DNA from: Aureimonas sp. ME7
GTDB lineage: Bacteria > Pseudomonadota > Alphaproteobacteria > Rhizobiales > Rhizobiaceae
Direction: 5' to 3'
Length of the DNA: 64,000 nt
Assembly (NCBI RefSeq): GCF_903970965.1
Contig: NZ_CAJCKW010000005.1
Location: forward strand, 186,001-250,000
Part shown: positions 1-64,000 of the stretch, piece by piece
How the letters are laid out: each line of letters begins with the position of its first letter
How positions within the stretch are numbered: position 1 is the stretch's first letter
The notes under the pieces: model-generated
What the model was told of the DNA's origin: nothing
What the model saw: only the letters and a program-made list of their open reading frames with translations
The model's database searches: none
Position numbers and translations under genes: made by a program

Positions 1-1010
1 GGGTCGTGCTCCTCGTCGACGATCGCGAGGCCGAGGTTCGTGAAGGGCAGGAACAGGGCGGAGCGCGCGCCGGCCACGACCTTGATGCGGCCCTCGGCCA
101 CCTGCCGCCAGACCTTCTCGCGCATGCGCGGGGGCACGTCGGAATGCCATTGCGCCGGCTCTGCGCCGAAGCGGGCGTGGAAGCGATCGATGAAGCTCTG
201 CGTCAGCGCGATCTCGGGCAGGAGAATCAGCACTTGGCTCCCGGCTTCCAGCGCCTTGGCGACCGCCTCGAAATAGACCTCCGTCTTGCCCGAGCCGGTG
301 ACCCCCTCCAGAAGGCTCACCGAAAAGCCGCCGCGCTCCACCGCCGCGCCGAGGCGCTCGGCGGCTTCGCTCTGCGCCGGGGTCAGCTCGGCCCGGCGAT
401 GCGAGGTGTCGGGCTCGGGCACGGCGGGATGGGGCGGCAGGCGGATCGGCTCCAGCGCGCCGTTCTTCAGGAGGCCGTCCACGACCGAGACGGCGACACC
501 GGCCGCATTGGCGAGCCCGGAGCGCGTCCATTCCGGCGAATGGGCGACCGTTTCCATCACGCGCGCGCGCGTCGGCGTCATCCGGGGCGGGAGCGTGCCG
601 GTCGCCCGCAAGCCGTCCACCATGGGCTCGGGGTCGAAGGCGGCCGGCGCGCGCAGCACCATGCGCGCGACGAGGCCGGGCGGCGACAAGGTGTAGTCGG
701 CGACCCAGTCCACGAAGCGGCGCATGGTGGCGTCGATCGGCGGGCAGTCGAAGACGTGGGTGATCGCGCGCAGCTTCTTCGGGTCGACCGGATCGCCCAT
801 CGCGTCCCAGACGACGCCCGCGACCTGTCGCGGCCCGAGCGGCACCTGAACGATCGAGCCCGGCTCCACCACCATTCCCTCGGGCACGCGGTAGGAATAC
901 GGCTTGTCCGCCGGCAGGGGTACGAGGACGGGCACCACCTGCGCGCGGGTCTCCGGCACGTCTTCCCGCGCAAACAGCAGATCGGTCGAAGCAGGCAGGA
1001 CGGGCTCCAT
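1..1010 (-). CDS. priA: Primosomal protein N' (PriA helicase), N-terminal part, cut by window edge
   Basis: PriA is the replication-restart DNA helicase that recognises stalled forks and reloads the primosome in the cytoplasm. The visible 336 residues cover the 3'-DNA-binding domain, a winged-helix region, and the start of the helicase core. Walker A is GVTGSGKT at about residues 236-243, and the Walker B motif DEEH is at 332-335, exactly at the window edge. The helicase C-terminus and zinc-binding cysteines lie outside. The ATG at 1008-1010 gives the usual PriA start. It is divergent from tal. The family call is secure; only its completeness is unknown. Confidence 0.93.
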   Translation of the reverse strand, partial: MEPVLPASTDLLFAREDVPETRAQVVPVLVPLPADKPYSYRVPEGMVVEPGSIVQVPLGPRQVAGVVWDAMGDPVDPKKLRAITHVFDCPPIDATMRRFVDWVADYTLSPPGLVARMVLRAPAAFDPEPMVDGLRATGTLPPRMTPTRARVMETVAHSPEWTRSGLANAAGVAVSVVDGLLKNGALEPIRLPPHPAVPEPDTSHRRAELTPAQSEAAERLGAAVERGGFSVSLLEGVTGSGKTEVYFEAVAKALEAGSQVLILLPEIALTQSFIDRFHARFGAEPAQWHSDVPPRMREKVWRQVAEGRIKVVAGARSALFLPFTNLGLAIVDEEHD

Positions 1011-1252
1011 GATCGGGATCGGTTCGGGCTGGGAACGCCACGCGGTTCGCCGGCTCCCCTTCATATCGGTGAACGCCGGGCACGTTGAAAGAGCCGGGCT
1101 GCCCCTCAAACGCCCGAAACCGGCCCGTTTTCCTTCTTGCTTCCCTTATCCGCTCCTATATCACCACGAAGCACGAGGATCGACGGCCGAAGGCCGAGGG
1201 TCCCGAGAGGGGTCGGCCGCCCGGCCGCCGGAGAACGCGAAGGACGAATTCC

Positions 1253-1906
1253 ATGAAATTTTTCGTCGACACCGGTGATATCGCCGAGATCAAGGAGCTT
1301 CAGGAAGCGGGCCTGATCGACGGCGTCACCACCAACCCGTCCTTGGTGCTGAAGGCCAACCGGCCGATCAAGGAGCTCCTGAAGGATATCTGCGAGGTCA
1401 CCGACGGGCCCGTATCGGGCGAGGTCGCCTCGATCGACTTCGACGGCATGATGCGCGAGGGCAAGATCCTCGCCGACATCGCGCCCAACATCGTCATCAA
1501 GCTGCCGCTGACGCTGGACGGGCTGAAGGCCTGCAAGCACTTCACGCAGGACGGCTTCAAGACCAACGTGACCCTCTGCTTCTCGGCCAACCAGGCGCTG
1601 CTCGCGGCGAAAGCCGGCGCGACCTACATCTCGCCCTTCATCGGCCGCCTCGACGACATCAACATCGACGGCATGGAGCTGATCGCTGACATCCGCCGGA
1701 TCTACGACAACTACGACTTCGAGACAGAAATCCTGGCCGCTTCGATCCGCACGCCGAACCATGTGCGCGAAGCGGCGCTTCTGGGCGCCGACGTCGCGAC
1801 CGTGCCGCCGGCAACCCTCAAGGCGCTCGTCAAGCATCCGCTGACCGACAAGGGCCTCGAAGGCTTCGTGGCCGACTGGAAGAAGACCGGCCAGACGATC
1901 GCCTGA
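1253..1906 (+). CDS. tal: Transaldolase, small FSA/TalC-type
   Basis: A 217-aa (beta/alpha)8-barrel aldolase of the short transaldolase / fructose-6-phosphate aldolase subfamily, acting in the non-oxidative pentose phosphate pathway. The start MKFFVDTGD is the canonical N-terminus. GVTTNPS lies at 24-30, and the Schiff-base lysine is K83 in the VIKLP motif. Length matches the family (about 215-220 aa). An in-frame extension to 1085 exists but has no homologous character. Whether the true activity is transaldolase or F6P aldolase cannot be decided from sequence. A strong hairpin terminator follows directly. Confidence 0.93.
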
Positions 1907-1924
1907 TCGGTAGAGCCGAGAATG

Positions 1925-1955
1925 CAAAAAAGGGCGGCCCGGTGGCCGCCCTTTT
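1925..1955. terminator. Bidirectional intrinsic terminator between tal and dps
   Basis: The inverted repeat AAAAGGGCGGCC / GGCCGCCCTTTT has a 4-nt loop. It has an A run on the left and a T run on the right, so it can end transcription from tal (plus) and from dps (minus). It lies between the two convergent stops. Confidence 0.85.
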
Positions 1956-1976
1956 TCGTTGGTGGAAACGGATCGC

Positions 1977-2480
1977 TCAGGCGCGCTGGAAGTGGCTTTC
2001 CAGGAAGTAGAGCGACTTGTCGATCCCGCGCCCGACCTCGGTGAAGAGATCGGCGGTCAGGTCGTCGCCGGCTTCGTCGGCCTCCGAGACCGCCTCGCGC
2101 AGCGCACCGCTCCACTTGGCGTAGTTGTCGGCGAGTCGCTTCAGGTGATCCATCGAATCGACGAGATCCAGCGGATACGGGTCGAGGATCGTGCCTTCGG
2201 CGGACGCCTGAACCGTGCCGCGCGCCTGACCGCCCAGCGCCGTCAGACGCTCGGCGATCGTGTCGACATAACCTTCCGCTTCCTCGTGCAGGCGGTCGAA
2301 CAAGAGGTGGACGCCGATGAAGTTCGAGCCTTTCACGTTCCAATGGGCCTGCTTGGCGGAATAGCTGAGGTCGATCGACGAGGCGAGGTGCACCTGCAGA
2401 AGCTCGACCATCGAGCGGCGCAGGTTCTCGTTCATGCTGTTCTTGGTCGGATGGATCGGGGTCGTGCCCTTCTTGGCCAT
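1977..2480 (-). CDS. dps: Dps ferritin-like DNA-binding protein from starved cells
   Basis: A 167-aa miniferritin that oxidises and stores iron at dimer interfaces and protects DNA under oxidative stress or starvation. The ferroxidase ligands match the E. coli Dps pattern: H46 in KQAHWN, H58 and D62 in VHLLFD, and D73 and E77 in DTIAER. The N-terminus MAKKGTTP is lysine-bearing, as in DNA-binding Dps. The ATG at 2478-2480 is preceded by AGGAG about 8 nt upstream; longer readings into msrA are not supported. It is convergent with tal and lies downstream of msrA on the same strand. Confidence 0.93.
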   Translation of the reverse strand: MAKKGTTPIHPTKNSMNENLRRSMVELLQVHLASSIDLSYSAKQAHWNVKGSNFIGVHLLFDRLHEEAEGYVDTIAERLTALGGQARGTVQASAEGTILDPYPLDLVDSMDHLKRLADNYAKWSGALREAVSEADEAGDDLTADLFTEVGRGIDKSLYFLESHFQRA

Positions 2481-2599
2481 CGAAAAACTCCTGGAACCGA
2501 ACGTAAGGCGGCCGCCCGGGATCGAGCTTAGCCGCGTCGGCTCCGATACGCTTGGGGCGGCCGATCGGTTCCCTGCGTCCGGAACGCCTCCGAACGCGA

Positions 2600-3223
2600 T
2601 CAGCCCATCTTGCCCTTCAGCTCGGCCTGCGCCTTGGCGCCCCAGACGGCACGCACCTGCGCGTCGCGTCCGCATCCGGTGCGGTAGAGCTTGTAGTGGC
2701 CCGGGTTCTTCCGCGCGTAATCCTGATGGTAGTCCTCGGCCGGATAGAAGGTCGCCGTCTTCTGCACCGTGGTGGCGACCGGCTTGCCGAGTTCGTCCTG
2801 AACGGAAACGAGGCTCGCCTTCGCGGCCTTCGCCTGCGCGTCGTTCACCGGGAAGATCGCCGTGCGATAGGACGGGCCGCGATCGCAGAACTGGCCGCCG
2901 GCATCCGTCGGGTCAATCGAATGCCAGTAGGCATTCAGAAGCTGGTCATAGGAAATCTTCGCCGGATCGTAGGTGACCTTCACCGCCTCGTAGTGCCCGG
3001 TCGTCTCGGTGATGACGTCCTGGTAGGTCGGGTTCTTCAGAGTGCCGCCGATATAGCCGGACTGCGTCGCGGTGACGCCGTCGACATGGTCGAGGTCGGT
3101 TTCCATCGACCAGAAGCAGCCGCCCGCGAAGATCGCCTCGTCGGCCTGCGCCGCGAGCGGCGAAAGAAACATGAAAAAGCCGAGCGCCGCCGCACCCGGC
3201 CGAACAAGGATCGAACGCATCAT
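2600..3223 (-). CDS. msrA: Peptide methionine-S-sulfoxide reductase MsrA, exported
   Basis: MsrA reduces methionine-S-sulfoxide in proteins. The 207-aa protein begins with a signal peptide (hydrophobic run 10-25, AQA cleavage site near residue 27), so it should act in the periplasm, unlike cytosolic MsrA. The catalytic cysteine is C36 in GGCFW, and a likely resolving cysteine is C184 near the C-terminus. The conserved FCDRG..YR segment is present. Two tandem ATGs (3218-3223) make the exact start uncertain by one residue. It lies 75 nt downstream of sdhB on the same strand. No MsrB domain is fused or adjacent. Confidence 0.92.
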   Translation of the reverse strand: MMRSILVRPGAAALGFFMFLSPLAAQADEAIFAGGCFWSMETDLDHVDGVTATQSGYIGGTLKNPTYQDVITETTGHYEAVKVTYDPAKISYDQLLNAYWHSIDPTDAGGQFCDRGPSYRTAIFPVNDAQAKAAKASLVSVQDELGKPVATTVQKTATFYPAEDYHQDYARKNPGHYKLYRTGCGRDAQVRAVWGAKAQAELKGKMG

Positions 3224-3298
3224 CTCAAAGGAACTCCCGCCGCAGGTCTTCCGACGAGATACGGCGCCGGGAACGCGGCGGATGCATGGCGCCTGGGA

Positions 3299-4078
3299 TC
3301 AGACGCGGCGTTCCACCATCATCTTCTTGATCTCGGCAATGGCCTTCGCCGGGTTCAGCCCCTTGGGGCAGGCCTGCGTGCAGTTCATGATCGTGTGGCA
3401 GCGATACAGGCGGAACGGATCTTCCAGCTGATCCAGCCGGTCGCCGGTCGCCTCGTCGCGGCTGTCGATCAGCCAGCGATAGGCCTGGAGCAGCACGGCG
3501 GGGCCGAGATAGCGGTCGCCGTTCCACCAGTAGCTCGGGCACGAGGTCTGGCAGCAGAAGCACAGGATGCACTCGTAGAGCCCGTCGAGCCTCTCGCGGT
3601 CGCCATGGCTCTGGCGCCATTCCTTCTCCGGCTCGGGCGTCTCGGTCTTCAGCCAGGGCTCGATCGAGCGCAGCTGCGCGTAGGGCACCGTCAGATCGGG
3701 TACGAGGTCCTTGATCACCGGCATGTGCGGCAGCGGATAGACCTTCACCGCGCCCTTCACCTCGTCCATGCCCTTGGTGCAGGCGAGCGTGTTGGAGCCG
3801 TCGATGTTCATGGCGCAGGAGCCGCAGATGCCCTCGCGGCAGGAGCGGCGCAGCGTGAGCGTCGAATCGACCTTGTTCTTGATCCATAAAAGCGCGTCGA
3901 GCACCATCGGACCGCAGTCGTCGGTATCGACATAGAACGTGTCGACGCGCGGGTTCTGCCCATCGTCCGGCGACCAGCGGTAGATGCCGAACTCGCGCAC
4001 GTTCTTGGCGCCTTCGGGCTTCGGCCAGACCTTGCCTTTGCCGATGACGGAATTCTTGGGAAGGGAGAGTTCGACCAT
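3299..4078 (-). CDS. sdhB: Succinate dehydrogenase iron-sulfur subunit SdhB
   Basis: The 259-aa subunit carries the three Fe-S clusters that pass electrons from SdhA flavin to ubiquinone in complex II. The [2Fe-2S] ligands are C80, C85, C88 and C100. The [4Fe-4S] ligands are C170, C173, C176 with C237 of the CPKG motif. The [3Fe-4S] ligands are C180, C227 and C233. Length is typical. Unusually, sdhB does not follow sdhA directly: two unrelated genes (4224-6157) lie between them on the same strand. See findings. Confidence 0.97.
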
Positions 4079-4223
4079 GACTGGGGTCCCGGCACTCGCT
4101 GCGCGTCTTTAGAATGGGGCTAAACACGAATGCTCGTGCGGCGCAACACGGCAGTTGAGCGCAGGCGGGCTTAAACCGTTTGTATGTCCGAATGCTCTCA
4201 CACGCCCCGCCGCGCTCAGACCG

Positions 4224-5390
4224 TTAGGGCTGGACGATCTGCGGAAAGCGGCCGAACCGCTCCGGCTTGTTGGCCTCGTCGGCGATCTCGGACAGGACGC
4301 AGGCATGGGTCCCGGCCTTGACGAAACCGGCCGCCTCCGCCTGCGCCGCCGCCGCGCCCAGCGTGCGCCCGAGCGTCGCGGGCACGCCCGCGGCCTCGAT
4401 CCGGCGCAGCTCGCGCTCCACCTCGCCCTTCGGCAGACCGACCGGGCGCACGTCGTGAATGTGGACGGCGAGGATGCGGCCGGGATGGCGCGCCACGGCC
4501 TCGGCATAGACGGTCGCGTCCTTCTGTCCCGAATCGCCGATCAGGATGAAGGGAAGGCTCAGGTAGGCGGCGAGGATCTCGTCGATCACCACCGCCTTGT
4601 GGCTGCGGTGGCGCTTCAGAAGCCAGCCGAGCGCGTCGCTCGACAGGGAGCGCAGAAACATCGGACCCGCCGGAATGTTCTTCAGCACCATGAAGCGCTC
4701 GAAGATGTCGGACAGGTTCCACGGGCTGGACGACACGTAGAACACCGGGTTGGTTTCCGGCCCCGCCGCCCCTTCGCAAAGCGCGCGGTAGAATTCCGAC
4801 ACGCCGGGAAAGGCGGTGCGCGCTTCCGGAGAATTGGCGGTGACGATGCGCCAATGGCGCAGGAGCTTGAAGGCGCCGGTGTGGATGATCGTGTCGTCGA
4901 TGTCGGAGATCACGCCGAACCGCGCTTGTCCCGAGACGACGCGCGCGCGTCCCTCCGCTTCCACCGGCGCGAAGTCGTAGCCGCTGGCTTTCTCCAGCCG
5001 GAGCGTGACCGGCGTCCAAGGCGCGTCGGCTTCGCCGATCGCCGCGGCGTCGAGGTCGAGGCTGAGATAGCCGTCGGTTCCGCTATGCACCTCGCCCGAG
5101 CCTGCCGGTCCGGCGTAGCTCACGCGCGCCCCACCGATCTCGTCCGTTTCGTAGCGTTTGAACGTCAGCCAGAGGTTGCGCAGCGTCGAGTTGGAGTGGG
5201 GCGCGTCGAACACCCCTTCGTCCTCCAGGACGCGGGCCAGCACACGGAGCCGCCCGTTGGCGACATGGCCGGGATAGACCACCAGCGTCGGCCGGTCGGT
5301 CAGGCCCACACGGCGCTTGAAGGCGAAGCGCAGGACGCGGCTTCGCGTCAGGAACTGCCGGCCGAGGTTACGCAGCGTGCTCGAACTCAT
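4224..5390 (-). CDS. App1-type phosphatidate phosphatase catalytic-domain protein (DUF2183)
   Basis: A 388-aa protein with the App1 catalytic domain, a HAD-type phosphatase. The motif ISDIDDTI provides the DxDDT nucleophile, followed by a conserved YVSSSPWNL segment and a late IGDSGQKD acidic motif, which together are characteristic of DUF2183. In yeast App1 is a phosphatidate phosphatase; the bacterial substrate is not established. No signal peptide is seen. The ATG at 5388-5390 (MSSSTLRN) was chosen because the upstream extension runs antisense-like through the neighbouring gene. It lies between the LprI-like gene and sdhB. Confidence 0.85.
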   Translation of the reverse strand: MSSSTLRNLGRQFLTRSRVLRFAFKRRVGLTDRPTLVVYPGHVANGRLRVLARVLEDEGVFDAPHSNSTLRNLWLTFKRYETDEIGGARVSYAGPAGSGEVHSGTDGYLSLDLDAAAIGEADAPWTPVTLRLEKASGYDFAPVEAEGRARVVSGQARFGVISDIDDTIIHTGAFKLLRHWRIVTANSPEARTAFPGVSEFYRALCEGAAGPETNPVFYVSSSPWNLSDIFERFMVLKNIPAGPMFLRSLSSDALGWLLKRHRSHKAVVIDEILAAYLSLPFILIGDSGQKDATVYAEAVARHPGRILAVHIHDVRPVGLPKGEVERELRRIEAAGVPATLGRTLGAAAAQAEAAGFVKAGTHACVLSEIADEANKPERFGRFPQIVQP

Positions 5391-5443
5391 GGATTGGCGA
5401 TAGCAGGAGGCACCGGCCCGAAACAAGCCGACCGGTGCTCGGC

Positions 5444-6157
5444 TCACCAGTCTTCGGGCGGCGAATCCGAGATCGGGCCGACCAGAAAGAACGCGTCCTC
5501 CACGGTGGCGAGGTCGCCGCAATAGGTCGAGGCGATCTCGTCGCCCGCGCCCGAAAACCCGTCGAGAAACAGGACGCCGCCATCGGCATGGGCGCGAATG
5601 CGCCAGTCCCCGCCGTCCGTCGGCACGAACAGGAGCTTGTCGCCCTGGCGTGATCCGATCTCGTCGACCTCGCAGGTCCAACGTCCGGTGAACGGTTCGG
5701 AGACCGTGCCGTAGATTCGCACGCGATTGCCGAGCAGCGGTCGGAGCTCGAACTCGCCCCAGGCATTGCGCCAAGTCCCTACGAGATCGGACGAGCCCTG
5801 CGGCCGAATGCGGTCGAGCATCTCGGCCCGCTCGCCGAGGAGATCGCGCAGCCACTCGCGCGGGTCCCCGTCGACACCCGGACGCAGCCACTCGCGAATG
5901 CCGAGAAACGCGTTTTGATCGGCGCGCAGGGCATTTCTCGCCCCGCCCTGTCCGAAGCGTTTCGCCAGTTCTGCGAAGCGCCGGTCGATGCGCCGGTCGA
6001 GGGCCGCGCTTTGCGGATCGTCGCAGATCGCCCTTTCCGACCAGGAGTGCGCCTTGCGGCAGTCGAAGGAGGGTTTGGCGCGGGGAGCGGCGTCCGCCTG
6101 ATGAAGGAAGAGGAAGGCCGAAGCGAGCGACAGGGCGAGAAAGGCGGAACGAAGCAT
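5444..6157 (-). CDS. Exported LprI/DUF1311-like protein
   Basis: A 237-aa exported protein. Residues 1-23 form a signal peptide ending ADA. The next part, SFDCRKAHSWSERAICDDP, has the cysteine pair and Cx(n)C-D-L pattern of the DUF1311 / lysozyme-inhibitor LprI N-domain. The C-terminal half is a beta-rich region with two further cysteines and no recognised family. Its start codon is partly inside a perfect 18-bp inverted repeat, and no Shine-Dalgarno is visible upstream. A lysozyme-inhibitor role is only inference. Confidence 0.7.
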   Translation of the reverse strand: MLRSAFLALSLASAFLFLHQADAAPRAKPSFDCRKAHSWSERAICDDPQSAALDRRIDRRFAELAKRFGQGGARNALRADQNAFLGIREWLRPGVDGDPREWLRDLLGERAEMLDRIRPQGSSDLVGTWRNAWGEFELRPLLGNRVRIYGTVSEPFTGRWTCEVDEIGSRQGDKLLFVPTDGGDWRIRAHADGGVLFLDGFSGAGDEIASTYCGDLATVEDAFFLVGPISDSPPEDW

Positions 6158-6195
6158 GGAATAGGCCGATCGAGGTTTCGATCGGCCTATTCCAT
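6156..6195. repeat. Perfect 18-bp inverted repeat overlapping a start codon
   Basis: The arms ATGGAATAGGCCGATCGA (6156-6173) and its exact complement (6178-6195) are separated by a 4-nt loop. On the minus strand the second arm ends with the first two bases of the LprI-like start codon. It lies 71 nt downstream of the sdhA stop. No T-run follows, so a classical intrinsic terminator is doubtful. A start-codon-sequestering hairpin, operator or RNA-processing site are alternatives. Confidence 0.85.
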
Positions 6196-6266
6196 ATGGG
6201 CGCGGTTTCGCTGCGATGTCGCATCGCCGCCGATCCTGTTTCGTCGGCGATGCCCGATGTTTCGCG

Positions 6267-8102
6267 TCAGTAGACTCGCTTCTTCGGCTGGATGTACTCG
6301 ATCTCGTTCGACATCGTGTAGGTGTGAACCGGCCGGTCCTCTAGCGTCACGGTCTTGTCGACCGTGTCGCAGAACGACAGCGTATGCTTCATCCAGTTGG
6401 CGTCGTCGCGGTCGGGGAAGTCCTCGCGCGCATGGGCCCCGCGCGATTCCTGGCGGGCGAGCGCCGAGTCCATGGTGACGACGGCCTGAGCGATCAGGTT
6501 GTCGTATTCCAGGGTCTCGATGAGGTCCGTGTTCCAGATCAGCGAGCGGTCGGTGACGCGCACGTCGTCGGACGACTGCCAGACCTGATGGATCTTGTGG
6601 TGCCCTTCTTCCAGCACCTCGCCGGTGCGGAACACGGCGCAGTTGGACTGCATCGTGCGCTGCATGTTGTCGCGAAGCTCGGCCGTGGAGGTCGATCCTT
6701 GCGCGTAGCGGAAGCGGTCGAGGCGGGCGAGCGAGTTGTCGCCGGCGTCCGCTGGCAGCGGCGCGTGGCCCTCGCCGGCCGAGACCGTCTCGGCGCAGCG
6801 CAGGCCCGCCGCGCGGCCGAACACCACGAGGTCGATCAGCGAGTTGGAGCCCAGACGATTGGCGCCGTGCACCGACACGCAGGCCGCCTCGCCGACCGCC
6901 ATCAGGCCGGGCACCACCGAATCCGGGTTGCCGTCGCGCTTGGTCAGGACCTCGCCGTGATAGTTCGTCGGGATGCCGCCCATGTTGTAGTGGACGGTCG
7001 GCAGAACCGGGATCGGCTCCTTGGTGACGTCGACGCCGGCGAAGATGCGAGCCGACTCCGAAATACCCGGCAGACGCTCGTGAAGGATCTTCGGGTCGAG
7101 ATGGTCGAGGTGGAGGAAGATATGGTCCTTCCCCTTGCCGACGCCGCGCCCGTCGCGGATCTCCATGGTCATCGAGCGGGACACGACGTCTCGGCTCGCC
7201 AGATCCTTGGCGGACGGGGCGTAGCGCTCCATGAAGCGCTCGCCTTCGGAATTGGTGAGGTAGCCGCCCTCGCCGCGCGCGCCTTCGGTGATCAGGCAGC
7301 CCGCGCCGTAGATGCCGGTCGGGTGGAACTGGACGAACTCCATGTCCTGCAACGGCAGGCCGGCGCGCAGCACCATGGCGTTGCCGTCGCCCGTGCAGGT
7401 GTGGGCGGAGGTCGCCGAGAAGTAGGCGCGGCCGTAGCCGCCGGTTGCGAGAATCACCTTCTTGGAGCGGAAGCGGTGGATCGAGCCGTCGTCCATGTTA
7501 AGGGCGACGACGCCGCGGCAGGCGCCTTCCTCGTCCATGATGAGGTCGATCGCGAAATACTCGATGAAGAACTCGGAGGAGTAGCGGAGCGACTGGCCGT
7601 AGAGCGTGTGGAGGATCGCGTGGCCGGTCCGGTCGGCGGCGGCGCAGGTGCGCTGCGCGGGCGGGCCGTTGCCGAAGTCGGTGGTCATGCCGCCGAAGGG
7701 GCGCTGGTAGATCTTGCCGTCCGTGGTGCGCGAGAAGGGCACGCCGAAATGCTCGAGCTCGTAGACCGCCTTCGGCGCCTCTCGCACGAGATACTCGATG
7801 GCATCCTGGTCGCCCAGCCAGTCCGACCCCTTGACGGTGTCGTACATGTGCCAGCGCCAGTTGTCTTCGCCCATGTTGCCGAGCGAGGCAGCGACGCCGC
7901 CTTGCGCGGCGACCGTATGCGAGCGGGTCGGGAAGACCTTGGAGATGCAGGCGGTCTTCAGGCCGGCCTGCGCGGCGCCGAGCGTGGCGCGAAGGCCGGC
8001 GCCCCCGGCGCCCACAACGACCACGTCGAACGTGTGGTCGACGAACGTGTAGGCCTTGCCGTTCTGCGCCGGAGCGCTGCGATGGGGCTGGGCAGTGGCC
8101 AT
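6267..8102 (-). CDS. sdhA: Succinate dehydrogenase flavoprotein subunit SdhA
   Basis: The 611-aa flavoprotein oxidises succinate to fumarate in the TCA cycle. The dinucleotide fold GAGGAG is at 31-36. The covalent FAD histidine is H62 in the [11 protein letters not shown] motif. The [13 protein letters not shown] segment near the FAD and substrate site is intact. Length equals the alphaproteobacterial norm. It starts 4 nt after the sdhD stop, so it is translationally linked to sdhC and sdhD. A strong inverted repeat follows the stop. Confidence 0.98.
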
Positions 8103-8106
8103 GGGT

Positions 8107-8484
8107 TCAGGCTCCGAAGCTCATCTTGACGATCGCGAAAAGGCTCGCCGAGGCGACGAGGACCGCGAAGAAGGTGTTGAGGATCACGAGGACGACGCGC
8201 GCCCCGCCGTGAACGTAGTCCTCGATCACGGTCTGCATGCCGAGGCGCATGTGCACGGTGACGGCGATCACCACCAGCGCCATCACGAGGCCGACGAGCG
8301 GGTTGCCGAAGGCCGCGACGACGCCGGCGTAGGGCTCGTCGTGCAGCGCGATCAGAAGCACCACGAAGAAGGAGATCAGGAAGAGGTTGGCGATCGCGGT
8401 CAGCCGCTGCAGCCAGAAGTGGCCGGTGCCTTCACCCGCCGCGCCGTAGCCGCGAACCCGCTTGAGGGGCGTTCTCATGTCCAT
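8107..8484 (-). CDS. sdhD: Succinate dehydrogenase membrane anchor SdhD
   Basis: A 125-aa hydrophobic anchor with three transmembrane helices; with SdhC it binds haem b and ubiquinone. The conserved H-x-x-x-G-x-x-x-V-I-x-D-Y segment ([15 protein letters not shown]) carries the haem-ligand histidine and quinone-site Asp-Tyr. ATG codons at 8482-8484 and 8476-8478 are both possible. It lies between sdhC and sdhA with gaps of 13 and 4 nt. Confidence 0.93.
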
Positions 8485-8497
8485 GACGGCTGTTCCT

Positions 8498-8887
8498 TCA
8501 GAGTACGACGACGGCGAGCCAGAGAAGCACGGTGCCGACCAGCGACGCGACGAGCGTCGCGATGGCGAACCGCGTCGACTGCTCGCGCCCGAGCCCGGCG
8601 CCCGTGTCCCAGATCAGGTGGCGGATGCCCCCCGCCATGTGATGGAGGAGCGCCCAGCTATAGCCGAACAGGATCAAACGGCCGACGATCGAGTTGAAGA
8701 AGGCCGAGGCCCAGGAGAACGCGTCCGGCCCGCTGGCCGCCGCCACCAGCCACCAGACCACGAGCGCGGTGCCGACATAGAGCGCGCAGCCGGTGATGCG
8801 ATGCAGGATCGACATCGCCATGGTCGGCCGGAACCGGTAGACCGTAAGATGCGGCGACAGGGGCCGGGCGGATTTGATGTCGGACAA
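8498..8887 (-). CDS. sdhC: Succinate dehydrogenase cytochrome b556 subunit SdhC (TTG start)
   Basis: A 129-aa membrane subunit of complex II with three transmembrane helices. RPLSPHLTVYR and the LLHHMAGGIRHLIWD motif (haem-ligand histidine) are diagnostic. The reading frame starts at TTG (8885-8887), preceded by GAGGAG about 6 nt upstream. No ATG gives a plausible full-length N-terminus, so the rare TTG start is the best choice and may lower initiation. It is the first gene of the sdh block. Confidence 0.95.
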   Translation of the reverse strand: MSDIKSARPLSPHLTVYRFRPTMAMSILHRITGCALYVGTALVVWWLVAAASGPDAFSWASAFFNSIVGRLILFGYSWALLHHMAGGIRHLIWDTGAGLGREQSTRFAIATLVASLVGTVLLWLAVVVL

Positions 8888-9049
8888 GGACGACTCCTCG
8901 AGCGGTCACGGCAATGGGACGGCACGCCGTTGGAATGGCGACGCAACTGGACTGCTTCTAAAAAACCTCTCGCGCGGCGAAATCAAGCGCCCGGACGCGC
9001 CTTTCGCCTGCAAACCGATTGAATGTCGACGTGTCGCACGCGGGGTGGC

Positions 9050-9520
9050 TCAGCGATCGATGAAGCGCAGCACGTAGCTCGACCAGTCGGCGGGCTCGGC
9101 GACCTTCTCGTAGAGGTGCCGCCCCGACCCGCCGTGGCGCGGCGCGTGGAGCACGAGACGCGACCAGCCGCGCGAATCGGCCTCGTCGGCCAGAAGGTCG
9201 ACCATCGCCTTGGCGATGCCCTTGCGCCTATGCAGATGCTCGACGAAGACATGCTCGGCGAGCCCGGCACGCATTCCCGTCCACGGGTCGGGCAGGTCGT
9301 AGAAGAGGAGAAAGGCTACGAGCCGGCCGTCGAGCCGGGCGCCCAAGATTTCGCCCGTCCGGTCCTGAAGGAGCTGCTCGGCATAGAACGTGTCCGGCGC
9401 GCCGGGGGCGCCTCGGAACATGTCCTGGTTGTAGGCGGCCAGGAGCGGCGCCAGTTCGCGCGCGTCCTTCAAACGAAGGAGGCCAATCTCGATGTCGGGA
9501 ACGCGCTCGCCAAGGCTCAT
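9050..9520 (-). CDS. GNAT-family N-acetyltransferase
   Basis: A GNAT-fold protein of about 156 aa. The acetyl-CoA-binding motif A is visible as HVFVEHLHRRKGIAKAMVDLL (Q/R-x-x-G-x-G/A type RRKGIA), and the C-terminal H-LYEKVAE element is typical. The ATG at 9518-9520 (MSLGERVP) was chosen. An upstream TTG at 9580 would add 20 residues, and neither start has a clear Shine-Dalgarno. It is located upstream of sdhC on the same strand. The substrate is unknown. Confidence 0.82.
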   Translation of the reverse strand: MSLGERVPDIEIGLLRLKDARELAPLLAAYNQDMFRGAPGAPDTFYAEQLLQDRTGEILGARLDGRLVAFLLFYDLPDPWTGMRAGLAEHVFVEHLHRRKGIAKAMVDLLADEADSRGWSRLVLHAPRHGGSGRHLYEKVAEPADWSSYVLRFIDR

Positions 9521-9734
9521 GCCGGTGATGTGCGGCGGAACGGGGTGGGCGTCAAGCGCGAAGGCCGGCGGCGCCCGCAATTGCCCGCGATCTATCCGCT
9601 AGCCTATAGTGGCTTTCCGTTGGGGTAGGCATGTAATAAGTCAAGGGACCCGATTCGACTGCAACCTTCGGAAGGTCTGCATTCATGCCGTCAAAGGAGC
9701 CGAGCCGCCTGCTTCGATCGAAAGGATGCGGTCG

Positions 9735-10958
9735 ATGCGCGCCGATATCCTAGCCTGGTCCGTTCCCGCCGTTTTCGCGGCCTTCGGGCTGTGCTTCGCG
9801 CTTCTGTCCCACCTCCACCGCAGCCTGAGGTGGTGGAGCGGCTCCTTCTTCGTCGCCGCGCTCGGCTTCGCGATGACCGTGGTGCCGACCGCGCCCGGCT
9901 CGGTGGTGAAGCCGACGGTCGAGGACTCGATGTTCCTGTTCGCCTTGAGCGGCGCCAACGTCGCGTTCGCCATGCGCGCCGCGCGCCCTCCGAACTTCGT
10001 CGCACTTGTGCTTCTGACCGCGCTCGGCACGTTCGGGGCGGCCCTTTCGCTCTTCTTCCTCGACAGCGCGCCCTACGAGATCTTCTGGGTCCAGTCCGCC
10101 TGCGCCCTGATCATGCTCCTGTCGGCCTTCGAGATGCGGAACGGCACGGGAAATCTCGATCCCCTTCTGTTCTGGCTGTGCATCGCGATCGCGATCAGCC
10201 TCGGGCTGCAGAACGTCCTCTTCATGTCGGAGCCGCCCTCGGACCTCACCGTGTCCACCTGGCGCGAAACGGACTGGGGCTTCGTGTTCCAGCTCAGCGG
10301 CGCGGCGAGCGGCCTGCTTCTGGCGATCGGCGTGATCCTGGCGACGACGCTCGACATCATCGAGCGGCTGCACGCCAGCGCCCACAACGACGCCCTGACC
10401 GGCGCGCTCAACCGACGAGGGCTGGAGCAGCGGGTGGAGGCGATCCGAAAGGGCCTCAAGCCCGGTGCTTCCCTGTCGTTGGTGGTCAGCGACCTCGACC
10501 ATTTCAAGTCGATCAACGACCGGTTCGGGCACGAGGCGGGCGATGCGGTCCTGTGCGCCTTCACCGCGCTGTGCGAAACCTATGTCGGCGCGAAGGGCTG
10601 CTTCGCGCGGCTGGGAGGCGAGGAGTTCGCCATCGTCTTCGCCCAGCTCGACGCATCGGCGGCGGCGCGCTCCACGGAGCGGCTGCGCGCGGCGACGCAG
10701 GCGATCGAATGGCCGGGACGCTTTCTCGACCTCGAAGTGACGGCGAGCTTCGGCGTGGTGGAGCTTCGACCCGGCGAAGCGCTGGCGCAGGCGATCGGAC
10801 GCGCCGACGAACTGCTCTACCGGGCGAAGGCCCGCGGTCGCAACATGGTGGTGGCGGAAGACGGCGCCAGCTCGGAGCCACTGAGCGAGTTGCCGCTGGC
10901 AGCCGGCACTGACGCGCGCCAGCCGGCGAGTGCGAGGGGCCCCCTCCTGCCGACCTGA
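9735..10958 (+). CDS. Membrane-bound diguanylate cyclase (GGEEF)
   Basis: A 407-aa inner-membrane protein that probably makes cyclic di-GMP. The N-terminal half has about six to seven hydrophobic helices and resembles no named sensor domain. The C-terminal half is a GGDEF domain beginning at NDALTGALNRRGL, with SDLDHFKSINDRFGHEAGD and the active-site motif GGEEF. The RxxD product-inhibition site five residues before GGEEF is absent. The second of two nearby ATGs was chosen because AAAGGA lies 8 nt upstream; the first (9726) is possible. It converges on leuC. Confidence 0.88.
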   Translation: MRADILAWSVPAVFAAFGLCFALLSHLHRSLRWWSGSFFVAALGFAMTVVPTAPGSVVKPTVEDSMFLFALSGANVAFAMRAARPPNFVALVLLTALGTFGAALSLFFLDSAPYEIFWVQSACALIMLLSAFEMRNGTGNLDPLLFWLCIAIAISLGLQNVLFMSEPPSDLTVSTWRETDWGFVFQLSGAASGLLLAIGVILATTLDIIERLHASAHNDALTGALNRRGLEQRVEAIRKGLKPGASLSLVVSDLDHFKSINDRFGHEAGDAVLCAFTALCETYVGAKGCFARLGGEEFAIVFAQLDASAAARSTERLRAATQAIEWPGRFLDLEVTASFGVVELRPGEALAQAIGRADELLYRAKARGRNMVVAEDGASSEPLSELPLAAGTDARQPASARGPLLPT

Positions 10959-10979
10959 GATCCCACGCGTCTTCGGGAA

Positions 10980-11017
10980 GGCGGGTGGAGTCGAACGACC
11001 CCGCCCGCCCCCCTTTT
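10980..11017. terminator. Probable terminator between the diguanylate cyclase gene and leuC
   Basis: A GC-rich inverted repeat GGCGGGTGG / CCCCGCCCGCC (10980-11009, one G-T pair and one internal mismatch) is followed by CCCCTTTT. It lies between convergent stops and overlaps the leuC stop. The T run is short and slightly displaced. Confidence 0.55.
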
Positions 11018-12429
11018 CAGCTCCAGTTGCGGATATCCACGAAGCGCCCGGCGATCGCGGCCGCCGCCGCCATGGCGGGCGAAACGAGGTGCGTGCGGCC
11101 CTTGAAGCCCTGCCGGCCCTCGAAGTTCCGGTTCGAGGTCGAGGCGCAGCGCTCGAACGGCTTCAGGCGGTCCTCGTTCATGCCGAGACACATGGAACAG
11201 CCCGGCTCGCGCCAGTCGAAGCCGGCGGCCTTGAAGATCGCGTCGAGGCCTTCGGCTTCGGCCTGCAGCTTCACGAGACCCGAGCCCGGCACGATCATCG
11301 CCGACACGGTGTCGGCGACCTTGCGACCCTCCACCACCTTGGCGACGGCCCGCAGATCCTCGATGCGCCCGTTGGTGCAGGAGCCGATAAAGACGCGGTC
11401 GAGCGTCAGGTCGGTCATCGGCGTGCCGGGCGTCAGGCCCATGTAGTCGAGGGCGCGCTTCTTGGTTTCGCGCTTGGCCTCGTCGGCGATCTCGTCCGGG
11501 TTCGGCACGGTGCCGGCGATCGACACGACATCCTCGGGCGAGGAGCCCCAGGAGACGATCGGCGGCAGGTTGGCGGCATCGAGGCGCACCACCTTGTCGA
11601 AATGGGCGCCCTCGTCCGTTTCGAGCGTGCGCCAATAGCGAACCGCCTGCTCGAACGCCTCACCCTTGGGGGCGCGAGGCTTGTCCTCGATATAGCGGTA
11701 GGTGGTCTCGTCCGGGGCGATCAGGCCGGCCCGCGCGCCGCCCTCGATCGTCATGTTGCAGATCGTCATCCGCCCTTCCATCGAAAGCGCGCGGATCGCC
11801 TCGCCGGCGAACTCGATGACGTAGCCCGTGCCGCCGGCGGTGCCGATCTCGCCGATGATGGCGAGGATGATGTCCTTGGCGGTCACGCCCTCGGGCAGTT
11901 GCCCGTCCACCTGGACGAGCATGTTCTTGGCCTTCTGCTGGATCAGCGTCTGGGTGGCCAGAACGTGCTCGACCTCGGACGTGCCGATGCCGTGTGCCAG
12001 TGCGCCGAAGGCGCCGTGCGTCGAGGTGTGGCTGTCGCCGCACACGATCGTCATGCCCGGCAGGGTGAAGCCCTGCTCGGGGCCGATGATGTGGACGATG
12101 CCCTGTCGGTTGTCGACCTCGTTGAAATACTCGACGCCGAACTCGGCCGCGTTCTTCGCCAGAGTCTCGACCTGGATGCGGCTTTCCTCGTTGTGGATGC
12201 CGCCGCGCCGGTCGTAGGTCGGCACGTTGTGATCGACGACGGCGAGCGTGCGCGAGGGGTGGCGCACCCGCCGCCCGGCGGTGCGCAATCCTTCGAACGC
12301 CTGCGGGCTCGTCACCTCGTGGACGAGGTGGCGGTCGATATAAAGAAGGCTCTCGCCTCCTTCCCCGTTGGAGACGACGTGGTCGTCCCAGATCTTGTCG
12401 TAGAGGGTCCGCGGACGGGTCTCGGTCAT
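11017..12429 (-). CDS. leuC: 3-isopropylmalate dehydratase large subunit LeuC
   Basis: The 470-aa aconitase-superfamily enzyme isomerises 2-isopropylmalate to 3-isopropylmalate in leucine synthesis, as a heterodimer with LeuD (not in this window). The [4Fe-4S] ligands are C351 in SCTNGR and C411 and C414 in CSMCLG. The catalytic and substrate motifs [13 protein letters not shown] and NRNFEGRQG are present. The ATG at 12427-12429 ([17 protein letters not shown]) is the family-typical start with AGGA about 9 nt upstream. It is monocistronic here, convergent with the cyclase gene. Confidence 0.97.
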
Positions 12430-12711
12430 GGAAACGGTCCTGATGGCGGCGCCGGGTTCACGGGACCGCTGCAAATTCGATCATTGGGATGAAGAACGAA
12501 CGCCAGGGAGCGCTCGCGAAACAGGGCTCAAGCCCGAAGGTGAACCGCCGAAATCTGGCGGTAGAAGAAGCGGCCGGGCATGCGCGCGCGGTCCTCCACC
12601 GGGGAGAACCCCAGCGTGGTCGGCAGACGCCCTAAGATCGTGCTTCTTCGCATGGTTCCAAAATACGCCGGTGCGGCGGGCGGCGCAATGCCCCCTCGCC
12701 CCGGCGGCGCT

Positions 12712-13767
12712 TCAAGGGTTGGCGGTCGCCGCTGCGCTGTCAACGCTGGCGCGCTCGCGCGTCGCCGCTTCCGCCACGCTCGGCGTCGCGACCGCTTGGT
12801 TTTGTCTGGCATAGCGCTGCGCCAGCGCCGCGCAGGCGAAAAGCTGGATCTGATGGAACAGCATCAGCGGCAGGACGACGAGCGCCATCGCGTGCCCTGC
12901 GAACAGGATGCCCGCCATCGGAATGCCGGTCGCCATGCTCTTCTTGGAGCCGCAGAAGACGATGGCGATCTCGTCCGCCCGCTCGAAGCCGAGCCAGCGG
13001 GCAGCGAGCGTCGTCGCCGTCAGCGCGACCGCCAGGATCGCGATCGCGAACACGACCACCAGCGCGAGGTCCTGCCAGTCGAGGCTGGTCCAGACCCCGG
13101 CGACGACCCCTTCCGAAAACGCCGCGTAGACGACGAGAAGGATGGAGCCGCGATCCACCACCACCGTGACGGGCTTGTGGCGGGCGAGCCAACCGCCGAT
13201 CAGCGGGCGCAGGAGCTGCCCGGCGACGAAGGGCGCAAGGATCTGCAGGGCGATCTTCTCGATCGCGTCGAACGAGAACGCTCCGCCCGCGCCGCCCGCC
13301 AGAAGAAGCACCAGAACGGGCGTCACGATGACGCCGAGCATATTGGACACCGAGGCGCTGGTGAGCGCTGCCGGCACGTTGCCGCCGGCGATCGAGGTGA
13401 AGGCGATCGACGACTGCACGGTGGACGGCAGGAGCGTCAGGTAAAGAAGGCCAAGCGCGAGCTCGGGCGGCAGGATCCGCCCCGCCACCGGCATCACGGC
13501 GAGGCCGATCAGCGGAAAAAGCGCGAAGGTCGATAGGAATACCAGCGACTGGAGGCGCCAGTGCAGGAGCCCTTCCCACACGGCCTTGGGCGCCAGCCGC
13601 GCGCCGTAGAGGAAGAACAGGAGCGCGATCGCCCCGTAGGTGATCCAACCGAAAGCTTCGGCCACCTCCCCCCGCGCCGGCAGGAGCGCGGCCAGAACCA
13701 CGGTGCCGATCAGGAGGAGCAGAAACCGATCCACCGGGATCGACTGGAGGCGGGTGCGGAGACTCAT
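12712..13767 (-). CDS. BASS/SBF-like secondary transporter (PF13593-type)
   Basis: A 351-aa inner-membrane protein with about ten transmembrane helices, related to bile acid:sodium symporters of the SBF-like CPA family (YfeH/PF13593). Characteristic segments are FFLYGARLAPKAVWEGL, LPSTVQSSIAFTSIAGGNVPAAL and CGSKKSMATGIPMAG, the last two being the crossover motifs of the family. The substrate is unknown. The ATG at 13765-13767 follows AGGA. An Ala/Ser-rich cytoplasmic tail closes the protein. It lies between rplS and leuC on the same strand. Confidence 0.85.
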   Translation of the reverse strand: MSLRTRLQSIPVDRFLLLLIGTVVLAALLPARGEVAEAFGWITYGAIALLFFLYGARLAPKAVWEGLLHWRLQSLVFLSTFALFPLIGLAVMPVAGRILPPELALGLLYLTLLPSTVQSSIAFTSIAGGNVPAALTSASVSNMLGVIVTPVLVLLLAGGAGGAFSFDAIEKIALQILAPFVAGQLLRPLIGGWLARHKPVTVVVDRGSILLVVYAAFSEGVVAGVWTSLDWQDLALVVVFAIAILAVALTATTLAARWLGFERADEIAIVFCGSKKSMATGIPMAGILFAGHAMALVVLPLMLFHQIQLFACAALAQRYARQNQAVATPSVAEAATRERASVDSAAATANP

Positions 13768-13825
13768 GGCGAACCGATCCTGACACGCATGGCGCCCGGA
13801 CGCATATGGCATGCGTGCGAACGCG

Positions 13826-13851
13826 AAAGGGCGGCACAATGGCCGCCCTTT
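13826..13851 (-). terminator. Intrinsic terminator of rplS
   Basis: A perfect 10-bp stem AAAGGGCGGC / GCCGCCCTTT with a 6-nt loop lies 26 nt after the rplS stop, with a T-rich end on the minus strand. Confidence 0.7.
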
Positions 13852-13877
13852 GCAAAATCCACGAGAGGCGGAAAGCC

Positions 13878-14336
13878 TTACTCGGCGGCTTCCTTGGCAG
13901 CGGTCTTGGCCGCTTCCTTGGCGGCGCGCTCGTCGGCGGCCACGGAACGGGCCTCGTCGTTGAGCTTGCGGGCGCGCACGTTGGTCGCCTCGACGATACG
14001 GGCCGACTTACCGCGACGATCGCGCAGGTAGTAGAGCTTGGCGCGGCGAACGCGGCCGCGGCGAACCACCTCGACCGATTCCAGCGACGGCGAGTAGACC
14101 GGGAACACGCGCTCGACGCCTTCGCCGTAGGAGATCTTGCGAACCGTGAAGTTCTCCTGGATGCCCGCGCCCGAACGCGCGATGCAGACGCCCTCGTAGG
14201 CCTGCACGCGGGTGCGCGTGCCTTCGGTGACGCGCACGTTCACGCGCAGCGTATCGCCCGGCGAGAAGGTCGGAAGGGTGCGGATGGCTTCGATGCGGGC
14301 GGCCTCTTGGGCCTCCAGTTCGGCGATGATGTTCAT
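13878..14336 (-). CDS. rplS: 50S ribosomal protein L19
   Basis: A 152-aa ribosomal protein at the 30S-50S interface. The core [15 protein letters not shown]...[37 protein letters not shown]...[23 protein letters not shown] is fully conserved. An Ala/Lys/Glu-rich C-terminal tail of about 30 residues exceeds the E. coli protein, as is common in Hyphomicrobiales. trmD, usually immediately upstream, is not next to it here: the divergent neighbour is a TSUP permease. Confidence 0.98.
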
Positions 14337-14517
14337 GGTCTGCCTCGGTTCGTTTCATGCCGGCGAGCCGGTCATGGCCGTGAAACACGGTCAAGTTATT
14401 CTGAGGAAAGCGTGGCGGCTCTTACACGCGGAGGGCCCTTTTGTCGAGAGGCGCGCTTTGCGCCCGCGCGCCGATCGCCTAAGGGCTGGGGCGACGCCCC
14501 CTCGCGAAAGCCGCCCG

Positions 14518-15282
14518 ATGACCGTCCTTTATGCGCTCGCCCTGTTTCTGTCGGGACTTCTGGCCGGCGCGATCAACGCGGTGGCGGGCGGCGGCACGTT
14601 CCTCACCTTCGGCGCGATGACGCTGGGCGGCCTGTCGCCGATCGTGGCCAACGCCACGTCCTCCATGGTGCAGTTCCCGGGCTATGTCACGTCGACTCTC
14701 GCCTATCTCGCCGACATCCGGCCGATGTGGCGCGGCGCGCTGCTTCTGGCGGCGGCGTCCGTCCTTGGCTCTGGCGTCGGCGCCCTCATCCTCCTGTCGC
14801 TCGACAATCCCCGCTTCCAAAGCATGGTGCCTTGGCTGCTTCTGGCCGCGACCGCCCTCTTCGCCGCCGGCCCGTGGCTTGCCCCCAAGCGCCGAAACGC
14901 AGCGGAGGCTGCGGAGGGCCGAGGGCTTGCCGCACCGATCGTCCAGTTCCTGACCTCGATCTACGGCGGCTTCTTCGGCGCGGGAATGGGCATCATGATG
15001 CTGGCGACGCTGGGCCTCACCCAAGGGGGCGACTACCACAGGCTGAACGCGCTCAAGAATATGCTCGCCACCGTGATCGCGGTGGTCGCCATCGTCGTCT
15101 TCGTGTCGGGCGGCGTCGTCGCTTGGGTCGAGGCCGCGATCATGATGCCGGGCGTCGCGCTCGGCGGCTATGGCGGCGTCTGGATCGCCCGGCGCGTGCC
15201 GCAGACTTACGTGCGCGCCGTCGTGATCGCGGTGGGCCTCGCCCTTGCCGTCTACTACTTCTGGCGCAACGCGGGCGCCTGA
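14518..15282 (+). CDS. TSUP (TauE/SafE) family membrane permease
   Basis: A 254-aa membrane protein with about eight helices. The duplicated TSUP pattern is visible in GAINAVAGGGTFLTFGAM with GLSPIVANATSS near the N-terminus, and in YGGFFGAGMGIMMLATLGL with RLNALKNMLATVIA in the second half. The family exports or imports sulfur-containing or organic anions; the substrate here is unknown. The ATG at 14518-14520 was chosen as the only start that gives a clean first helix. Confidence 0.88.
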   Translation: MTVLYALALFLSGLLAGAINAVAGGGTFLTFGAMTLGGLSPIVANATSSMVQFPGYVTSTLAYLADIRPMWRGALLLAAASVLGSGVGALILLSLDNPRFQSMVPWLLLAATALFAAGPWLAPKRRNAAEAAEGRGLAAPIVQFLTSIYGGFFGAGMGIMMLATLGLTQGGDYHRLNALKNMLATVIAVVAIVVFVSGGVVAWVEAAIMMPGVALGGYGGVWIARRVPQTYVRAVVIAVGLALAVYYFWRNAGA

Positions 15283-15348
15283 GCGGGTAGCATTGCCCTG
15301 CGGTTCTTGCCATATAGGCGGCAACTCCGAACACGACCCACGCCCGAG

Positions 15349-16242
15349 ATGACGCACCCGATCCCCTTCGCCCGCATGAACGGGCTCGGCAACGAGATCC
15401 TCGTCGCGGACCTGCGCGGGACGAAGCATCGCATCGCGCCGCAAGCCGCGCGCGCTCTCGCGGCCCGGGCGGAAACGCATTTCGACCAGATCATGGCGAT
15501 CCACGATCCGCGCACCCCCGGCACCTTCGCCCATGTGCGCATCGTCAACGCCGACGGTACGGAAGCGGGCGCCTGCGGCAACGGCACGCGCTGCGTGGTC
15601 CAGGCGCTCGCCGCCGAGACGGGCATCCGCCGGTTCACCTTCGAGACGAAGGCCGGCCTTCTCGAAGCCTTCGAGCGCGAGGACGGGCTGGTGACGGTCG
15701 ATATGGGCCGCCCCCGGTTCGACTGGCGCGACATTCCGCTGGCCGAAGAGTTCGCCGACACGCGCGCGATCGAGCTGCAGATCGGGCCGATCGACGCGCC
15801 GATCCTCCACTCCCCGTCCGTCGCCTCCATGGGCAATCCGCACGCGATCTTCTGGGTGAAGGACGACGTCTGGTCCTATGCGCTCGACCGCTTCGGCCCG
15901 ATCCTCGAGAACCATCCGATCTTCCCCGACCGCGCCAACATCACGATCGCCGAGGTCACAAGCCGCGAGGCGATGCGGATTCGCACCTGGGAGCGCGGCG
16001 CTGGACTGACGAAGGCCTGCGGCTCGGCCGCCTGCGCCGCCGCCGTGTCCGCCGCCCGGACGGGGCGCACGGGGCGCACCGTCGCGGTCACCGTTCCGGC
16101 CGGCGGCGAGCTTCTGATCGAATGGCGCGAAGACGACCACGTCCTGATGACCGGGCCGGCCGAATGGGAATGGTCCGGCACGCTCGACCCCGCGACCGGC
16201 GACTTCACGCGCGACGAAGCGCCCGCCGAGGTTCGCGCATGA
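15349..16242 (+). CDS. dapF: Diaminopimelate epimerase
   Basis: A 297-aa enzyme that converts LL- to meso-diaminopimelate for lysine and peptidoglycan synthesis. The two catalytic cysteines are C76 in ACGNGTRC and C224 in KACGSAACA. The N-terminal motif [12 protein letters not shown] is diagnostic. The start at 15349 ([15 protein letters not shown]) fits the family, while the longer upstream reading does not. Its stop overlaps the mtaB start (ATGA), indicating translational coupling. Confidence 0.97.
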
Positions 16243-17531
16243 GCGGCGTCGAGGTCATTTCCTTCGGCTGCCGCCTCAACACCTACGAGGCCGAAGTGAT
16301 GCGGCGCGAGGCCGGCGAGGCGGGCCTGGGCACCGACGGGCGCAAGGCGATCCTCGTCAACACCTGCGCCGTCACCTCCGAAGCCGTGCGCCAGGCGCGT
16401 CAGGCCGTGCGCCGCGCCCGCCGCGACAACCCGGATGCGCGCATCGTCGTCACCGGCTGCGCCGCGCAGACGCAAGGGCCCGACTTCGCCGCCATGCCGG
16501 AAGTCGATGCCGTGATCGGCAACGAGGAAAAGCTGCGCGCGCAAAGCTACCGGGCGCTGCCCGACTTCGGCGTCGCGGCGGCCGAGAAGATCCGCGTCAA
16601 CGACATCATGAGCGTGCGCGAAACGGCCGGACACATGGTCGACGCGATCGAAGGCCGGGCGCGCGCCATCGTCCAGGTGCAGAACGGCTGCGACCATCGC
16701 TGCACCTTCTGCATCATCCCCTATGGGCGCGGAAACTCGCGCTCCGTGCCGATGGGCGCGGCGGTGGATCAGGTGAAGCGCCTTGTGGGCAACGGGTATG
16801 GCGAGGTCGTCCTGTCGGGCGTCGACATGACGAGCTGGGGCGCGGACCTGCCCGGCGCGCCGCGCCTCGGGGCTCTCGTCCAGTCCATCCTGCGCCATGT
16901 GCCGGATCTGAAGCGCCTCCGCCTGTCGTCCATCGATTCGGTGGAAGCCGACGAAGCGCTGCTGGAGGCGATCGGCGGCGACCCCCGCGTGATGCCGCAC
17001 CTCCACCTGTCGCTGCAGGCTGGCGACGACATGATCCTGAAGCGCATGAAACGCCGGCACCTTCGCGCCGATTCCATCCGCTTCTGCGCCGAGCTTCGGA
17101 ACAAGCGACCCGACATCGTCTTCGGCGCCGACATCATCGCCGGCTTCCCGACCGAAACCGAGGCAATGTTTCAGAACTCGCTGCGCCTCGTCGACGAATG
17201 CGGGTTGACGCATCTCCACGTCTTTCCGTTCTCCCCGCGCGAGGGAACGCCGGCCGCGCGTATGCCGCAACTGGCCAAAGCGGTGGTCAAGGAGCGCGCC
17301 GGGCGCCTGCGGGCTGTCGGCGAAACGGCCTACCGCGCGCATCTCCAGCGATCGGTGGGTCAGCGCCGCGCCATCCTCGTCGAGCGCGAAGGCCTTGGCC
17401 GGACGGAAGACTTCACGCTCGCCGAAATCCCCGTCGGCCTCCCCGGCGAGATCATCGACGCTATCATTCATGGCGAAACGGGCGAACGCCTTCTTGCCAC
17501 TCCCGTCAGCGCCGCACGCATAGCGGCCTGA
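16239..17531 (+). CDS. mtaB: tRNA t6A37 methylthiotransferase MtaB-type
   Basis: A 430-aa radical-SAM methylthiotransferase that converts t6A37 to ms2t6A37 in tRNAs. The N-terminal auxiliary [4Fe-4S] cysteines are C11, C43 and C74. The radical-SAM triad CDHRCTFC gives C151, C155 and C158. A TRAM-like C-terminus follows. It lies in the conserved dapF-mtaB-ftsY arrangement, overlapping dapF by 4 nt and ending 25 nt before ftsY. Confidence 0.95.
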
Positions 17532-17556
17532 CCCGACCGATCGGATTGACGATTCC

Positions 17557-19340
17557 ATGGCCGAGCAAAAGGGCTTCTTCCGCCGCATGTTTTCCTTCGG
17601 AGCGAAGGAAGACGAGCGCACACAGCACGAAGGCGGCCTCGCCCGCACGCAGGACACCACCGCCGCGCGTCCCGACGCCACGGCCCCCGAGATTCATCAG
17701 CCCGCCATGGCCTCGGCCGATGTCGATTCGGAAGCGGGCGCGGCCGCCGACGAGCCGGCCGGCGGCGGCATTACCCCGCTTCAACCCAAGGATCAGGACG
17801 CCCCGAGCGTCCCGGCTGAAAAAAAAACTCCGAACTAGAGCCTCCGGAGCCTGAAACCGGGCAACTCGTCGCCGAAACCTCCTTCGCGCCGCTGCCCGTC
17901 GAGCCGATCGACGAGCCCGAGCCCGAACCGGAAGCCGCCGACGACACGAGCTTTCTCGACGAGCCTCTGAAGCCGGAGGCCGAACCCGCCTCGGACTTCT
18001 CCTGGCTGGACGAGCCGGCTGAGGACGCGGAAGAAGACCCCGTATCTGAGGAAAGCGCGCTCGCACCTGCGGAAGCCGTGCTGGTGGCGAGCGACGGCGG
18101 CATCGATGCCGGCGCTGCGGCACCGGAGGACCCCACGCCGCTCGGCGCGCCCGAAGAGCGCGATCACGACGAGTTCGCCTGGCTCGACGCCCCCCTCCCC
18201 CCGGAAGAGCCGTTCGAGACCGCTTCCCCCTCGGCGCTCGGCTCCGACGCGCCCGACCGGCTGGATGTCGCCGAAGCGCAAGGCCCCGCCGGTGCCTTGT
18301 CCGGCATTCCCGGCCTGCCGCCGATCCCCGCCTCGCCCGCGCGCCTTCCGGTGGACGGCGAGGGCTGGAACCTCAAGGAGCGCCGCGCCGACGAGGCGCT
18401 GGCAGCCGCGCCGCGCAAGCCCTTCTTCCTGCGGCTGCGCGAAGGGCTTGCGCGCTCCTCCAACCAGCTTTCCGGCCAGATCACCGCGCTGTTCACCAAG
18501 CGCCGCCTCGACGAGACGACGCTGCAGGAGTTCGAGGATGTCCTGATCCAGGCGGATCTCGGCGTCGAGACCGCGATGCGCATCACCGACCGCCTGTCGG
18601 ACGGGCGCTTCGGCAAGGAGATCTCGGGCGACGCGGTGCGCGCCATCCTTGCCGACGAGGTGGAAAAGGCGCTGGACGCCGTCGCCCGCCCCCTGGAGCT
18701 CGACCTGTCGGTGAAGCCGCACGTCATGCTCGTCGTCGGCGTCAACGGCACGGGCAAGACCACCACGATCGGCAAGCTCACCGCCAAGCTGGTGCGCGGC
18801 GGCTTGAAGGTGACGCTGGCGGCCGGCGACACGTTCCGCGCCGCCGCCGTCGAGCAACTCAAGATCTGGGGCGAGCGCACCGCCTCGCCCGTCGTCGCCA
18901 AGGCGATCGGCGCGGACGCGGCGGGCCTTGCCTTCGAAGCCTATGACGAAGCCGTGCGCAACGGCTCCGACGTCCTCATCATCGACACGGCCGGCCGGCT
19001 TCAGAACCGGGCCGAGCTGATGGACGAGCTCGCCAAGATCGTGCGCGTTCTCCAAAAGCGCGAGCCGGACGCGCCCCACACCGTGCTGCAAACGCTGGAC
19101 GCCACCACCGGGCAGAACGCGCTCAACCAGGTCGAGATCTTCCGCAACGTGGCGGGCGTCAACGGCCTCGTGATGACCAAGCTCGACGGCACGGCGCGCG
19201 GCGGCATCCTCGTCGCCATCGCCGCCAAACACAAGCTGCCGGTCTTCTTCGTCGGCGTCGGCGAGGGCATCGACGATCTCGAGCCCTTCAAGGCGCGCGA
19301 CTTCGCCGAAGCGATCGCCGGCCGCGCCGGCACCGCCTGA
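17557..19340 (+). CDS. ftsY: Signal recognition particle receptor FtsY, with frame break at an A9 tract
   Basis: FtsY is the membrane-associated SRP receptor GTPase that delivers ribosome-nascent-chain complexes to SecYEG. The gene is in two frames. An N-terminal piece (17557-17838, [14 protein letters not shown]..., ends at TAG 17836) is followed in the -1 frame by the rest of a long acidic linker and the full NG domain, ending at 19340. The GTPase motifs are [10 protein letters not shown] (18738-18767), DTAGR (18984-18998) and TKLDGT (19176-19193). The frames overlap only between 17817 and 17838, where nine A residues sit. Joined, the protein would be about 594 aa. Without a frame change, only a GTG at 18078 could give a 420-aa FtsY lacking the N-terminal amphipathic start. 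Programmed slippage, mutation or sequencing error are all possible. Confidence 0.9.
17817..17838 (+). other. A9 slippery tract at the ftsY frame junction
   Basis: Nine consecutive A (17819-17827) contain the ideal -1 heptamer A_AAA_AAA in the frame of the upstream ORF. The downstream frame has a TGA at 17817-17819 and the upstream frame has a TAG at 17836-17838, so any change of frame must happen in this 20-nt interval. One added A, or a -1 ribosomal shift, restores one continuous ftsY. Confidence 0.9.
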
Positions 19341-19398
19341 AATCAGCCGCGAAGAGGCGGAAACACATCGCGCTCGCGAGCCCCGAGGAATCAAGCCC

Positions 19399-20052
19399 AT
19401 GTCCGACCCGATCATCGAGAAGCCGCCGAACGCGCCGGGGCGGCGGGAGATCAACCCGTTCCTGAAATTCGCGCTGGAACTCGGCCCCCTCGTCGTCTTC
19501 TTCTTCGCCAACAACCGGGCCGACGCGATCGCCTCGGCCGTGCCGGCGCTGGGGGCGCTCGGCGGTCCGCTCTTCGTCGCCACCGCGCTGTTCATGGTGG
19601 CGACCGTGGTGGCGCTCGTAGTGTCCTACGCGCTGACGCGCACGCTCCCGATCATGCCGATCGTGTCCGGCCTCGTGGTCGTGGTGTTCGGCACACTGAC
19701 CCTCTGGCTGCAGGACGAGGTCTTCATCAAGATGAAGCCGACCATCGTCAACGGCCTGTTCGCCGCCGTCCTTCTCGGCGGCTTGGCGTTCGGCAAGTCG
19801 CTGCTCGGCTACGTCTTCGACCAGGCCTTCAAGCTCGACGACGAGGGCTGGCGCAAGCTGACGCTGCGCTGGGGCCTGTTCTTCGTCTTCCTCGCCGTGC
19901 TGAACGAGGTCGTCTGGCGCTTGTTTTCGACGGATGCCTGGGTGGCCTTCAAGGTGTGGGGCACGATGCCGATCACCATCCTCTTCATGCTGTTCCAGTT
20001 CCCGCTCCTGAAGCGCCACGCCCTGGAGCCGCTGTTCGACAAGAAAGCGTGA
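19399..20052 (+). CDS. yciB: Inner-membrane septation protein A / YciB (IspZ) family
   Basis: A 217-aa polytopic inner-membrane protein of the YciB/IspZ family, linked to envelope synthesis and intracellular septation. The signatures are [20 protein letters not shown] near the N-terminus, the run [29 protein letters not shown], and the ending [18 protein letters not shown]...VWGTMPIT. About five to six helices are predicted by eye. It lies 58 nt downstream of ftsY on the same strand, a common alphaproteobacterial arrangement. Confidence 0.94.
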
Positions 20053-20138
20053 TCCGCCCCATCACGTAGTTCCTTCGCTTGTAGCCTCGGCCGGGCATCC
20101 CACATGCCGTTCCGAAATCGGCGGAAAGGAGCCCACTC

Positions 20139-21005
20139 ATGGTCGATGCGCAGAAGCTTCTGGATCAGTTCCTTGGCACCGGTCGCGGGTACGGGACACA
20201 AGGATCGCGCCCGAACCTCGGCCAGGGTGCGAGTGCCGGCGGCTCGATCCAGGACACGCTCGGCAAGGTGCTCGGCGGTGCGCTCGGCGGCACGGGCGCG
20301 CGCTCGGGTGGCGGCATCGGCGATATTCTCGGCAGCGTCCTGTCCGGCTCCAAGGGCGGCGGCGGCGGCTTGGGCGGAGGCCTCGCCGGCCAGGCGATCG
20401 GCGGCGCGCTGGCCGGCGGTCTCGCCTCGCATCTCCTGCGAGGCAAGCGCGGCAAGGGCCTCGGCGGCTCGGCCGTGAAGCTCGGCGGCCTCGCCCTCGT
20501 CGCGGGCCTCGGCTACAAGGCGTGGCAGAACTATCAGGCGCAGCAGCGCGCCGCAGGCGTGGGCGCCGTGCCGGCGCAGATGCGCCTTCCGCCCGAGCAC
20601 ATTCCCGTCGCCGAAGGCACGCCCTTCCATCCGGCGGCCCCGAGCGAAGCGGAAACCCGCTCCCGCCTTCTCCTTTCGGCGATGATCGCGGCGGCCAAGG
20701 CCGACGGCTATATCGACCGGGACGAGGAACAGGCGATCTTCGGGCGCATCGACGATCTGGAACTCGACGCCGAGGAAAAGGGCGTCCTGATGGACGAGCT
20801 TCGCCGGCCGCTGTCGATCGACGAGATCGTCGCCCGCGCGGGGAGCCAGGAAACCGCCATCGAGGTCTACACCGCCTCGGTTCTGGCGATCGACGCCGAC
20901 CATCCGGCCGAGCGCGCCTATCTCGATCTTCTGGCCGCGCGCCTCGAACTTCCGGCCGAACTCGTCGCCGAGATCCGCCGCACCGCCGACGAAGCGCAGG
21001 CTTGA
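20139..21005 (+). CDS. DUF533 / TerB-like tellurite-resistance-family protein
   Basis: A 288-aa protein. The N-terminal 100 residues are a low-complexity glycine-rich segment with GxxxG-type repeats, followed by a hydrophobic stretch (about 110-122). The C-terminal half (about 170-285) is an alpha-helical DUF533 / TerB-like domain with acidic residues in AAAKADGYIDRDEEQAIF. The function is unknown; members often associate with the inner membrane. It has its own start context after yciB (86-nt gap). Confidence 0.82.
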   Translation: MVDAQKLLDQFLGTGRGYGTQGSRPNLGQGASAGGSIQDTLGKVLGGALGGTGARSGGGIGDILGSVLSGSKGGGGGLGGGLAGQAIGGALAGGLASHLLRGKRGKGLGGSAVKLGGLALVAGLGYKAWQNYQAQQRAAGVGAVPAQMRLPPEHIPVAEGTPFHPAAPSEAETRSRLLLSAMIAAAKADGYIDRDEEQAIFGRIDDLELDAEEKGVLMDELRRPLSIDEIVARAGSQETAIEVYTASVLAIDADHPAERAYLDLLAARLELPAELVAEIRRTADEAQA

Positions 21006-21039
21006 AGACGAGCTGGGGTCGGGGCTAGTCCTCGGCCCC

Positions 21040-21627
21040 ATGTTCACCCTCACACGCCCCGAGCGCTACGCGCAGGAGATCCGGAAAAGCCGCTTCTTGG
21101 GGCTAGCCGCGCCGATCGAAAGCGAGGCGGACGCTAAGCGCTTCCTCGCCGAGCACTCCGACGCGTCAGCCAGCCACAATTGCTGGGCTTGGCGCCTCGG
21201 TAGCGTCTACCGGTTCAGCGACGACGGCGAGCCGGGCGGCACCGCCGGCAAGCCGATCCTCCAGGCGATCGACGGGCAGGAACTCGACCGGGTGGTCGTC
21301 CTCGTCACCCGCTGGTTCGGCGGCGTGCTGCTCGGCGCGGGCGGCCTGATCCGGGCTTATGGCGGAACGGCGGCCCAGTGCTTGCGAGCCGCCGAAAAGG
21401 TGCCTTTGGTTGCGACGGTCGAGATCAGCATCACGTGCGACTTCGCCGATCTGGCCCTGGTCCAGTCGCGGCTTTCCAACCGTCCCGGCGCGCAGATCGA
21501 CAACCAGCACTTCACCGATACGGGCGCCGTCCTCGCCGTTGCGGTGGCTGAAGACGACGCAGAGCTTCTGGCCGCCCTCATCCGGGACCTGACCCACGGG
21601 CGCGCCGTCGTTGCCCGGCCCGACTGA
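21040..21627 (+). CDS. YigZ / IMPACT family protein
   Basis: A 195-aa member of the UPF0029/IMPACT family. Residues 1-120 carry the signature: EIRKSRFLG, ASHNCWAWRLG, FSDDGEPGGTAGKPIL and VTRWFGGVLLGAGGLIRAYGG. The C-terminal DUF1949-type ferredoxin-like domain follows. Eukaryotic IMPACT regulates GCN2, but the bacterial function is unsettled. It ends 6 nt from the convergent Nudix gene with no room for a terminator hairpin. Confidence 0.92.
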   Translation: MFTLTRPERYAQEIRKSRFLGLAAPIESEADAKRFLAEHSDASASHNCWAWRLGSVYRFSDDGEPGGTAGKPILQAIDGQELDRVVVLVTRWFGGVLLGAGGLIRAYGGTAAQCLRAAEKVPLVATVEISITCDFADLALVQSRLSNRPGAQIDNQHFTDTGAVLAVAVAEDDAELLAALIRDLTHGRAVVARPD

Positions 21628-21633
21628 CGCCGC

Positions 21634-22200
21634 TTAGAACTCGCCGACCGGCAGCGGTCGTCCGTCCGGCATCTGGTCGCCCGCCGCCCCTTGCGGATTG
21701 CCGAAGGGGATCGGCGGCGCGCCGGCCGCCGCCTCGCGCTCGTGACGCAGCGCCCAGTGGACGGAGGGAAAGGCGAGTTCGTCCCACGGGATCTCGTCCC
21801 AGTCGAAGAAGCGAAGCTCCAGCGTCTCGACGCCCGGCGCGACGTCTGCGCTCGCCAGTTCCGCCCGGAAGATCAGTTGCACCTGACTGATGCGCGGCAC
21901 CGAATAGATGGCCAGCAGCCGCTCGATGCGCAGCTGGGCGCCCGCTTCCTCGCGCGCCTCGCGGGCCGCGCCCGCTTCCGGCGTCTCGTTCAGCTCCATG
22001 TAGCCGGCGGGGATCGTCCAGAAGCCGGAGCGCGGCTCGATCGCGCGACGGCACAAGAGAACGCGCCCGTCGTGCCGCACCACCGAGCCGACCACGATCT
22101 TCGGGTTCTCGTAGGCGACGAAGCCGCAATGGTCGCAGACCCGACGCGGCAGCACGTCGCCGTCGGGAACAGTCAGGGAAAAGCTCGGCGATAGACTCAT
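21634..22200 (-). CDS. Nudix hydrolase
   Basis: A 188-aa pyrophosphohydrolase. The Nudix box G66-x5-E72-x7-REAREEAG is complete. A preceding CDHCG (C22, C25) suggests half of a zinc ribbon, as in NudC-like or ADP-ribose-type enzymes, but the second pair of cysteines is missing. The start ATG at 22198-22200 was chosen because the much longer open frame upstream is compositionally an antisense shadow of the MFS gene. The substrate is unknown. It is divergent from the MFS gene. Confidence 0.9.
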   Translation of the reverse strand: MSLSPSFSLTVPDGDVLPRRVCDHCGFVAYENPKIVVGSVVRHDGRVLLCRRAIEPRSGFWTIPAGYMELNETPEAGAAREAREEAGAQLRIERLLAIYSVPRISQVQLIFRAELASADVAPGVETLELRFFDWDEIPWDELAFPSVHWALRHEREAAAGAPPIPFGNPQGAAGDQMPDGRPLPVGEF

Positions 22201-22332
22201 GCGATGCGGAGATAAGGCGCCCGCGCCGTCCGGCGATGGGTGCGACGATGCCTCGCTTCTTTCGCCGGCATGGCGGAGCGGCGCGCGTTGCGCTATCGCT
22301 GGATCAGCCATGGTTCGAGGACCACCCCCGTC

Positions 22333-23556
22333 ATGCCCGCATCCGCCCGTTCGCCCTGGATCCCGCTTCTGTGCGGTGCCGTCATCGTCACCATCGCGAT
22401 GGGCCTGCGCCAGAGCTTCGGCCTGCTCCTGCGCCCGGTCGAGGTGGATATCGGGGTCGGTCGCGAGGCCTTCGGGCTCGCCATCGCTCTGCAGAACCTC
22501 CTCCTCGGCCTCGGCCAGCCCTTCGTCGGCGCCTTGGCGGACCGGTTCGGCGCGGGCCGCATCGCGGCGGCGGGCGCCGCGCTCTATGCCGTCTCCCTCG
22601 TCCTCGCCTCGCAGGCAGCGTCGGCGCTCGGGCTGCAGATGACGCTCGGCACCCTTCTCGGCTTCGCGCTGACCGGCGTCACCTTCGTCGTCGTGCTCGG
22701 CGCCGTCGGGCGCTTCGTGCCGGCGGAAAAGCGTGGGCTCGCCTTCGGCATCGTCACCGCCGGCGGCTCGGTCGGGCAGTTCCTCCTGGTGCCGATTATG
22801 CAGATCGCCATCGCCGAAATCGGCTGGCGCGGCGCGCTTCTGGCGGGCGCGGCGCTTTCGGCGACGATCGCGCTCCTGGCGATCGGCATCGCCGGCCGTC
22901 CGAACGCGATCACCGCCGCCAAGGCGGGAAGCCCCGTGCCGGACGCCGGGCTCGGCGCGGCCCTGCGTGAGGCCGGCGGCCACGGCGGCTACTGGCTCCT
23001 CAATGTCGGCTTCTTCGTCTGCGGCTTCCATGTCGCCTTCATCCAGACCCACCTTCCCGCCTTCCTGGTGGATCACGGACTGGACCCCTCGATCGGCGCG
23101 CGGGCGCTGGCGCTGGTCGGCCTGTTCAACATCTTCGGCTCCTATGTCTTCGGTCTGTCGGCCGATCGCCTGCGCAAGAAGAACGTGCTCGCCGCGATCT
23201 ATTTCGGGCGGGCCGTAGTCATCGCCGCCTTTCTGGCCGTGCCCTTCACGCCGATGTCGGTCACCGTCTTCGCGTGTGCCATGGGCTTCCTGTGGCTCGG
23301 CACCGTGCCGCTGACGAGCGGCCTCGTCGGACAGATCTTCGGGGTGCGCTATCTGTCGACCCTGTTCGGCATCGTCTTCATGAGCCACCAGATCGGCGCC
23401 TTCTTCGGCGCCTGGGCCGGCGGCCTCCTGTTCGAGAAGACGGGGAGCTACGACGCGGTGTGGATGGTCTCGATCGCGCTCGCGGTCGTCGCGGGCCTTG
23501 CCAACCTGCCGATCCGCGACGCGTCGCTGCGTCGGCCCGCCGGGGCCGCCGCATGA
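22333..23556 (+). CDS. MFS transporter (OFA/monocarboxylate-like)
   Basis: A 407-aa major facilitator protein with 12 predicted helices. TM1 contains GLRQSFGLLLRPVEVDIG, typical of the oxalate/formate and monocarboxylate-like group. The loop 2-3 motif GALADRFGAGRIAAAGAALY matches the MFS signature G-x-L-a-D-r-x-G. The substrate is not predictable. The ATG at 22333-22335 was chosen because it puts the first helix at the N-terminus. The stop overlaps the start of a 41-aa ORF (ATGA). Confidence 0.88.
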   Translation: MPASARSPWIPLLCGAVIVTIAMGLRQSFGLLLRPVEVDIGVGREAFGLAIALQNLLLGLGQPFVGALADRFGAGRIAAAGAALYAVSLVLASQAASALGLQMTLGTLLGFALTGVTFVVVLGAVGRFVPAEKRGLAFGIVTAGGSVGQFLLVPIMQIAIAEIGWRGALLAGAALSATIALLAIGIAGRPNAITAAKAGSPVPDAGLGAALREAGGHGGYWLLNVGFFVCGFHVAFIQTHLPAFLVDHGLDPSIGARALALVGLFNIFGSYVFGLSADRLRKKNVLAAIYFGRAVVIAAFLAVPFTPMSVTVFACAMGFLWLGTVPLTSGLVGQIFGVRYLSTLFGIVFMSHQIGAFFGAWAGGLLFEKTGSYDAVWMVSIALAVVAGLANLPIRDASLRRPAGAAA

Positions 23557-23678
23557 GCCGGACGAGCGAGATCGCGGTGCTCGGCGCCCTCGGCGCCCTG
23601 TCGGCGCTGGGCTACGCGCTCTGGCAGTCCGAGGGCCTTCTACTCTGGAGCGGCATGGCCTTCGGCTTCTGCCTCTAG
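23553..23678 (+). CDS. Small single-pass membrane peptide coupled to the MFS gene
   Basis: A 41-aa ORF starting within the MFS stop codon (ATGA overlap). It contains one hydrophobic helix (roughly AVLGALGALSALGYALW and a second hydrophobic patch LLLWSGMAFGF) with a short charged N-terminus MSRTSE. Its stop overlaps the 3' end of the convergent ccmG by 4 nt. It has no recognised family. The tight coupling suggests a real small protein, possibly a transporter accessory; this is inference. Confidence 0.55.
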   Translation: MSRTSEIAVLGALGALSALGYALWQSEGLLLWSGMAFGFCL

Positions 23679-24259
23679 GGTCCGGCCTTGGCCAGCGCCG
23701 GCAGGAACCCACCCTCGACGGCTTCGGGCGTCAACGGGCCGGTCTGCTTCCAGAGGATCGTTCCGTCCGCGCCGACGAGAAAGGTTTCCGGCACGCCGTA
23801 GACGCCCCAGTCGATCGTCGAGCGCCCGGCCTCGTCGGTGCCGACTGCGTCGAACGGATTGCCGAGTTCGCGCAGGAAGCCGAGCGCATTGTCCGGCTTG
23901 TCCTTGTAGTTGATGCCGACGATCTCGAAGCGCGGATCGGCCGAGAGCGCCATCAGCGCCAGGTGCTCCTGGCGGCAAGGCACGCACCAAGAGGCGAAGA
24001 CGTTGACGAGCTTGACGCCGCCGCCGTCCCCCGGTCGGATGTCGATGCCCGGGACCGGCACGCCGGCTCGATCCTTCAGGCCAGCCAGAGCGGGAAGCTG
24101 CGTGGCTGGCGCCGGCTTGCCGATCAAGACGGAGGGCAGCGTCTGCGGATCGTGGCCTGACACGAGTTGGTAGAGGAAGAGGCCAGCGAGAAGCGTAAAA
24201 ATGCCGACCGGCAGGAGCGTCAGCCAGGAGCGGCGACGCACGGGTTTCGCGTCGCTCAC
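23675..24259 (-). CDS. ccmG: Cytochrome c biogenesis thioredoxin CcmG/DsbE
   Basis: A 194-aa membrane-anchored periplasmic thioredoxin that keeps apocytochrome c haem-binding cysteines reduced. It has an N-terminal anchor (about 12-33) and a thioredoxin fold with active site WCVPC (C92, C95), plus the DsbE-typical GVYGVPETFLVG cis-Pro segment. The start is GTG (24257-24259), overlapping the ccmD stop as GTGA. It is the last gene of the ccm operon. Confidence 0.94.
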   Translation of the reverse strand: MSDAKPVRRRSWLTLLPVGIFTLLAGLFLYQLVSGHDPQTLPSVLIGKPAPATQLPALAGLKDRAGVPVPGIDIRPGDGGGVKLVNVFASWCVPCRQEHLALMALSADPRFEIVGINYKDKPDNALGFLRELGNPFDAVGTDEAGRSTIDWGVYGVPETFLVGADGTILWKQTGPLTPEAVEGGFLPALAKAGP

Positions 24260-24417
24260 CGCCCCGCCTCCCGGCGGCGGCCGCTCGCCGCTTCCAGCTC
24301 GCTCAATCGGCGGCGGATGCGCCGCGCGTCCCAGAACACGAAGGCGCCCAAGGCTCCGAGCGCGACAACCGACATCGCATAGGCGCTGGCGACGAAGGCG
24401 AAATAGGATCCGCTCAT
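24256..24417 (-). CDS. ccmD: Haem exporter accessory protein CcmD
   Basis: A 53-aa single-pass membrane protein that helps release holo-CcmE from the CcmABC complex. It has the typical N-terminus with an aromatic motif (SYFAFVASAYAMSVVALG) and a basic, Glu-containing C-terminal tail (WDARRIRRRLSELEAA). The position between ccmC (4-nt gap) and ccmG (4-nt overlap) is diagnostic for this poorly conserved small gene. Confidence 0.9.
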   Translation of the reverse strand: MSGSYFAFVASAYAMSVVALGALGAFVFWDARRIRRRLSELEAASGRRREAGR

Positions 24418-24421
24418 CGCC

Positions 24422-25174
24422 TCACGCGTCCCGTAGGCCGAGCCGGCGCTCGAGGCTGGCGAGGCGGCGGCGGCGGATCTCGGTGCGCATCATCGTCAGG
24501 TGGAGCGCGAAGAACAGGACGGAGAATCCGAAGGCGGTCAGGGCCAGCGGCCAGAGATAGGCGGGGTCGAGGCTTGGCCCGTCCATGCGCAGGACGCTGG
24601 CCGGCTGGTGCAGCGTGTTCCACCAGTCCACCGAGAACTTGATGATCGGAATGATCACGAAGCCGACGAGCACGAAGACCGCCGCCATGCGCCCCGAGCG
24701 CTGCGGTTCCTCGAAGGCGCGTGTCAGGGCGATCAGGCCGAGATACATCAGGAACAGAACGAAGACGGAGGTGAGCCGCGCGTCCCAGACCCACCACGTC
24801 CCCCACATCGGCCGCCCCCAGACCGAGCCGGTGAAAAGGCAAAGGAAGGTGAAGACCGCCCCGATCGGCGCCGCCGTGCGGATCGCCACCTCCGCGATCG
24901 GATGGCGCCACACGAGAAGCCCGAGCGCCGAGACGCTCATCACTGTCCAGCCCATCATCGAGAGCCAGGCGAAGGGCACGTGGATGAAGAGAATGCGAAC
25001 CGTCGCGCCCTGCTGGTAGTCCTCCGGCGCGCGAAGCGCCATGGCGAGCCCGACCGCGAGGAGCACCAGCGCCAGCGCATAGAGCCAGGGCTGGACGCGA
25101 CACGAAAGTTCCAGGAACCGTGTCGGGTTCGCCAGAAGCGTGAAACGGGACGGACGGGCGGCGAGATCGCTCAT
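24422..25174 (-). CDS. ccmC: Haem exporter protein CcmC
   Basis: A 250-aa six-helix inner-membrane protein that loads haem onto CcmE. The haem-handling motif WGTWWVWD lies at 124-131, flanked by periplasmic histidines (one is H65 in FIHVPFAW, another in WWNTLHQP). Length is normal. It is downstream of a GNAT gene that interrupts the usual ccmA-ccmB-ccmC order, with a 40-nt gap. Confidence 0.97.
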   Translation of the reverse strand: MSDLAARPSRFTLLANPTRFLELSCRVQPWLYALALVLLAVGLAMALRAPEDYQQGATVRILFIHVPFAWLSMMGWTVMSVSALGLLVWRHPIAEVAIRTAAPIGAVFTFLCLFTGSVWGRPMWGTWWVWDARLTSVFVLFLMYLGLIALTRAFEEPQRSGRMAAVFVLVGFVIIPIIKFSVDWWNTLHQPASVLRMDGPSLDPAYLWPLALTAFGFSVLFFALHLTMMRTEIRRRRLASLERRLGLRDA

Positions 25175-25214
25175 GGGTTTTGTTCTTAGAACGGCTCCGA
25201 CCGGCTCGCAAACC

Positions 25215-25658
25215 TCAAGATGCTTGCGGCGTCCGCCCGCCGATCCGCAACGCCATGCCGATCGAGGCCGGCATCACCGGCTCGAAGCCGAACTGGGCAT
25301 AGAGATGACGGGCATTCCCGTCGGCGATCAGGCTGACATAGGCGCTTTCGGGCGCATGGGCGTGCAGCCAGTCCATGAGGTCGGCGAAGATGCGCTTTCC
25401 CAAGCCCTGCCCCTGGTGCTCCGGCTCCACCGCCATGTCGACGATCTGGAAGAAGCAGCCGCCGTCGCCGATCACTCGTCCCATGGCGACCGCTCGCCCC
25501 TCGAAGCGGACGAGAACGGCATGCAGCGTTCCCAGCAGGCCGCGTTCGGCCGCGTCTTGCGTCTTCGGGCTGAGGCCCGACACAGCCCTGAGACGCCGGA
25601 AGTCGGCGATGGCGGGCGTTTCGGCGGTAATGGCGTAGCGCGACGGGTCGAAGGGCAT
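25215..25658 (-). CDS. GNAT-family N-acetyltransferase inside the ccm operon
   Basis: A 147-aa acetyltransferase with motif A VDMAVEPEHQGQGLGKRIF (acetyl-CoA loop QGQGLG at 82-87) and the C-terminal Y-x-x-x-GF-E motif LYAQFGFEP. The substrate is unknown. It sits between ccmB (15 nt) and ccmC (40 nt), co-directional, so it is probably co-transcribed. Such enzymes are not part of the known cytochrome c maturation machinery. Confidence 0.88.
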   Translation of the reverse strand: MPFDPSRYAITAETPAIADFRRLRAVSGLSPKTQDAAERGLLGTLHAVLVRFEGRAVAMGRVIGDGGCFFQIVDMAVEPEHQGQGLGKRIFADLMDWLHAHAPESAYVSLIADGNARHLYAQFGFEPVMPASIGMALRIGGRTPQAS

Positions 25659-25673
25659 CGGGATCCATTCCGT

Positions 25674-26333
25674 TCAGTCGGAGGAGAGTTTCAGCGCGGC
25701 AGCCGCCGCGAATGGCCCGATGACGCCGTAGAGAAGCGTCAGCGCGCACAGGATCAAGAAGGGCGAGCGGAACGGGGCGGGATCGTTCACCGCGCCATAG
25801 GTGGCCGCGACGCCGAAGATCAGGACGGGCAGCGCCAACGGCAGCACCAGCACCGAGACGAGAACGCCCCCGCGCGGCAGGGACGCCGCCACTGCCGCCC
25901 CGACCGCCCCGATCAGGACGATCGCCGGCGTTCCCACGAGAAGCGTCAGCGCGGTGGCGAAGAGAGCCATCGGCTCCATCGCCAGGAACAGCCCGAGCAA
26001 GGGGCTGGCGACCACCAGCGGAAGGGAGGACGCGCACCAGAGCGCGGCGCATTTGGCCAGCACCGCGAGTGGCGCCGGCACCGGGCCGGTCAGGATAAGG
26101 TCGAGGCTGCCGTCGTCCCGGTCCGCTTGGAACAAGCGGTCCAGCGTCAGAAGCGTCGACAGGAGCGCGCCGATCCACAGGATTGCCGGCCCGATACGCG
26201 CCAGCAGCCGGAGGTCGGGGCCGATGCCGAAGGGGATCGTCGCGATGACGGCGAGAAAGAACACGACGCCGACGAGCCCGCCGCCCGAGCCGGAAAGCTG
26301 CAGCCGAAGATCGCGCACGAAGAGGGCTCCCAT
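25674..26333 (-). CDS. ccmB: Haem exporter permease CcmB
   Basis: A 219-aa ABC-type permease with six helices, partner of CcmA. It contains the FQADRDDGSLDLILTGPVP segment and the LPLALPVLIFGVAA motif typical of CcmB. The ATG at 26331-26333 overlaps the ccmA stop by 1 nt (TGATG), showing translational coupling and fixing the start. Confidence 0.95.
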   Translation of the reverse strand: MGALFVRDLRLQLSGSGGGLVGVVFFLAVIATIPFGIGPDLRLLARIGPAILWIGALLSTLLTLDRLFQADRDDGSLDLILTGPVPAPLAVLAKCAALWCASSLPLVVASPLLGLFLAMEPMALFATALTLLVGTPAIVLIGAVGAAVAASLPRGGVLVSVLVLPLALPVLIFGVAATYGAVNDPAPFRSPFLILCALTLLYGVIGPFAAAAALKLSSD

Positions 26334-26998
26334 CAGCCGACCTCGTCCCAGCCGCCGTCGCTTGCCGCCGCCGCCACGGGTTCGGGCGCCACGAGTTCCA
26401 GAATGCGCGCGCCGGCAAGCTCCAGCGGCTGGTGCGTCGCCGCGATCACAATGCCCCCACCGCGCAGCCGCTCGCGGCAAAGCTCGGAGATGCGCGCTTG
26501 CGAGGCGGCGTCGAGCGCCGTCGTCGGCTCGTCGAGAAGCCAGATCGGACGGTCCGACACGAGAAGGCGGGCAAAGGCGACGCGCCGCTGCTGGCCGGCC
26601 GACAGAGCGCCGACGGGCAGCCTGCCGGCATGGGGAAGATCGACCGCCGCCAGCGCCTGCTCGATACCAGCGGCCGGACGCCCAAGAAAGCGTCGCCAGA
26701 AGCCGAGTTCCTCGGCGACCGTGCGCCCCGGCTTCATCGCGTTGCGATGGCCGAAGTAATGCGCGAGTTCGATCAGCCGGCCCGCCGGCTCGCCGCCGGG
26801 CAGCGCGCCTTCGATGCGAATCGCGCCCGCGACCGGCGGCAGGAGCCCGGCCAGCGTGCGCAGCAGCGTCGACTTGCCGGCCCCGTTCGGCCCCGTCACC
26901 ACCAGCGCCTCACCCCCCGTCAGCCGCCAGTCGATCGGGCGAGTCGCTGCACGCCCGGCGCGTCCGCACACGAGATCGGTCAGGGTGATCGCGATCAC
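26333..26998 (-). CDS. ccmA: Haem exporter ATPase CcmA (GTG start)
   Basis: A 221-aa ABC ATPase that powers release of haem-loaded CcmE. Walker A is GPNGAGKS at 36-43; the signature LSAGQQRRVAFARLL and Walker B IWLLDEPTTALD are present. The start is GTG at 26996-26998, supported by GGAGG 10 nt upstream and by the family N-terminus; the longer frame to 27079 is rejected. It is the first gene of the ccm operon and divergent from acnA. Confidence 0.95.
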   Translation of the reverse strand: MIAITLTDLVCGRAGRAATRPIDWRLTGGEALVVTGPNGAGKSTLLRTLAGLLPPVAGAIRIEGALPGGEPAGRLIELAHYFGHRNAMKPGRTVAEELGFWRRFLGRPAAGIEQALAAVDLPHAGRLPVGALSAGQQRRVAFARLLVSDRPIWLLDEPTTALDAASQARISELCRERLRGGGIVIAATHQPLELAGARILELVAPEPVAAAASDGGWDEVG

Positions 26999-27359
26999 GG
27001 TGTGGGAGCCTCCGGGCGGGGAAGAACGACGCGTTCGGAGCCGTTTTTGGCGAGCGCCCCGTGGAAAGGCAAGGCGCATGGGCGCGAAGTTGGCGCGAGG
27101 GTGGAATTCCCTAACCCAAAAGGGACCCCGGCGGATTTGACCCCTTTATAGCCATTACAAACTTGCCTATAAGGCCCCCAACCACACCAGCGACCGGCGT
27201 GGAGTCATCAGCGCCGATCTCCGTGCCCCGCCCTTTCGGCGGGTACTGAGGCGGACGGGCGGAAATGGTCGTACCCGCATTCTCCATCGCGCCCGGCCCG
27301 GGGTGCGGCGGTCGTTCGCCTTTCGGACATTCTTTGGTTCGAGAAGGAACGAGAGTTCT
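26999..27359. other. Divergent intergenic region between ccmA and acnA
   Basis: This 361-bp stretch has no convincing gene. Its most distinctive part is an AT-rich patch (27141-27176) holding an imperfect inverted repeat around CCTTTATAG and CCTATAAGG. A TTGACC lies at 27137-27142 but no -10 box is at proper spacing for either direction. An acnA Shine-Dalgarno (AAGGA, 27344-27348) lies near the right end. It should hold promoters for both units. Confidence 0.6.
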
Positions 27360-30113
<2,754 letters not shown>

Positions 30114-30141
30114 CCTCGGCATTCCCTCGCCGCGTTTCCAG

Positions 30142-30173
30142 CGCCGCCGCCCTTCCCGGGGCGGCGGCGTTTT
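30142..30173 (+). terminator. Intrinsic terminator of acnA
   Basis: A perfect 10-bp stem CGCCGCCGCC / GGCGGCGGCG with an 8-nt loop is followed by TTTT, 28 nt after the acnA stop. Confidence 0.85.
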
Positions 30174-30292
30174 GCATGGGGGACAACTGTAAGCTTCACT
30201 GCCAATTGAACGCGGCGCGATCGATCCGCCCTTCTGCCCGGGAGGTGTCCGGTCCATGTATCGGACCTTCGAAAGCCGGACGGAGGTTCCCC

Positions 30293-31063
30293 GTGGCGTC
30301 ATGCCGAACAGTCGCCGCCTGCCTTCTGTCCGTTGGCCTTCTTGCTGGCGGAGTGCGCCTCGCGCTCGCGCAGGAAACGGAGGCGACCAGCCGCGACGTG
30401 CGGGGCGTCGTCGAACTCTTCACCAGCCAGGGCTGCCCGGAATGCCCGCCGGCCGACGCGCTGATCGCGCGGCAAGGCCGCACGCAAGGCATCGTCGCCC
30501 TCGCCTACCACGTCGACTACTGGGACTACATCGGCTGGCAGGACCCGTTGGCCGCCAGAAAGAACGCCGAGCGGCAAAAGGCGTATGCCAAGCGCCTGAA
30601 GCTCGGGACGCTCGCGACGCCCCAGATCGTCGTCAACGGCGACACGGTCCTCGATCGGCCGGACGATCGCGCGCTCGTCCGCCTGCTGGAGGCGAACCCT
30701 CCCGAAGCGGACGCGGAGGTGCGCCTGACGATCCGGGACGAGACGCTCCAGATCGAGGCGCGAACGGCGCAAGTACGCCCCGGCGCCCCGGCCCCGGTGC
30801 TGATGCTCGTCACCTATGCCGACCGCGTCGAGACCGCGGTGACGCGCGGCGAAAACGAGGGCCGCGTCCTGGTGGACCACCACCCCGTGCGCGACTGGCG
30901 CCTTCTCGGCATGGTCGACGAGGAAACGATGCGCGTGGACATGCCGCTGGCGCTTCTAGCCGAGCCGGACGGGCGGCGAACGGGACTGGCGGCGCTTCTC
31001 CAGGTGGTCGGAGAGGACAAGAAGCCCGGCCGCATCCTGGCGGCCGCCGCGCTCGAGTTCTGA
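30293..31063 (+). CDS. Exported DUF1223 protein with CPxC thioredoxin-like motif
   Basis: A 256-aa secreted protein of family DUF1223. The signal peptide runs to about residue 26 (LALAQ). The family hallmark ELFTSQGCPECPPAD (C48, C51) resembles a thioredoxin active site, followed by AYHVDYWDYIGWQDP and TPQIVVNG. The start is GTG at 30293, set by an ideal GGAGG 6 nt upstream, with the signal peptide beginning there; an open frame extends to 30176 without support. A redox function is inferred, not shown. Confidence 0.87.
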   Translation: MASCRTVAACLLSVGLLAGGVRLALAQETEATSRDVRGVVELFTSQGCPECPPADALIARQGRTQGIVALAYHVDYWDYIGWQDPLAARKNAERQKAYAKRLKLGTLATPQIVVNGDTVLDRPDDRALVRLLEANPPEADAEVRLTIRDETLQIEARTAQVRPGAPAPVLMLVTYADRVETAVTRGENEGRVLVDHHPVRDWRLLGMVDEETMRVDMPLALLAEPDGRRTGLAALLQVVGEDKKPGRILAAAALEF

Positions 31064-31208
31064 TCAACCCGCGCGCGGCCGCGCGTTCGGATGAACCCTC
31101 GCCGTTGCATCCGCCTTCGCTCCTCTCCATTTCCATGACAGGATGATGTCGCAGACTGGCGACACGACGCCGCGACACCCACGCGCTGGATGCCGCCGCC
31201 GGCCAGAC

Positions 31209-31595
31209 ATGGGGACCGCTGATTTGACCGATACCACCGTCCAGCCTTCCGCCGCCCTGATCGACCTCGCCCAGGTCCGGGGCTCCACCGTTCCCGACAT
31301 CGTTTCCTTCGACCGGCACGAGCTCGGCCAGATCCTGCGCGTCTACGGGCGCATGGTGGCGGCGGGCGAATGGCGGGACTACGCGATCGACACGCTGAAG
31401 GACCGGGCCGTGTTCTCGATCTTCCGCCGCTCCTCCGAGATGCCGCTGTTTCGCGTCGAGAAGACCCCGAAGCTCGCGCGCCGCCAGGGCGCCTACAGCG
31501 TCACGGCGGCCGGCGGCCTCGTCATGAAGCGCGGACACGAGCTGGAACAGGTGCTGCGCGTCTTCGACAAGAGCCTCAAGCTGATCGAAAGCTGA
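31209..31595 (+). CDS. DUF2794 family protein
   Basis: A 128-aa soluble protein of the alphaproteobacterial DUF2794 family. Conserved parts are VSFDRHELGQILRVYGRMVAAGEWRDYAID, LKDRAVFSIFRRSSEMPL and KLARRQGAYSVTAAGGLVMKRGHEL. The function is unknown. The start at 31209 is tentative; an ORF extension to 31143 exists and no strong Shine-Dalgarno is visible. Confidence 0.85.
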   Translation: MGTADLTDTTVQPSAALIDLAQVRGSTVPDIVSFDRHELGQILRVYGRMVAAGEWRDYAIDTLKDRAVFSIFRRSSEMPLFRVEKTPKLARRQGAYSVTAAGGLVMKRGHELEQVLRVFDKSLKLIES

Positions 31596-31623
31596 TCGTC
31601 CTGCCCGGCATGCGGCATGGGGT

Positions 31624-31938
31624 TCAGATGTAGTCGGCTGCCTGCCCCGGCCGGAGATAGCCAAAGACGCGAAACCCCTCGGCCGTTTCTTCGCCCGGCA
31701 CGTGCACCCGCTTGAGTGCCGCTCGGACAAGTTCCCGCTGGGCGAGCGTGTCCGTGAAGATGTCGACGAGAAGGATGTCGTCGTATCCGCCAGCGGAGAA
31801 ATGGTAGAACCATTCCCCGTCGCGTGGATACCGATGGCCGTGCGTCGAAAGGGTGCTCCAAAGCGGACGTGGCTGGATTTCCAGCATCTCCAGCCGGATC
31901 TCGTTCCATTTGGTGTTGTTCATGCAGGCGTGGCGCAT
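31624..31938 (-). CDS. DUF6678-like small protein
   Basis: A 104-aa protein with the sequence pattern MNNTKWNEIRLEML, DGEWFYHF, DIFTDTLAQRELV, KRVHVPGEETAEGFRVFGYL that I recall from DUF6678; assignment from memory. The start at 31938 (MRHACMNN) was chosen because GGAGAGG lies just upstream; an internal ATG at 31923 matches the family N-terminus better. The function is unknown. Base composition is lower in GC than its neighbours. Confidence 0.7.
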   Translation of the reverse strand: MRHACMNNTKWNEIRLEMLEIQPRPLWSTLSTHGHRYPRDGEWFYHFSAGGYDDILLVDIFTDTLAQRELVRAALKRVHVPGEETAEGFRVFGYLRPGQAADYI

Positions 31939-31982
31939 CGGCCTCTCCCGTCGATCGATGCCGTCGTCCATTCTGGCGGATG

Positions 31983-32552
31983 TCAGTCGGCGGAGCCCAA
32001 CTGAACGCGCATCGTCTCCGCCGTCGCGATATCAGCGAACTCGCCGGACAGGTTCGCCAGCGTCATCGCCTGCACATCCTCGGCCGAATGGCGCCGCCCG
32101 TCCGGCCCATCGAGGTCGAAGCACCAGCAGGCGTCCTCGACGAGCACCGCATCGAAGCCGAGATTGCCGGCCATGCGGGTCGTCGTCTCGACGCAGTGGT
32201 TGGTGGTCGCTCCGCAGATCGCCACGCGGCGGATGCCAGCGGCGCGCAGCCGGGCTTCGAGATCGGTGCCGATGAAGGAGCTGTTGACGCCCTTCACGAT
32301 CACCGGCTCGTCCCCCTGTTCGTGTGCCGCCTCCTCCACGACGTACCCCTCTGCGTCCGGATGGAAGGACGAGCCGGGCGAGCGGTTCTCGTGCCGGATG
32401 TGGAAGATCGGCTGTCCCGTCCGGCGAAAGAGGGCGAGGAGGTCGGCGATGCGATCGAGGGCGTCGGGATTGTTGCGCCGCTTGCCCGCCGCCTCCCACA
32501 GGCGAAAGGCGCGCTGCGCGTCCACGACGACCAGCGCGATCGGATCGCTCAA
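31983..32552 (-). CDS. Isochorismatase-like cysteine hydrolase (TTG start)
   Basis: A 189-aa hydrolase of the isochorismatase/nicotinamidase superfamily. The catalytic triad is D11 (VVVDAQ), K87 (VKGVNSSF) and C120 (GATTNHCVETT). The start TTG overlaps the upstream GNAT stop as TTGA, indicating coupling; no ATG precedes VVVDAQ in a sensible place. The substrate (amide or isochorismate-like) is unknown. Confidence 0.88.
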   Translation of the reverse strand: MSDPIALVVVDAQRAFRLWEAAGKRRNNPDALDRIADLLALFRRTGQPIFHIRHENRSPGSSFHPDAEGYVVEEAAHEQGDEPVIVKGVNSSFIGTDLEARLRAAGIRRVAICGATTNHCVETTTRMAGNLGFDAVLVEDACWCFDLDGPDGRRHSAEDVQAMTLANLSGEFADIATAETMRVQLGSAD

Positions 32553-33106
32553 GACAGCGTTCCGGGATAGGCGGTTTCGTCGGGAGCCGTCGCCGTGCCG
32601 CCGTTCAGCGGATATTGCATGAGGACGGTGTCGATCCAGCGGCCGAACTTGAAGCCCGAGCCCTGGAAGATGCCGATATGGGTGAACCCGAGCTTGGCGT
32701 GGAGCCGGATCGAGGGCTGATGGTCGGAGCCGCCGATCACCGCGATCATCTGGCGGAAGCCCTTCGCCTCGCAAAGCTCCAGAAGGCGCCGGAGAAGCGC
32801 CGTGCCGATCCCCCGCCCCTTGGCTTCCGGAGCGAGATAGATCGAATCCTCCACCGACCAGCGATAGGCCGGGCGCGTGCGGAACGGGCCGGCATAGGCG
32901 TAGGCCACCACCGCGCCGTCGCCGTCGCAGGCGACGATGTAGGGATAGTCCTGCCGCGTCAGGTTGAGCATGCGCGCCGCCATCTCGGTCTCGTCCGGGG
33001 GCACGAGCTCGTAGGTCGCCGTGCCATTCAGCACGGCGTGTTCGTAGATCCGGGTGATGGCGGCGATGTCGTCGATCTCGGCATCGCGAATGGTGAAGGC
33101 GCTCAT
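32549..33106 (-). CDS. GNAT acetyltransferase, phosphinothricin (Pat/MddA)-like
   Basis: A 185-aa acetyltransferase of the Pat/Bar and methionine-sulfoximine type. Family features are IRDAEIDDIAAITRIYEHAVLNGTATYE, YAYAGPFRTRPAYRWSVEDSIYLAPEAKGRGIGTALL and the late HAKLGFTHIG. The acetyl-CoA loop is KGRGIG. It is coupled (TTGA) to the downstream isochorismatase-like hydrolase. A detoxification role is likely by family, but the substrate is unproven. Confidence 0.9.
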   Translation of the reverse strand: MSAFTIRDAEIDDIAAITRIYEHAVLNGTATYELVPPDETEMAARMLNLTRQDYPYIVACDGDGAVVAYAYAGPFRTRPAYRWSVEDSIYLAPEAKGRGIGTALLRRLLELCEAKGFRQMIAVIGGSDHQPSIRLHAKLGFTHIGIFQGSGFKFGRWIDTVLMQYPLNGGTATAPDETAYPGTLS

Positions 33107-33194
33107 GGGCGGCGGGACTCGAATGGAATCGGTGCGCCGATCATAGGAGCCGTACCCCCGCGCGTTCAATCGGCCGGCGCTCGCACCGCACACG

Positions 33195-33219
33195 AAAAAG
33201 GGCGACCCGAAGGCCGCCC
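33195..33219 (-). terminator. Intrinsic terminator of the BI-1 gene with UUCG tetraloop
   Basis: On the minus strand GGGCGGCC-TTCG-GGTCGCCC is followed by TTTTT: an 8-bp stem (one G-U pair) capped by the stable UUCG loop, 27 nt after the stop. Confidence 0.88.
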
Positions 33220-33246
33220 CGTTTCCAGTCTTTCAGCCGGCGCCGC

Positions 33247-34026
33247 TCAGTTGCGGTTGCCGAAGAGCTGCAGCATGAACATGAACATGTTGATGAAGTT
33301 CAGGTACAGCGACAGCGCGCCCATGATCGCCTTGCGGCCGGCCACCAGCGTATCGTCGCCCTCCCAGTACATCTCCTTGATGCGCTGCGTGTCGTAGGCG
33401 GTCAGGCCGGCGAACACGAGGACGCCGATCACCGAGATCGCAAAACCGAGCGCCGACGACTGGAGGAAGATGTTCACCAGCATCGCGATCAGGATGCCGA
33501 ACACACCCATGATCAGGAACGAGCCCATGGCCGACAGGTCGCGACGCGTCGTGTAGCCGAACAGCGACAGCGCGCCGAACGAGGCGGCCGTGATGTAGAA
33601 CACCTGGACGATGGATTCCTGCGTGTAGACGAGGAAGATCGTCGACAGGCTGAGGCCCACCATCGCGGCATAGGCCCAGAAGGTCGTCTGCGCGGCCGAA
33701 ACGCTCATCTTGTGAACGCGGAACGACAGGAAGAACACCATCGCCAGCGGCGCCAGCATCAGCACCCACTTCAGCGGTGAAACGAACACGGTCACGCCGA
33801 GCTGGGTCAGCATCGTGCCGTTGATCTCGGCCGCGGCCAGCGACGGGTCGGTCGTGGTCGCCAGGGAGAACAGCCCGTAGGCCGCCGCACCGGTGATGAC
33901 GAGACCGATCGCCATCAGGTTGTAGACCTTGAGCATGTAGGACCGGAGGCCCTGGTCGATGGAGGCGTCGACCCGGCTGCCGGCAGCCGGAACGCTCCTC
34001 ACGCCCTGGTTCCATTTCTGCGCCAT
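33247..34026 (-). CDS. Bax inhibitor-1 / YccA-type membrane protein
   Basis: A 259-aa inner-membrane protein with seven helices of the BI-1 (TMBIM, YbhL/YccA) family. Signatures are LRSYMLKVYNLMAIGLVITGAAAYG, the central FITA-like VFYITAASFGALSLFGY, and the late FAGLTAYDTQRIKE with its conserved acidic pH-sensing region. Bacterial relatives leak calcium in a pH-dependent manner. The N-terminal 20 residues are soluble. It is monocistronic with its own terminator. Confidence 0.93.
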   Translation of the reverse strand: MAQKWNQGVRSVPAAGSRVDASIDQGLRSYMLKVYNLMAIGLVITGAAAYGLFSLATTTDPSLAAAEINGTMLTQLGVTVFVSPLKWVLMLAPLAMVFFLSFRVHKMSVSAAQTTFWAYAAMVGLSLSTIFLVYTQESIVQVFYITAASFGALSLFGYTTRRDLSAMGSFLIMGVFGILIAMLVNIFLQSSALGFAISVIGVLVFAGLTAYDTQRIKEMYWEGDDTLVAGRKAIMGALSLYLNFINMFMFMLQLFGNRN

Positions 34027-34245
34027 CGCTTCGATTTCCTTTCGCTTCCGTCCCGTCGGTGTCGTTCGCCCGGTCCAAAACCGGTCGAGGCACAGCTGGC
34101 GGGACTCGCAGCAAGCCTTGAGGAGAAATATGCGAAGGTCCCGCCCCGTTCACAAGGGCGTAAACGGCCGGAAACGGCTGCCGTCCCCACCCCGCGCGAT
34201 TAAATTTCCGTTATTTCCCGGCCGTTAACCACCGGCGCCGTGCCG

Positions 34246-36813
34246 TCAAAGCTCGCGCAGCACCGGCGCCGCCTTTTGTCCGAGGATGCGCCACGTGCCC
34301 GCCAGACCGAAGCCGACGGTCAGCACCAGTGAGGCGCCAAGCGTCGCCAGCGCGAGACCCCCGTCGAAGACGAAGGGCAGTTGCATGATGCGCGCGACCA
34401 CGTACCACGCCGCCAGCGCGCCCGCAGCGATGGCGAAGACCGCGGTCGCGGCGCCGAGCGACATGTATTCCGTCACATAGGCGCGGATCAGCGTCGCCCG
34501 CGTGGCGCCCAGCGTCTTCAACACCACCGCATCGTGCACCCGGGCCCGGTTGCCGGCGGCGAGCGCGCCGGACAGGACGAGCACCGAGGCCACCAGCGCC
34601 ACCGCCGCCGCGGCGCGGATGGCGAGCGCCAGCTGCGCCACGAGAGCGTTGACGGCATCCAGCGCGTCCTTGACGCGAACCGTCGTCACCGCCGGAAACG
34701 CGTTGGAGATGCCGGACAGGACGCCGCGCTCGATCTCCGCCGTGTCGTTCGGGATCTCCAGCGTCGCCAGCCAGGCGTGCGGCGCGCCGGCGAACGTGTT
34801 CGGCGAGAACACCATCACGAAGTTGATCGCCAGCGATTCCCATTCCACCTGGCGCAGGTTCGCGATGCGCGCCGTGATGTCGCGCCCGAGCACGTTCACG
34901 GTGATCGTGTCGCCGATCTTCAGGCCGAGTTCGCCCGCTTCCTTGGCCGAGAACGACACGAGCGGTTCGCCGGCATAGTCCGCCGGCCACCACTCGCCTG
35001 CCGTGACCGTGGCGTTTTCCGGCACGCTCGCGTCGTAGGTCACCCCACGATCGCCCCGCAGCACCCAGGCGCCTTCGGGAGGCACGTCGAGCTTGGCGAC
35101 ATCCGTGCCGTTGAGCTGGGTGATGCGCCCGCGCAGCATCGGCACGGCCTGGAGCGAGGAACCGGGGGCCAGTTCCGCGATGCGGGAGCGGAACCCCTCG
35201 ACCTCGGCCGACTGGATATCGACGAAGAAGAAGTTGGGCGCGCGCGCCGCCAGCCCCGAGCCGATCTCGGTGCGCAGGTTCTGGTCGATCGAGGCGAGCG
35301 TGACGAGAAGCGTCAGTCCGAGACCGAGCGAAAGAACCACAGACGAGGTCAAGGCGCCCGGCCGATGGATGTTGCCGATGGCAAGGCGCAGCGGCGTCGA
35401 GCGCACGCGCGGCAGCCGCGCGGCGATGTGGCGGATCGCGAAGGCGACGAGCCGCAGGATCACGAAGGAGGCGGCGGTCGCCGCCAGGAACACGCCGGCC
35501 ACCTTGCGGTCGGATGCCATGAAGAGCGCCAGCCCCGCGATGGCGCCCGCCAGCACGAGCGCCGACGCGACATAGGACCAGCGCATGGAAAACGCCGCGG
35601 GCTGCTCGTTGGATCGGAACAGCGCGGTCGCCGCCACGTCGCGCGTGCGCCCGAGCGGCAGGATCGCGAAGGCGAGCGCCGTCAGGTAGCCGAACAGGGC
35701 GCCGATCAGAAGCGCGCCGGGATAGATCGAAGCTTCCGCCGCAACCGGGATATAGGCCTCCAGGAAGCGCGCCGCCGCGAACGGCGCCATGGCCCCGAGC
35801 ACGAGCCCAAAGGCGATGCCGACGGTCGCCAGGATCAGGATCTGGAGGAGATAGACGGTGACCACGAACGGACCGCTGGCGCCCAGGCTCTTGAACGTCG
35901 CGATGACCTGCCGCTTGGCATCGAGATAGGCGCCCACCGCATTGGCGATGCCGACGCCCCCGACCACCAGCGCCGTCAGGCCGACCAGCGTCAGGAACTG
36001 CGAGAAGCGCTCGATGTTGCGCTGGAGCGAGGGGGCGGCTTCCGTGGCGTTGCGGATGCTCCACCCGGCCTGGGGAAAGCGGGCGTTGGCCTCCGTCTGC
36101 ACGGCTTCCGGGTCTCGGTCGGGATCCGCGAAGCGCGTCTTGTAGTCGTATTCCACCAGCGATCCCGGCTGGACGAGGCCGCTCGCCGCCAGGGCATCCA
36201 GCGAAACCAGAAGGCGCGGGGCGAAGATGAAGCCGTCCGACAGGACGTCGGGCTCGCGCGCGAGGCGCGCGCGCAACTCGACCTCGAGCCCGCCCAGCCG
36301 GATCACGGCCCCCGGCTGGATGCCGAGCCGGTCGAAGAACTCGGGCGCCGCCAGCGCGCCGAAGCGGCCGTTCCGCTCGGCCAGAAGCTCGGGCAAGGGT
36401 GCCGCCGGCTCGCTCTCGACCGCGCCGTAGAGCGGATAGCGAGTGGGATCGACGGCCTTCACCTCGCTGAGCGTCTGGTTCGAGCCGTCCGGCAGGCGCG
36501 CCATGGAGCGGAGCGAGCCGCTTTCCGCCACCTCGCCGAGCGTCCGGAGATAGGCGCGCTCGTCCGCGCTCGCCTGTCGCCCGTTGAGGCCGAAGCGCAT
36601 GTCGCCGCCCAGGATCGTGCGCCCTTCGCGCTCGATTCCGCTCGTCATCATCACCGAGACGGAATTCACCGCCGCGATCGAGGCGACGCCGAGCGTCAGG
36701 CAGGCGAGAAAGATCACGAAGCCGCGCAACCCCCCGCGCAGCTCGCGCAGCGCGAAGCGCAGCGCGAGCTTCAGGCCGCCGGTGCGCGGCGTCGCGCCCG
36801 CAGTCGCGCTCAC
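34246..36813 (-). CDS. ABC transporter permease, YbbP-type (FtsX domains)
   Basis: An 855-aa membrane protein. It has an N-terminal helix (about 27-50), a long periplasmic MacB-like domain, a first FtsX domain (about 270-400), further helices, a second periplasmic region and a C-terminal FtsX domain (about 730-840). This duplicated layout matches E. coli YbbP. It starts 4 nt inside the ATPase gene, so translation is coupled. Together with the divergent tesA gene it reproduces the tesA-ybbA-ybbP arrangement. The substrate is unknown, possibly lipid or peptide. Confidence 0.9.
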   Translation of the reverse strand: MSATAGATPRTGGLKLALRFALRELRGGLRGFVIFLACLTLGVASIAAVNSVSVMMTSGIEREGRTILGGDMRFGLNGRQASADERAYLRTLGEVAESGSLRSMARLPDGSNQTLSEVKAVDPTRYPLYGAVESEPAAPLPELLAERNGRFGALAAPEFFDRLGIQPGAVIRLGGLEVELRARLAREPDVLSDGFIFAPRLLVSLDALAASGLVQPGSLVEYDYKTRFADPDRDPEAVQTEANARFPQAGWSIRNATEAAPSLQRNIERFSQFLTLVGLTALVVGGVGIANAVGAYLDAKRQVIATFKSLGASGPFVVTVYLLQILILATVGIAFGLVLGAMAPFAAARFLEAYIPVAAEASIYPGALLIGALFGYLTALAFAILPLGRTRDVAATALFRSNEQPAAFSMRWSYVASALVLAGAIAGLALFMASDRKVAGVFLAATAASFVILRLVAFAIRHIAARLPRVRSTPLRLAIGNIHRPGALTSSVVLSLGLGLTLLVTLASIDQNLRTEIGSGLAARAPNFFFVDIQSAEVEGFRSRIAELAPGSSLQAVPMLRGRITQLNGTDVAKLDVPPEGAWVLRGDRGVTYDASVPENATVTAGEWWPADYAGEPLVSFSAKEAGELGLKIGDTITVNVLGRDITARIANLRQVEWESLAINFVMVFSPNTFAGAPHAWLATLEIPNDTAEIERGVLSGISNAFPAVTTVRVKDALDAVNALVAQLALAIRAAAAVALVASVLVLSGALAAGNRARVHDAVVLKTLGATRATLIRAYVTEYMSLGAATAVFAIAAGALAAWYVVARIMQLPFVFDGGLALATLGASLVLTVGFGLAGTWRILGQKAAPVLREL

Positions 36814-37514
36814 TGAGCGGCTTCCAGAACCACGGGCGACACGCCGTTCTCGATGAGGCCCGATCGCACAGCGACCTCGCGCCCGCAGCGCGCGGCAAGC
36901 GTCTTGTCGTGAGTGACGAGGATCAGCGTCATGCCGCGCCGCGCCTGCTCTGCAAACAGGAGATCGGCGATCTGCGCACCGGTTTCCCCGTCGAGATTGC
37001 CGGTCGGCTCGTCGGCGATCAGGATGTCGGGCTCGGGCGCCAGCGCGCGGGCGAGCGCCACGCGCTGCTGCTCGCCGCCCGAAAGCTCGCCGGGATAGTG
37101 CGTCACGCGCGCCGCCAGCCCGACCGCGCCGAGCTCGCGCTCGGCCCGCGCGAAGGCGTCCGGCACACCCGCCAGCTCCAGCGGCACGGCGACGTTTTCC
37201 AGCGCTGTCATGTTGGGAATGAGATGGAAGGACTGGAAGACGATGCCGACATGGCGCCCGCGAAAGGCGGCGAGCCGGTCCTCCGAAAGCCCGCCGAGCG
37301 GCTGGCCGGCGATCTCTACCAACCCTTCGTCGGCACGCTCCAGGCCTGCCAGAACCATCAGAAGCGTCGACTTGCCCGAGCCCGACGGCCCGACGATGCC
37401 GACGGACTCGCCGCGCGTCACGTCGAGGTCGATGCCCTTCAGAACATGCACCGCGCTGCGGCCCGATCCCAGCGTCAGATGAACCTTTCGTAACCGGACC
37501 GCCGCTTCAGCCAA
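36810..37514 (-). CDS. ABC transporter ATPase, YbbA/LolD-type
   Basis: A 234-aa ATPase of the MacB/LolD/YbbA group. Walker A is GPSGSGKS at 42-49, signature [15 protein letters not shown], Walker [13 protein letters not shown]. It is the partner of the overlapping YbbP-like permease and is divergent from tesA (98-nt gap). Confidence 0.93.
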
Positions 37515-37612
37515 GGCCTACCCTTCCCTATATCCAGGGCCACAAACGGCAGAAGGCCCGCTCGCCGAGAGAACGGACCGCCTTTTGCGGCAACGCGGAA
37601 TATGGGTGGTCC

Positions 37613-38260
37613 ATGCAGCGCTTCCAATCGCTTCTCGCCTTCGTGACAATCGGTCTCGGCCTGGGGCTTGCCGCTCCGGCATCGGCGCAGGAGCCGCGGG
37701 AAGTCGTCGCCTTCGGCGACAGCCTGTCGGCCGGCTACGGCGTCGGGCCGGGCGAGTCCTTTCCCGAGCAGCTCCAAGCGGCGCTGACGGGCGCGGGGCA
37801 CCCCGTGAAGGTCGTCAACGCCGGCGTTTCGGGCGACACCACGACCGGCGGCCTCGCCCGCCTCGACTGGTCGGTGCCCGCGACGGCCGACGTCGTGATC
37901 GTCGAACTCGGCGCCAACGACGCGTTGCGCGGCATCAGCCCGGAGGTGACGCGCACCAATCTCGACGCGATCCTCGCAAAGCTCACCACCCGGGCAAACA
38001 CGCAGGTGATCCTCGCCGGCATGCTCGCCCCGCCCAACATGGGGCCGGAATACGCGAGCGCCTTCAACCCGATCTATGGTGAACTTGCCGCCAAGCACGG
38101 CGTGCCGCTCTATCCCTTCTTCCTCGAGGGCGTCGCCAGCGTCCCGACGCTGAACCAGGCCGACTACATGCACCCCAACGCACAAGGCGTGGCGGTGATC
38201 GTGAAGAGCATGCTGCCGATCGTCGAGGAGGCGCTGAAGAACGCTTCGGCGCCGAGCTGA
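37613..38260 (+). CDS. tesA: Periplasmic SGNH arylesterase/lysophospholipase (TesA-type)
   Basis: A 215-aa exported esterase. The signal peptide ends at about ASAQ (25-26). The SGNH blocks are FGDSLSAG (S37), NAGVSGDTT, GANDALRG and DYMHPNAQG (Asp-x-x-His). It matches E. coli TesA and the Pseudomonas arylesterase family. It is divergent from the YbbA/YbbP-like transporter, the conserved partner locus. Confidence 0.94.
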   Translation: MQRFQSLLAFVTIGLGLGLAAPASAQEPREVVAFGDSLSAGYGVGPGESFPEQLQAALTGAGHPVKVVNAGVSGDTTTGGLARLDWSVPATADVVIVELGANDALRGISPEVTRTNLDAILAKLTTRANTQVILAGMLAPPNMGPEYASAFNPIYGELAAKHGVPLYPFFLEGVASVPTLNQADYMHPNAQGVAVIVKSMLPIVEEALKNASAPS

Positions 38261-38447
38261 AGCGGGCTTGGAGGGCGATGGTGCGCTGCCGCAACGGATT
38301 CACCAGAACTGTGAACATCGCACGCCGCCGTCCTTGAAGTCGCTTCGGTCCGATGAACATCATGAGCGTGTAAGGCACTCGGTCGCGGCATCGTGACAGG
38401 CAGGCGTCTGGTCTCGCGCGCGGCCCCGGAACGGGAAGGATCCTCCT

Positions 38448-39029
38448 ATGCCGAGATTGTTCACCGCCCTCGAAATCCCGCGCGACGCGGCCATGTCGCT
38501 TTCCTTCCTGCGCGGCGGCCTGCCTTCGGCCCGCTGGATCGACCCTGAAAACTACCACCTCACCCTGCGCTTCATAGGCGACGTGGAATATCGCGTGGCC
38601 GACGAGATCGTGGCCGCTCTCGATCGGGTCCATCGCTCCGCCTTCGCCCTGACGCTGCGGGGCCTCGGCGCCTTCGGCTCGAAGAAGCCGCACTCGGTCT
38701 ATGCCGACGTCGCGCCTTCACCCCCGCTCGATCTTCTCCAAGGCGACATCGACCGCCTCCTGAAGCGGCTCGGCCTACCCTGCGACGCACGTCGGTTCAC
38801 GCCGCACGTCACCCTTGCGCGATTGAAGAACGCCAAGGCCGAGGAGGTCGCCCATTATCTCTCGACGCGCGGCGACTTCCGCGCACCGTCCTTCCCCGTC
38901 ACCCGCTTCGTTCTGTTCTCCTCGAAGGATTCGGTCGGCGGCGGCCCCTACGTGATGGAGGAAGCCTTCCCGCTCGAGCGTGTCGCCGCCACCCCCTCGC
39001 ATGCCTCGATGCCGGCAGCGGCGGGATAG
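38448..39029 (+). CDS. thpR: RNA 2',3'-cyclic phosphodiesterase (2H family)
   Basis: A 193-aa 2H phosphoesterase. The two catalytic HxTx motifs are HLTL (37-40) and HVTL (120-123). ThpR opens 2',3'-cyclic RNA ends or ligates tRNA halves in vitro. Length fits the family, with a short extra C-terminal tail. A 187-nt gap separates it from tesA. Confidence 0.93.
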   Translation: MPRLFTALEIPRDAAMSLSFLRGGLPSARWIDPENYHLTLRFIGDVEYRVADEIVAALDRVHRSAFALTLRGLGAFGSKKPHSVYADVAPSPPLDLLQGDIDRLLKRLGLPCDARRFTPHVTLARLKNAKAEEVAHYLSTRGDFRAPSFPVTRFVLFSSKDSVGGGPYVMEEAFPLERVAATPSHASMPAAAG

Positions 39030-39120
39030 CGGTCCGTCCTCGCTCCGTTTGAAACCGGATGGGCTCCGCGCCATATGCGCGGGGCCTGGAATTGAACGTG
39101 CCAAACCGAGGACGAGGCCG

Positions 39121-39585
39121 ATGACGAACCCTTCCCACCCCGTTGCCGCACCGTCCGACGTCGCTGCAGGCGCCTCCCTTCCGGCCCAGCCCGACGAGGC
39201 GCTGATCGGCGAGATCCTCCTGCCGGGTGACGAGCGCGAGCAGGCACGCCAGGAAACGCGGGTTCGCAAGGGCTTCTTCTCGACCCTGAAGCGCGCCGCG
39301 CGCCATATCCCCTTCGTGGAGGACGTCGTCGCCTCCTATCACTGCGCCCTCGACCCCGAGACGCCGACCGCCTCGCGCGGCATCCTCCTCGCGGCGCTGG
39401 CCTACTTCGTGCTTCCGATCGACGTGATCCCGGACTTCATCGTCGGCCTCGGCTTCACCGACGACGCGGCCGTGCTGCTCGCCGCCTTTTCCGCCGTCCA
39501 GAAGAACATCCGCCCCGAACACTACGAGCGCGCCCGCCAGACCTTGAGCGAGGACGGCGAGCCGGCGCCCCGCGCGGCAAGCTGA
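39121..39585 (+). CDS. DUF1232 (YkvA-type) membrane protein
   Basis: A 154-aa protein. The DUF1232 core LLAALAYFVLPIDVIPDFIVGLGFTDDAAVLLAAF, preceded by a cytoplasmic basic helix, is unmistakable. It has two short hydrophobic hairpin segments. The function is unknown. The start at 39121 (MTNPSHPV) gives the normal length; the longer frame overlaps thpR. Confidence 0.9.
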   Translation: MTNPSHPVAAPSDVAAGASLPAQPDEALIGEILLPGDEREQARQETRVRKGFFSTLKRAARHIPFVEDVVASYHCALDPETPTASRGILLAALAYFVLPIDVIPDFIVGLGFTDDAAVLLAAFSAVQKNIRPEHYERARQTLSEDGEPAPRAAS

Positions 39586-39850
39586 CGAGCCGGCCACGCG
39601 ATCGGCCGCTTTCGTCCAACTGTCGCCCCATTTCCTGCGTTCCTCATGGGCCGCGATCGGTGGGCCTTCGCGGGCCGCGCCTTCCCGGTTCGCGCCTGGA
39701 ATTTTTCGATATCCTGGTTTCGTGTTCGGAAATTTCCGGTTCGTTTACCCTGTGGAAAGGGCTTCTCGCTCACCCTGCCGACGATCAGCACCGCCGCTCG
39801 CGGCGCGTGCTGCCGATGGAATTTCCAAGACGAGGCGGGAGACGCGCTCC

Positions 39851-40351
39851 ATGAAACATGTTCTGACGACAGCTGCGGCGATGGTGGCTTTTTCCAGCAT
39901 GGCGGCGGTTGCGCAGACGCCCGCCCGCATCAGCCAGTTCAACGACTGGGGCAGCTATTCCTACGACGCCAGCGGCTCCAAGGTCTGCTACGTGCTGACG
40001 ACGCCAAAGACCTCGCAGCCCTCCTCCGTCGACCACGGCGACATCTTCTTCCTCGTCTCGCAGAAGCCGGGCAACAAGTCCGCCTACGAGCCGCAGGCGG
40101 TGATGGGCTATCCGATGCGAGAGGGGTCCAAGGTCACGGTGGACATCGACGGCAAGAAGTTCACCCTGTTCACGCGCGGCGAAAGCGCCTGGGTCGAGAA
40201 CGCCGCCGAGGAGCCCCAGCTCGTCGCCGCCCTCAAGGCCGGCAAGTCGATGAAGGTGGACGCCACCTCCCAGCGCGGCACCGCCACCAACTATACCTAT
40301 TCGCTGGCCGGCGTGACGGCGGCGATCAACTCGCTCGCCAACTGCAAGTAG
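39851..40351 (+). CDS. Invasion-associated locus B (IalB) family exported protein
   Basis: A 166-aa exported protein. The signal peptide runs to about residue 22 (AVAQT). The mature part matches the IalB family: CYVLTTPK, GDIFFLVSQKPGNKSAYEPQAVMGYP, KKFTLFTRGESAWVENAAEEP, and a C-terminal cysteine pairing with the first. The Bartonella relative is linked to erythrocyte invasion, but the family is general in Hyphomicrobiales. A terminator follows, then rlmN. Confidence 0.9.
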   Translation: MKHVLTTAAAMVAFSSMAAVAQTPARISQFNDWGSYSYDASGSKVCYVLTTPKTSQPSSVDHGDIFFLVSQKPGNKSAYEPQAVMGYPMREGSKVTVDIDGKKFTLFTRGESAWVENAAEEPQLVAALKAGKSMKVDATSQRGTATNYTYSLAGVTAAINSLANCK

Positions 40352-40380
40352 GCCGGGCGGTACCTGGAAAAGTTTGAAGG

Positions 40381-40406
40381 CGCCGGCGCGAAGCCGGCGT
40401 CTTTTT
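40381..40406 (+). terminator. Intrinsic terminator of the IalB-family gene
   Basis: A perfect stem CGCCGGC / GCCGGCG with a GCGAA loop is followed by TCTTTTT, 29 nt after the stop. Confidence 0.85.
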
Positions 40407-40549
40407 CGTATCCGGGCCGCCCTTCGCAGTCTCGTTTTCCGCCCAACCCTTGCGAAAATGCGCGTTTCGGATCATGTGAAGCCGATCCGGACGAAATTGG
40501 CAGGGCACGAAGCGGAACAGATCATCGTTCCGCGCGGCAGGATGCGACC

Positions 40550-41776
40550 ATGAGCGTGACGATCGATCTGACGAGTTCCGCCGAACGGCCCCGGCCCGCG
40601 CCGGCCGCAGCGCCCACCTCCGCGCCCGCCAAACGCTCCCTCCTCGGCCTGTCGCGCGAGGAGATGGGCGCCGCGCTCGTCGAGGCCGGTATCCCAACGC
40701 GCCAGGCGAAGATGCGCGTCCAGCAGCTCTGGCACTGGCTCTACGTTCGCGGCGTCAAGGACATCTCGCAGATGGCCAACGTCTCGAAGGACCTGCGCGC
40801 GGTCCTCGACGAGCGGTTCGAGATCCAGCGTCCCGAAATCGTCGAGGAGCAGATCTCCGTCGACGGCACGCGCAAGTGGCTGTTCCGCTTCCCGTCGCGC
40901 GGCGCCGGGCGCCCGGTCGAGATCGAGACCGTCTACATTCCCGAAGAAGGGCGCGGCACGCTTTGCGTCTCCTCCCAGGTCGGCTGCACGTTGACCTGCA
41001 CCTTCTGCCACACCGGCACCCAGCGCCTCGTGCGCAATCTCGAACCGTCCGAGATCGTCGGCCAGCTCCTGACGGCGCGCGAGCGGCTCGGCGACTTTCC
41101 CGACGCAGCAACGCCGCAAGGAGCGATCGTGCCCACGGAAGGGCGCCTCGTGTCCAACGTCGTGATGATGGGCATGGGCGAGCCGCTCTACAACTACGAC
41201 AACGTGAAATCGGCGCTCGCCGTCGTGTCGGACGGCGACGGGCTCGCCTTGTCCAAGCGCCGCATCACCCTGTCGACCTCCGGCGTCGTGCCGATGATCC
41301 CGAGGACCGGCGACGAGATGGGCGTCATGCTCGCCATCTCGCTTCATGCGGTGACGGACGAGCTGCGCGACGTGCTCGTGCCGATCAACAAGAAGTACCC
41401 GATCCGCGATCTGATGGACGCCTGCCGCGCCTATCCCGGCCTGTCCAACGCGCGCCGCATCACCTTCGAATACGTCATGCTGAAGGGCGTCAACGACAGC
41501 CTCGCCGACGCGCGCGAGCTGGTGCGCCTCCTCAAGGGCATTCCGGCCAAGATCAACCTGATCCCCTTCAACCCCTGGCCGGGCTCCCCGTACGAGTGCT
41601 CCGACTGGGACCAGATCGAGCGCTTCGCCGATCTCGTCAACGCCGCCGGCTACGCCTCGCCCATCCGCACCCCGCGCGGCCGGGACATCTTCGCCGCCTG
41701 CGGCCAGTTGAAGTCCGAGTCCGAGCGCATGAAGCGTGGCGACCGCCTCGCGCTGGAGGCGGCGGTCGCGGTGTGA
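40550..41776 (+). CDS. rlmN: Dual-specificity 23S rRNA A2503 / tRNA A37 C2-methyltransferase RlmN
   Basis: A 408-aa radical-SAM methyltransferase. The cluster triad CTLTCTFC gives C146, C150 and C153. The two catalytic cysteines are C139 (TLCVSSQ) and C384 (IFAACGQL), the latter carrying the transient methyl. An Ala/Pro-rich N-terminal extension of about 28 residues precedes the conserved domain. Its stop overlaps the GTG of the next small membrane gene (GTGA). Confidence 0.97.
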
Positions 41777-42180
41777 AGCGCCTCGCCGGTTTCGCGCGTC
41801 GCCTGTTGGCCTATAGCCAAGCCTGCCTCGTCGCCGGAACGACGTTCTTCCTCCTTTCGCTGGTCCTCCCGGACTCTCCCGCAGGGAGCGCAGACGAGAT
41901 GGTCCTGCGCTTCGGCATCTCGCTCTTCTACGTCGTGCTGGCTGGTACGCCATTCGCTCTGATCGTTCTGTTTCTTCTGCATCTGACGGGATCGACAGGC
42001 TGGACTCCGACGATCGTCGGCGGAGCCGTGGCCGGCATCCTGCCGATCCTGTTTCTCGCCGCCGTTCTCGGAAATCCGTTCTCGCTCCCGCTTCTCCCGT
42101 CCCTGATTGCCGGCGTTTCGGGCGCCGCGGGCGCTGCGGCATACCGAGCGATCGCACCCGAGCGGAGCGTCGTATCGTGA
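41773..42180 (+). CDS. Small four-helix membrane protein, coupled to rlmN
   Basis: A 135-aa hydrophobic protein with about four transmembrane helices and a basic N-terminus, starting at GTG overlapping the rlmN stop (GTGA). It has no recognised family. It resembles the following membrane protein in length, helix spacing and the pattern LP-(x)n-...-GAxAGIL, so the two may be an old tandem duplication; this is inference. Confidence 0.72.
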
Positions 42181-42247
42181 CCGTCGTCCGTCCCGCTCCG
42201 AACGCGACGACGGCGTTCCCGAAAGGCGCCAGGGTGGGTATCGGACC

Positions 42248-42682
42248 GTGATCGCCGTCCTCCGCTTCCTGTTCCTGATCCCGCTCGGCTTCGTGCTCGC
42301 CTGCCTCGCCGCGAGCTTCGCGATGCTCTGGCCGTTCGTCGCCCTGCCCTCGGACATGACCGACCCGTTCGTGTGGATGGAGCTTTCGGTCGGCTTCCTC
42401 GCGCAAGGGGCGCAGATCGGCTCGCTCGCCTTCATCCCTTGGGCGCTCTTCATGATCGTCACGGAGGCGATGGGCTGGCGCTCGCTTCTTCCTCACGCCG
42501 GCGCCGGCATTCTCGCCGGGTTCGTCGCGACGCGCGCCCTGCCCGGCATCGACACACGCTCGCTCCAGACGGCCATGGTGGTGGCCGGTCTCTCCTTCTC
42601 GCTCGTCTATTGGCTGATCGCCGGATCGAGCGCGGGAAGCTGGCGCCGACGGCGCACCGACACCCCTCCCTCCGACCATTGA
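42248..42682 (+). CDS. Small four-helix membrane protein
   Basis: A 144-aa polytopic membrane protein (helices about 4-28, 46-70, 80-97 and 108-127) with a basic C-terminal tail. A GTG start at 42248 is preferred because it begins just before the first helix; an upstream in-frame start at 42107 would overlap the previous gene. No family is recognised. It precedes the BrnA-type gene by 11 nt, so the two are probably co-transcribed. Confidence 0.75.
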   Translation: MIAVLRFLFLIPLGFVLACLAASFAMLWPFVALPSDMTDPFVWMELSVGFLAQGAQIGSLAFIPWALFMIVTEAMGWRSLLPHAGAGILAGFVATRALPGIDTRSLQTAMVVAGLSFSLVYWLIAGSSAGSWRRRRTDTPPSDH

Positions 42683-42693
42683 GGAGCCGATCC

Positions 42694-42915
42694 ATGGCCC
42701 GACGCCCGACCAATCCGCGCGATGCCGCCGAAGCCGCCTTCAAGGCGGCCACCACCAAGCCGCCGGAGCGCACCCGGGAAGCCCCCGCCATTCCCGGCCG
42801 GCGCGAGCAGATCAGCCTGCGCGTCGATGCCGAGGTGATCGAGTGGTTCCAGGACGACGGCCCCGGCTGGCAGGACCGCATGGCCGACGCCCTGCGCAAG
42901 GCGGCCGGCAAGTAG
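42694..42915 (+). CDS. Orphan BrnA-type antitoxin protein
   Basis: A 73-aa protein with the BrnA antitoxin pattern: a basic N-terminal part, then REQISLRVDAEVIEWFQDDGPGWQDRMADALRKAAG, a ribbon-helix-helix DNA-binding unit. The ATG at 42694 follows GAGGAG. BrnA normally neutralises the BrnT ribonuclease encoded just upstream; here the upstream genes are membrane proteins and no BrnT is seen, so it may be a solitary regulator. Confidence 0.82.
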   Translation: MARRPTNPRDAAEAAFKAATTKPPERTREAPAIPGRREQISLRVDAEVIEWFQDDGPGWQDRMADALRKAAGK

Positions 42916-43148
42916 GGCTACCGGACCCACCGAACACGGAACGGGTTGGCATCCGTGCGCCACCGACATGTGTCGTCACGAGGGGCGGTCTCTGCAGGGT
43001 TGAGGCTGTGGGTTGAGCATCGACTATCGACCCTTCATCGCCGTTCATACGCTACATAGCTCGATCTGGAAGCGGACGTTCGCAACGGGACTGAGCAACA
43101 GCTATGGTCGCCAAGTGATCGCGACCCGAGTTCGGTCAGGAGAAGCCC

Positions 43149-43532
43149 GTGAGGGTCGTGTGGACGCTGAGAACCGAGGAGGGCGAGACCTGGGACCTGT
43201 TCCGCGACGACGGGCCACTTGCGGATGCGGACCTCATGGACGAACGCGGCGTCAAAGCCATAACCGCCCAGAAGATGATCTTCGAGGATCGCCCCTCCTA
43301 CACCTTGCTTCCCGCAGCTCGGCGGGAGCCGTCGTTGCCGCAGAAGGGTGCGCGGCTGCCGCCCATCCATGACGACAAGCGCTTCTACCTCGTTGTGGAG
43401 GACGGATCGCACCGTTCAAGGTACAAAAGCCAACGCACCTACAGCGTCGACGACGCGGCATCTCTGATACGCAGGTTCGGAACGCTTCCTTTCGAGCAGG
43501 TCGAGCGTTTGATGCGGAAGGATGGGATCTAA
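43149..43532 (+). CDS. Hypothetical protein
   Basis: A 127-aa soluble protein with no signal peptide or membrane segment and no family that I recognise. It starts at GTG with AGGAG about 6 nt upstream. It is rich in charged residues, with an N-terminal WTLRTEEGETWDLFRDDGPL and a C-terminal helical part ending RRFGTLPFEQVERLMRK. It begins the lower-GC segment and precedes a barstar-like gene by 33 nt, so the two may form a unit. Confidence 0.65.
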   Translation: MRVVWTLRTEEGETWDLFRDDGPLADADLMDERGVKAITAQKMIFEDRPSYTLLPAARREPSLPQKGARLPPIHDDKRFYLVVEDGSHRSRYKSQRTYSVDDAASLIRRFGTLPFEQVERLMRKDGI

Positions 43533-43565
43533 AACAATGGCGATCGGAAGCTCTATCCTGTCCTG

Positions 43566-43913
43566 ATGAACACCGTTTTCGTCACCATACCGACGGGTCT
43601 GATTTCGGATTGGGCCTCCTTCCACGAGGTCTTCGACCATGCCTTGGGGTTTCCATGGTTCTACGGCGCAAACATGGACGCGTGGATCGATTGCATGTCG
43701 TGTGCGGATCAGCCGAGCGCGGAGATGCTGATCAAAGCAGTCCAGCCCGGCGAACTCCTGGCCCTTCGGATCGACGATGTGGAGGACTTCGCACGTCGTT
43801 GTCCCGACCAGTTCAAGGCGCTGCTGGATGGCACCGCAGTCGTGAACCATCGGCGGATCGCGGCTGGAGAGCAGCCCGTTCTCGCCCTGCTGATCTCCGG
43901 TCATCTTCCATAG
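43566..43913 (+). CDS. Barstar-family ribonuclease inhibitor-like protein
   Basis: A 115-aa protein with the barstar pattern: a strand, then SWASFHEVFDHALGFPWFYGANMDAWIDCM (the inhibitory helix and D-A-W region of barstar), and a later LLALRIDDVEDF helix-strand. Barstar proteins bind and block RNases of the barnase type. No barnase-like gene is seen nearby. It lies in a lower-GC segment, suggestive of acquisition. Confidence 0.75.
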   Translation: MNTVFVTIPTGLISDWASFHEVFDHALGFPWFYGANMDAWIDCMSCADQPSAEMLIKAVQPGELLALRIDDVEDFARRCPDQFKALLDGTAVVNHRRIAAGEQPVLALLISGHLP

Positions 43914-44028
43914 GCGGAGGTACCGCATTCGACCCTTCCACGACGTTGGTGTTGAGATTGGAGGATCCCAGAACCGGAAGTGGGCAAACGTGGTACCCTG
44001 CGTCAGCAGCACAACGTGAGGGGACTGG

Positions 44029-44979
44029 ATGGCAGCAACGCATCGTGGGCAGATCGGAACAGCGATCGCCTTGATCCTGATCTCCGTCTTTTTGCTTTCC
44101 GGTGCCGATGCCGTCGTGAAGGCCGTTTCAGCCGACTTTCCCCTCTGGCAAATCTATGTCGCCAGATCCCTGTTCGCCGTTCCGATCCTTATCGGTCTCT
44201 CGGTACGTTCCGGGATTGCGCAAGCTGCCCGGATCGTCCAGCCTTGGATCGCCCTGCGCTCGGTCCTTCTGACAGGCATGTGGATCGCCTACTACACCGC
44301 GCTTCCGCACATGGACCTGTCGATTGCGGCGACGGCGCTCTACACGACCCCTCTGTTCATCGCGGCGTTGTCGGCTGGATGGGGAAGCGAAACTGTCTCT
44401 CGCCGAACGCTTATCGGGATCTGCCTTGGGTTCGTTGGCGTCCTCGTCATCCTGCGGCCAACGGGCAGCGACTTCACGTTCTGGACCTTGCTCCCGGTCC
44501 TGGGCGCCGTGTTCTATGCGGGCGCGGCAGTGCTGACGCGAACGCGCTGTGCAGACGAAAATCCCATCGTTCTGGCGCTTTCGCTCCATGGATGTCTGCT
44601 GGCCGCAGGCGTGCTTGGCGGTCTCATCGCAACCCTTCAACCGTTCGGCACATCCGACCCTTTCCTCTTCGGAGGCTGGAGGTCGATGGAAGGGGCGGAC
44701 TGGTTGCTGATGATCGGCTTAGGCTGCGTGATGGTCGCGGTGGCGCTCGGCGTCGCGAGAGCCTACCAAAGCGCGCCTCCAGCCGTCGTTGGGACGTTCG
44801 ACTACGCCTACCTCGTCTTCGCCGCAGTGTGTGGCGTATCCTTCTTCGGGGAGCGGCTCGACGCTTTTACGCTGGTCGGCATAGGGCTGATTTTTGCCGC
44901 AGGCGTGCTCGTCGTGTCCCGCTCCGAACGGAGGACGCGAATGGCAGCTACGGGCCTTTCTCGCTCCGAAGCAGACTGA
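44029..44979 (+). CDS. DMT-superfamily permease (two EamA domains)
   Basis: A 316-aa inner-membrane protein with ten helices in two EamA repeats (about 10-145 and 155-295), of the drug/metabolite transporter superfamily. The motif RSVLLTGMWIAYYTALPHMDLSIAATALYTTPLF in repeat 1 is typical. The substrate is unknown. The ATG at 44029 follows GAGGGG. Its GC content appears lower than average. Confidence 0.88.
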   Translation: MAATHRGQIGTAIALILISVFLLSGADAVVKAVSADFPLWQIYVARSLFAVPILIGLSVRSGIAQAARIVQPWIALRSVLLTGMWIAYYTALPHMDLSIAATALYTTPLFIAALSAGWGSETVSRRTLIGICLGFVGVLVILRPTGSDFTFWTLLPVLGAVFYAGAAVLTRTRCADENPIVLALSLHGCLLAAGVLGGLIATLQPFGTSDPFLFGGWRSMEGADWLLMIGLGCVMVAVALGVARAYQSAPPAVVGTFDYAYLVFAAVCGVSFFGERLDAFTLVGIGLIFAAGVLVVSRSERRTRMAATGLSRSEAD

Positions 44980-45030
44980 CGGGTTTCCACCCGATCTTGC
45001 CAACACCGCCTATCGTGCCAGATCGCCCGC

Positions 45031-45687
45031 ATGATCACGATCCACCATCTCGAAAACTCCCGCTCGCAGCGCGTCCTCTGGCTCCTGGAGGAGCTCGGTG
45101 TTCCCTACGACGTCAAGCGCTACGAGCGGCTTCCTTCGCTTCAGGGGCCGCCGGAGCTGAGGGCCGTGCATCCGCTCGGCAAGTCGCCCGTCCTGACCGA
45201 CGGCGAGTTGACGATCGCCGAGACGGGCGCGATCGTGACCTATCTCCTCGACCGCTACGGCGAAGGACGCCTCGTCCCGCCGCAGGACAAACCGGAGTAT
45301 TGGCGCTACCAGCACTTCCTGCATCATGCGGAAGGCTCCGCCATGCCGCCGCTGTTTCTGAAACTCGTTCTGTCGCGCATCCCGCCCGGCGTGCCCTTCT
45401 TCGTCAGGCCTATCCTCGCCAAGGCGATGCAAGCGGTGGACGACCGGCTTCTGGACCCGCAGATCGCCAACCTTCTCGACTACTGGAACGAGGCGCTCGC
45501 CGACGGCTGGTTCGCGGGCGCCGAATTTTCCGCCGCCGACGTGATGATGAGCTTTCCTTTGGAGGCCGCCGGAGCCCGCATCGGCTTCGGCAACCGCCCG
45601 CGGCTTTCCGCCTTTCTGGCGAAGATCCACGCGCGCTCAGGCTACGAAGCGGCCCTCCAGCGCGGCGGACCCTACGCCTACGCTTGA
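45031..45687 (+). CDS. Glutathione S-transferase
   Basis: A 218-aa cytosolic GST. The thioredoxin-fold N-domain holds ITIHHLENSRSQRVLWLLEELG (catalytic Ser region) and the cis-Pro segment GKSPVLTDGELTIAETGAIVTYLLDRYG with the glutathione-binding E-T. The helical C-domain with N-capping-type FSAADVMMSFPLE follows. The substrate is unknown. It is convergent with an EamA gene (4-nt gap). Confidence 0.92.
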   Translation: MITIHHLENSRSQRVLWLLEELGVPYDVKRYERLPSLQGPPELRAVHPLGKSPVLTDGELTIAETGAIVTYLLDRYGEGRLVPPQDKPEYWRYQHFLHHAEGSAMPPLFLKLVLSRIPPGVPFFVRPILAKAMQAVDDRLLDPQIANLLDYWNEALADGWFAGAEFSAADVMMSFPLEAAGARIGFGNRPRLSAFLAKIHARSGYEAALQRGGPYAYA

Positions 45688-45691
45688 GAGC

Positions 45692-46111
45692 TCACCTCCA
45701 GGCGACGAGCACCGTGCCGCCGGCGATCAGGAGAACGCCCGCCCAATTCACCGGGCTGAGGCGCTCGGCTAGGAACAGCGTTCCGAACACGGCGACGAGG
45801 ACGACGGAAAGCTTGTCGATCGGAGCGACCTGCGCCGCTTGGCCCATCTGGAGCGCGCGGTAGTAGCACAGCCAGGAGGCGCCGGTCGCCAGACCCGACA
45901 GGGCGAGAAACGCGAGCGAGCGCGTCGGCACTTCGGCCGGGGAGCGCCAATGACCGCCCACCGTGACGATGCCCGCGATCAGCATGAGGATTACCAGCGT
46001 TCGCAGAAAGGTCGCGTAGTCCGACTGGATGCCAGCCACCCCGACCTTGCCGAACACCGCCGTCAGCGCCGCGAACCCGGCCGAAGCCAGCGCCCAGCCG
46101 AGCCAGCCCAT
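45692..46111 (-). CDS. Single-domain EamA membrane transporter
   Basis: A 139-aa membrane protein with one EamA repeat (about five helices), like the half-size DMT proteins that work as dimers. The conserved end reads APIDKLSVVLVAVFGTLFLAERLSPVNWAGVLLI. Its start overlaps the upstream LysE stop by 1 nt (TGATG), indicating coupled translation. The substrate is unknown. Confidence 0.87.
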   Translation of the reverse strand: MGWLGWALASAGFAALTAVFGKVGVAGIQSDYATFLRTLVILMLIAGIVTVGGHWRSPAEVPTRSLAFLALSGLATGASWLCYYRALQMGQAAQVAPIDKLSVVLVAVFGTLFLAERLSPVNWAGVLLIAGGTVLVAWR

Positions 46112-46749
46112 CAGGCGCGCGCCAGAAGGATATGCACCGCGAAGGCGGAGAACACGCTCGCGAACAGCCAGTCGATGAAGCGCATCACGCCGGGCCGGCG
46201 CTTCAGCGTCGCCGCGATCCGGTCGGCCGCCAGGATCATCGCCACCGTGATCGGCGTCGCGACCACGAGGAAATAGACGCCTAGAAAGAACAGCTTGCCC
46301 CCTGCGTGGATGTCGCCCGCCGCCACGAACTGCGGCAGGAAGGTCACGAAGAACAGGATGATCTTGGGGTTCAAGAGATTGACGCCGACCCCCGTCATCC
46401 AGTTCGTGCGGAACGACTGGCGCGGCTTAAGGGTCCGCTCCACCGAGAACGACGATCCCTTTCGGATCGCCTGGACGGCCAGCCACACGAGATAGGCCGC
46501 GCCCACGACTTTCAGCGCCATGAAGGCTTCCGGCGAGGCCGCGATCAGCGCCGAAAGGCCGACCGCGGCCAGCGTCGTATGGATCAGCGATCCCGTGCAG
46601 GCGCCGAGATAGGCGGCAAAGCCCGCCGCGCGCCCTTGCGCGAGCGTGCGCCCCAGAAACAGCGTCATGTCCGGCCCCGGCGTGATCGTCAGGATCACGG
46701 CCGCGAGCGTGAAGGCGAGAAACGCGGGCGCGTCCGGGAGGAAGGTCAT
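46111..46749 (-). CDS. LysE/RhtB-family amino acid exporter
   Basis: A 212-aa LysE-family exporter with six hydrophobic segments. The diagnostic N-terminal motif is [37 protein letters not shown], and [19 protein letters not shown] follows in the middle. The substrate is probably an amino acid or derivative. The long open frame upstream is the antisense of argG, so ATG 46747-46749 is the start. It is divergent from argG. Confidence 0.93.
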
Positions 46750-46890
46750 CGGGAAACTCGGGGCGAGAAGCGGCAACCTCCGATCGATACGACGATCCCG
46801 AGCCTCCGGCAATCGACGCTTGCGAACGGCGCCAAGTTCCGTCAGATCGCTCTGAACGCATCGCTCATCCAACCCGGGACCTCGATCAGC

Positions 46891-48111
46891 ATGGCTCTTC
46901 CGCGTGACGTCAAGAAGGTCGTCCTCGCCTATTCCGGCGGGCTCGACACCTCCATCATCCTGAAGTGGCTGCAGACGGAACTGGGTGCGGAGGTCGTCAC
47001 CTTCACCGCCGATCTCGGCCAGGGCGAAGAGCTGGAGCCAGCGCGCCGCAAGGCCGAGATGCTCGGCATCAAGGAAATCTTCATCGAGGACGTGCGCGAG
47101 GAGTTCGTGCGGGACTTCGTGTTCCCGATGTTCCGCGCCAACGCCGTCTATGAGGGCGTCTATCTGCTGGGCACCTCGATCGCGCGGCCGCTGATCTCCA
47201 AGCACCTCATCGACATCGCCGAGAAGACCGGGGCGGACGCCATCGCGCACGGGGCGACCGGCAAGGGCAACGACCAGGTCCGCTTCGAGCTTTCGGCCTA
47301 TGCCTTGAACCCGGACATCAAGATCATCGCGCCGTGGCGGGACTGGGCGTTCAAGAGCCGCACCGACCTTCTGGATTTTGCCGAGAAGAACCAGATCCCG
47401 GTCGCCAAGGACAAAAAAGGCGAAGCGCCCTTCTCCGTGGACGCCAACCTTCTCCACTCCTCCTCGGAAGGAAAGGTTCTGGAGGACCCGAGCGTCGAGG
47501 CGCCCGAATACGTCCACATGCGCACCATCTCGCCCGAGGCGGCGCCCGACAAGGCGACCACGATCACCATCGGCTTCGAGCGCGGCGATGCGGTGTCGAT
47601 CGATGGGCAGCGCCTGTCGCCGGCGACCCTCCTTGCCCGGCTCAACGATCTCGGTCGCGACAACGGCATCGGCCGTCTCGACCTCGTGGAAAACCGCTTC
47701 GTCGGCATGAAGTCGCGCGGCGTCTACGAGACGCCCGGCGGCACGATCCTGCTCGCCGCTCACCGCGCGATCGAATCGATCACGCTCGACCGGGGCGCCG
47801 CGCACCTCAAGGACGAGCTTATGCCGCGCTACGCCGAGCTCATCTACTACGGCTTCTGGTTCGCGCCTGAGCGCGAGATGCTCCAGGCCGCGATCGACCA
47901 CAGCCAACGCCATGTCGAGGGCGAGGTCACGCTCAAGCTCTACAAGGGCAACGTGATGGTGACGGGGCGCTCTTCGCCGAAGTCGCTCTATTCCGACAAG
48001 CTCGTTACCTTCGAGGACGATCAGGGCGCCTACGACCAGAAGGACGCCGCCGGCTTCATCAAGCTCAACGCCCTGCGCCTGCGCACGCTCGCCAAGCGCA
48101 ACGCGCTCTGA
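46891..48111 (+). CDS. argG: Argininosuccinate synthase
   Basis: A 406-aa enzyme that joins citrulline and aspartate with ATP in arginine synthesis. The PP-loop AYSGGLDTS (13-21) is complete, as are [21 protein letters not shown] and [10 protein letters not shown]. Length and ends match the alphaproteobacterial form. It is followed 40 nt later by an unknown gene and a SecY-like gene on the same strand. Confidence 0.98.
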
Positions 48112-48151
48112 GCGCCGCGGGAGAAGGTGAAACGGAAGGCGGGCGGATCGT

Positions 48152-48583
48152 ATGGAATGGACATGCGATCCGCACGGACGTCCCAGGCTTCCAGGCATCC
48201 ACGACGCGACGCTTCGGAACCTCGATCTCGATCCCGCCGCCAACCGTCTTGCCTTTTGCCTGAACGGGGCCGCCGGCGAGCGGCTTCGCTTCACCTTCGA
48301 AGCCGTCGATACGCTGAACATCCGGCAGCTCGGGGAAGCGATGATCGTGGACACGATCTTCGTTTGGCGCGTGTCGCAGGTGCCGCCGTCCTTCGACGCG
48401 GATGCGAGCGCGGGCTGGCGGCACCTTCTGCAGGGACGCGTGCCGGAGGGCGAAGCCCAGGTGCGCGAACGCGCGCGGCTGCGGGCAAAACTGCCGAACG
48501 GCATTCTTGCGACAGTCGTCGGCAGTTACGGCGGCGAATTGTCGGTTCTCGCCGGCTCGCTGCAGATCGACGAATGGAACTGA
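48152..48583 (+). CDS. Hypothetical protein upstream of SecY paralogue
   Basis: A 143-aa soluble protein with no signal peptide or helix long enough to span a membrane. Its N-terminus GIHDATLRNLDLDPAANRLAF suggests a beta-rich fold, but I recognise no family. It lies between argG (40 nt) and the SecY-like gene (48 nt), probably one transcription unit. A role as partner or cargo of the SecY-like protein is speculation based on position only. Confidence 0.7.
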   Translation: MEWTCDPHGRPRLPGIHDATLRNLDLDPAANRLAFCLNGAAGERLRFTFEAVDTLNIRQLGEAMIVDTIFVWRVSQVPPSFDADASAGWRHLLQGRVPEGEAQVRERARLRAKLPNGILATVVGSYGGELSVLAGSLQIDEWN

Positions 48584-48631
48584 CGGTGAGCGACCCCGCA
48601 TCGAACGCCGCTGCGCGCAGGAAAGGAAGCG

Positions 48632-49729
48632 ATGGTGGCGCAGTGGAACAGTGAGGGATCGACGGCGCTCGACTGGCGCCCCGTCGCGTCCGTGGCCGTC
48701 CTCGTTCTCGTGCTTCTTCTGGGGAGCACCCTTCCCCTGCCCGGCCTCGACCCCGTCGCGTTGCAAAACTATCTGCAAGCCTCCCCGGACGGTTCGGGAC
48801 GCGTGTCCGTTCTGGCTCTCGGGTTGGGCCCGCTCCTGTCGGTTCTTCTCGTGTTCGAAACGCTGAAGCTATTCAGCCCCGCATTCTCGCGGCGGATCGC
48901 GCGTTCGCCCGGTAGCAGGGCAAAAACGGCGCTGGCGATCCGGGGGGCGATGCTGCTGGTGGCGGCGCTGCAGGGGCTCGGCATCCATGCGGCGCTGGCC
49001 GAGATGGGATTCGTCGAAAACGACCCCCTCGCCAAGCTGGCTGTCGTAGCCTCGTTGGTGGCGGGTGTTGGGGTTCTCGCTTTCGCGGCCGAGCAGGTTC
49101 GCCTGCCGCTCCTTGCCGATGCGGGCTTCTGGGCGATCATCTCGCTGCCATGGGTGGAAAGCATCGTCGCGACGTTTCTCGAACTTATGGAATACGCCCG
49201 GATCGGAGCGATCGGGCCGGAGGCCGTCGTTGTCGCCGCCGCCTGTCTCGCGGCCGCCGTCGCTTCGATCGTTTTCGCCACGACATCGCTGCGCAAGCGG
49301 GTCCGGGAAGCCGGCGGCAGCATGTTGCGGTGGAGCCCGATCCTTGTTTGGCCGCCGCTCCTGGCAGGCGCGGTTGCCAACATCCTCGCCGGACTGGCCT
49401 ACGAATTCGCCGTGACGCGGATCGAACCCACGGTCGCGCTGTATTCCGTCCTGTGGACGATCCTGTTCGCCCTGATTCTGCCAGTGGTTGTGTTTCTCTA
49501 CGCGCGCTCGATCGCCAAAACCTTCGAGGAGCCGGATTGGCCCGGTCGCCGAGCGACGCTCGCCCTTCTCGCACTCACCCAGATCGGGGTTTGCGCGGGC
49601 CTTCTGATGGCATCGGATCAGTTCGCGGTTGCTCTGAACGGCTCCGCCCTGATCACACTCGTCGTGTTCCTTTGGGCACTCGGTCAAGCGGTCTTCGCCA
49701 ATCGGGATGCGGGGCGCACCGGACTGTAG
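48632..49729 (+). CDS. Divergent SecY-family membrane protein (SecY paralogue)
   Basis: A 365-aa protein with about ten helices. Segments align by eye with SecY in the right order: LPLPGLDPVALQ (34-45, TM1-TM2 loop), RVSVLALGLGPLLSVLLVFE (57-76, TM2b), QGLGIHAAL (114-122, TM3), GVLAFAAEQ (147-155, TM4), PTVALYSVLWTILFAL (266-281, TM8) and GSALITLVVFLWALGQA (337-353, TM10). The conserved GNGxS after TM4 is replaced (ADAGFWAII), and cytoplasmic loops are short versus about 440 aa in real SecY. It is thus a derived paralogue, not the housekeeping translocon. Function unknown. Confidence 0.75.
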   Translation: MVAQWNSEGSTALDWRPVASVAVLVLVLLLGSTLPLPGLDPVALQNYLQASPDGSGRVSVLALGLGPLLSVLLVFETLKLFSPAFSRRIARSPGSRAKTALAIRGAMLLVAALQGLGIHAALAEMGFVENDPLAKLAVVASLVAGVGVLAFAAEQVRLPLLADAGFWAIISLPWVESIVATFLELMEYARIGAIGPEAVVVAAACLAAAVASIVFATTSLRKRVREAGGSMLRWSPILVWPPLLAGAVANILAGLAYEFAVTRIEPTVALYSVLWTILFALILPVVVFLYARSIAKTFEEPDWPGRRATLALLALTQIGVCAGLLMASDQFAVALNGSALITLVVFLWALGQAVFANRDAGRTGL

Positions 49730-49753
49730 ACGAGAAGGCGTCGGCGCTTGGTT

Positions 49754-50029
49754 CTATGCCATGATCGCCAGAACGGGCCGGTTGGCGACGAAAGGCTTCG
49801 GCTCGGGTTTCGAACTCTCGTCCGCCGTCATGTCGCGCAGCACGAGGCGCGCGATCACGGTTTCCGGCGTCACACCCATACGCATCGCCTTTTCCGACAC
49901 GAACTGGTGGATCTCCTTGGAAACCCGGATCCGATAGCCACCCATTTCAACCTCGACGCGTTCCCCATATCGGTCTTCAACGAGCCGGGAAACGATTTGG
50001 GTCCCTTCAAGCGGGAACCTGCGAAACAT
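49754..50029 (-). CDS. Small hypothetical protein with ribbon-helix-helix-like pattern
   Basis: A 91-aa protein. Residues about 28-66 (EVEMGGYRIRVSKEIHQFVSEKAMRMGVTPETVIARLVLRD) look like a strand followed by two helices, the ribbon-helix-helix plan, so DNA binding is possible. No family is recognised. The ATG at 50027-50029 was chosen; a TTG at 50041 would add four residues, and neither has a good Shine-Dalgarno. It is co-directional with and downstream of lctP. Confidence 0.6.
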   Translation of the reverse strand: MFRRFPLEGTQIVSRLVEDRYGERVEVEMGGYRIRVSKEIHQFVSEKAMRMGVTPETVIARLVLRDMTADESSKPEPKPFVANRPVLAIMA

Positions 50030-50164
50030 CGTGGTGACCAAACGGTAAAGGCCTGCGGTCGCTTCCGGGTTGGAAGCCTCCCATCGCAGCCGCCGGGGGA
50101 GGTTAAGAACACCTCGCTTTCCCCCAGCCTTTCCTTTCGGCAGCGACCAGGCTTGGCCTCCCGT

Positions 50165-51955
50165 TCACCGCGTTGGCGGGCCCGCCGACAGCGTCGCCTC
50201 CGGCACGAGGCTCGTGAACGGGGGTACATAGGCCTGCAGCGTCACCAGCCCGCCGACGAGAAGCGCCAGCACGACGGAATGGAGGAAGACGTAGCGCAGG
50301 ATCGGTCCTTCGCCGTTGCGCCAACCCGTGGCGGTGGAGGCGACCACGATCGATTGCGCGTCGATCATCTTGCCCATCACGCCGCCCGACGAGTTGGCCG
50401 AGGCCATCAGGACGGGGTTGAGGTTGAGCTGCTCGGCGGTGATGCGCTGGAGACCGCCGAAAAGGACGTTGGACGCCGTGTCCGACCCTGTCAGCGCGAC
50501 GCCGAGCCAGCCCAGCATCGTGCCGAACAGCGGATAGAAGACCCCGGTGTGGGCGAAGGCGAGGCCCAGCGTCGCGTCGAGGCCCGAGTAGCGCGTGAGA
50601 TAGCCGAGCGCCAGCATGATGGCGATCGTCAGGAGCGAGAAGCGGACCCGCCAGATCGTCTGGACGTAGATGCGAATGAGCTGCCCCGGGCCGAAGCCCA
50701 TCGCCAGCCCGCCGACGATCGCGGCGGCCAGGATCCCCGATCCTGTCATCGACAGGTAGTTCAGGTTGAACACCGCCGCCTCGATCACCGGCTCGGCCAC
50801 CACGGGGGGCACCTTCTGCACCGTGTTGTGCAGCCCCTCGAAGGGTATCTTCGGGGCGTGGATCCCGTCCAGCACCGCCTTCATCTGCGGAATGCCCCAA
50901 AGGAAGACGAAGACGGTGAGGATCGCCCAGGGCATCCAGGCGCGCAGCACCGCCGAGCGGTCCTCCATCATCACGGCCGCCCCGCCGCCCGTCACCGCGA
51001 TGCCGCCGCCAGAGCCCGAGCCTCCGGTGCCGCCCGTCCCGTCCACGCCGACAGGCCCGGCCGACAAGCCCATGGAGCGGCGAGCTTCCTCCTCTTCCCT
51101 CGCCTTCCCGAGAAGCGCGGTGGAGCGCCACACGGTCTTCGGGCGCCACACGCGAAGAAACGCCACGAGCGCCAGCATCGATGAGATCGCCGCGACGATA
51201 TCCACGAGCCAGGGGCCGTGGAAGTTCGAGACCAGGAACTGGGGAACGGCGAAGCTCACGCCGCAGACGAGGATCGCCGGCCAGATCTCGATCATCCCCC
51301 GCCATCCGGCGAACGCCCAGATCAGCCAGAACGGCACGAGCAGCGAGAAGAACGGAAGCTGGCGCCCGATCATCGCCGAAAGCTCGAAGAGGTCGAGCCC
51401 GGTCACGGCCGCCAGCGCGATCACCGGGGTGCCGAGCGCGCCGTAGGCGACGGGCGCGGTATTGGCGATGAGCGACAGGCCGGAAGCCGCCAGCGGCGAG
51501 AAGCCGAGGCCGATGAGGAGCGCCGCCGTCACCGCGACCGGTGTCCCGAAGCCCGCGGCCCCTTCGAAGAAGGCGCCGAAGGAAAAGGCGATCAGGAGAA
51601 GCTGGATGCGCCGGTCGTCCGAAACGCCGGCGATGGAGTTCTGCAGGATCTCGGAGGAGCCGTTCTCCACCGTCAGCCGGTGGAGGAAGATGATGTTGAG
51701 GACGATCCAGCCGATCGGCATCAGCCCGTAGGCCGCCCCGTAGCCCGCTGCCAGCGCCGCCTTGTCGGCCGGCATGCCGAAGGCAAGAACCGCGATCGCG
51801 AGCGCGGCGACGAGCCCAGCCAGCGCGGCCATGTGCGCGCGCATGTGCAGAAAACCGAGCCCCACCAGCATGACGACGACCGGCACGGCCGCCAGAAGAA
51901 AGGACAACGGCAGACTGCCGAACGGATCGTAATTCTGGCTCCAGACCGTATCCAC
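50165..51955 (-). CDS. lctP: L-lactate permease (LctP/LldP family)
   Basis: A 596-aa proton-coupled lactate/glycolate importer with about 13 helices. Signatures include [12 protein letters not shown] at the N-terminus, [23 protein letters not shown], and [15 protein letters not shown] with [18 protein letters not shown] near the end. The start is set at GTG 51953-51955 because GGAGG lies 7 nt upstream and the family N-terminus begins there; an in-frame ATG at 51973 would place that ribosome site inside the gene. A Gly-rich loop sits in the middle (about 300-330). Confidence 0.93.
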
Positions 51956-52134
51956 CCCGACGCCTCCCAACATCGCCCGGCGTCCTGTCGCCGTGGGCCG
52001 AGTGTTTCGGCAGCCTTGCGAATTTGCAACCCAAGCGTGCTCACAGCCCCGTGAACGGGAAGAAGGGGCGGGTCACCACTTCAAATGCGTCCCGCGTGCT
52101 CCCAACTGACGGGAAACGATATGGAAGCCGAACC

Positions 52135-53151
52135 ATGATCCCTTATTCCGTACTCGACCTGTCCCCCATCCCCGAAGGCGGCACGGCGGCGGACGCCTTG
52201 GCCAACTCGCTCGATCTGGCCCGCGCGGCCGAGGCGCGCGGCTACAAGCGCTTCTGGCTCGCCGAGCATCACAACATGACCGGCATCGCCAGCGCGGCGA
52301 CCTCGGTGGTGATCGGGCACGTGGCGGGGGGAACGCAGCGCATCCGCGTGGGCGCCGGCGGCATCATGCTGCCCAACCACGCGCCGCTGGTGATCGCCGA
52401 GCAGTTCGGAACTTTGGCGACGCTGTATCCCGATCGCATCGACCTCGGTCTTGGGCGGGCGCCCGGCACCGACATGCTGACGGCGCGCGCCATGCGCCGC
52501 AGTCTCGACAATTCCGACAACTTCCCGCAGGACGTCCTGGAGCTGATCGGCTACTTCTCCGACGAGGCGGCCAACCAGCGCCTTCGCGCGGTGCCGGGTG
52601 TCGGCACCCATGTGCCGGTCTGGATCCTCGGCTCCAGCCTCTACGGCGCGCAGCTCGCGGCCCATTTCGGCCTGCCCTACGCCTTCGCCTCGCATTTCGC
52701 GCCCGGCGCGCTGGACGAGGCCGTCGAGGTCTACCGCGAAACGTTCCGCCCGTCGCAAACGCTGGCGGAGCCCCATTTCATGCTGGCGATCAACGCCTTC
52801 GTGGCGGACACGGATGCGCAAGGACGCCGGCTCCAGTCCTCCATGCAGCAGGCCTTCGCGCGGTTGCGCTCAGGGCACCCCGGTCCCCTGCCCCGCCCGG
52901 TGGACGATATCGACGCGGTGCTCGACGCCGGTGCGCGGGCCATGGTGGACGAGGCGCTGCGCGTTTCGGTGGTCGGCTCGCCGGCGACGGTTCGCGAAGG
53001 GCTGCGCGCCCTCGTCTCGCGCTACCGCCCCGACGAGGTCATTCTCACCGGGCAAATCCACGATCACGCCGCGCGCGTACGCTCGTTTCAGCTGGCGGCG
53101 GACGCGATGGACGAGCTGGCGGCGGGAGAGCGGGCGGTGGCCGCGGAATAG
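52135..53151 (+). CDS. LLM-class flavin-dependent oxidoreductase (luciferase-like)
   Basis: A 338-aa bacterial-luciferase-fold protein of the group that starts [13 protein letters not shown] (YhbW-like). Typical motifs are [20 protein letters not shown] and [39 protein letters not shown], which hold flavin-binding residues. Substrate unknown. The ATG at 52135 fits the family start. It is convergent with a MarR gene (4-nt gap). Confidence 0.93.
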
Positions 53152-53155
53152 CGGC

Positions 53156-53668
53156 TCAGCGCTCGCCCGTCCCGCCCTCGGCGCCGGGCGGTTGCGGATG
53201 AAGGAGATCGACCGGCTCGTTCAGAAGCGGATCGCTCGTCAGGTTGCTGCGGATCTGGCGGAGCACTTCGGCGGCCGCGTCCACCGCCTCGCGCGAAAGG
53301 CCGCGGGTGGCGAAGGCGTAGATCCGGTCGAACAGCGGGTCGAGTTCCTGGAAGATCCGGAACGCGTCGTCCGTCGGCTCGATCAGCTTGGCCCGGCGGT
53401 CGCTCGGGTCCATCGTGCGCAGGATCAGCTTGCGGCTTTCCAGGCGGTCGAGATAGGCGGACAGCGTCATCGGCTCGACGCCCATCCGTTCCGCCAGGAT
53501 CGCCTGGCGGGCGCCGCGAAAACGGATCACGAAACCGAGCGCGCGGATTTCGCCGGGCGTCAGCCCCAGCCCGTTTTCCGCCACCGTCTTTTCGAAATGT
53601 TGCCGAAACAGGCGCGACGTGTCGGTCAGCAGGAATCCGAACGTGTTCCCGGTTGTCAGATCTGGCAC
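53156..53668 (-). CDS. MarR-family transcriptional regulator (GTG start)
   Basis: A 170-aa winged-helix regulator. Visible are the dimerisation helix FGFLLTDTSRLFRQHFEK, the HTH LTPGEIRALGFVIRFRGARQAILAERMGVEPMTLSAYLDRLESRKLI, and the wing with DPSDRRAKLIEPT. The start is GTG (53666-53668) with AAGGAAGG upstream. It is divergent from the oligopeptidase gene and convergent with the LLM gene; target genes are unknown. Confidence 0.92.
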   Translation of the reverse strand: MPDLTTGNTFGFLLTDTSRLFRQHFEKTVAENGLGLTPGEIRALGFVIRFRGARQAILAERMGVEPMTLSAYLDRLESRKLILRTMDPSDRRAKLIEPTDDAFRIFQELDPLFDRIYAFATRGLSREAVDAAAEVLRQIRSNLTSDPLLNEPVDLLHPQPPGAEGGTGER

Positions 53669-53806
53669 TAGGCGTCGCCTTCCTTGAAGAAACCCGTTTG
53701 CGCACGCACATCCTTCGCGATCGTCGCAAACTCACGTATCTCCAGGAGGATGTCTTTCATTTGCTGCGCATCGGCAAGGGAAGAATAGCCTCGAAAAGGT
53801 CGAACC

Positions 53807-55855
53807 ATGCCGGAAACGTCGCTTATTTCTTTCGATTCGCGCTTTGCCTTTCCCGAAGGGAAACCCCTCCCGGACTTTTCCGCGCTGACGGCGTCGGACT
53901 ACGCCGATGCGTTCGATCGCGCGATGGCAGCGCACGGCGCCGAGATCGATGCGATCGCGGGCGATCCCGAGGCACCGAGCTTCGAAAACACCATCCTCGC
54001 GCTCGAGCGCGCCGGGCGTCCGCTGTCGCGCGTCGCGTCCCTGTTCTACGCGCTGGCCGGCGCCCATACCGACGACGCCATCCAGGGCGTCGAGCGCGAC
54101 GTTTCCCCTAAGCTCTCGCGCCACGGCTCACGCGTCTCGCTGAACGCAGCCCTCTTCGCGCGCATCGACGCCCTGTTCGAGGCGCGGCACACGGCAGGTC
54201 TTGATGCCGAGGCGCTTCGCCTCCTAGAGCGCACCCATGCCGGCTTCGTGCGCTCGGGCGCCCGGCTGGAGGGCACCGCGCGCGAACGCTTCGCCGACAT
54301 CAACGCCCGTCTCGCCGAACTCGGCACGCGCTTTTCGCAGAACGTGCTCGCCGACGAGCGCGCCTATGCGCGGCCCGTGACAGAAGCCGAGCTGGAAGGC
54401 CTGCCGCCCTTCCTCGTCTCGGCCATGGCGGACGCGGCGGAGGAGCGCGGCCTGACGGGCCACGCGGTCACCCTGTCTCGCTCGATCACCGTGCCCTTCC
54501 TGTCCTATTGCCCGAACCGGGCCTTGCGCGCCGAGATCTTCGACGCCTGGACCCGGCGCGGCGAAACGGCTGGGGAACGCGACAACCGCCCGGTCCTTGC
54601 CGAAATCCTGGCGCTGCGGGCTGAAAAGGCTGCGCTTCTCGGCTTCCCGTCCTTCGCCCACTACAAGCTCGACGACACGATGGCCAAGACGCCGGACAGT
54701 GTCGAAGCCCTTCTGCGCCGCGTCTGGGGCAAGGCGCGCGAACGAGCGCTCGCCGACGCCGACACGCTCCGCCAGCTCGCCGCCGACACCGGCGACAACG
54801 CGCCCTTCGCCGCGTCCGACTGGCGCTTCTATGCCGAGAAGCGGCGGCAGGCCGAGTTCGCGATCGATGAGAGCGCGCTGAAGAGCCATTTCCAGCTCGA
54901 CCGGATGATCGAGGCCTCATTCGACGTCGCCGGCCGCCTCTTCGGCCTCCGCTTCGAGGCCCTGTCGGACGCCAAGGCCTGGCACCCGGACGCGCGCGTT
55001 TGGCGCGTCCTGGACGCCGACGGCGCGGAGCGCGGCCTCTTCGTCGGCGACTACTTCGCCCGCGCTTCCAAGCGCTCCGGCGCATGGATGAGCGCGCTTC
55101 GCTCGCAGCACGGGATCGACGGCGGCCAGACGCCGGTGATCTACAACATCTGCAACTTCGCCAAGCCGGCGAAGGGCCAGCCCGCACTCCTGTCGGTGGA
55201 CGACGCGCGAACCCTGTTCCACGAGTTCGGCCACGCCCTGCACGGCCTTCTGTCGAACGTGACCTACCCCTCGCTCGCCGGCACGGCGGTGGCGCGCGAC
55301 TTCGTCGAGCTGCCCTCCCAGCTCTACGAACACTGGCTGACCGTTCCCGCCATTCTCCAAAAGCACGCCTTGCATGCCGTGACGGGCGAGCCGCTGCCGC
55401 AAGCCGAGCTCGACAAGCTTGAGGCCGCGCGCACCTTCGACGCCGGCTTCGACACGGTGGAGTTCACCTCCTCCGCCCTCGTCGACCTCCTGTTCCACAA
55501 GGAGGGGCAAGCCCCCGCCGACCCGATGGCGCGCGAGGCCGAGATCCTGTCCGGCCTCGGCATGCCGGCCGAGATGGTGATGCGCCACCGCTCGCCGCAC
55601 TTCGCCCATATCTTCTCAGGGGACGGATATTCGGCGGGCTACTACTCCTACATGTGGTCCGAGGTGCTGGACGCTGACGCGTTCGAGGCCTTCGAGGAAG
55701 CCGGCGACGCCTTCGACCCCAAGACCGCCGCTCGCCTGCGCACCCACGTCTATTCCGCCGGCAACTCCGCCGATCCGGCCGCTCTCTACGAGGCGTTCCG
55801 GGGCCACGGCCCGGATCCCGACGCCCTGATGCGCAAGCGTGGATTTGCCGCCTGA
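53807..55855 (+). CDS. M3-family oligopeptidase (OpdA/Dcp-type)
   Basis: A 682-aa zinc metallopeptidase of family M3 that trims oligopeptides in the cytoplasm. The HEXXH motif is H472-E-F-G-H476, with third ligand E501 in DFVELPSQ. The long helical N-domain with SFENTILALERAG is typical. Whether it is an oligopeptidase A or a dipeptidyl carboxypeptidase is not clear; the ending with GDGYSAGYYSYMWSEVLDADAF is common to both. It has no signal peptide. Confidence 0.95.
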   Translation: MPETSLISFDSRFAFPEGKPLPDFSALTASDYADAFDRAMAAHGAEIDAIAGDPEAPSFENTILALERAGRPLSRVASLFYALAGAHTDDAIQGVERDVSPKLSRHGSRVSLNAALFARIDALFEARHTAGLDAEALRLLERTHAGFVRSGARLEGTARERFADINARLAELGTRFSQNVLADERAYARPVTEAELEGLPPFLVSAMADAAEERGLTGHAVTLSRSITVPFLSYCPNRALRAEIFDAWTRRGETAGERDNRPVLAEILALRAEKAALLGFPSFAHYKLDDTMAKTPDSVEALLRRVWGKARERALADADTLRQLAADTGDNAPFAASDWRFYAEKRRQAEFAIDESALKSHFQLDRMIEASFDVAGRLFGLRFEALSDAKAWHPDARVWRVLDADGAERGLFVGDYFARASKRSGAWMSALRSQHGIDGGQTPVIYNICNFAKPAKGQPALLSVDDARTLFHEFGHALHGLLSNVTYPSLAGTAVARDFVELPSQLYEHWLTVPAILQKHALHAVTGEPLPQAELDKLEAARTFDAGFDTVEFTSSALVDLLFHKEGQAPADPMAREAEILSGLGMPAEMVMRHRSPHFAHIFSGDGYSAGYYSYMWSEVLDADAFEAFEEAGDAFDPKTAARLRTHVYSAGNSADPAALYEAFRGHGPDPDALMRKRGFAA

Positions 55856-55975
55856 CCGACCTATCTTTCGCTCCCGCGAAAAATCCGCTATGGAGCGGCC
55901 CAATGACCCGCGCCGTCCTTGGGCCGTTTCCGTTGAAACGCGCCTCCAAACGCGTTTCAACCCTTCGGTGACCTT

Positions 55976-57805
<1,830 letters not shown>

Positions 57806-57834
57806 CCTTCGGTTCCGCCTCCCAGTCCTTTCGA

Positions 57835-57868
57835 AAGGCGCGGGTCCCGCAAGGGCCCGCGCCTTTTT
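57835..57868 (+). terminator. Intrinsic terminator of typA
   Basis: A perfect 10-bp stem AAGGCGCGGG / CCCGCGCCTT with an 11-nt loop is followed directly by a T run, 30 nt after the typA stop. Confidence 0.9.
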
Positions 57869-58034
57869 CGTTTCGTCTCGCCCTTCTCGTCTATGTGAAT
57901 GGAGCCCAGCCGTCCGTCGGCCTAGAGCCTTCGCGGCTGCTCGCCCGCTTTTCGCAGCGCACTAGTTTCCCCGGTGCGGACGGGGGGACCGGTCCGCGAC
58001 AAGCGTATCCGCGTCACGACATCAGGGAGGGACG

Positions 58035-59474
58035 ATGTCCACCATCCAACGGGAGCGAAGCGGCTCGGCCGCCGATCTCTTTCCGACCCGGCATCTCGGC
58101 CGCCCCGAGGTGCGCGAGCTGCCGCCCGCTCCCGCCAATACGGGCCGCCTGATCGGCCCGGGCATCGTCGCCGCCGGCGTCGGCCTTTCCTCGGGCGAGT
58201 TCATCCTCTACCCCTATATCGCATCCCAGGTCGGCATGGCCTTCGTCTGGGCCGCGCTCCTCGGCGTGATGACGCAGTTCTTCCTCAACATGGAGATCGA
58301 GCGCTACACGCTGGCCACCGGCGAGACCGTGCTCACCGGTTTCAGCCGCTTCTGGAAACACTGGGGCCTCGTCTTCGCCCTCATGACGTGCTTCGCCAAC
58401 CTCTGGCCGGGATGGGCGACGAGTTCGGCTACCATGCTGTCCTATATCGTGGGGGGCGAGCCGCGCTGGATCGCGATCGGCATGCTCCTCGTCATCGGCC
58501 TGATCCTGACGCTCGCCCCGGTGGTCTACGTGCTTCTGGAGCGGCTGCAGATGGTCAAGGTCGCGGCCGTCGGCGTCCTCATCGTCATCGCCGCCTTCTT
58601 CGTCATCACGGCGGAGGACTGGGCCGCGCTGCCGCAGATCGTCACCGGCGCCTCCATCCCGACCGAACTCGGCTTCGCTCTGCTGCTCGGCGCGCTCGCC
58701 TTCGCAGGCGCCGGCGGGGGTCAGAACCTCTGCCAGTCCAACTGGATCCGCGACAAGGGCTTCGGCATGGGGAAATACGTGCCCCGCATCACGAGCCCGG
58801 TCACCGGCGCGCCGGAAGCCGCCCCGTCCACCGGCTTCGTGTTCGAGCCGACGGCCGAGAATCTATCCCGCTGGAACCGCTGGTGGCGCTTCGCCAACTG
58901 GGAGCAGCTTCTCACCTTCGTCCTGATCACCTTCGTCACCATCACCTTCACCTCGCTCCTCGCCTATTCCACCGTGTTCGGCGAAACGGGCCTCGCCAAC
59001 TCGGTGGCCTTCGTCCAGCGCGAGGGACAGGTTCTGAGCGAGCGCGTCGGCGGTTGGTTCGGCGCCTTGTTCTGGTTCATCGGCGCCTTTTCGCTGTTCG
59101 GTGCAGCCACCGGCATCGTCGACTACACGGCCCGGCTCGTCGCCGACGTCCTGCGCACCTCGTATCTCAAAGGCCAGAACGAAAGCCGCCTCTACTTCGG
59201 CATCGTCTGGACCCTGGTGGCGATCGGCGTCGTCGTGCTTCTGGCGGGCTTCGCCCAGCCGCTGGTGCTGCTCGTCATCTCCGCCTGCACCGGCGGGTTG
59301 ATGATGTTCCTCTACTCGTTCCTCCTGATCCGGCTGAACAGGACGCTTCTCGTTCCCGAGATCCGGCCGGGGGCGTTCCGGGTCGGCGCCCTGTTCTGGG
59401 CCTTCGCCCTGTTCGGCATCCTGTCCGCGATCACCATCGCCCAGCAGATCCCCAAGCTTTGGGGTGCTGGCTGA
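58035..59474 (+). CDS. Nramp-superfamily membrane transporter lacking the DPGN motif
   Basis: A 479-aa protein with about 11-12 helices of the Nramp fold. The expected TM1 metal-binding motif DPGN is replaced within GPGIVAAGVGLSSGEFILYPY, and TM6 has GAGGGQNLCQSNWIRDKG in place of the usual MPH motif. It belongs to the Nramp-related branch whose substrates (Mg2+, Al3+ or other) are largely unknown. The N-terminal 30 residues are soluble. The ATG at 58035 has GGGAGGG upstream. Confidence 0.82.
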   Translation: MSTIQRERSGSAADLFPTRHLGRPEVRELPPAPANTGRLIGPGIVAAGVGLSSGEFILYPYIASQVGMAFVWAALLGVMTQFFLNMEIERYTLATGETVLTGFSRFWKHWGLVFALMTCFANLWPGWATSSATMLSYIVGGEPRWIAIGMLLVIGLILTLAPVVYVLLERLQMVKVAAVGVLIVIAAFFVITAEDWAALPQIVTGASIPTELGFALLLGALAFAGAGGGQNLCQSNWIRDKGFGMGKYVPRITSPVTGAPEAAPSTGFVFEPTAENLSRWNRWWRFANWEQLLTFVLITFVTITFTSLLAYSTVFGETGLANSVAFVQREGQVLSERVGGWFGALFWFIGAFSLFGAATGIVDYTARLVADVLRTSYLKGQNESRLYFGIVWTLVAIGVVVLLAGFAQPLVLLVISACTGGLMMFLYSFLLIRLNRTLLVPEIRPGAFRVGALFWAFALFGILSAITIAQQIPKLWGAG

Positions 59475-59498
59475 TATCTTCGACCGCAGCCTGACAAG

Positions 59499-59527
59499 CG
59501 CCCGGCCCTCAGACGGCCGGGCGTTTT
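59499..59527 (+). terminator. Intrinsic terminator of the Nramp-like gene
   Basis: A perfect 9-bp stem CGCCCGGCC / GGCCGGGCG with a 7-nt loop is followed by TTTTCTTTT, 25 nt after the stop. Confidence 0.9.
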
Positions 59528-59644
59528 CTTTTCCGCCATCTATCCCCTCCCCGTCGCTCCTCTTCTATCTTCTCCGTCATCGCCGGCCCGTTCTGGATGG
59601 GCGCGAATGATCACCGGGATCGTTCGGAAGGGCTGGCGAGCGGT

Positions 59645-59686
59645 GTCCGCGACACGCATCCTGCCGGAGGATGCGCTGGCCCGGAC
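59645..59686. repeat. Two-tier hairpin in gene-free region
   Basis: The inner stem CGCATCCT / AGGATGCG (8 bp, 5-nt loop GCCGG) sits inside an outer stem GTCCG / CGGAC (5 bp), separated by an internal loop of 5 and 6 nt. This resembles an RNA stem-loop more than a protein-binding palindrome. Confidence 0.65.
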
Positions 59687-59877
59687 GGTTCCTGAAGAGC
59701 ACATGAGGGTTGGCTGCTCAAAACGAAGCGGCTCTTGGACAACTACGGCGTCGGAGACAGCCTCGAAGCGATGCGAGTGAGAGCGCGATCGCCCAACAGG
59801 CCGAGATGCCCTGCGTAACCCTCGACAAACGGCCAGGGCCGGCTTCGCACCCCGGTCCGGAACCGATCAACACCGCG

Positions 59878-59939
59878 CGGGACGCCGGAGGCGGACCACT
59901 CAACTACACTACCCACGGAGGTTCGCCTCCGGCGTCCCG
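59878..59939. repeat. Perfect 16-bp inverted repeat with 30-nt loop
   Basis: The arms CGGGACGCCGGAGGCG (59878-59893) and its exact complement (59924-59939) flank a 30-nt loop. No T run follows. It may be a structural RNA element or a regulatory site. Confidence 0.85.
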
Positions 59940-59990
59940 TCGCCCACCATCAAAAGGGCGACACCCGCCGACCCCATCACCCCGGCCGCC

Positions 59991-60011
59991 AAGCGCGGTG
60001 CGGGCGCTTTT
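59991..60011 (+). terminator. Weak terminator-like hairpin
   Basis: A 6-bp stem AAGCGC / GCGCTT with a 7-nt loop ends in TTTT. It could end a short transcript from the gene-free region before the gene at 60078. Confidence 0.4.
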
Positions 60012-60077
60012 CCATGTCTTGATGCCGGGGCGCTTCGCGATAGGTCAGACAGGCCGCCAAGCTGGAGCAGACGCAAG

Positions 60078-61094
60078 ATGAAAGCCGTCGGATACGAAAC
60101 CTCGCCGCCCGACAAGGCGGTGGACCACCTCGTCGACCTCGATCTGCCCAGACCCGCGCCGACCGGCCGCGACATCCTGGTGCGCGTCGAGGCCGTTTCG
60201 GTCAATCCGGTGGACACCAAGCAGCGCGGCCCCGTCGCGGATGCCTCGCGCCTCCCCCGCATTCTCGGCTTCGACGCCGCCGGCACCGTGGAAGCCATCG
60301 GCGAGGACGCGACACTCTTCCATGTCGGCGACCCGGTCTTCTACGCCGGCGCGGTGGACCGGCCGGGCTCCAACCAGGAATTCCATCTGGTGGACGAGCG
60401 GCTGGTGGCGCGAAAGCCAGCCAGCCTCGATTTCGCGGATGCCGCCGCCCTGCCGCTGACCGCCATCACCGCCTGGGAAACCCTGTTCGACCGCTTCCGC
60501 ATCGAGCCCGGCACCAGCGAGAAGGGTACGATCCTCGTGATCGGTGCGGCCGGAGGCGTCGGCTCGATCACCACGCAGCTCGCGCGCGAGCTGACCGGCC
60601 TCACCGTGATCGGCACCGCCTCGCGCGAGGAAACGCGCGCCTTCGCGCTTGCCCACGGCTGTCACCACGTCGTCGATCATTCGAAGCCCCTGAGCCAGGA
60701 GATCGAGGCACTCGGGCTCGGCCCCGTGGACTACGTCTTCGGGGTGACGCATACGCCCCGGCACATGGCCGAGATCGGCCGGCTGATCCGCCCCTTCGGG
60801 CATCTTTGCGTCATCGACAGCGCCGATCTCGACCTCTCGGCCGTGCGCTTCAAGTCGGTGTCGGTGCATTTCGAATACATGTTCACCCGGCCCGTCTACC
60901 AGACGGTGGACATGATCGAGCAGCATCGCCTGCTCGCCGAAGTCTCGCGTCTCGTCGATGCCGGCCGCATCCGATCGACGCGAACGCGAACCCTCGCCCC
61001 CATCGGGGCCGAAACCATACGCGAGGCCCATCGCCTCACCGAAACCGGCCGGACGCTCGGAAAGACCGTGATCGCCGGCTGGCACGGCCACTGA
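60078..61094 (+). CDS. Zinc-type alcohol dehydrogenase / quinone oxidoreductase-like protein
   Basis: A 338-aa MDR-superfamily oxidoreductase. The N-domain GroES-like part has VRVEAVSVNPVDTKQR and LGFDAAGTVEAIGED. The Rossmann part has ILVIGAAGGVGSITTQLAR, the NADPH-binding AAxxGVG loop. Zinc ligands of classic ADH are absent, so it is a zinc-independent quinone or enal reductase type (YfhP/ZADH-like). It is followed by a PH-domain gene 13 nt later. Confidence 0.92.
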   Translation: MKAVGYETSPPDKAVDHLVDLDLPRPAPTGRDILVRVEAVSVNPVDTKQRGPVADASRLPRILGFDAAGTVEAIGEDATLFHVGDPVFYAGAVDRPGSNQEFHLVDERLVARKPASLDFADAAALPLTAITAWETLFDRFRIEPGTSEKGTILVIGAAGGVGSITTQLARELTGLTVIGTASREETRAFALAHGCHHVVDHSKPLSQEIEALGLGPVDYVFGVTHTPRHMAEIGRLIRPFGHLCVIDSADLDLSAVRFKSVSVHFEYMFTRPVYQTVDMIEQHRLLAEVSRLVDAGRIRSTRTRTLAPIGAETIREAHRLTETGRTLGKTVIAGWHGH

Positions 61095-61107
61095 AAGGGA
61101 CGAACCC

Positions 61108-61491
61108 GTGGGACTTCTCTCCGGCCTCCTCGGCCTTGCCAGCGACGTGGACACGGGAGCGCTCGGGCGCGAGCTCGAGCCCGTCCTCCTGCCGAACGAA
61201 ACGATCGAGGTCGCCTTCCAGGTCGTCCGCGACCAGATCGCCTTTACCGACCGGCGCGTGATCCTGATCGACAAGCAGGGCATTTCCGGGCGCAAGCGGC
61301 AGTACCATTCGATCCCCTACCGCGCGATCACCATGTTCTCGGTGGAAACGGCGGGCTCCTTCGACACCGATGCCGAACTGCGCATCTGGGTCTCGGGGCA
61401 AGGCCAGCCCTTCCTTCAGAACCTGTCGCGGGGCACCAATCTCGCCGGCATCCAGAAAGCTCTGGCGGGGGGCGTTCTCGGCCGAAGCTGA
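61108..61491 (+). CDS. Bacterial PH-domain protein (PF08000-type)
   Basis: A 127-aa cytoplasmic protein with a bacterial Pleckstrin-homology-like domain: LLPNETIEVAFQVVRDQIAFTDRRVILIDKQGISGRKRQYHSIPYRAI. Such proteins often form ring-like oligomers; the function is unknown. The start is GTG at 61108 with AGGGA about 7 nt upstream. It probably shares an operon with the upstream oxidoreductase. Confidence 0.9.
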   Translation: MGLLSGLLGLASDVDTGALGRELEPVLLPNETIEVAFQVVRDQIAFTDRRVILIDKQGISGRKRQYHSIPYRAITMFSVETAGSFDTDAELRIWVSGQGQPFLQNLSRGTNLAGIQKALAGGVLGRS

Positions 61492-61656
61492 CGCGCGTTA
61501 ACCTGTGAGGGAATCGGTGGGCGCAAGCTTGGCGAAAGGCGGTTGCCCGTCCCGTGTCCGCCGGTTACGACGTGGCATGACTCGCGCATCCTGCTTCGTC
61601 GTTCGGTTTTTTGTTCCGACCATGGATCGTCCTTTCGCGTTCATAGTTAACGCGAC

Positions 61657-62163
61657 ATGAAAACGATCGCCGCAGATGTCCGCTTAGCCGAAGCCAGGGA
61701 TGCCGGCGCTCTGGCGCGCGTTCACGCCACGTCATGGCAGTCCGCTTATCGCGGGCTGATTCCCCACCGCGCCCTCACCGCCATGATCGAGCGACGCGGG
61801 ATCGAATGGTGGGCCCGCGCGATCGGCAACCACGCAACGATCCTGGTTCTGGAATACGGCGGCGAGATCGCCGGCTACGCCACGGTTGGGCGCAACCGGA
61901 CGCGGGGCCTCAGTGCCGAGGGCGAGGTCTACGAGATCTACATGCGGCCCGAGTTCCAGGGCGTCGGCTTCGGTCGCCGCCTGTTCGATTCCGCTCGCAT
62001 GCTTCTTCGCGCCCGTGGGCTCGGCGGTCTCGTGGTCTGGGCCCTGTCCGACAACGACAATGCCATGCGCTTCTACCAGTCCGCCGGCGGCGCCGACATC
62101 GCGACCGGTTCGGAAACGTTCGACGGCGTGACGCTGCAGAAGGTCGCCTTCTCCTTCGTTTGA
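61657..62163 (+). CDS. GNAT-family N-acetyltransferase
   Basis: A 168-aa acetyltransferase. Motif A reads [21 protein letters not shown] (acetyl-CoA loop QGVGFG), and motif B has [18 protein letters not shown]. The N-terminus [29 protein letters not shown] matches the group of GNATs with a conserved SWQ..Y.G. Substrate unknown. It precedes ppa by 95 nt. Confidence 0.92.
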
Positions 62164-62258
62164 GGGGGCTTCCCGCGTTTACCCTCGACGAATGCGCCAG
62201 ATTGCCTTGTTTTCCGCGAACGGCTAGGAACCGCCGGAGCCAGAAACCGGAGATTTCC

Positions 62259-62834
62259 ATGCGCATCGACGCCATCGCCCGCGGCAAGAACCCGCCCGAG
62301 GACATCAACGTCATCATCGAAGTTCCGGTCGGCGGCCATCCGATCAAGTACGAGATGGACAAGGAAGCCGGCGCGCTCTTCGTCGACCGCTTTCTCTACA
62401 CGCCGATGACCTATCCCGGGAACTACGGTTTCGTTCCTCACACGCTGTCGGACGACGGCGACCCGATCGACGTCCTCGTCGTCTCGACCCGCCCGCTGTT
62501 TCCCGGCTGCGTCATCAACTGCCGCCCGATCGGCGTCCTCAAGATGGAGGACAACAAGGGCCTCGACGAGAAGGTGATCGCCGTCCCCTCGCCCGAGTTG
62601 ACCCAGCGCTACGTCAACGTCACCGAGCACACCGACCTGCCGGAGATCACGCTCAAGCAGATCGAGCACTTCTTCGAGCACTACAAGGATCTGGAGCCCG
62701 GCAAGTGGGTCAAGATCGGCGGCTGGGCCGGCTCGGCCGAAGCCAAGACGATGATCCTCGAGGCCGTGACCCGTTTCGACGAGGCCAAGGAGTCGGAAAA
62801 GAACCCGACGCCGGTCGGCCAGGAAAACGCTTGA
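62259..62834 (+). CDS. ppa: Inorganic pyrophosphatase, family I
   Basis: A 191-aa soluble pyrophosphatase that hydrolyses PPi and drives biosynthesis. The signature [10 protein letters not shown] gives the metal ligands D66, D68 and D71; [18 protein letters not shown] and [12 protein letters not shown] are conserved. The start [17 protein letters not shown] is typical. A GAAA-capped terminator follows. Confidence 0.97.
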
Positions 62835-62842
62835 TCCCATGA

Positions 62843-62864
62843 AAAGGGGCCGAAAGGCCCCTTT
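62843..62864. terminator. Terminator of ppa, GAAA tetraloop
   Basis: A perfect 9-bp stem AAAGGGGCC / GGCCCCTTT capped by GAAA. With A on the left and T on the right it could serve both ppa and the convergent transglycosylase gene. Confidence 0.9.
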
Positions 62865-62923
62865 ATTCTATCCGCACCCCGGACTGCTTCGGATAGAACG
62901 GTCCGCCTCGCCTAGCGCTCTCG

Positions 62924-64000
62924 TCAGCGAACGCTCGCCGCGAGTTCCTTCGTCGGCCAGCAGGTGGCAGGCTGTCCCGCCTTTTCCTGGTAGGCACCGA
63001 TGGAGCGCCGCGTCTTGAAGCCGGCGAGCCCGTCCGGCCTGCCGACGTCGTAGCCGCGCGCCACGAGCTTCTCCTGCAGCCGGCCGACGTCGCCGCGCGT
63101 CAGGCCGGACACCTTGCGCCACTCGCCTGCGAACGGTCCGGCACCGCCCATCCGGTCGGCCAAATGCCCGATGAACAGGGCGTAGAGGTCGGAATTGTTG
63201 TATTCCTTGATCGTGTAGAAGTTGGGCGTCGCGACGAAGGCCGGCCCGAAGCGCCCCGCCGGCATCAGAAGATGCCCCGTCGCGCGCATTTCGCCGGCCG
63301 GGAATGGACGGCCCGAAACGCGGGCGACGCCGGCCTTGGCGAAATCGGCGATCGGCCGTCCCTGGTCCGGCCCCTCCAGGGTGCAGGAGACCGAGGCCGG
63401 AACCTTCGCCTCGAAGCCCCAGTCGCGGCCCGGCTGCCAGCCGGACTGGCGGAGATAGTTGGCAATGGAAGCCAGCGTGTCCGGCACCGAGTTCCAGATG
63501 TCGCGGCGCCCATCGCCGTCGAAGTCCACCGCGAGCTTGCGGAACTTTGTCGGCATGAACTGCGGCTGCCCGAGCGCGCCGGCCCAGGACGACTTCATCT
63601 GCGCCGGCGTTAGGTCGCCGTCCTCGACGATCCGGAGCGCCGCGATCAGCTCGGCGCGGAACATTTCCTTGCGCCGGGACAGATAGGCCTTGGTGCCGAG
63701 CACCTCGAAGGCGTCATAGGGGATCTTCGCCGACCCGAAACCGGACTCGCGCCCCCAAATGGCGACGACGATCGGCCCCGGCACCCCGTAGCGCGCCTCG
63801 ATTTGCTTGAGAACGCCCGCGTACTGCCCAAGGAGCCCCCGCCCCTTGGCAGCCGTCACGCCCATCTTCGCCTCGTCGAAATAGGCGCTGGGGCTCTGGA
63901 ACTCGGCCTGACGGCTGGTTTCCTCGACCTTGGCCTCGTCGCCGGGAAGCTGAAGGTCGGGCAGCTTGGTGTTGGGCTTCACGCCGTCGAACGCGGCATC
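62924..64000 (-). CDS. Lytic murein transglycosylase (MltB/SLT_2-type) with PG-binding domain, cut by window edge
   Basis: At least 359 residues of a peptidoglycan-cleaving lytic transglycosylase. The reading frame stays open to the window end (DAAFDGVKPNTK...), so the true start and signal peptide lie outside; a GTG at 63982 is probably internal. The catalytic glutamate is in AIWGRESGFG; SSWAGALGQPQFMPTKF and FDGDGRRDIWNSVPDTLASIANYL are SLT_2 hallmarks. The C-terminal 60 residues form a PG_binding_1 domain (GLTRGDVGRLQEKLVARGYDVG). It is convergent with ppa. Confidence 0.94.
   Translation of the reverse strand, partial: DAAFDGVKPNTKLPDLQLPGDEAKVEETSRQAEFQSPSAYFDEAKMGVTAAKGRGLLGQYAGVLKQIEARYGVPGPIVVAIWGRESGFGSAKIPYDAFEVLGTKAYLSRRKEMFRAELIAALRIVEDGDLTPAQMKSSWAGALGQPQFMPTKFRKLAVDFDGDGRRDIWNSVPDTLASIANYLRQSGWQPGRDWGFEAKVPASVSCTLEGPDQGRPIADFAKAGVARVSGRPFPAGEMRATGHLLMPAGRFGPAFVATPNFYTIKEYNNSDLYALFIGHLADRMGGAGPFAGEWRKVSGLTRGDVGRLQEKLVARGYDVGRPDGLAGFKTRRSIGAYQEKAGQPATCWPTKELAASVR

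Follow-up and report, generated by a model that had tools for sequence, protein, structure and literature searches.

A SecY-derived membrane protein of Aureimonas sp. ME7 represents an accessory family predicted to lack the plug and the docking loops

The window, i.e. the whole analysed stretch of 64,000 nucleotides from Aureimonas sp. ME7, contains a gene whose predicted product belongs to an accessory, SecY-derived family that appears to have lost the plug, the docking loops and most of the C-terminal tail. To judge from alignments and hydropathy, the family keeps the ten hydrophobic segments and the apolar constriction, has conserved residues of its own, is patchily distributed and is not accompanied by a common partner gene. 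SecY is essential and universal, and what is known of the roles of its plug, its ring and its docking loops comes largely from engineered mutants. The preliminary description of this DNA had proposed a check for a normal secY; the genome has one, distinct from the paralogue in the window (390 bits over positions 2–306 of the Pfam model), as well as one SecE and one SecA. The features of the locus are collected in Table 1.

Table 1. Features of the SecY-like locus, with positions in the window and, for protein segments, residue numbers of the SecY-like protein. Lengths after "versus" are those of canonical SecY.
Feature	Position	Strand	Basis or remark
argG coding region (start approximate); argininosuccinate synthase named from sequence	46888..48111	+	Match in 21 of 21 genus genomes
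143-aa orphan ORF directly upstream of the SecY-like gene	48152..48583	+	Coding-like composition
Stretch missing in 4 of 7 sister genomes from the interval between argG and the gene for a luciferase-like monooxygenase	48150..52110		75–113 bp there
Ribosome-binding site AGGAAAGGA, 4 bases 5' of the SecY-like ATG	48619..48627	+	Read from sequence
SecY-derived membrane protein, predicted plug-less and loop-less with ten TM segments, 365 aa	48632..49729	+	Profiles, alignment, hydropathy
PLPGLD, residues 35–40, conserved SecY motif after TM1	48734..48751	+	Alignment
ASPDGSGR, residues 50–57, remainder of plug region, 8 versus 20 residues	48779..48802	+	Alignment
GFW, residues 165–167, replaces canonical NGIS stretch	49124..49132	+	Alignment
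TM6-7 cytosolic loop remnant, residues 219–235, 17 versus 31 residues	49286..49336	+	Alignment
WPP, residues 240–242, start of TM7, Trp at E. coli Ile275 position	49349..49357	+	Alignment
TM8-9 cytosolic loop remnant, 19 versus 40 residues	49502..49558	+	Alignment

The open reading frame starts with ATG and shows the codon-position GC pattern of a coding frame (0.70/0.49/0.78). The SecY profile search that had been suggested as a check gave matches to Pfam SecY (E 3.1e-6, 27.2 bits, residues 59–298) and to TIGR00967 (E 4.3e-8, 32.4 bits), although both lie under the curated cut-offs, the former under the gathering cut-off of 32.2 and the latter far under 253.6. The top PDB sequence match was 3dl8_G, a SecY (E 1.8e-9, residues 24–222), and in single-sequence searches the likeness to SecY is found mainly across the first two thirds of the protein. 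A profile of the relatives, built without canonical SecY, was aligned to a profile of canonical SecY with hhalign; the alignment covered TM1 to TM10 in 342 columns (E 2.6e-38), and the C-terminal half alone gave 7.1e-7, both E-values being those of a single comparison. Hydropathy yielded 10 hydrophobic segments, as did the same script for E. coli SecY, and the loops expected to be cytosolic are positively charged (positive-inside, from hydropathy and loop charges). Pfam SecY was matched by 22 of 30 family members at E ≤0.01. No YidC family was matched by the window protein in Pfam, where SecY was the sole listing at E ≤10. The gene had been described as a full-length SecY paralogue that keeps the SecY landmarks in order from TM1 to TM10, and the profile alignment, the ten hydrophobic segments and the retained PLPGLD motif bear this out. 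It had also been placed next to argG; argG does lie upstream, but the 143-aa ORF stands between the two.

The missing parts were mapped by aligning 39 relatives, the window protein included, with 16 canonical SecY sequences (15 from the same order and that of E. coli K-12). The plug region (E. coli 55–74, 20 residues) is reduced to 6–9 residues in all 39 relatives, and in the window protein the plug proper (E. coli 60–74) is gone. This loss had been overlooked in the preliminary description, as had that of the C-terminal tail, which is short and unlike the canonical one (11 versus 23 residues; the median across the relatives is 9 versus 23). Within PLPGLD, Pro37 is conserved in all 31 thinned paralogues. 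The loss of the GNGIS motif, noted earlier, holds: the residue equivalent to E. coli Asn185 has changed, and Trp stands at the Ser188 position. The same is true of the loss of the long cytosolic loops, since TM6-7 and TM8-9 are joined by remnants. The position of E. coli Arg357 in loop 8/9 is deleted in the window protein and empty in 37 of the 39 relatives, and that of Arg256 in loop 6/7 is empty in 38; one early-branching protein, L048p, has both loops at full length. Loops 6/7 and 8/9 dock SecA. According to PMC4737761, both loops of E. coli SecY, including R357, also touch the ribosome. With the docking loops missing, ordinary co-translational or SecA-driven work is unlikely, and the view that the protein does not serve ordinary SecA-driven export is thereby supported from the anatomy.

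In PMC4148884 the ring residues of SecY are given as I86, I191 and I278, and an engineered plug-less SecY, with residues 60–74 replaced, is reported still to close under voltage. The ring positions 86, 191 and 278 are mostly apolar in the relatives as well (Leu, Phe, Trp, Val or Met). Conservation was counted in 31 of the 39 relatives; the other eight, six near-duplicates plus L047 and L048p, which branch early, were set aside. Two Trp residues stand out: one at the E. coli 188 position (27 of 31; Ser in all 16 canonical SecY) and one at the 275 position (30 of 31; Ile in all 16). Further marks of the family are Gln380 (27 of 31) and Arg334 (26 of 31). The window protein has 7 of the 8 family-mark positions, and L178, which lies outside the set that defined the marks, has 5 of 8, including both Trp and Gln380, with Arg334 among the three that it misses. 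Positions 188 and 275 precede ring positions 191 and 278 by three residues and, by helix periodicity, probably lie one helical turn to the cytosolic side of the ring. The pore might be sealed by the hydrophobic ring together with the two new Trp one turn below, which would replace the plug. The new conserved residues Trp188, Trp275, Gln380 and Arg334, in or beside the membrane core, would also suit a channel or transporter exapted for non-protein cargo; this is very unlikely, given that the constriction is mostly apolar and that no transport gene is kept alongside across the loci.

In both trees a single branch separates the relatives from the remaining sequences (support 100/99 and 98/96). 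The first to branch off are copies from another family of the order, where two genera have them; they were found in 2 of 198 genomes at E ≤1e-100, a threshold at which more diverged tandem copies would be missed. Both loci (L048:5422-7961 and L146:6007-8534) lie in the ribosomal-protein operon in the order secY, copy, adk, rpsM, rpsK, rpoA, where the start of the copy overlaps the end of secY and adk was named from sequence. Neither tandem copy carries the Trp marks of the family, and the two loops are present in each. The plug region of L048p has 6 residues; that of L146 has 4 in the fixed-length alignment and about 10 in the raw sequence, and is thus reduced rather than plainly gone. L047, which branches next, has a short plug and short loops and no Trp. 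The branching suggests an order of change in which the plug would have gone first and the loops second, with the Trp residues appearing last. A tree that groups the tandem pair with its family's normal secY was not rejected (p-AU 0.645), and as long branches are joined in the trees, the tandem pair and the rest may be separate duplications. With 258.1 against the NCBIfam SecY cut-off of 253.6, the L146 copy may be a working SecY; L048p stays below the cut-off (224.6).

The gene is under selection. Estimates of dN/dS (NG86 and YN00 in Biopython, point values only) were below 1 in 16 of 16 pairs of copies; pairs from one group are not independent. The 10 pairs from Stappia-type and Agrobacterium-type loci gave 0.15–0.71 (NG86) and 0.12–0.39 (YN00), and the 11 neighbour-gene pairs computed gave 0.03–0.13 and 0.03–0.10, respectively; at the Stappia-type loci neighbours were within reach in 1 of 6 pairs. 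Six Shinella pairs gave 0.36–0.74 (NG86) and 0.28–0.56 (YN00); the N-terminal part of the Shinella frames shares sequence with the gene upstream, which it overlaps, and the highest value comes from two strains with very few changes. The SecY-like gene is faster-evolving than its neighbours and not neutral. A decaying secY duplicate without function would account for the fast divergence, for the absence from most relatives and for the broken copies, i.e. a frame of 86 aa (G408), one of 246 aa (G466) and a truncated copy of 181 aa on a Rhizobium tumorigenes plasmid. Such a fate is highly improbable and already largely contradicted: the frame is at least 347 aa long at 36 of 36 loci (some genomes counted twice) and at 5 of 6 plasmid loci, dN/dS is below 1 throughout, and the new residues are conserved even though most relatives are less than 30% identical to the window protein.

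With open-frame length and identity as criteria, a full or partial copy is present in 16 of 297 genomes from the family, that of the window among them, and the G408 frame is an additional fragment in this set. In the order, the matches listed point to a copy in at least 9 of 297 genomes. Within three genera the presence is patchy (11 of 39, 4 of 14 and 2 of 21 genomes), and the size of the family is a lower bound, as the searches with the SecY-like protein scored the approximately 8000 candidates with most shared words. Carriers include Jiella mangrovi, several Agrobacterium species, Rhizobium skierniewicense and Stappia indica, and copies on plasmids or chromids occur in Sinorhizobium sp. RAC02, Shinella and Rhizobium tumorigenes. 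A class-wide scan of 385 genomes at E ≤1e-38, a strict threshold that gives weak evidence of absence outside the order, listed, besides the window's own, matches that were all frames of canonical length. The only other copy in the genus of the window (G1200) is 34% identical and lies on a contig different from that of argG. Three of the seven sister genomes do not have the short junction given in Table 1; they have about 2.0–3.5 kb between argG and the monooxygenase gene, which match the window by a piece of the lactate permease gene only. No SecY-like protein was found elsewhere in the seven sisters at E ≤1e-8. As the stretch is missing in sisters, the SecY-like gene, like the 143-aa ORF, was either gained here or lost there. 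The same stretch holds a 95-aa ORF without a Pfam match (49754-50041, minus strand), between the SecY-like gene and the lactate permease gene.

The preliminary description had suggested that the SecY-like gene and the 143-aa ORF may form a two-gene module for membrane translocation or insertion. The two genes are on the same strand with a gap of 48 bp, and both lie within the stretch absent from sister genomes. The 143-aa protein, however, has no relative but itself among 5.8 billion proteins (172 candidates scored), and a co-occurrence survey in 297 genomes of the family, proposed as a check, gave as sole match the protein itself in the window's own genome. Relatives were likewise missing from the flanks of 32 other loci with a SecY-like gene and from 26 other loci compared side by side (plasmid loci are outside both sets). 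As a general module the pair is contradicted, and we give the proposed partnership next to no likelihood.

When 27 loci were compared side by side with three genes on each side, no gene recurred in distant loci; ABC-type genes and a few pairs belonging to broad families were exceptions, and close relatives share synteny. An AGE-family epimerase-like gene lies downstream of the copies in Shinella (L181, annotated) and Agrobacterium (L004, by sequence likeness), possibly an old shared synteny. At L134:1064-2208 (G312) an IS3-type transposase (integrase core) is found near the SecY-like gene. In two genomes (L138, 5959-7083, G361; L139, 5956-7041, G502) the SecY-like gene, on the opposite strand, is flanked by the portal and capsid genes of a phage-like cluster, possibly a gene-transfer agent; the Pfam hits come from L138, and L139 has DUF6107. 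The IMG/VR contig L186 is colinear with L139, and its copy is 72% identical to the G502 relative. This relative also matched the Acinetobacter phage records CAKLQH020000003.1 and CAKLQF020000004.1 (22% identity over 47% of the length, annotated secY). Six plasmid records were matched by the Agrobacterium rubi relative. On plasmids, the Shinella copy is near DKNYY and YcxB genes, and that of Sinorhizobium sp. RAC02 is near an annotated YcxB gene (without a Pfam match) and a TsiV match below the cut-off. For the window's own copy a phage or plasmid home was rejected: the window protein had no match in phages or viral contigs, and a plasmid search with another query, P0002, had none either.

These surroundings bear on a possible role in biological conflict, in which a SecY mimic would protect the cell as a decoy, an immunity factor or an exclusion factor; its targets would be toxins or phages for which SecY or the inner membrane is a tool or a point of attack. 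The copies inside the phage-like capsid clusters, the YcxB, DKNYY and TsiV-like neighbours on plasmids, the patchy presence and the fast change with raised dN/dS would all fit, and SecY is a known receptor of some CDI toxins (PMC11630599). We nevertheless regard it as unlikely, since immunity-like neighbours were seen at plasmid loci only, among the neighbours scanned, many loci have ordinary metabolic neighbours, and the most SecY-like part is the core, the exposed parts being lost. Moreover, PADLOC families matched none of five proteins (four family members and the 143-aa protein) and PHROGs neither of two family members, and a label as defence gene or phage protein was rejected.

We tentatively favour, as a reading that falls somewhat short of probable, a repurposed SecY that would form a small, constitutive site in the membrane, dock neither ribosome nor SecA, and hold or insert short membrane segments. 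A duplicate of secY would have lost the plug and later the docking loops and then been repurposed, and the remaining core would serve a limited set of substrates or partners. The groove of the lateral gate may help to hold or insert certain short segments, in use nearer to YidC than to SecY. This insertase role is inferred from the parts missing and the parts kept, and the rival roles together outweigh it. The genome has one SecE and the loci have no dedicated partner gene, so that the protein would share SecE, SecG or YidC, or work alone. The single SecE, together with a TM core that is kept while the docking loops are lost, could also point to a regulator or sink that would bind SecE (or SecG, YidC) with neither ribosome nor SecA involved and so adjust how much active translocon there is; this is quite unlikely, as a pure sink would not need the conserved region of the pore ring.

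Compared with housekeeping SecY (TIGR00967/PF00344), the window protein shares the full-length homology, the ten hydrophobic segments, PLPGLD, a mostly apolar constriction and the NG..LI of TM10, but it has neither plug nor full docking loops, its tail is short, it has Trp at positions 188 and 275, its gene is outside the ribosomal operon and its score is far below the NCBIfam cut-off. Accessory SecY2 is likewise an extra SecY beside the normal one, in a Gram-positive system with SecA2. This assignment was rejected, as the window protein scores far below the model cut-offs (15.5 bits against 249.6 for TIGR02920, 15.8 against 353 for NF009082) and the genome has no second SecA. With YidC/Oxa1 insertases the likeness is in the proposed way of working only; the two-half SecY sequence and the lack of a YidC-family Pfam match set the protein apart. 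The engineered Sec-delta-P (PMC4148884) also has the plug region removed, but it is a laboratory deletion of the plug alone, whereas the window family is predicted to be without plug and loops by nature. A plug-less proto-SecY is called plausible in PMC8675477; the window family resembles this hypothetical ancestor as a set of plug-less SecY-derived proteins under selection and differs from it in that it appears to derive from modern full-length SecY and not to be ancestral. The preliminary description knew of no system of such make-up, and a plug-less, loop-less SecY family was not described among the matches listed in the open-licence literature.

The family provides an extant, derived case of a SecY relative predicted to lack the plug. 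A wider reading of the same alignments and trees, which we consider doubtful, is that natural plug-less, loop-less descendants of SecY would be stand-alone insertion or holding devices that use neither ribosome nor SecA and are sealed by the Trp pair, that they retrace the plug-less state proposed for the SecY ancestor, and that intermediates survive behind secY in the ribosomal operon. The natural series, with plug and loops dropped in most members and loops present in the secY-adjacent copies, lends itself to testing the purpose of each part, as well as the tightness and usefulness of a SecY-like channel that has no plug. Current annotation loses these genes: the Stappia indica copy carries two labels, 'hypothetical protein' and 'Preprotein translocase subunit SecY', and each of the three plasmid copies with an annotation is a 'hypothetical protein'. 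The truncated copy of 181 aa on the Rhizobium tumorigenes plasmid (L185:3950-4495) is annotated in this way.
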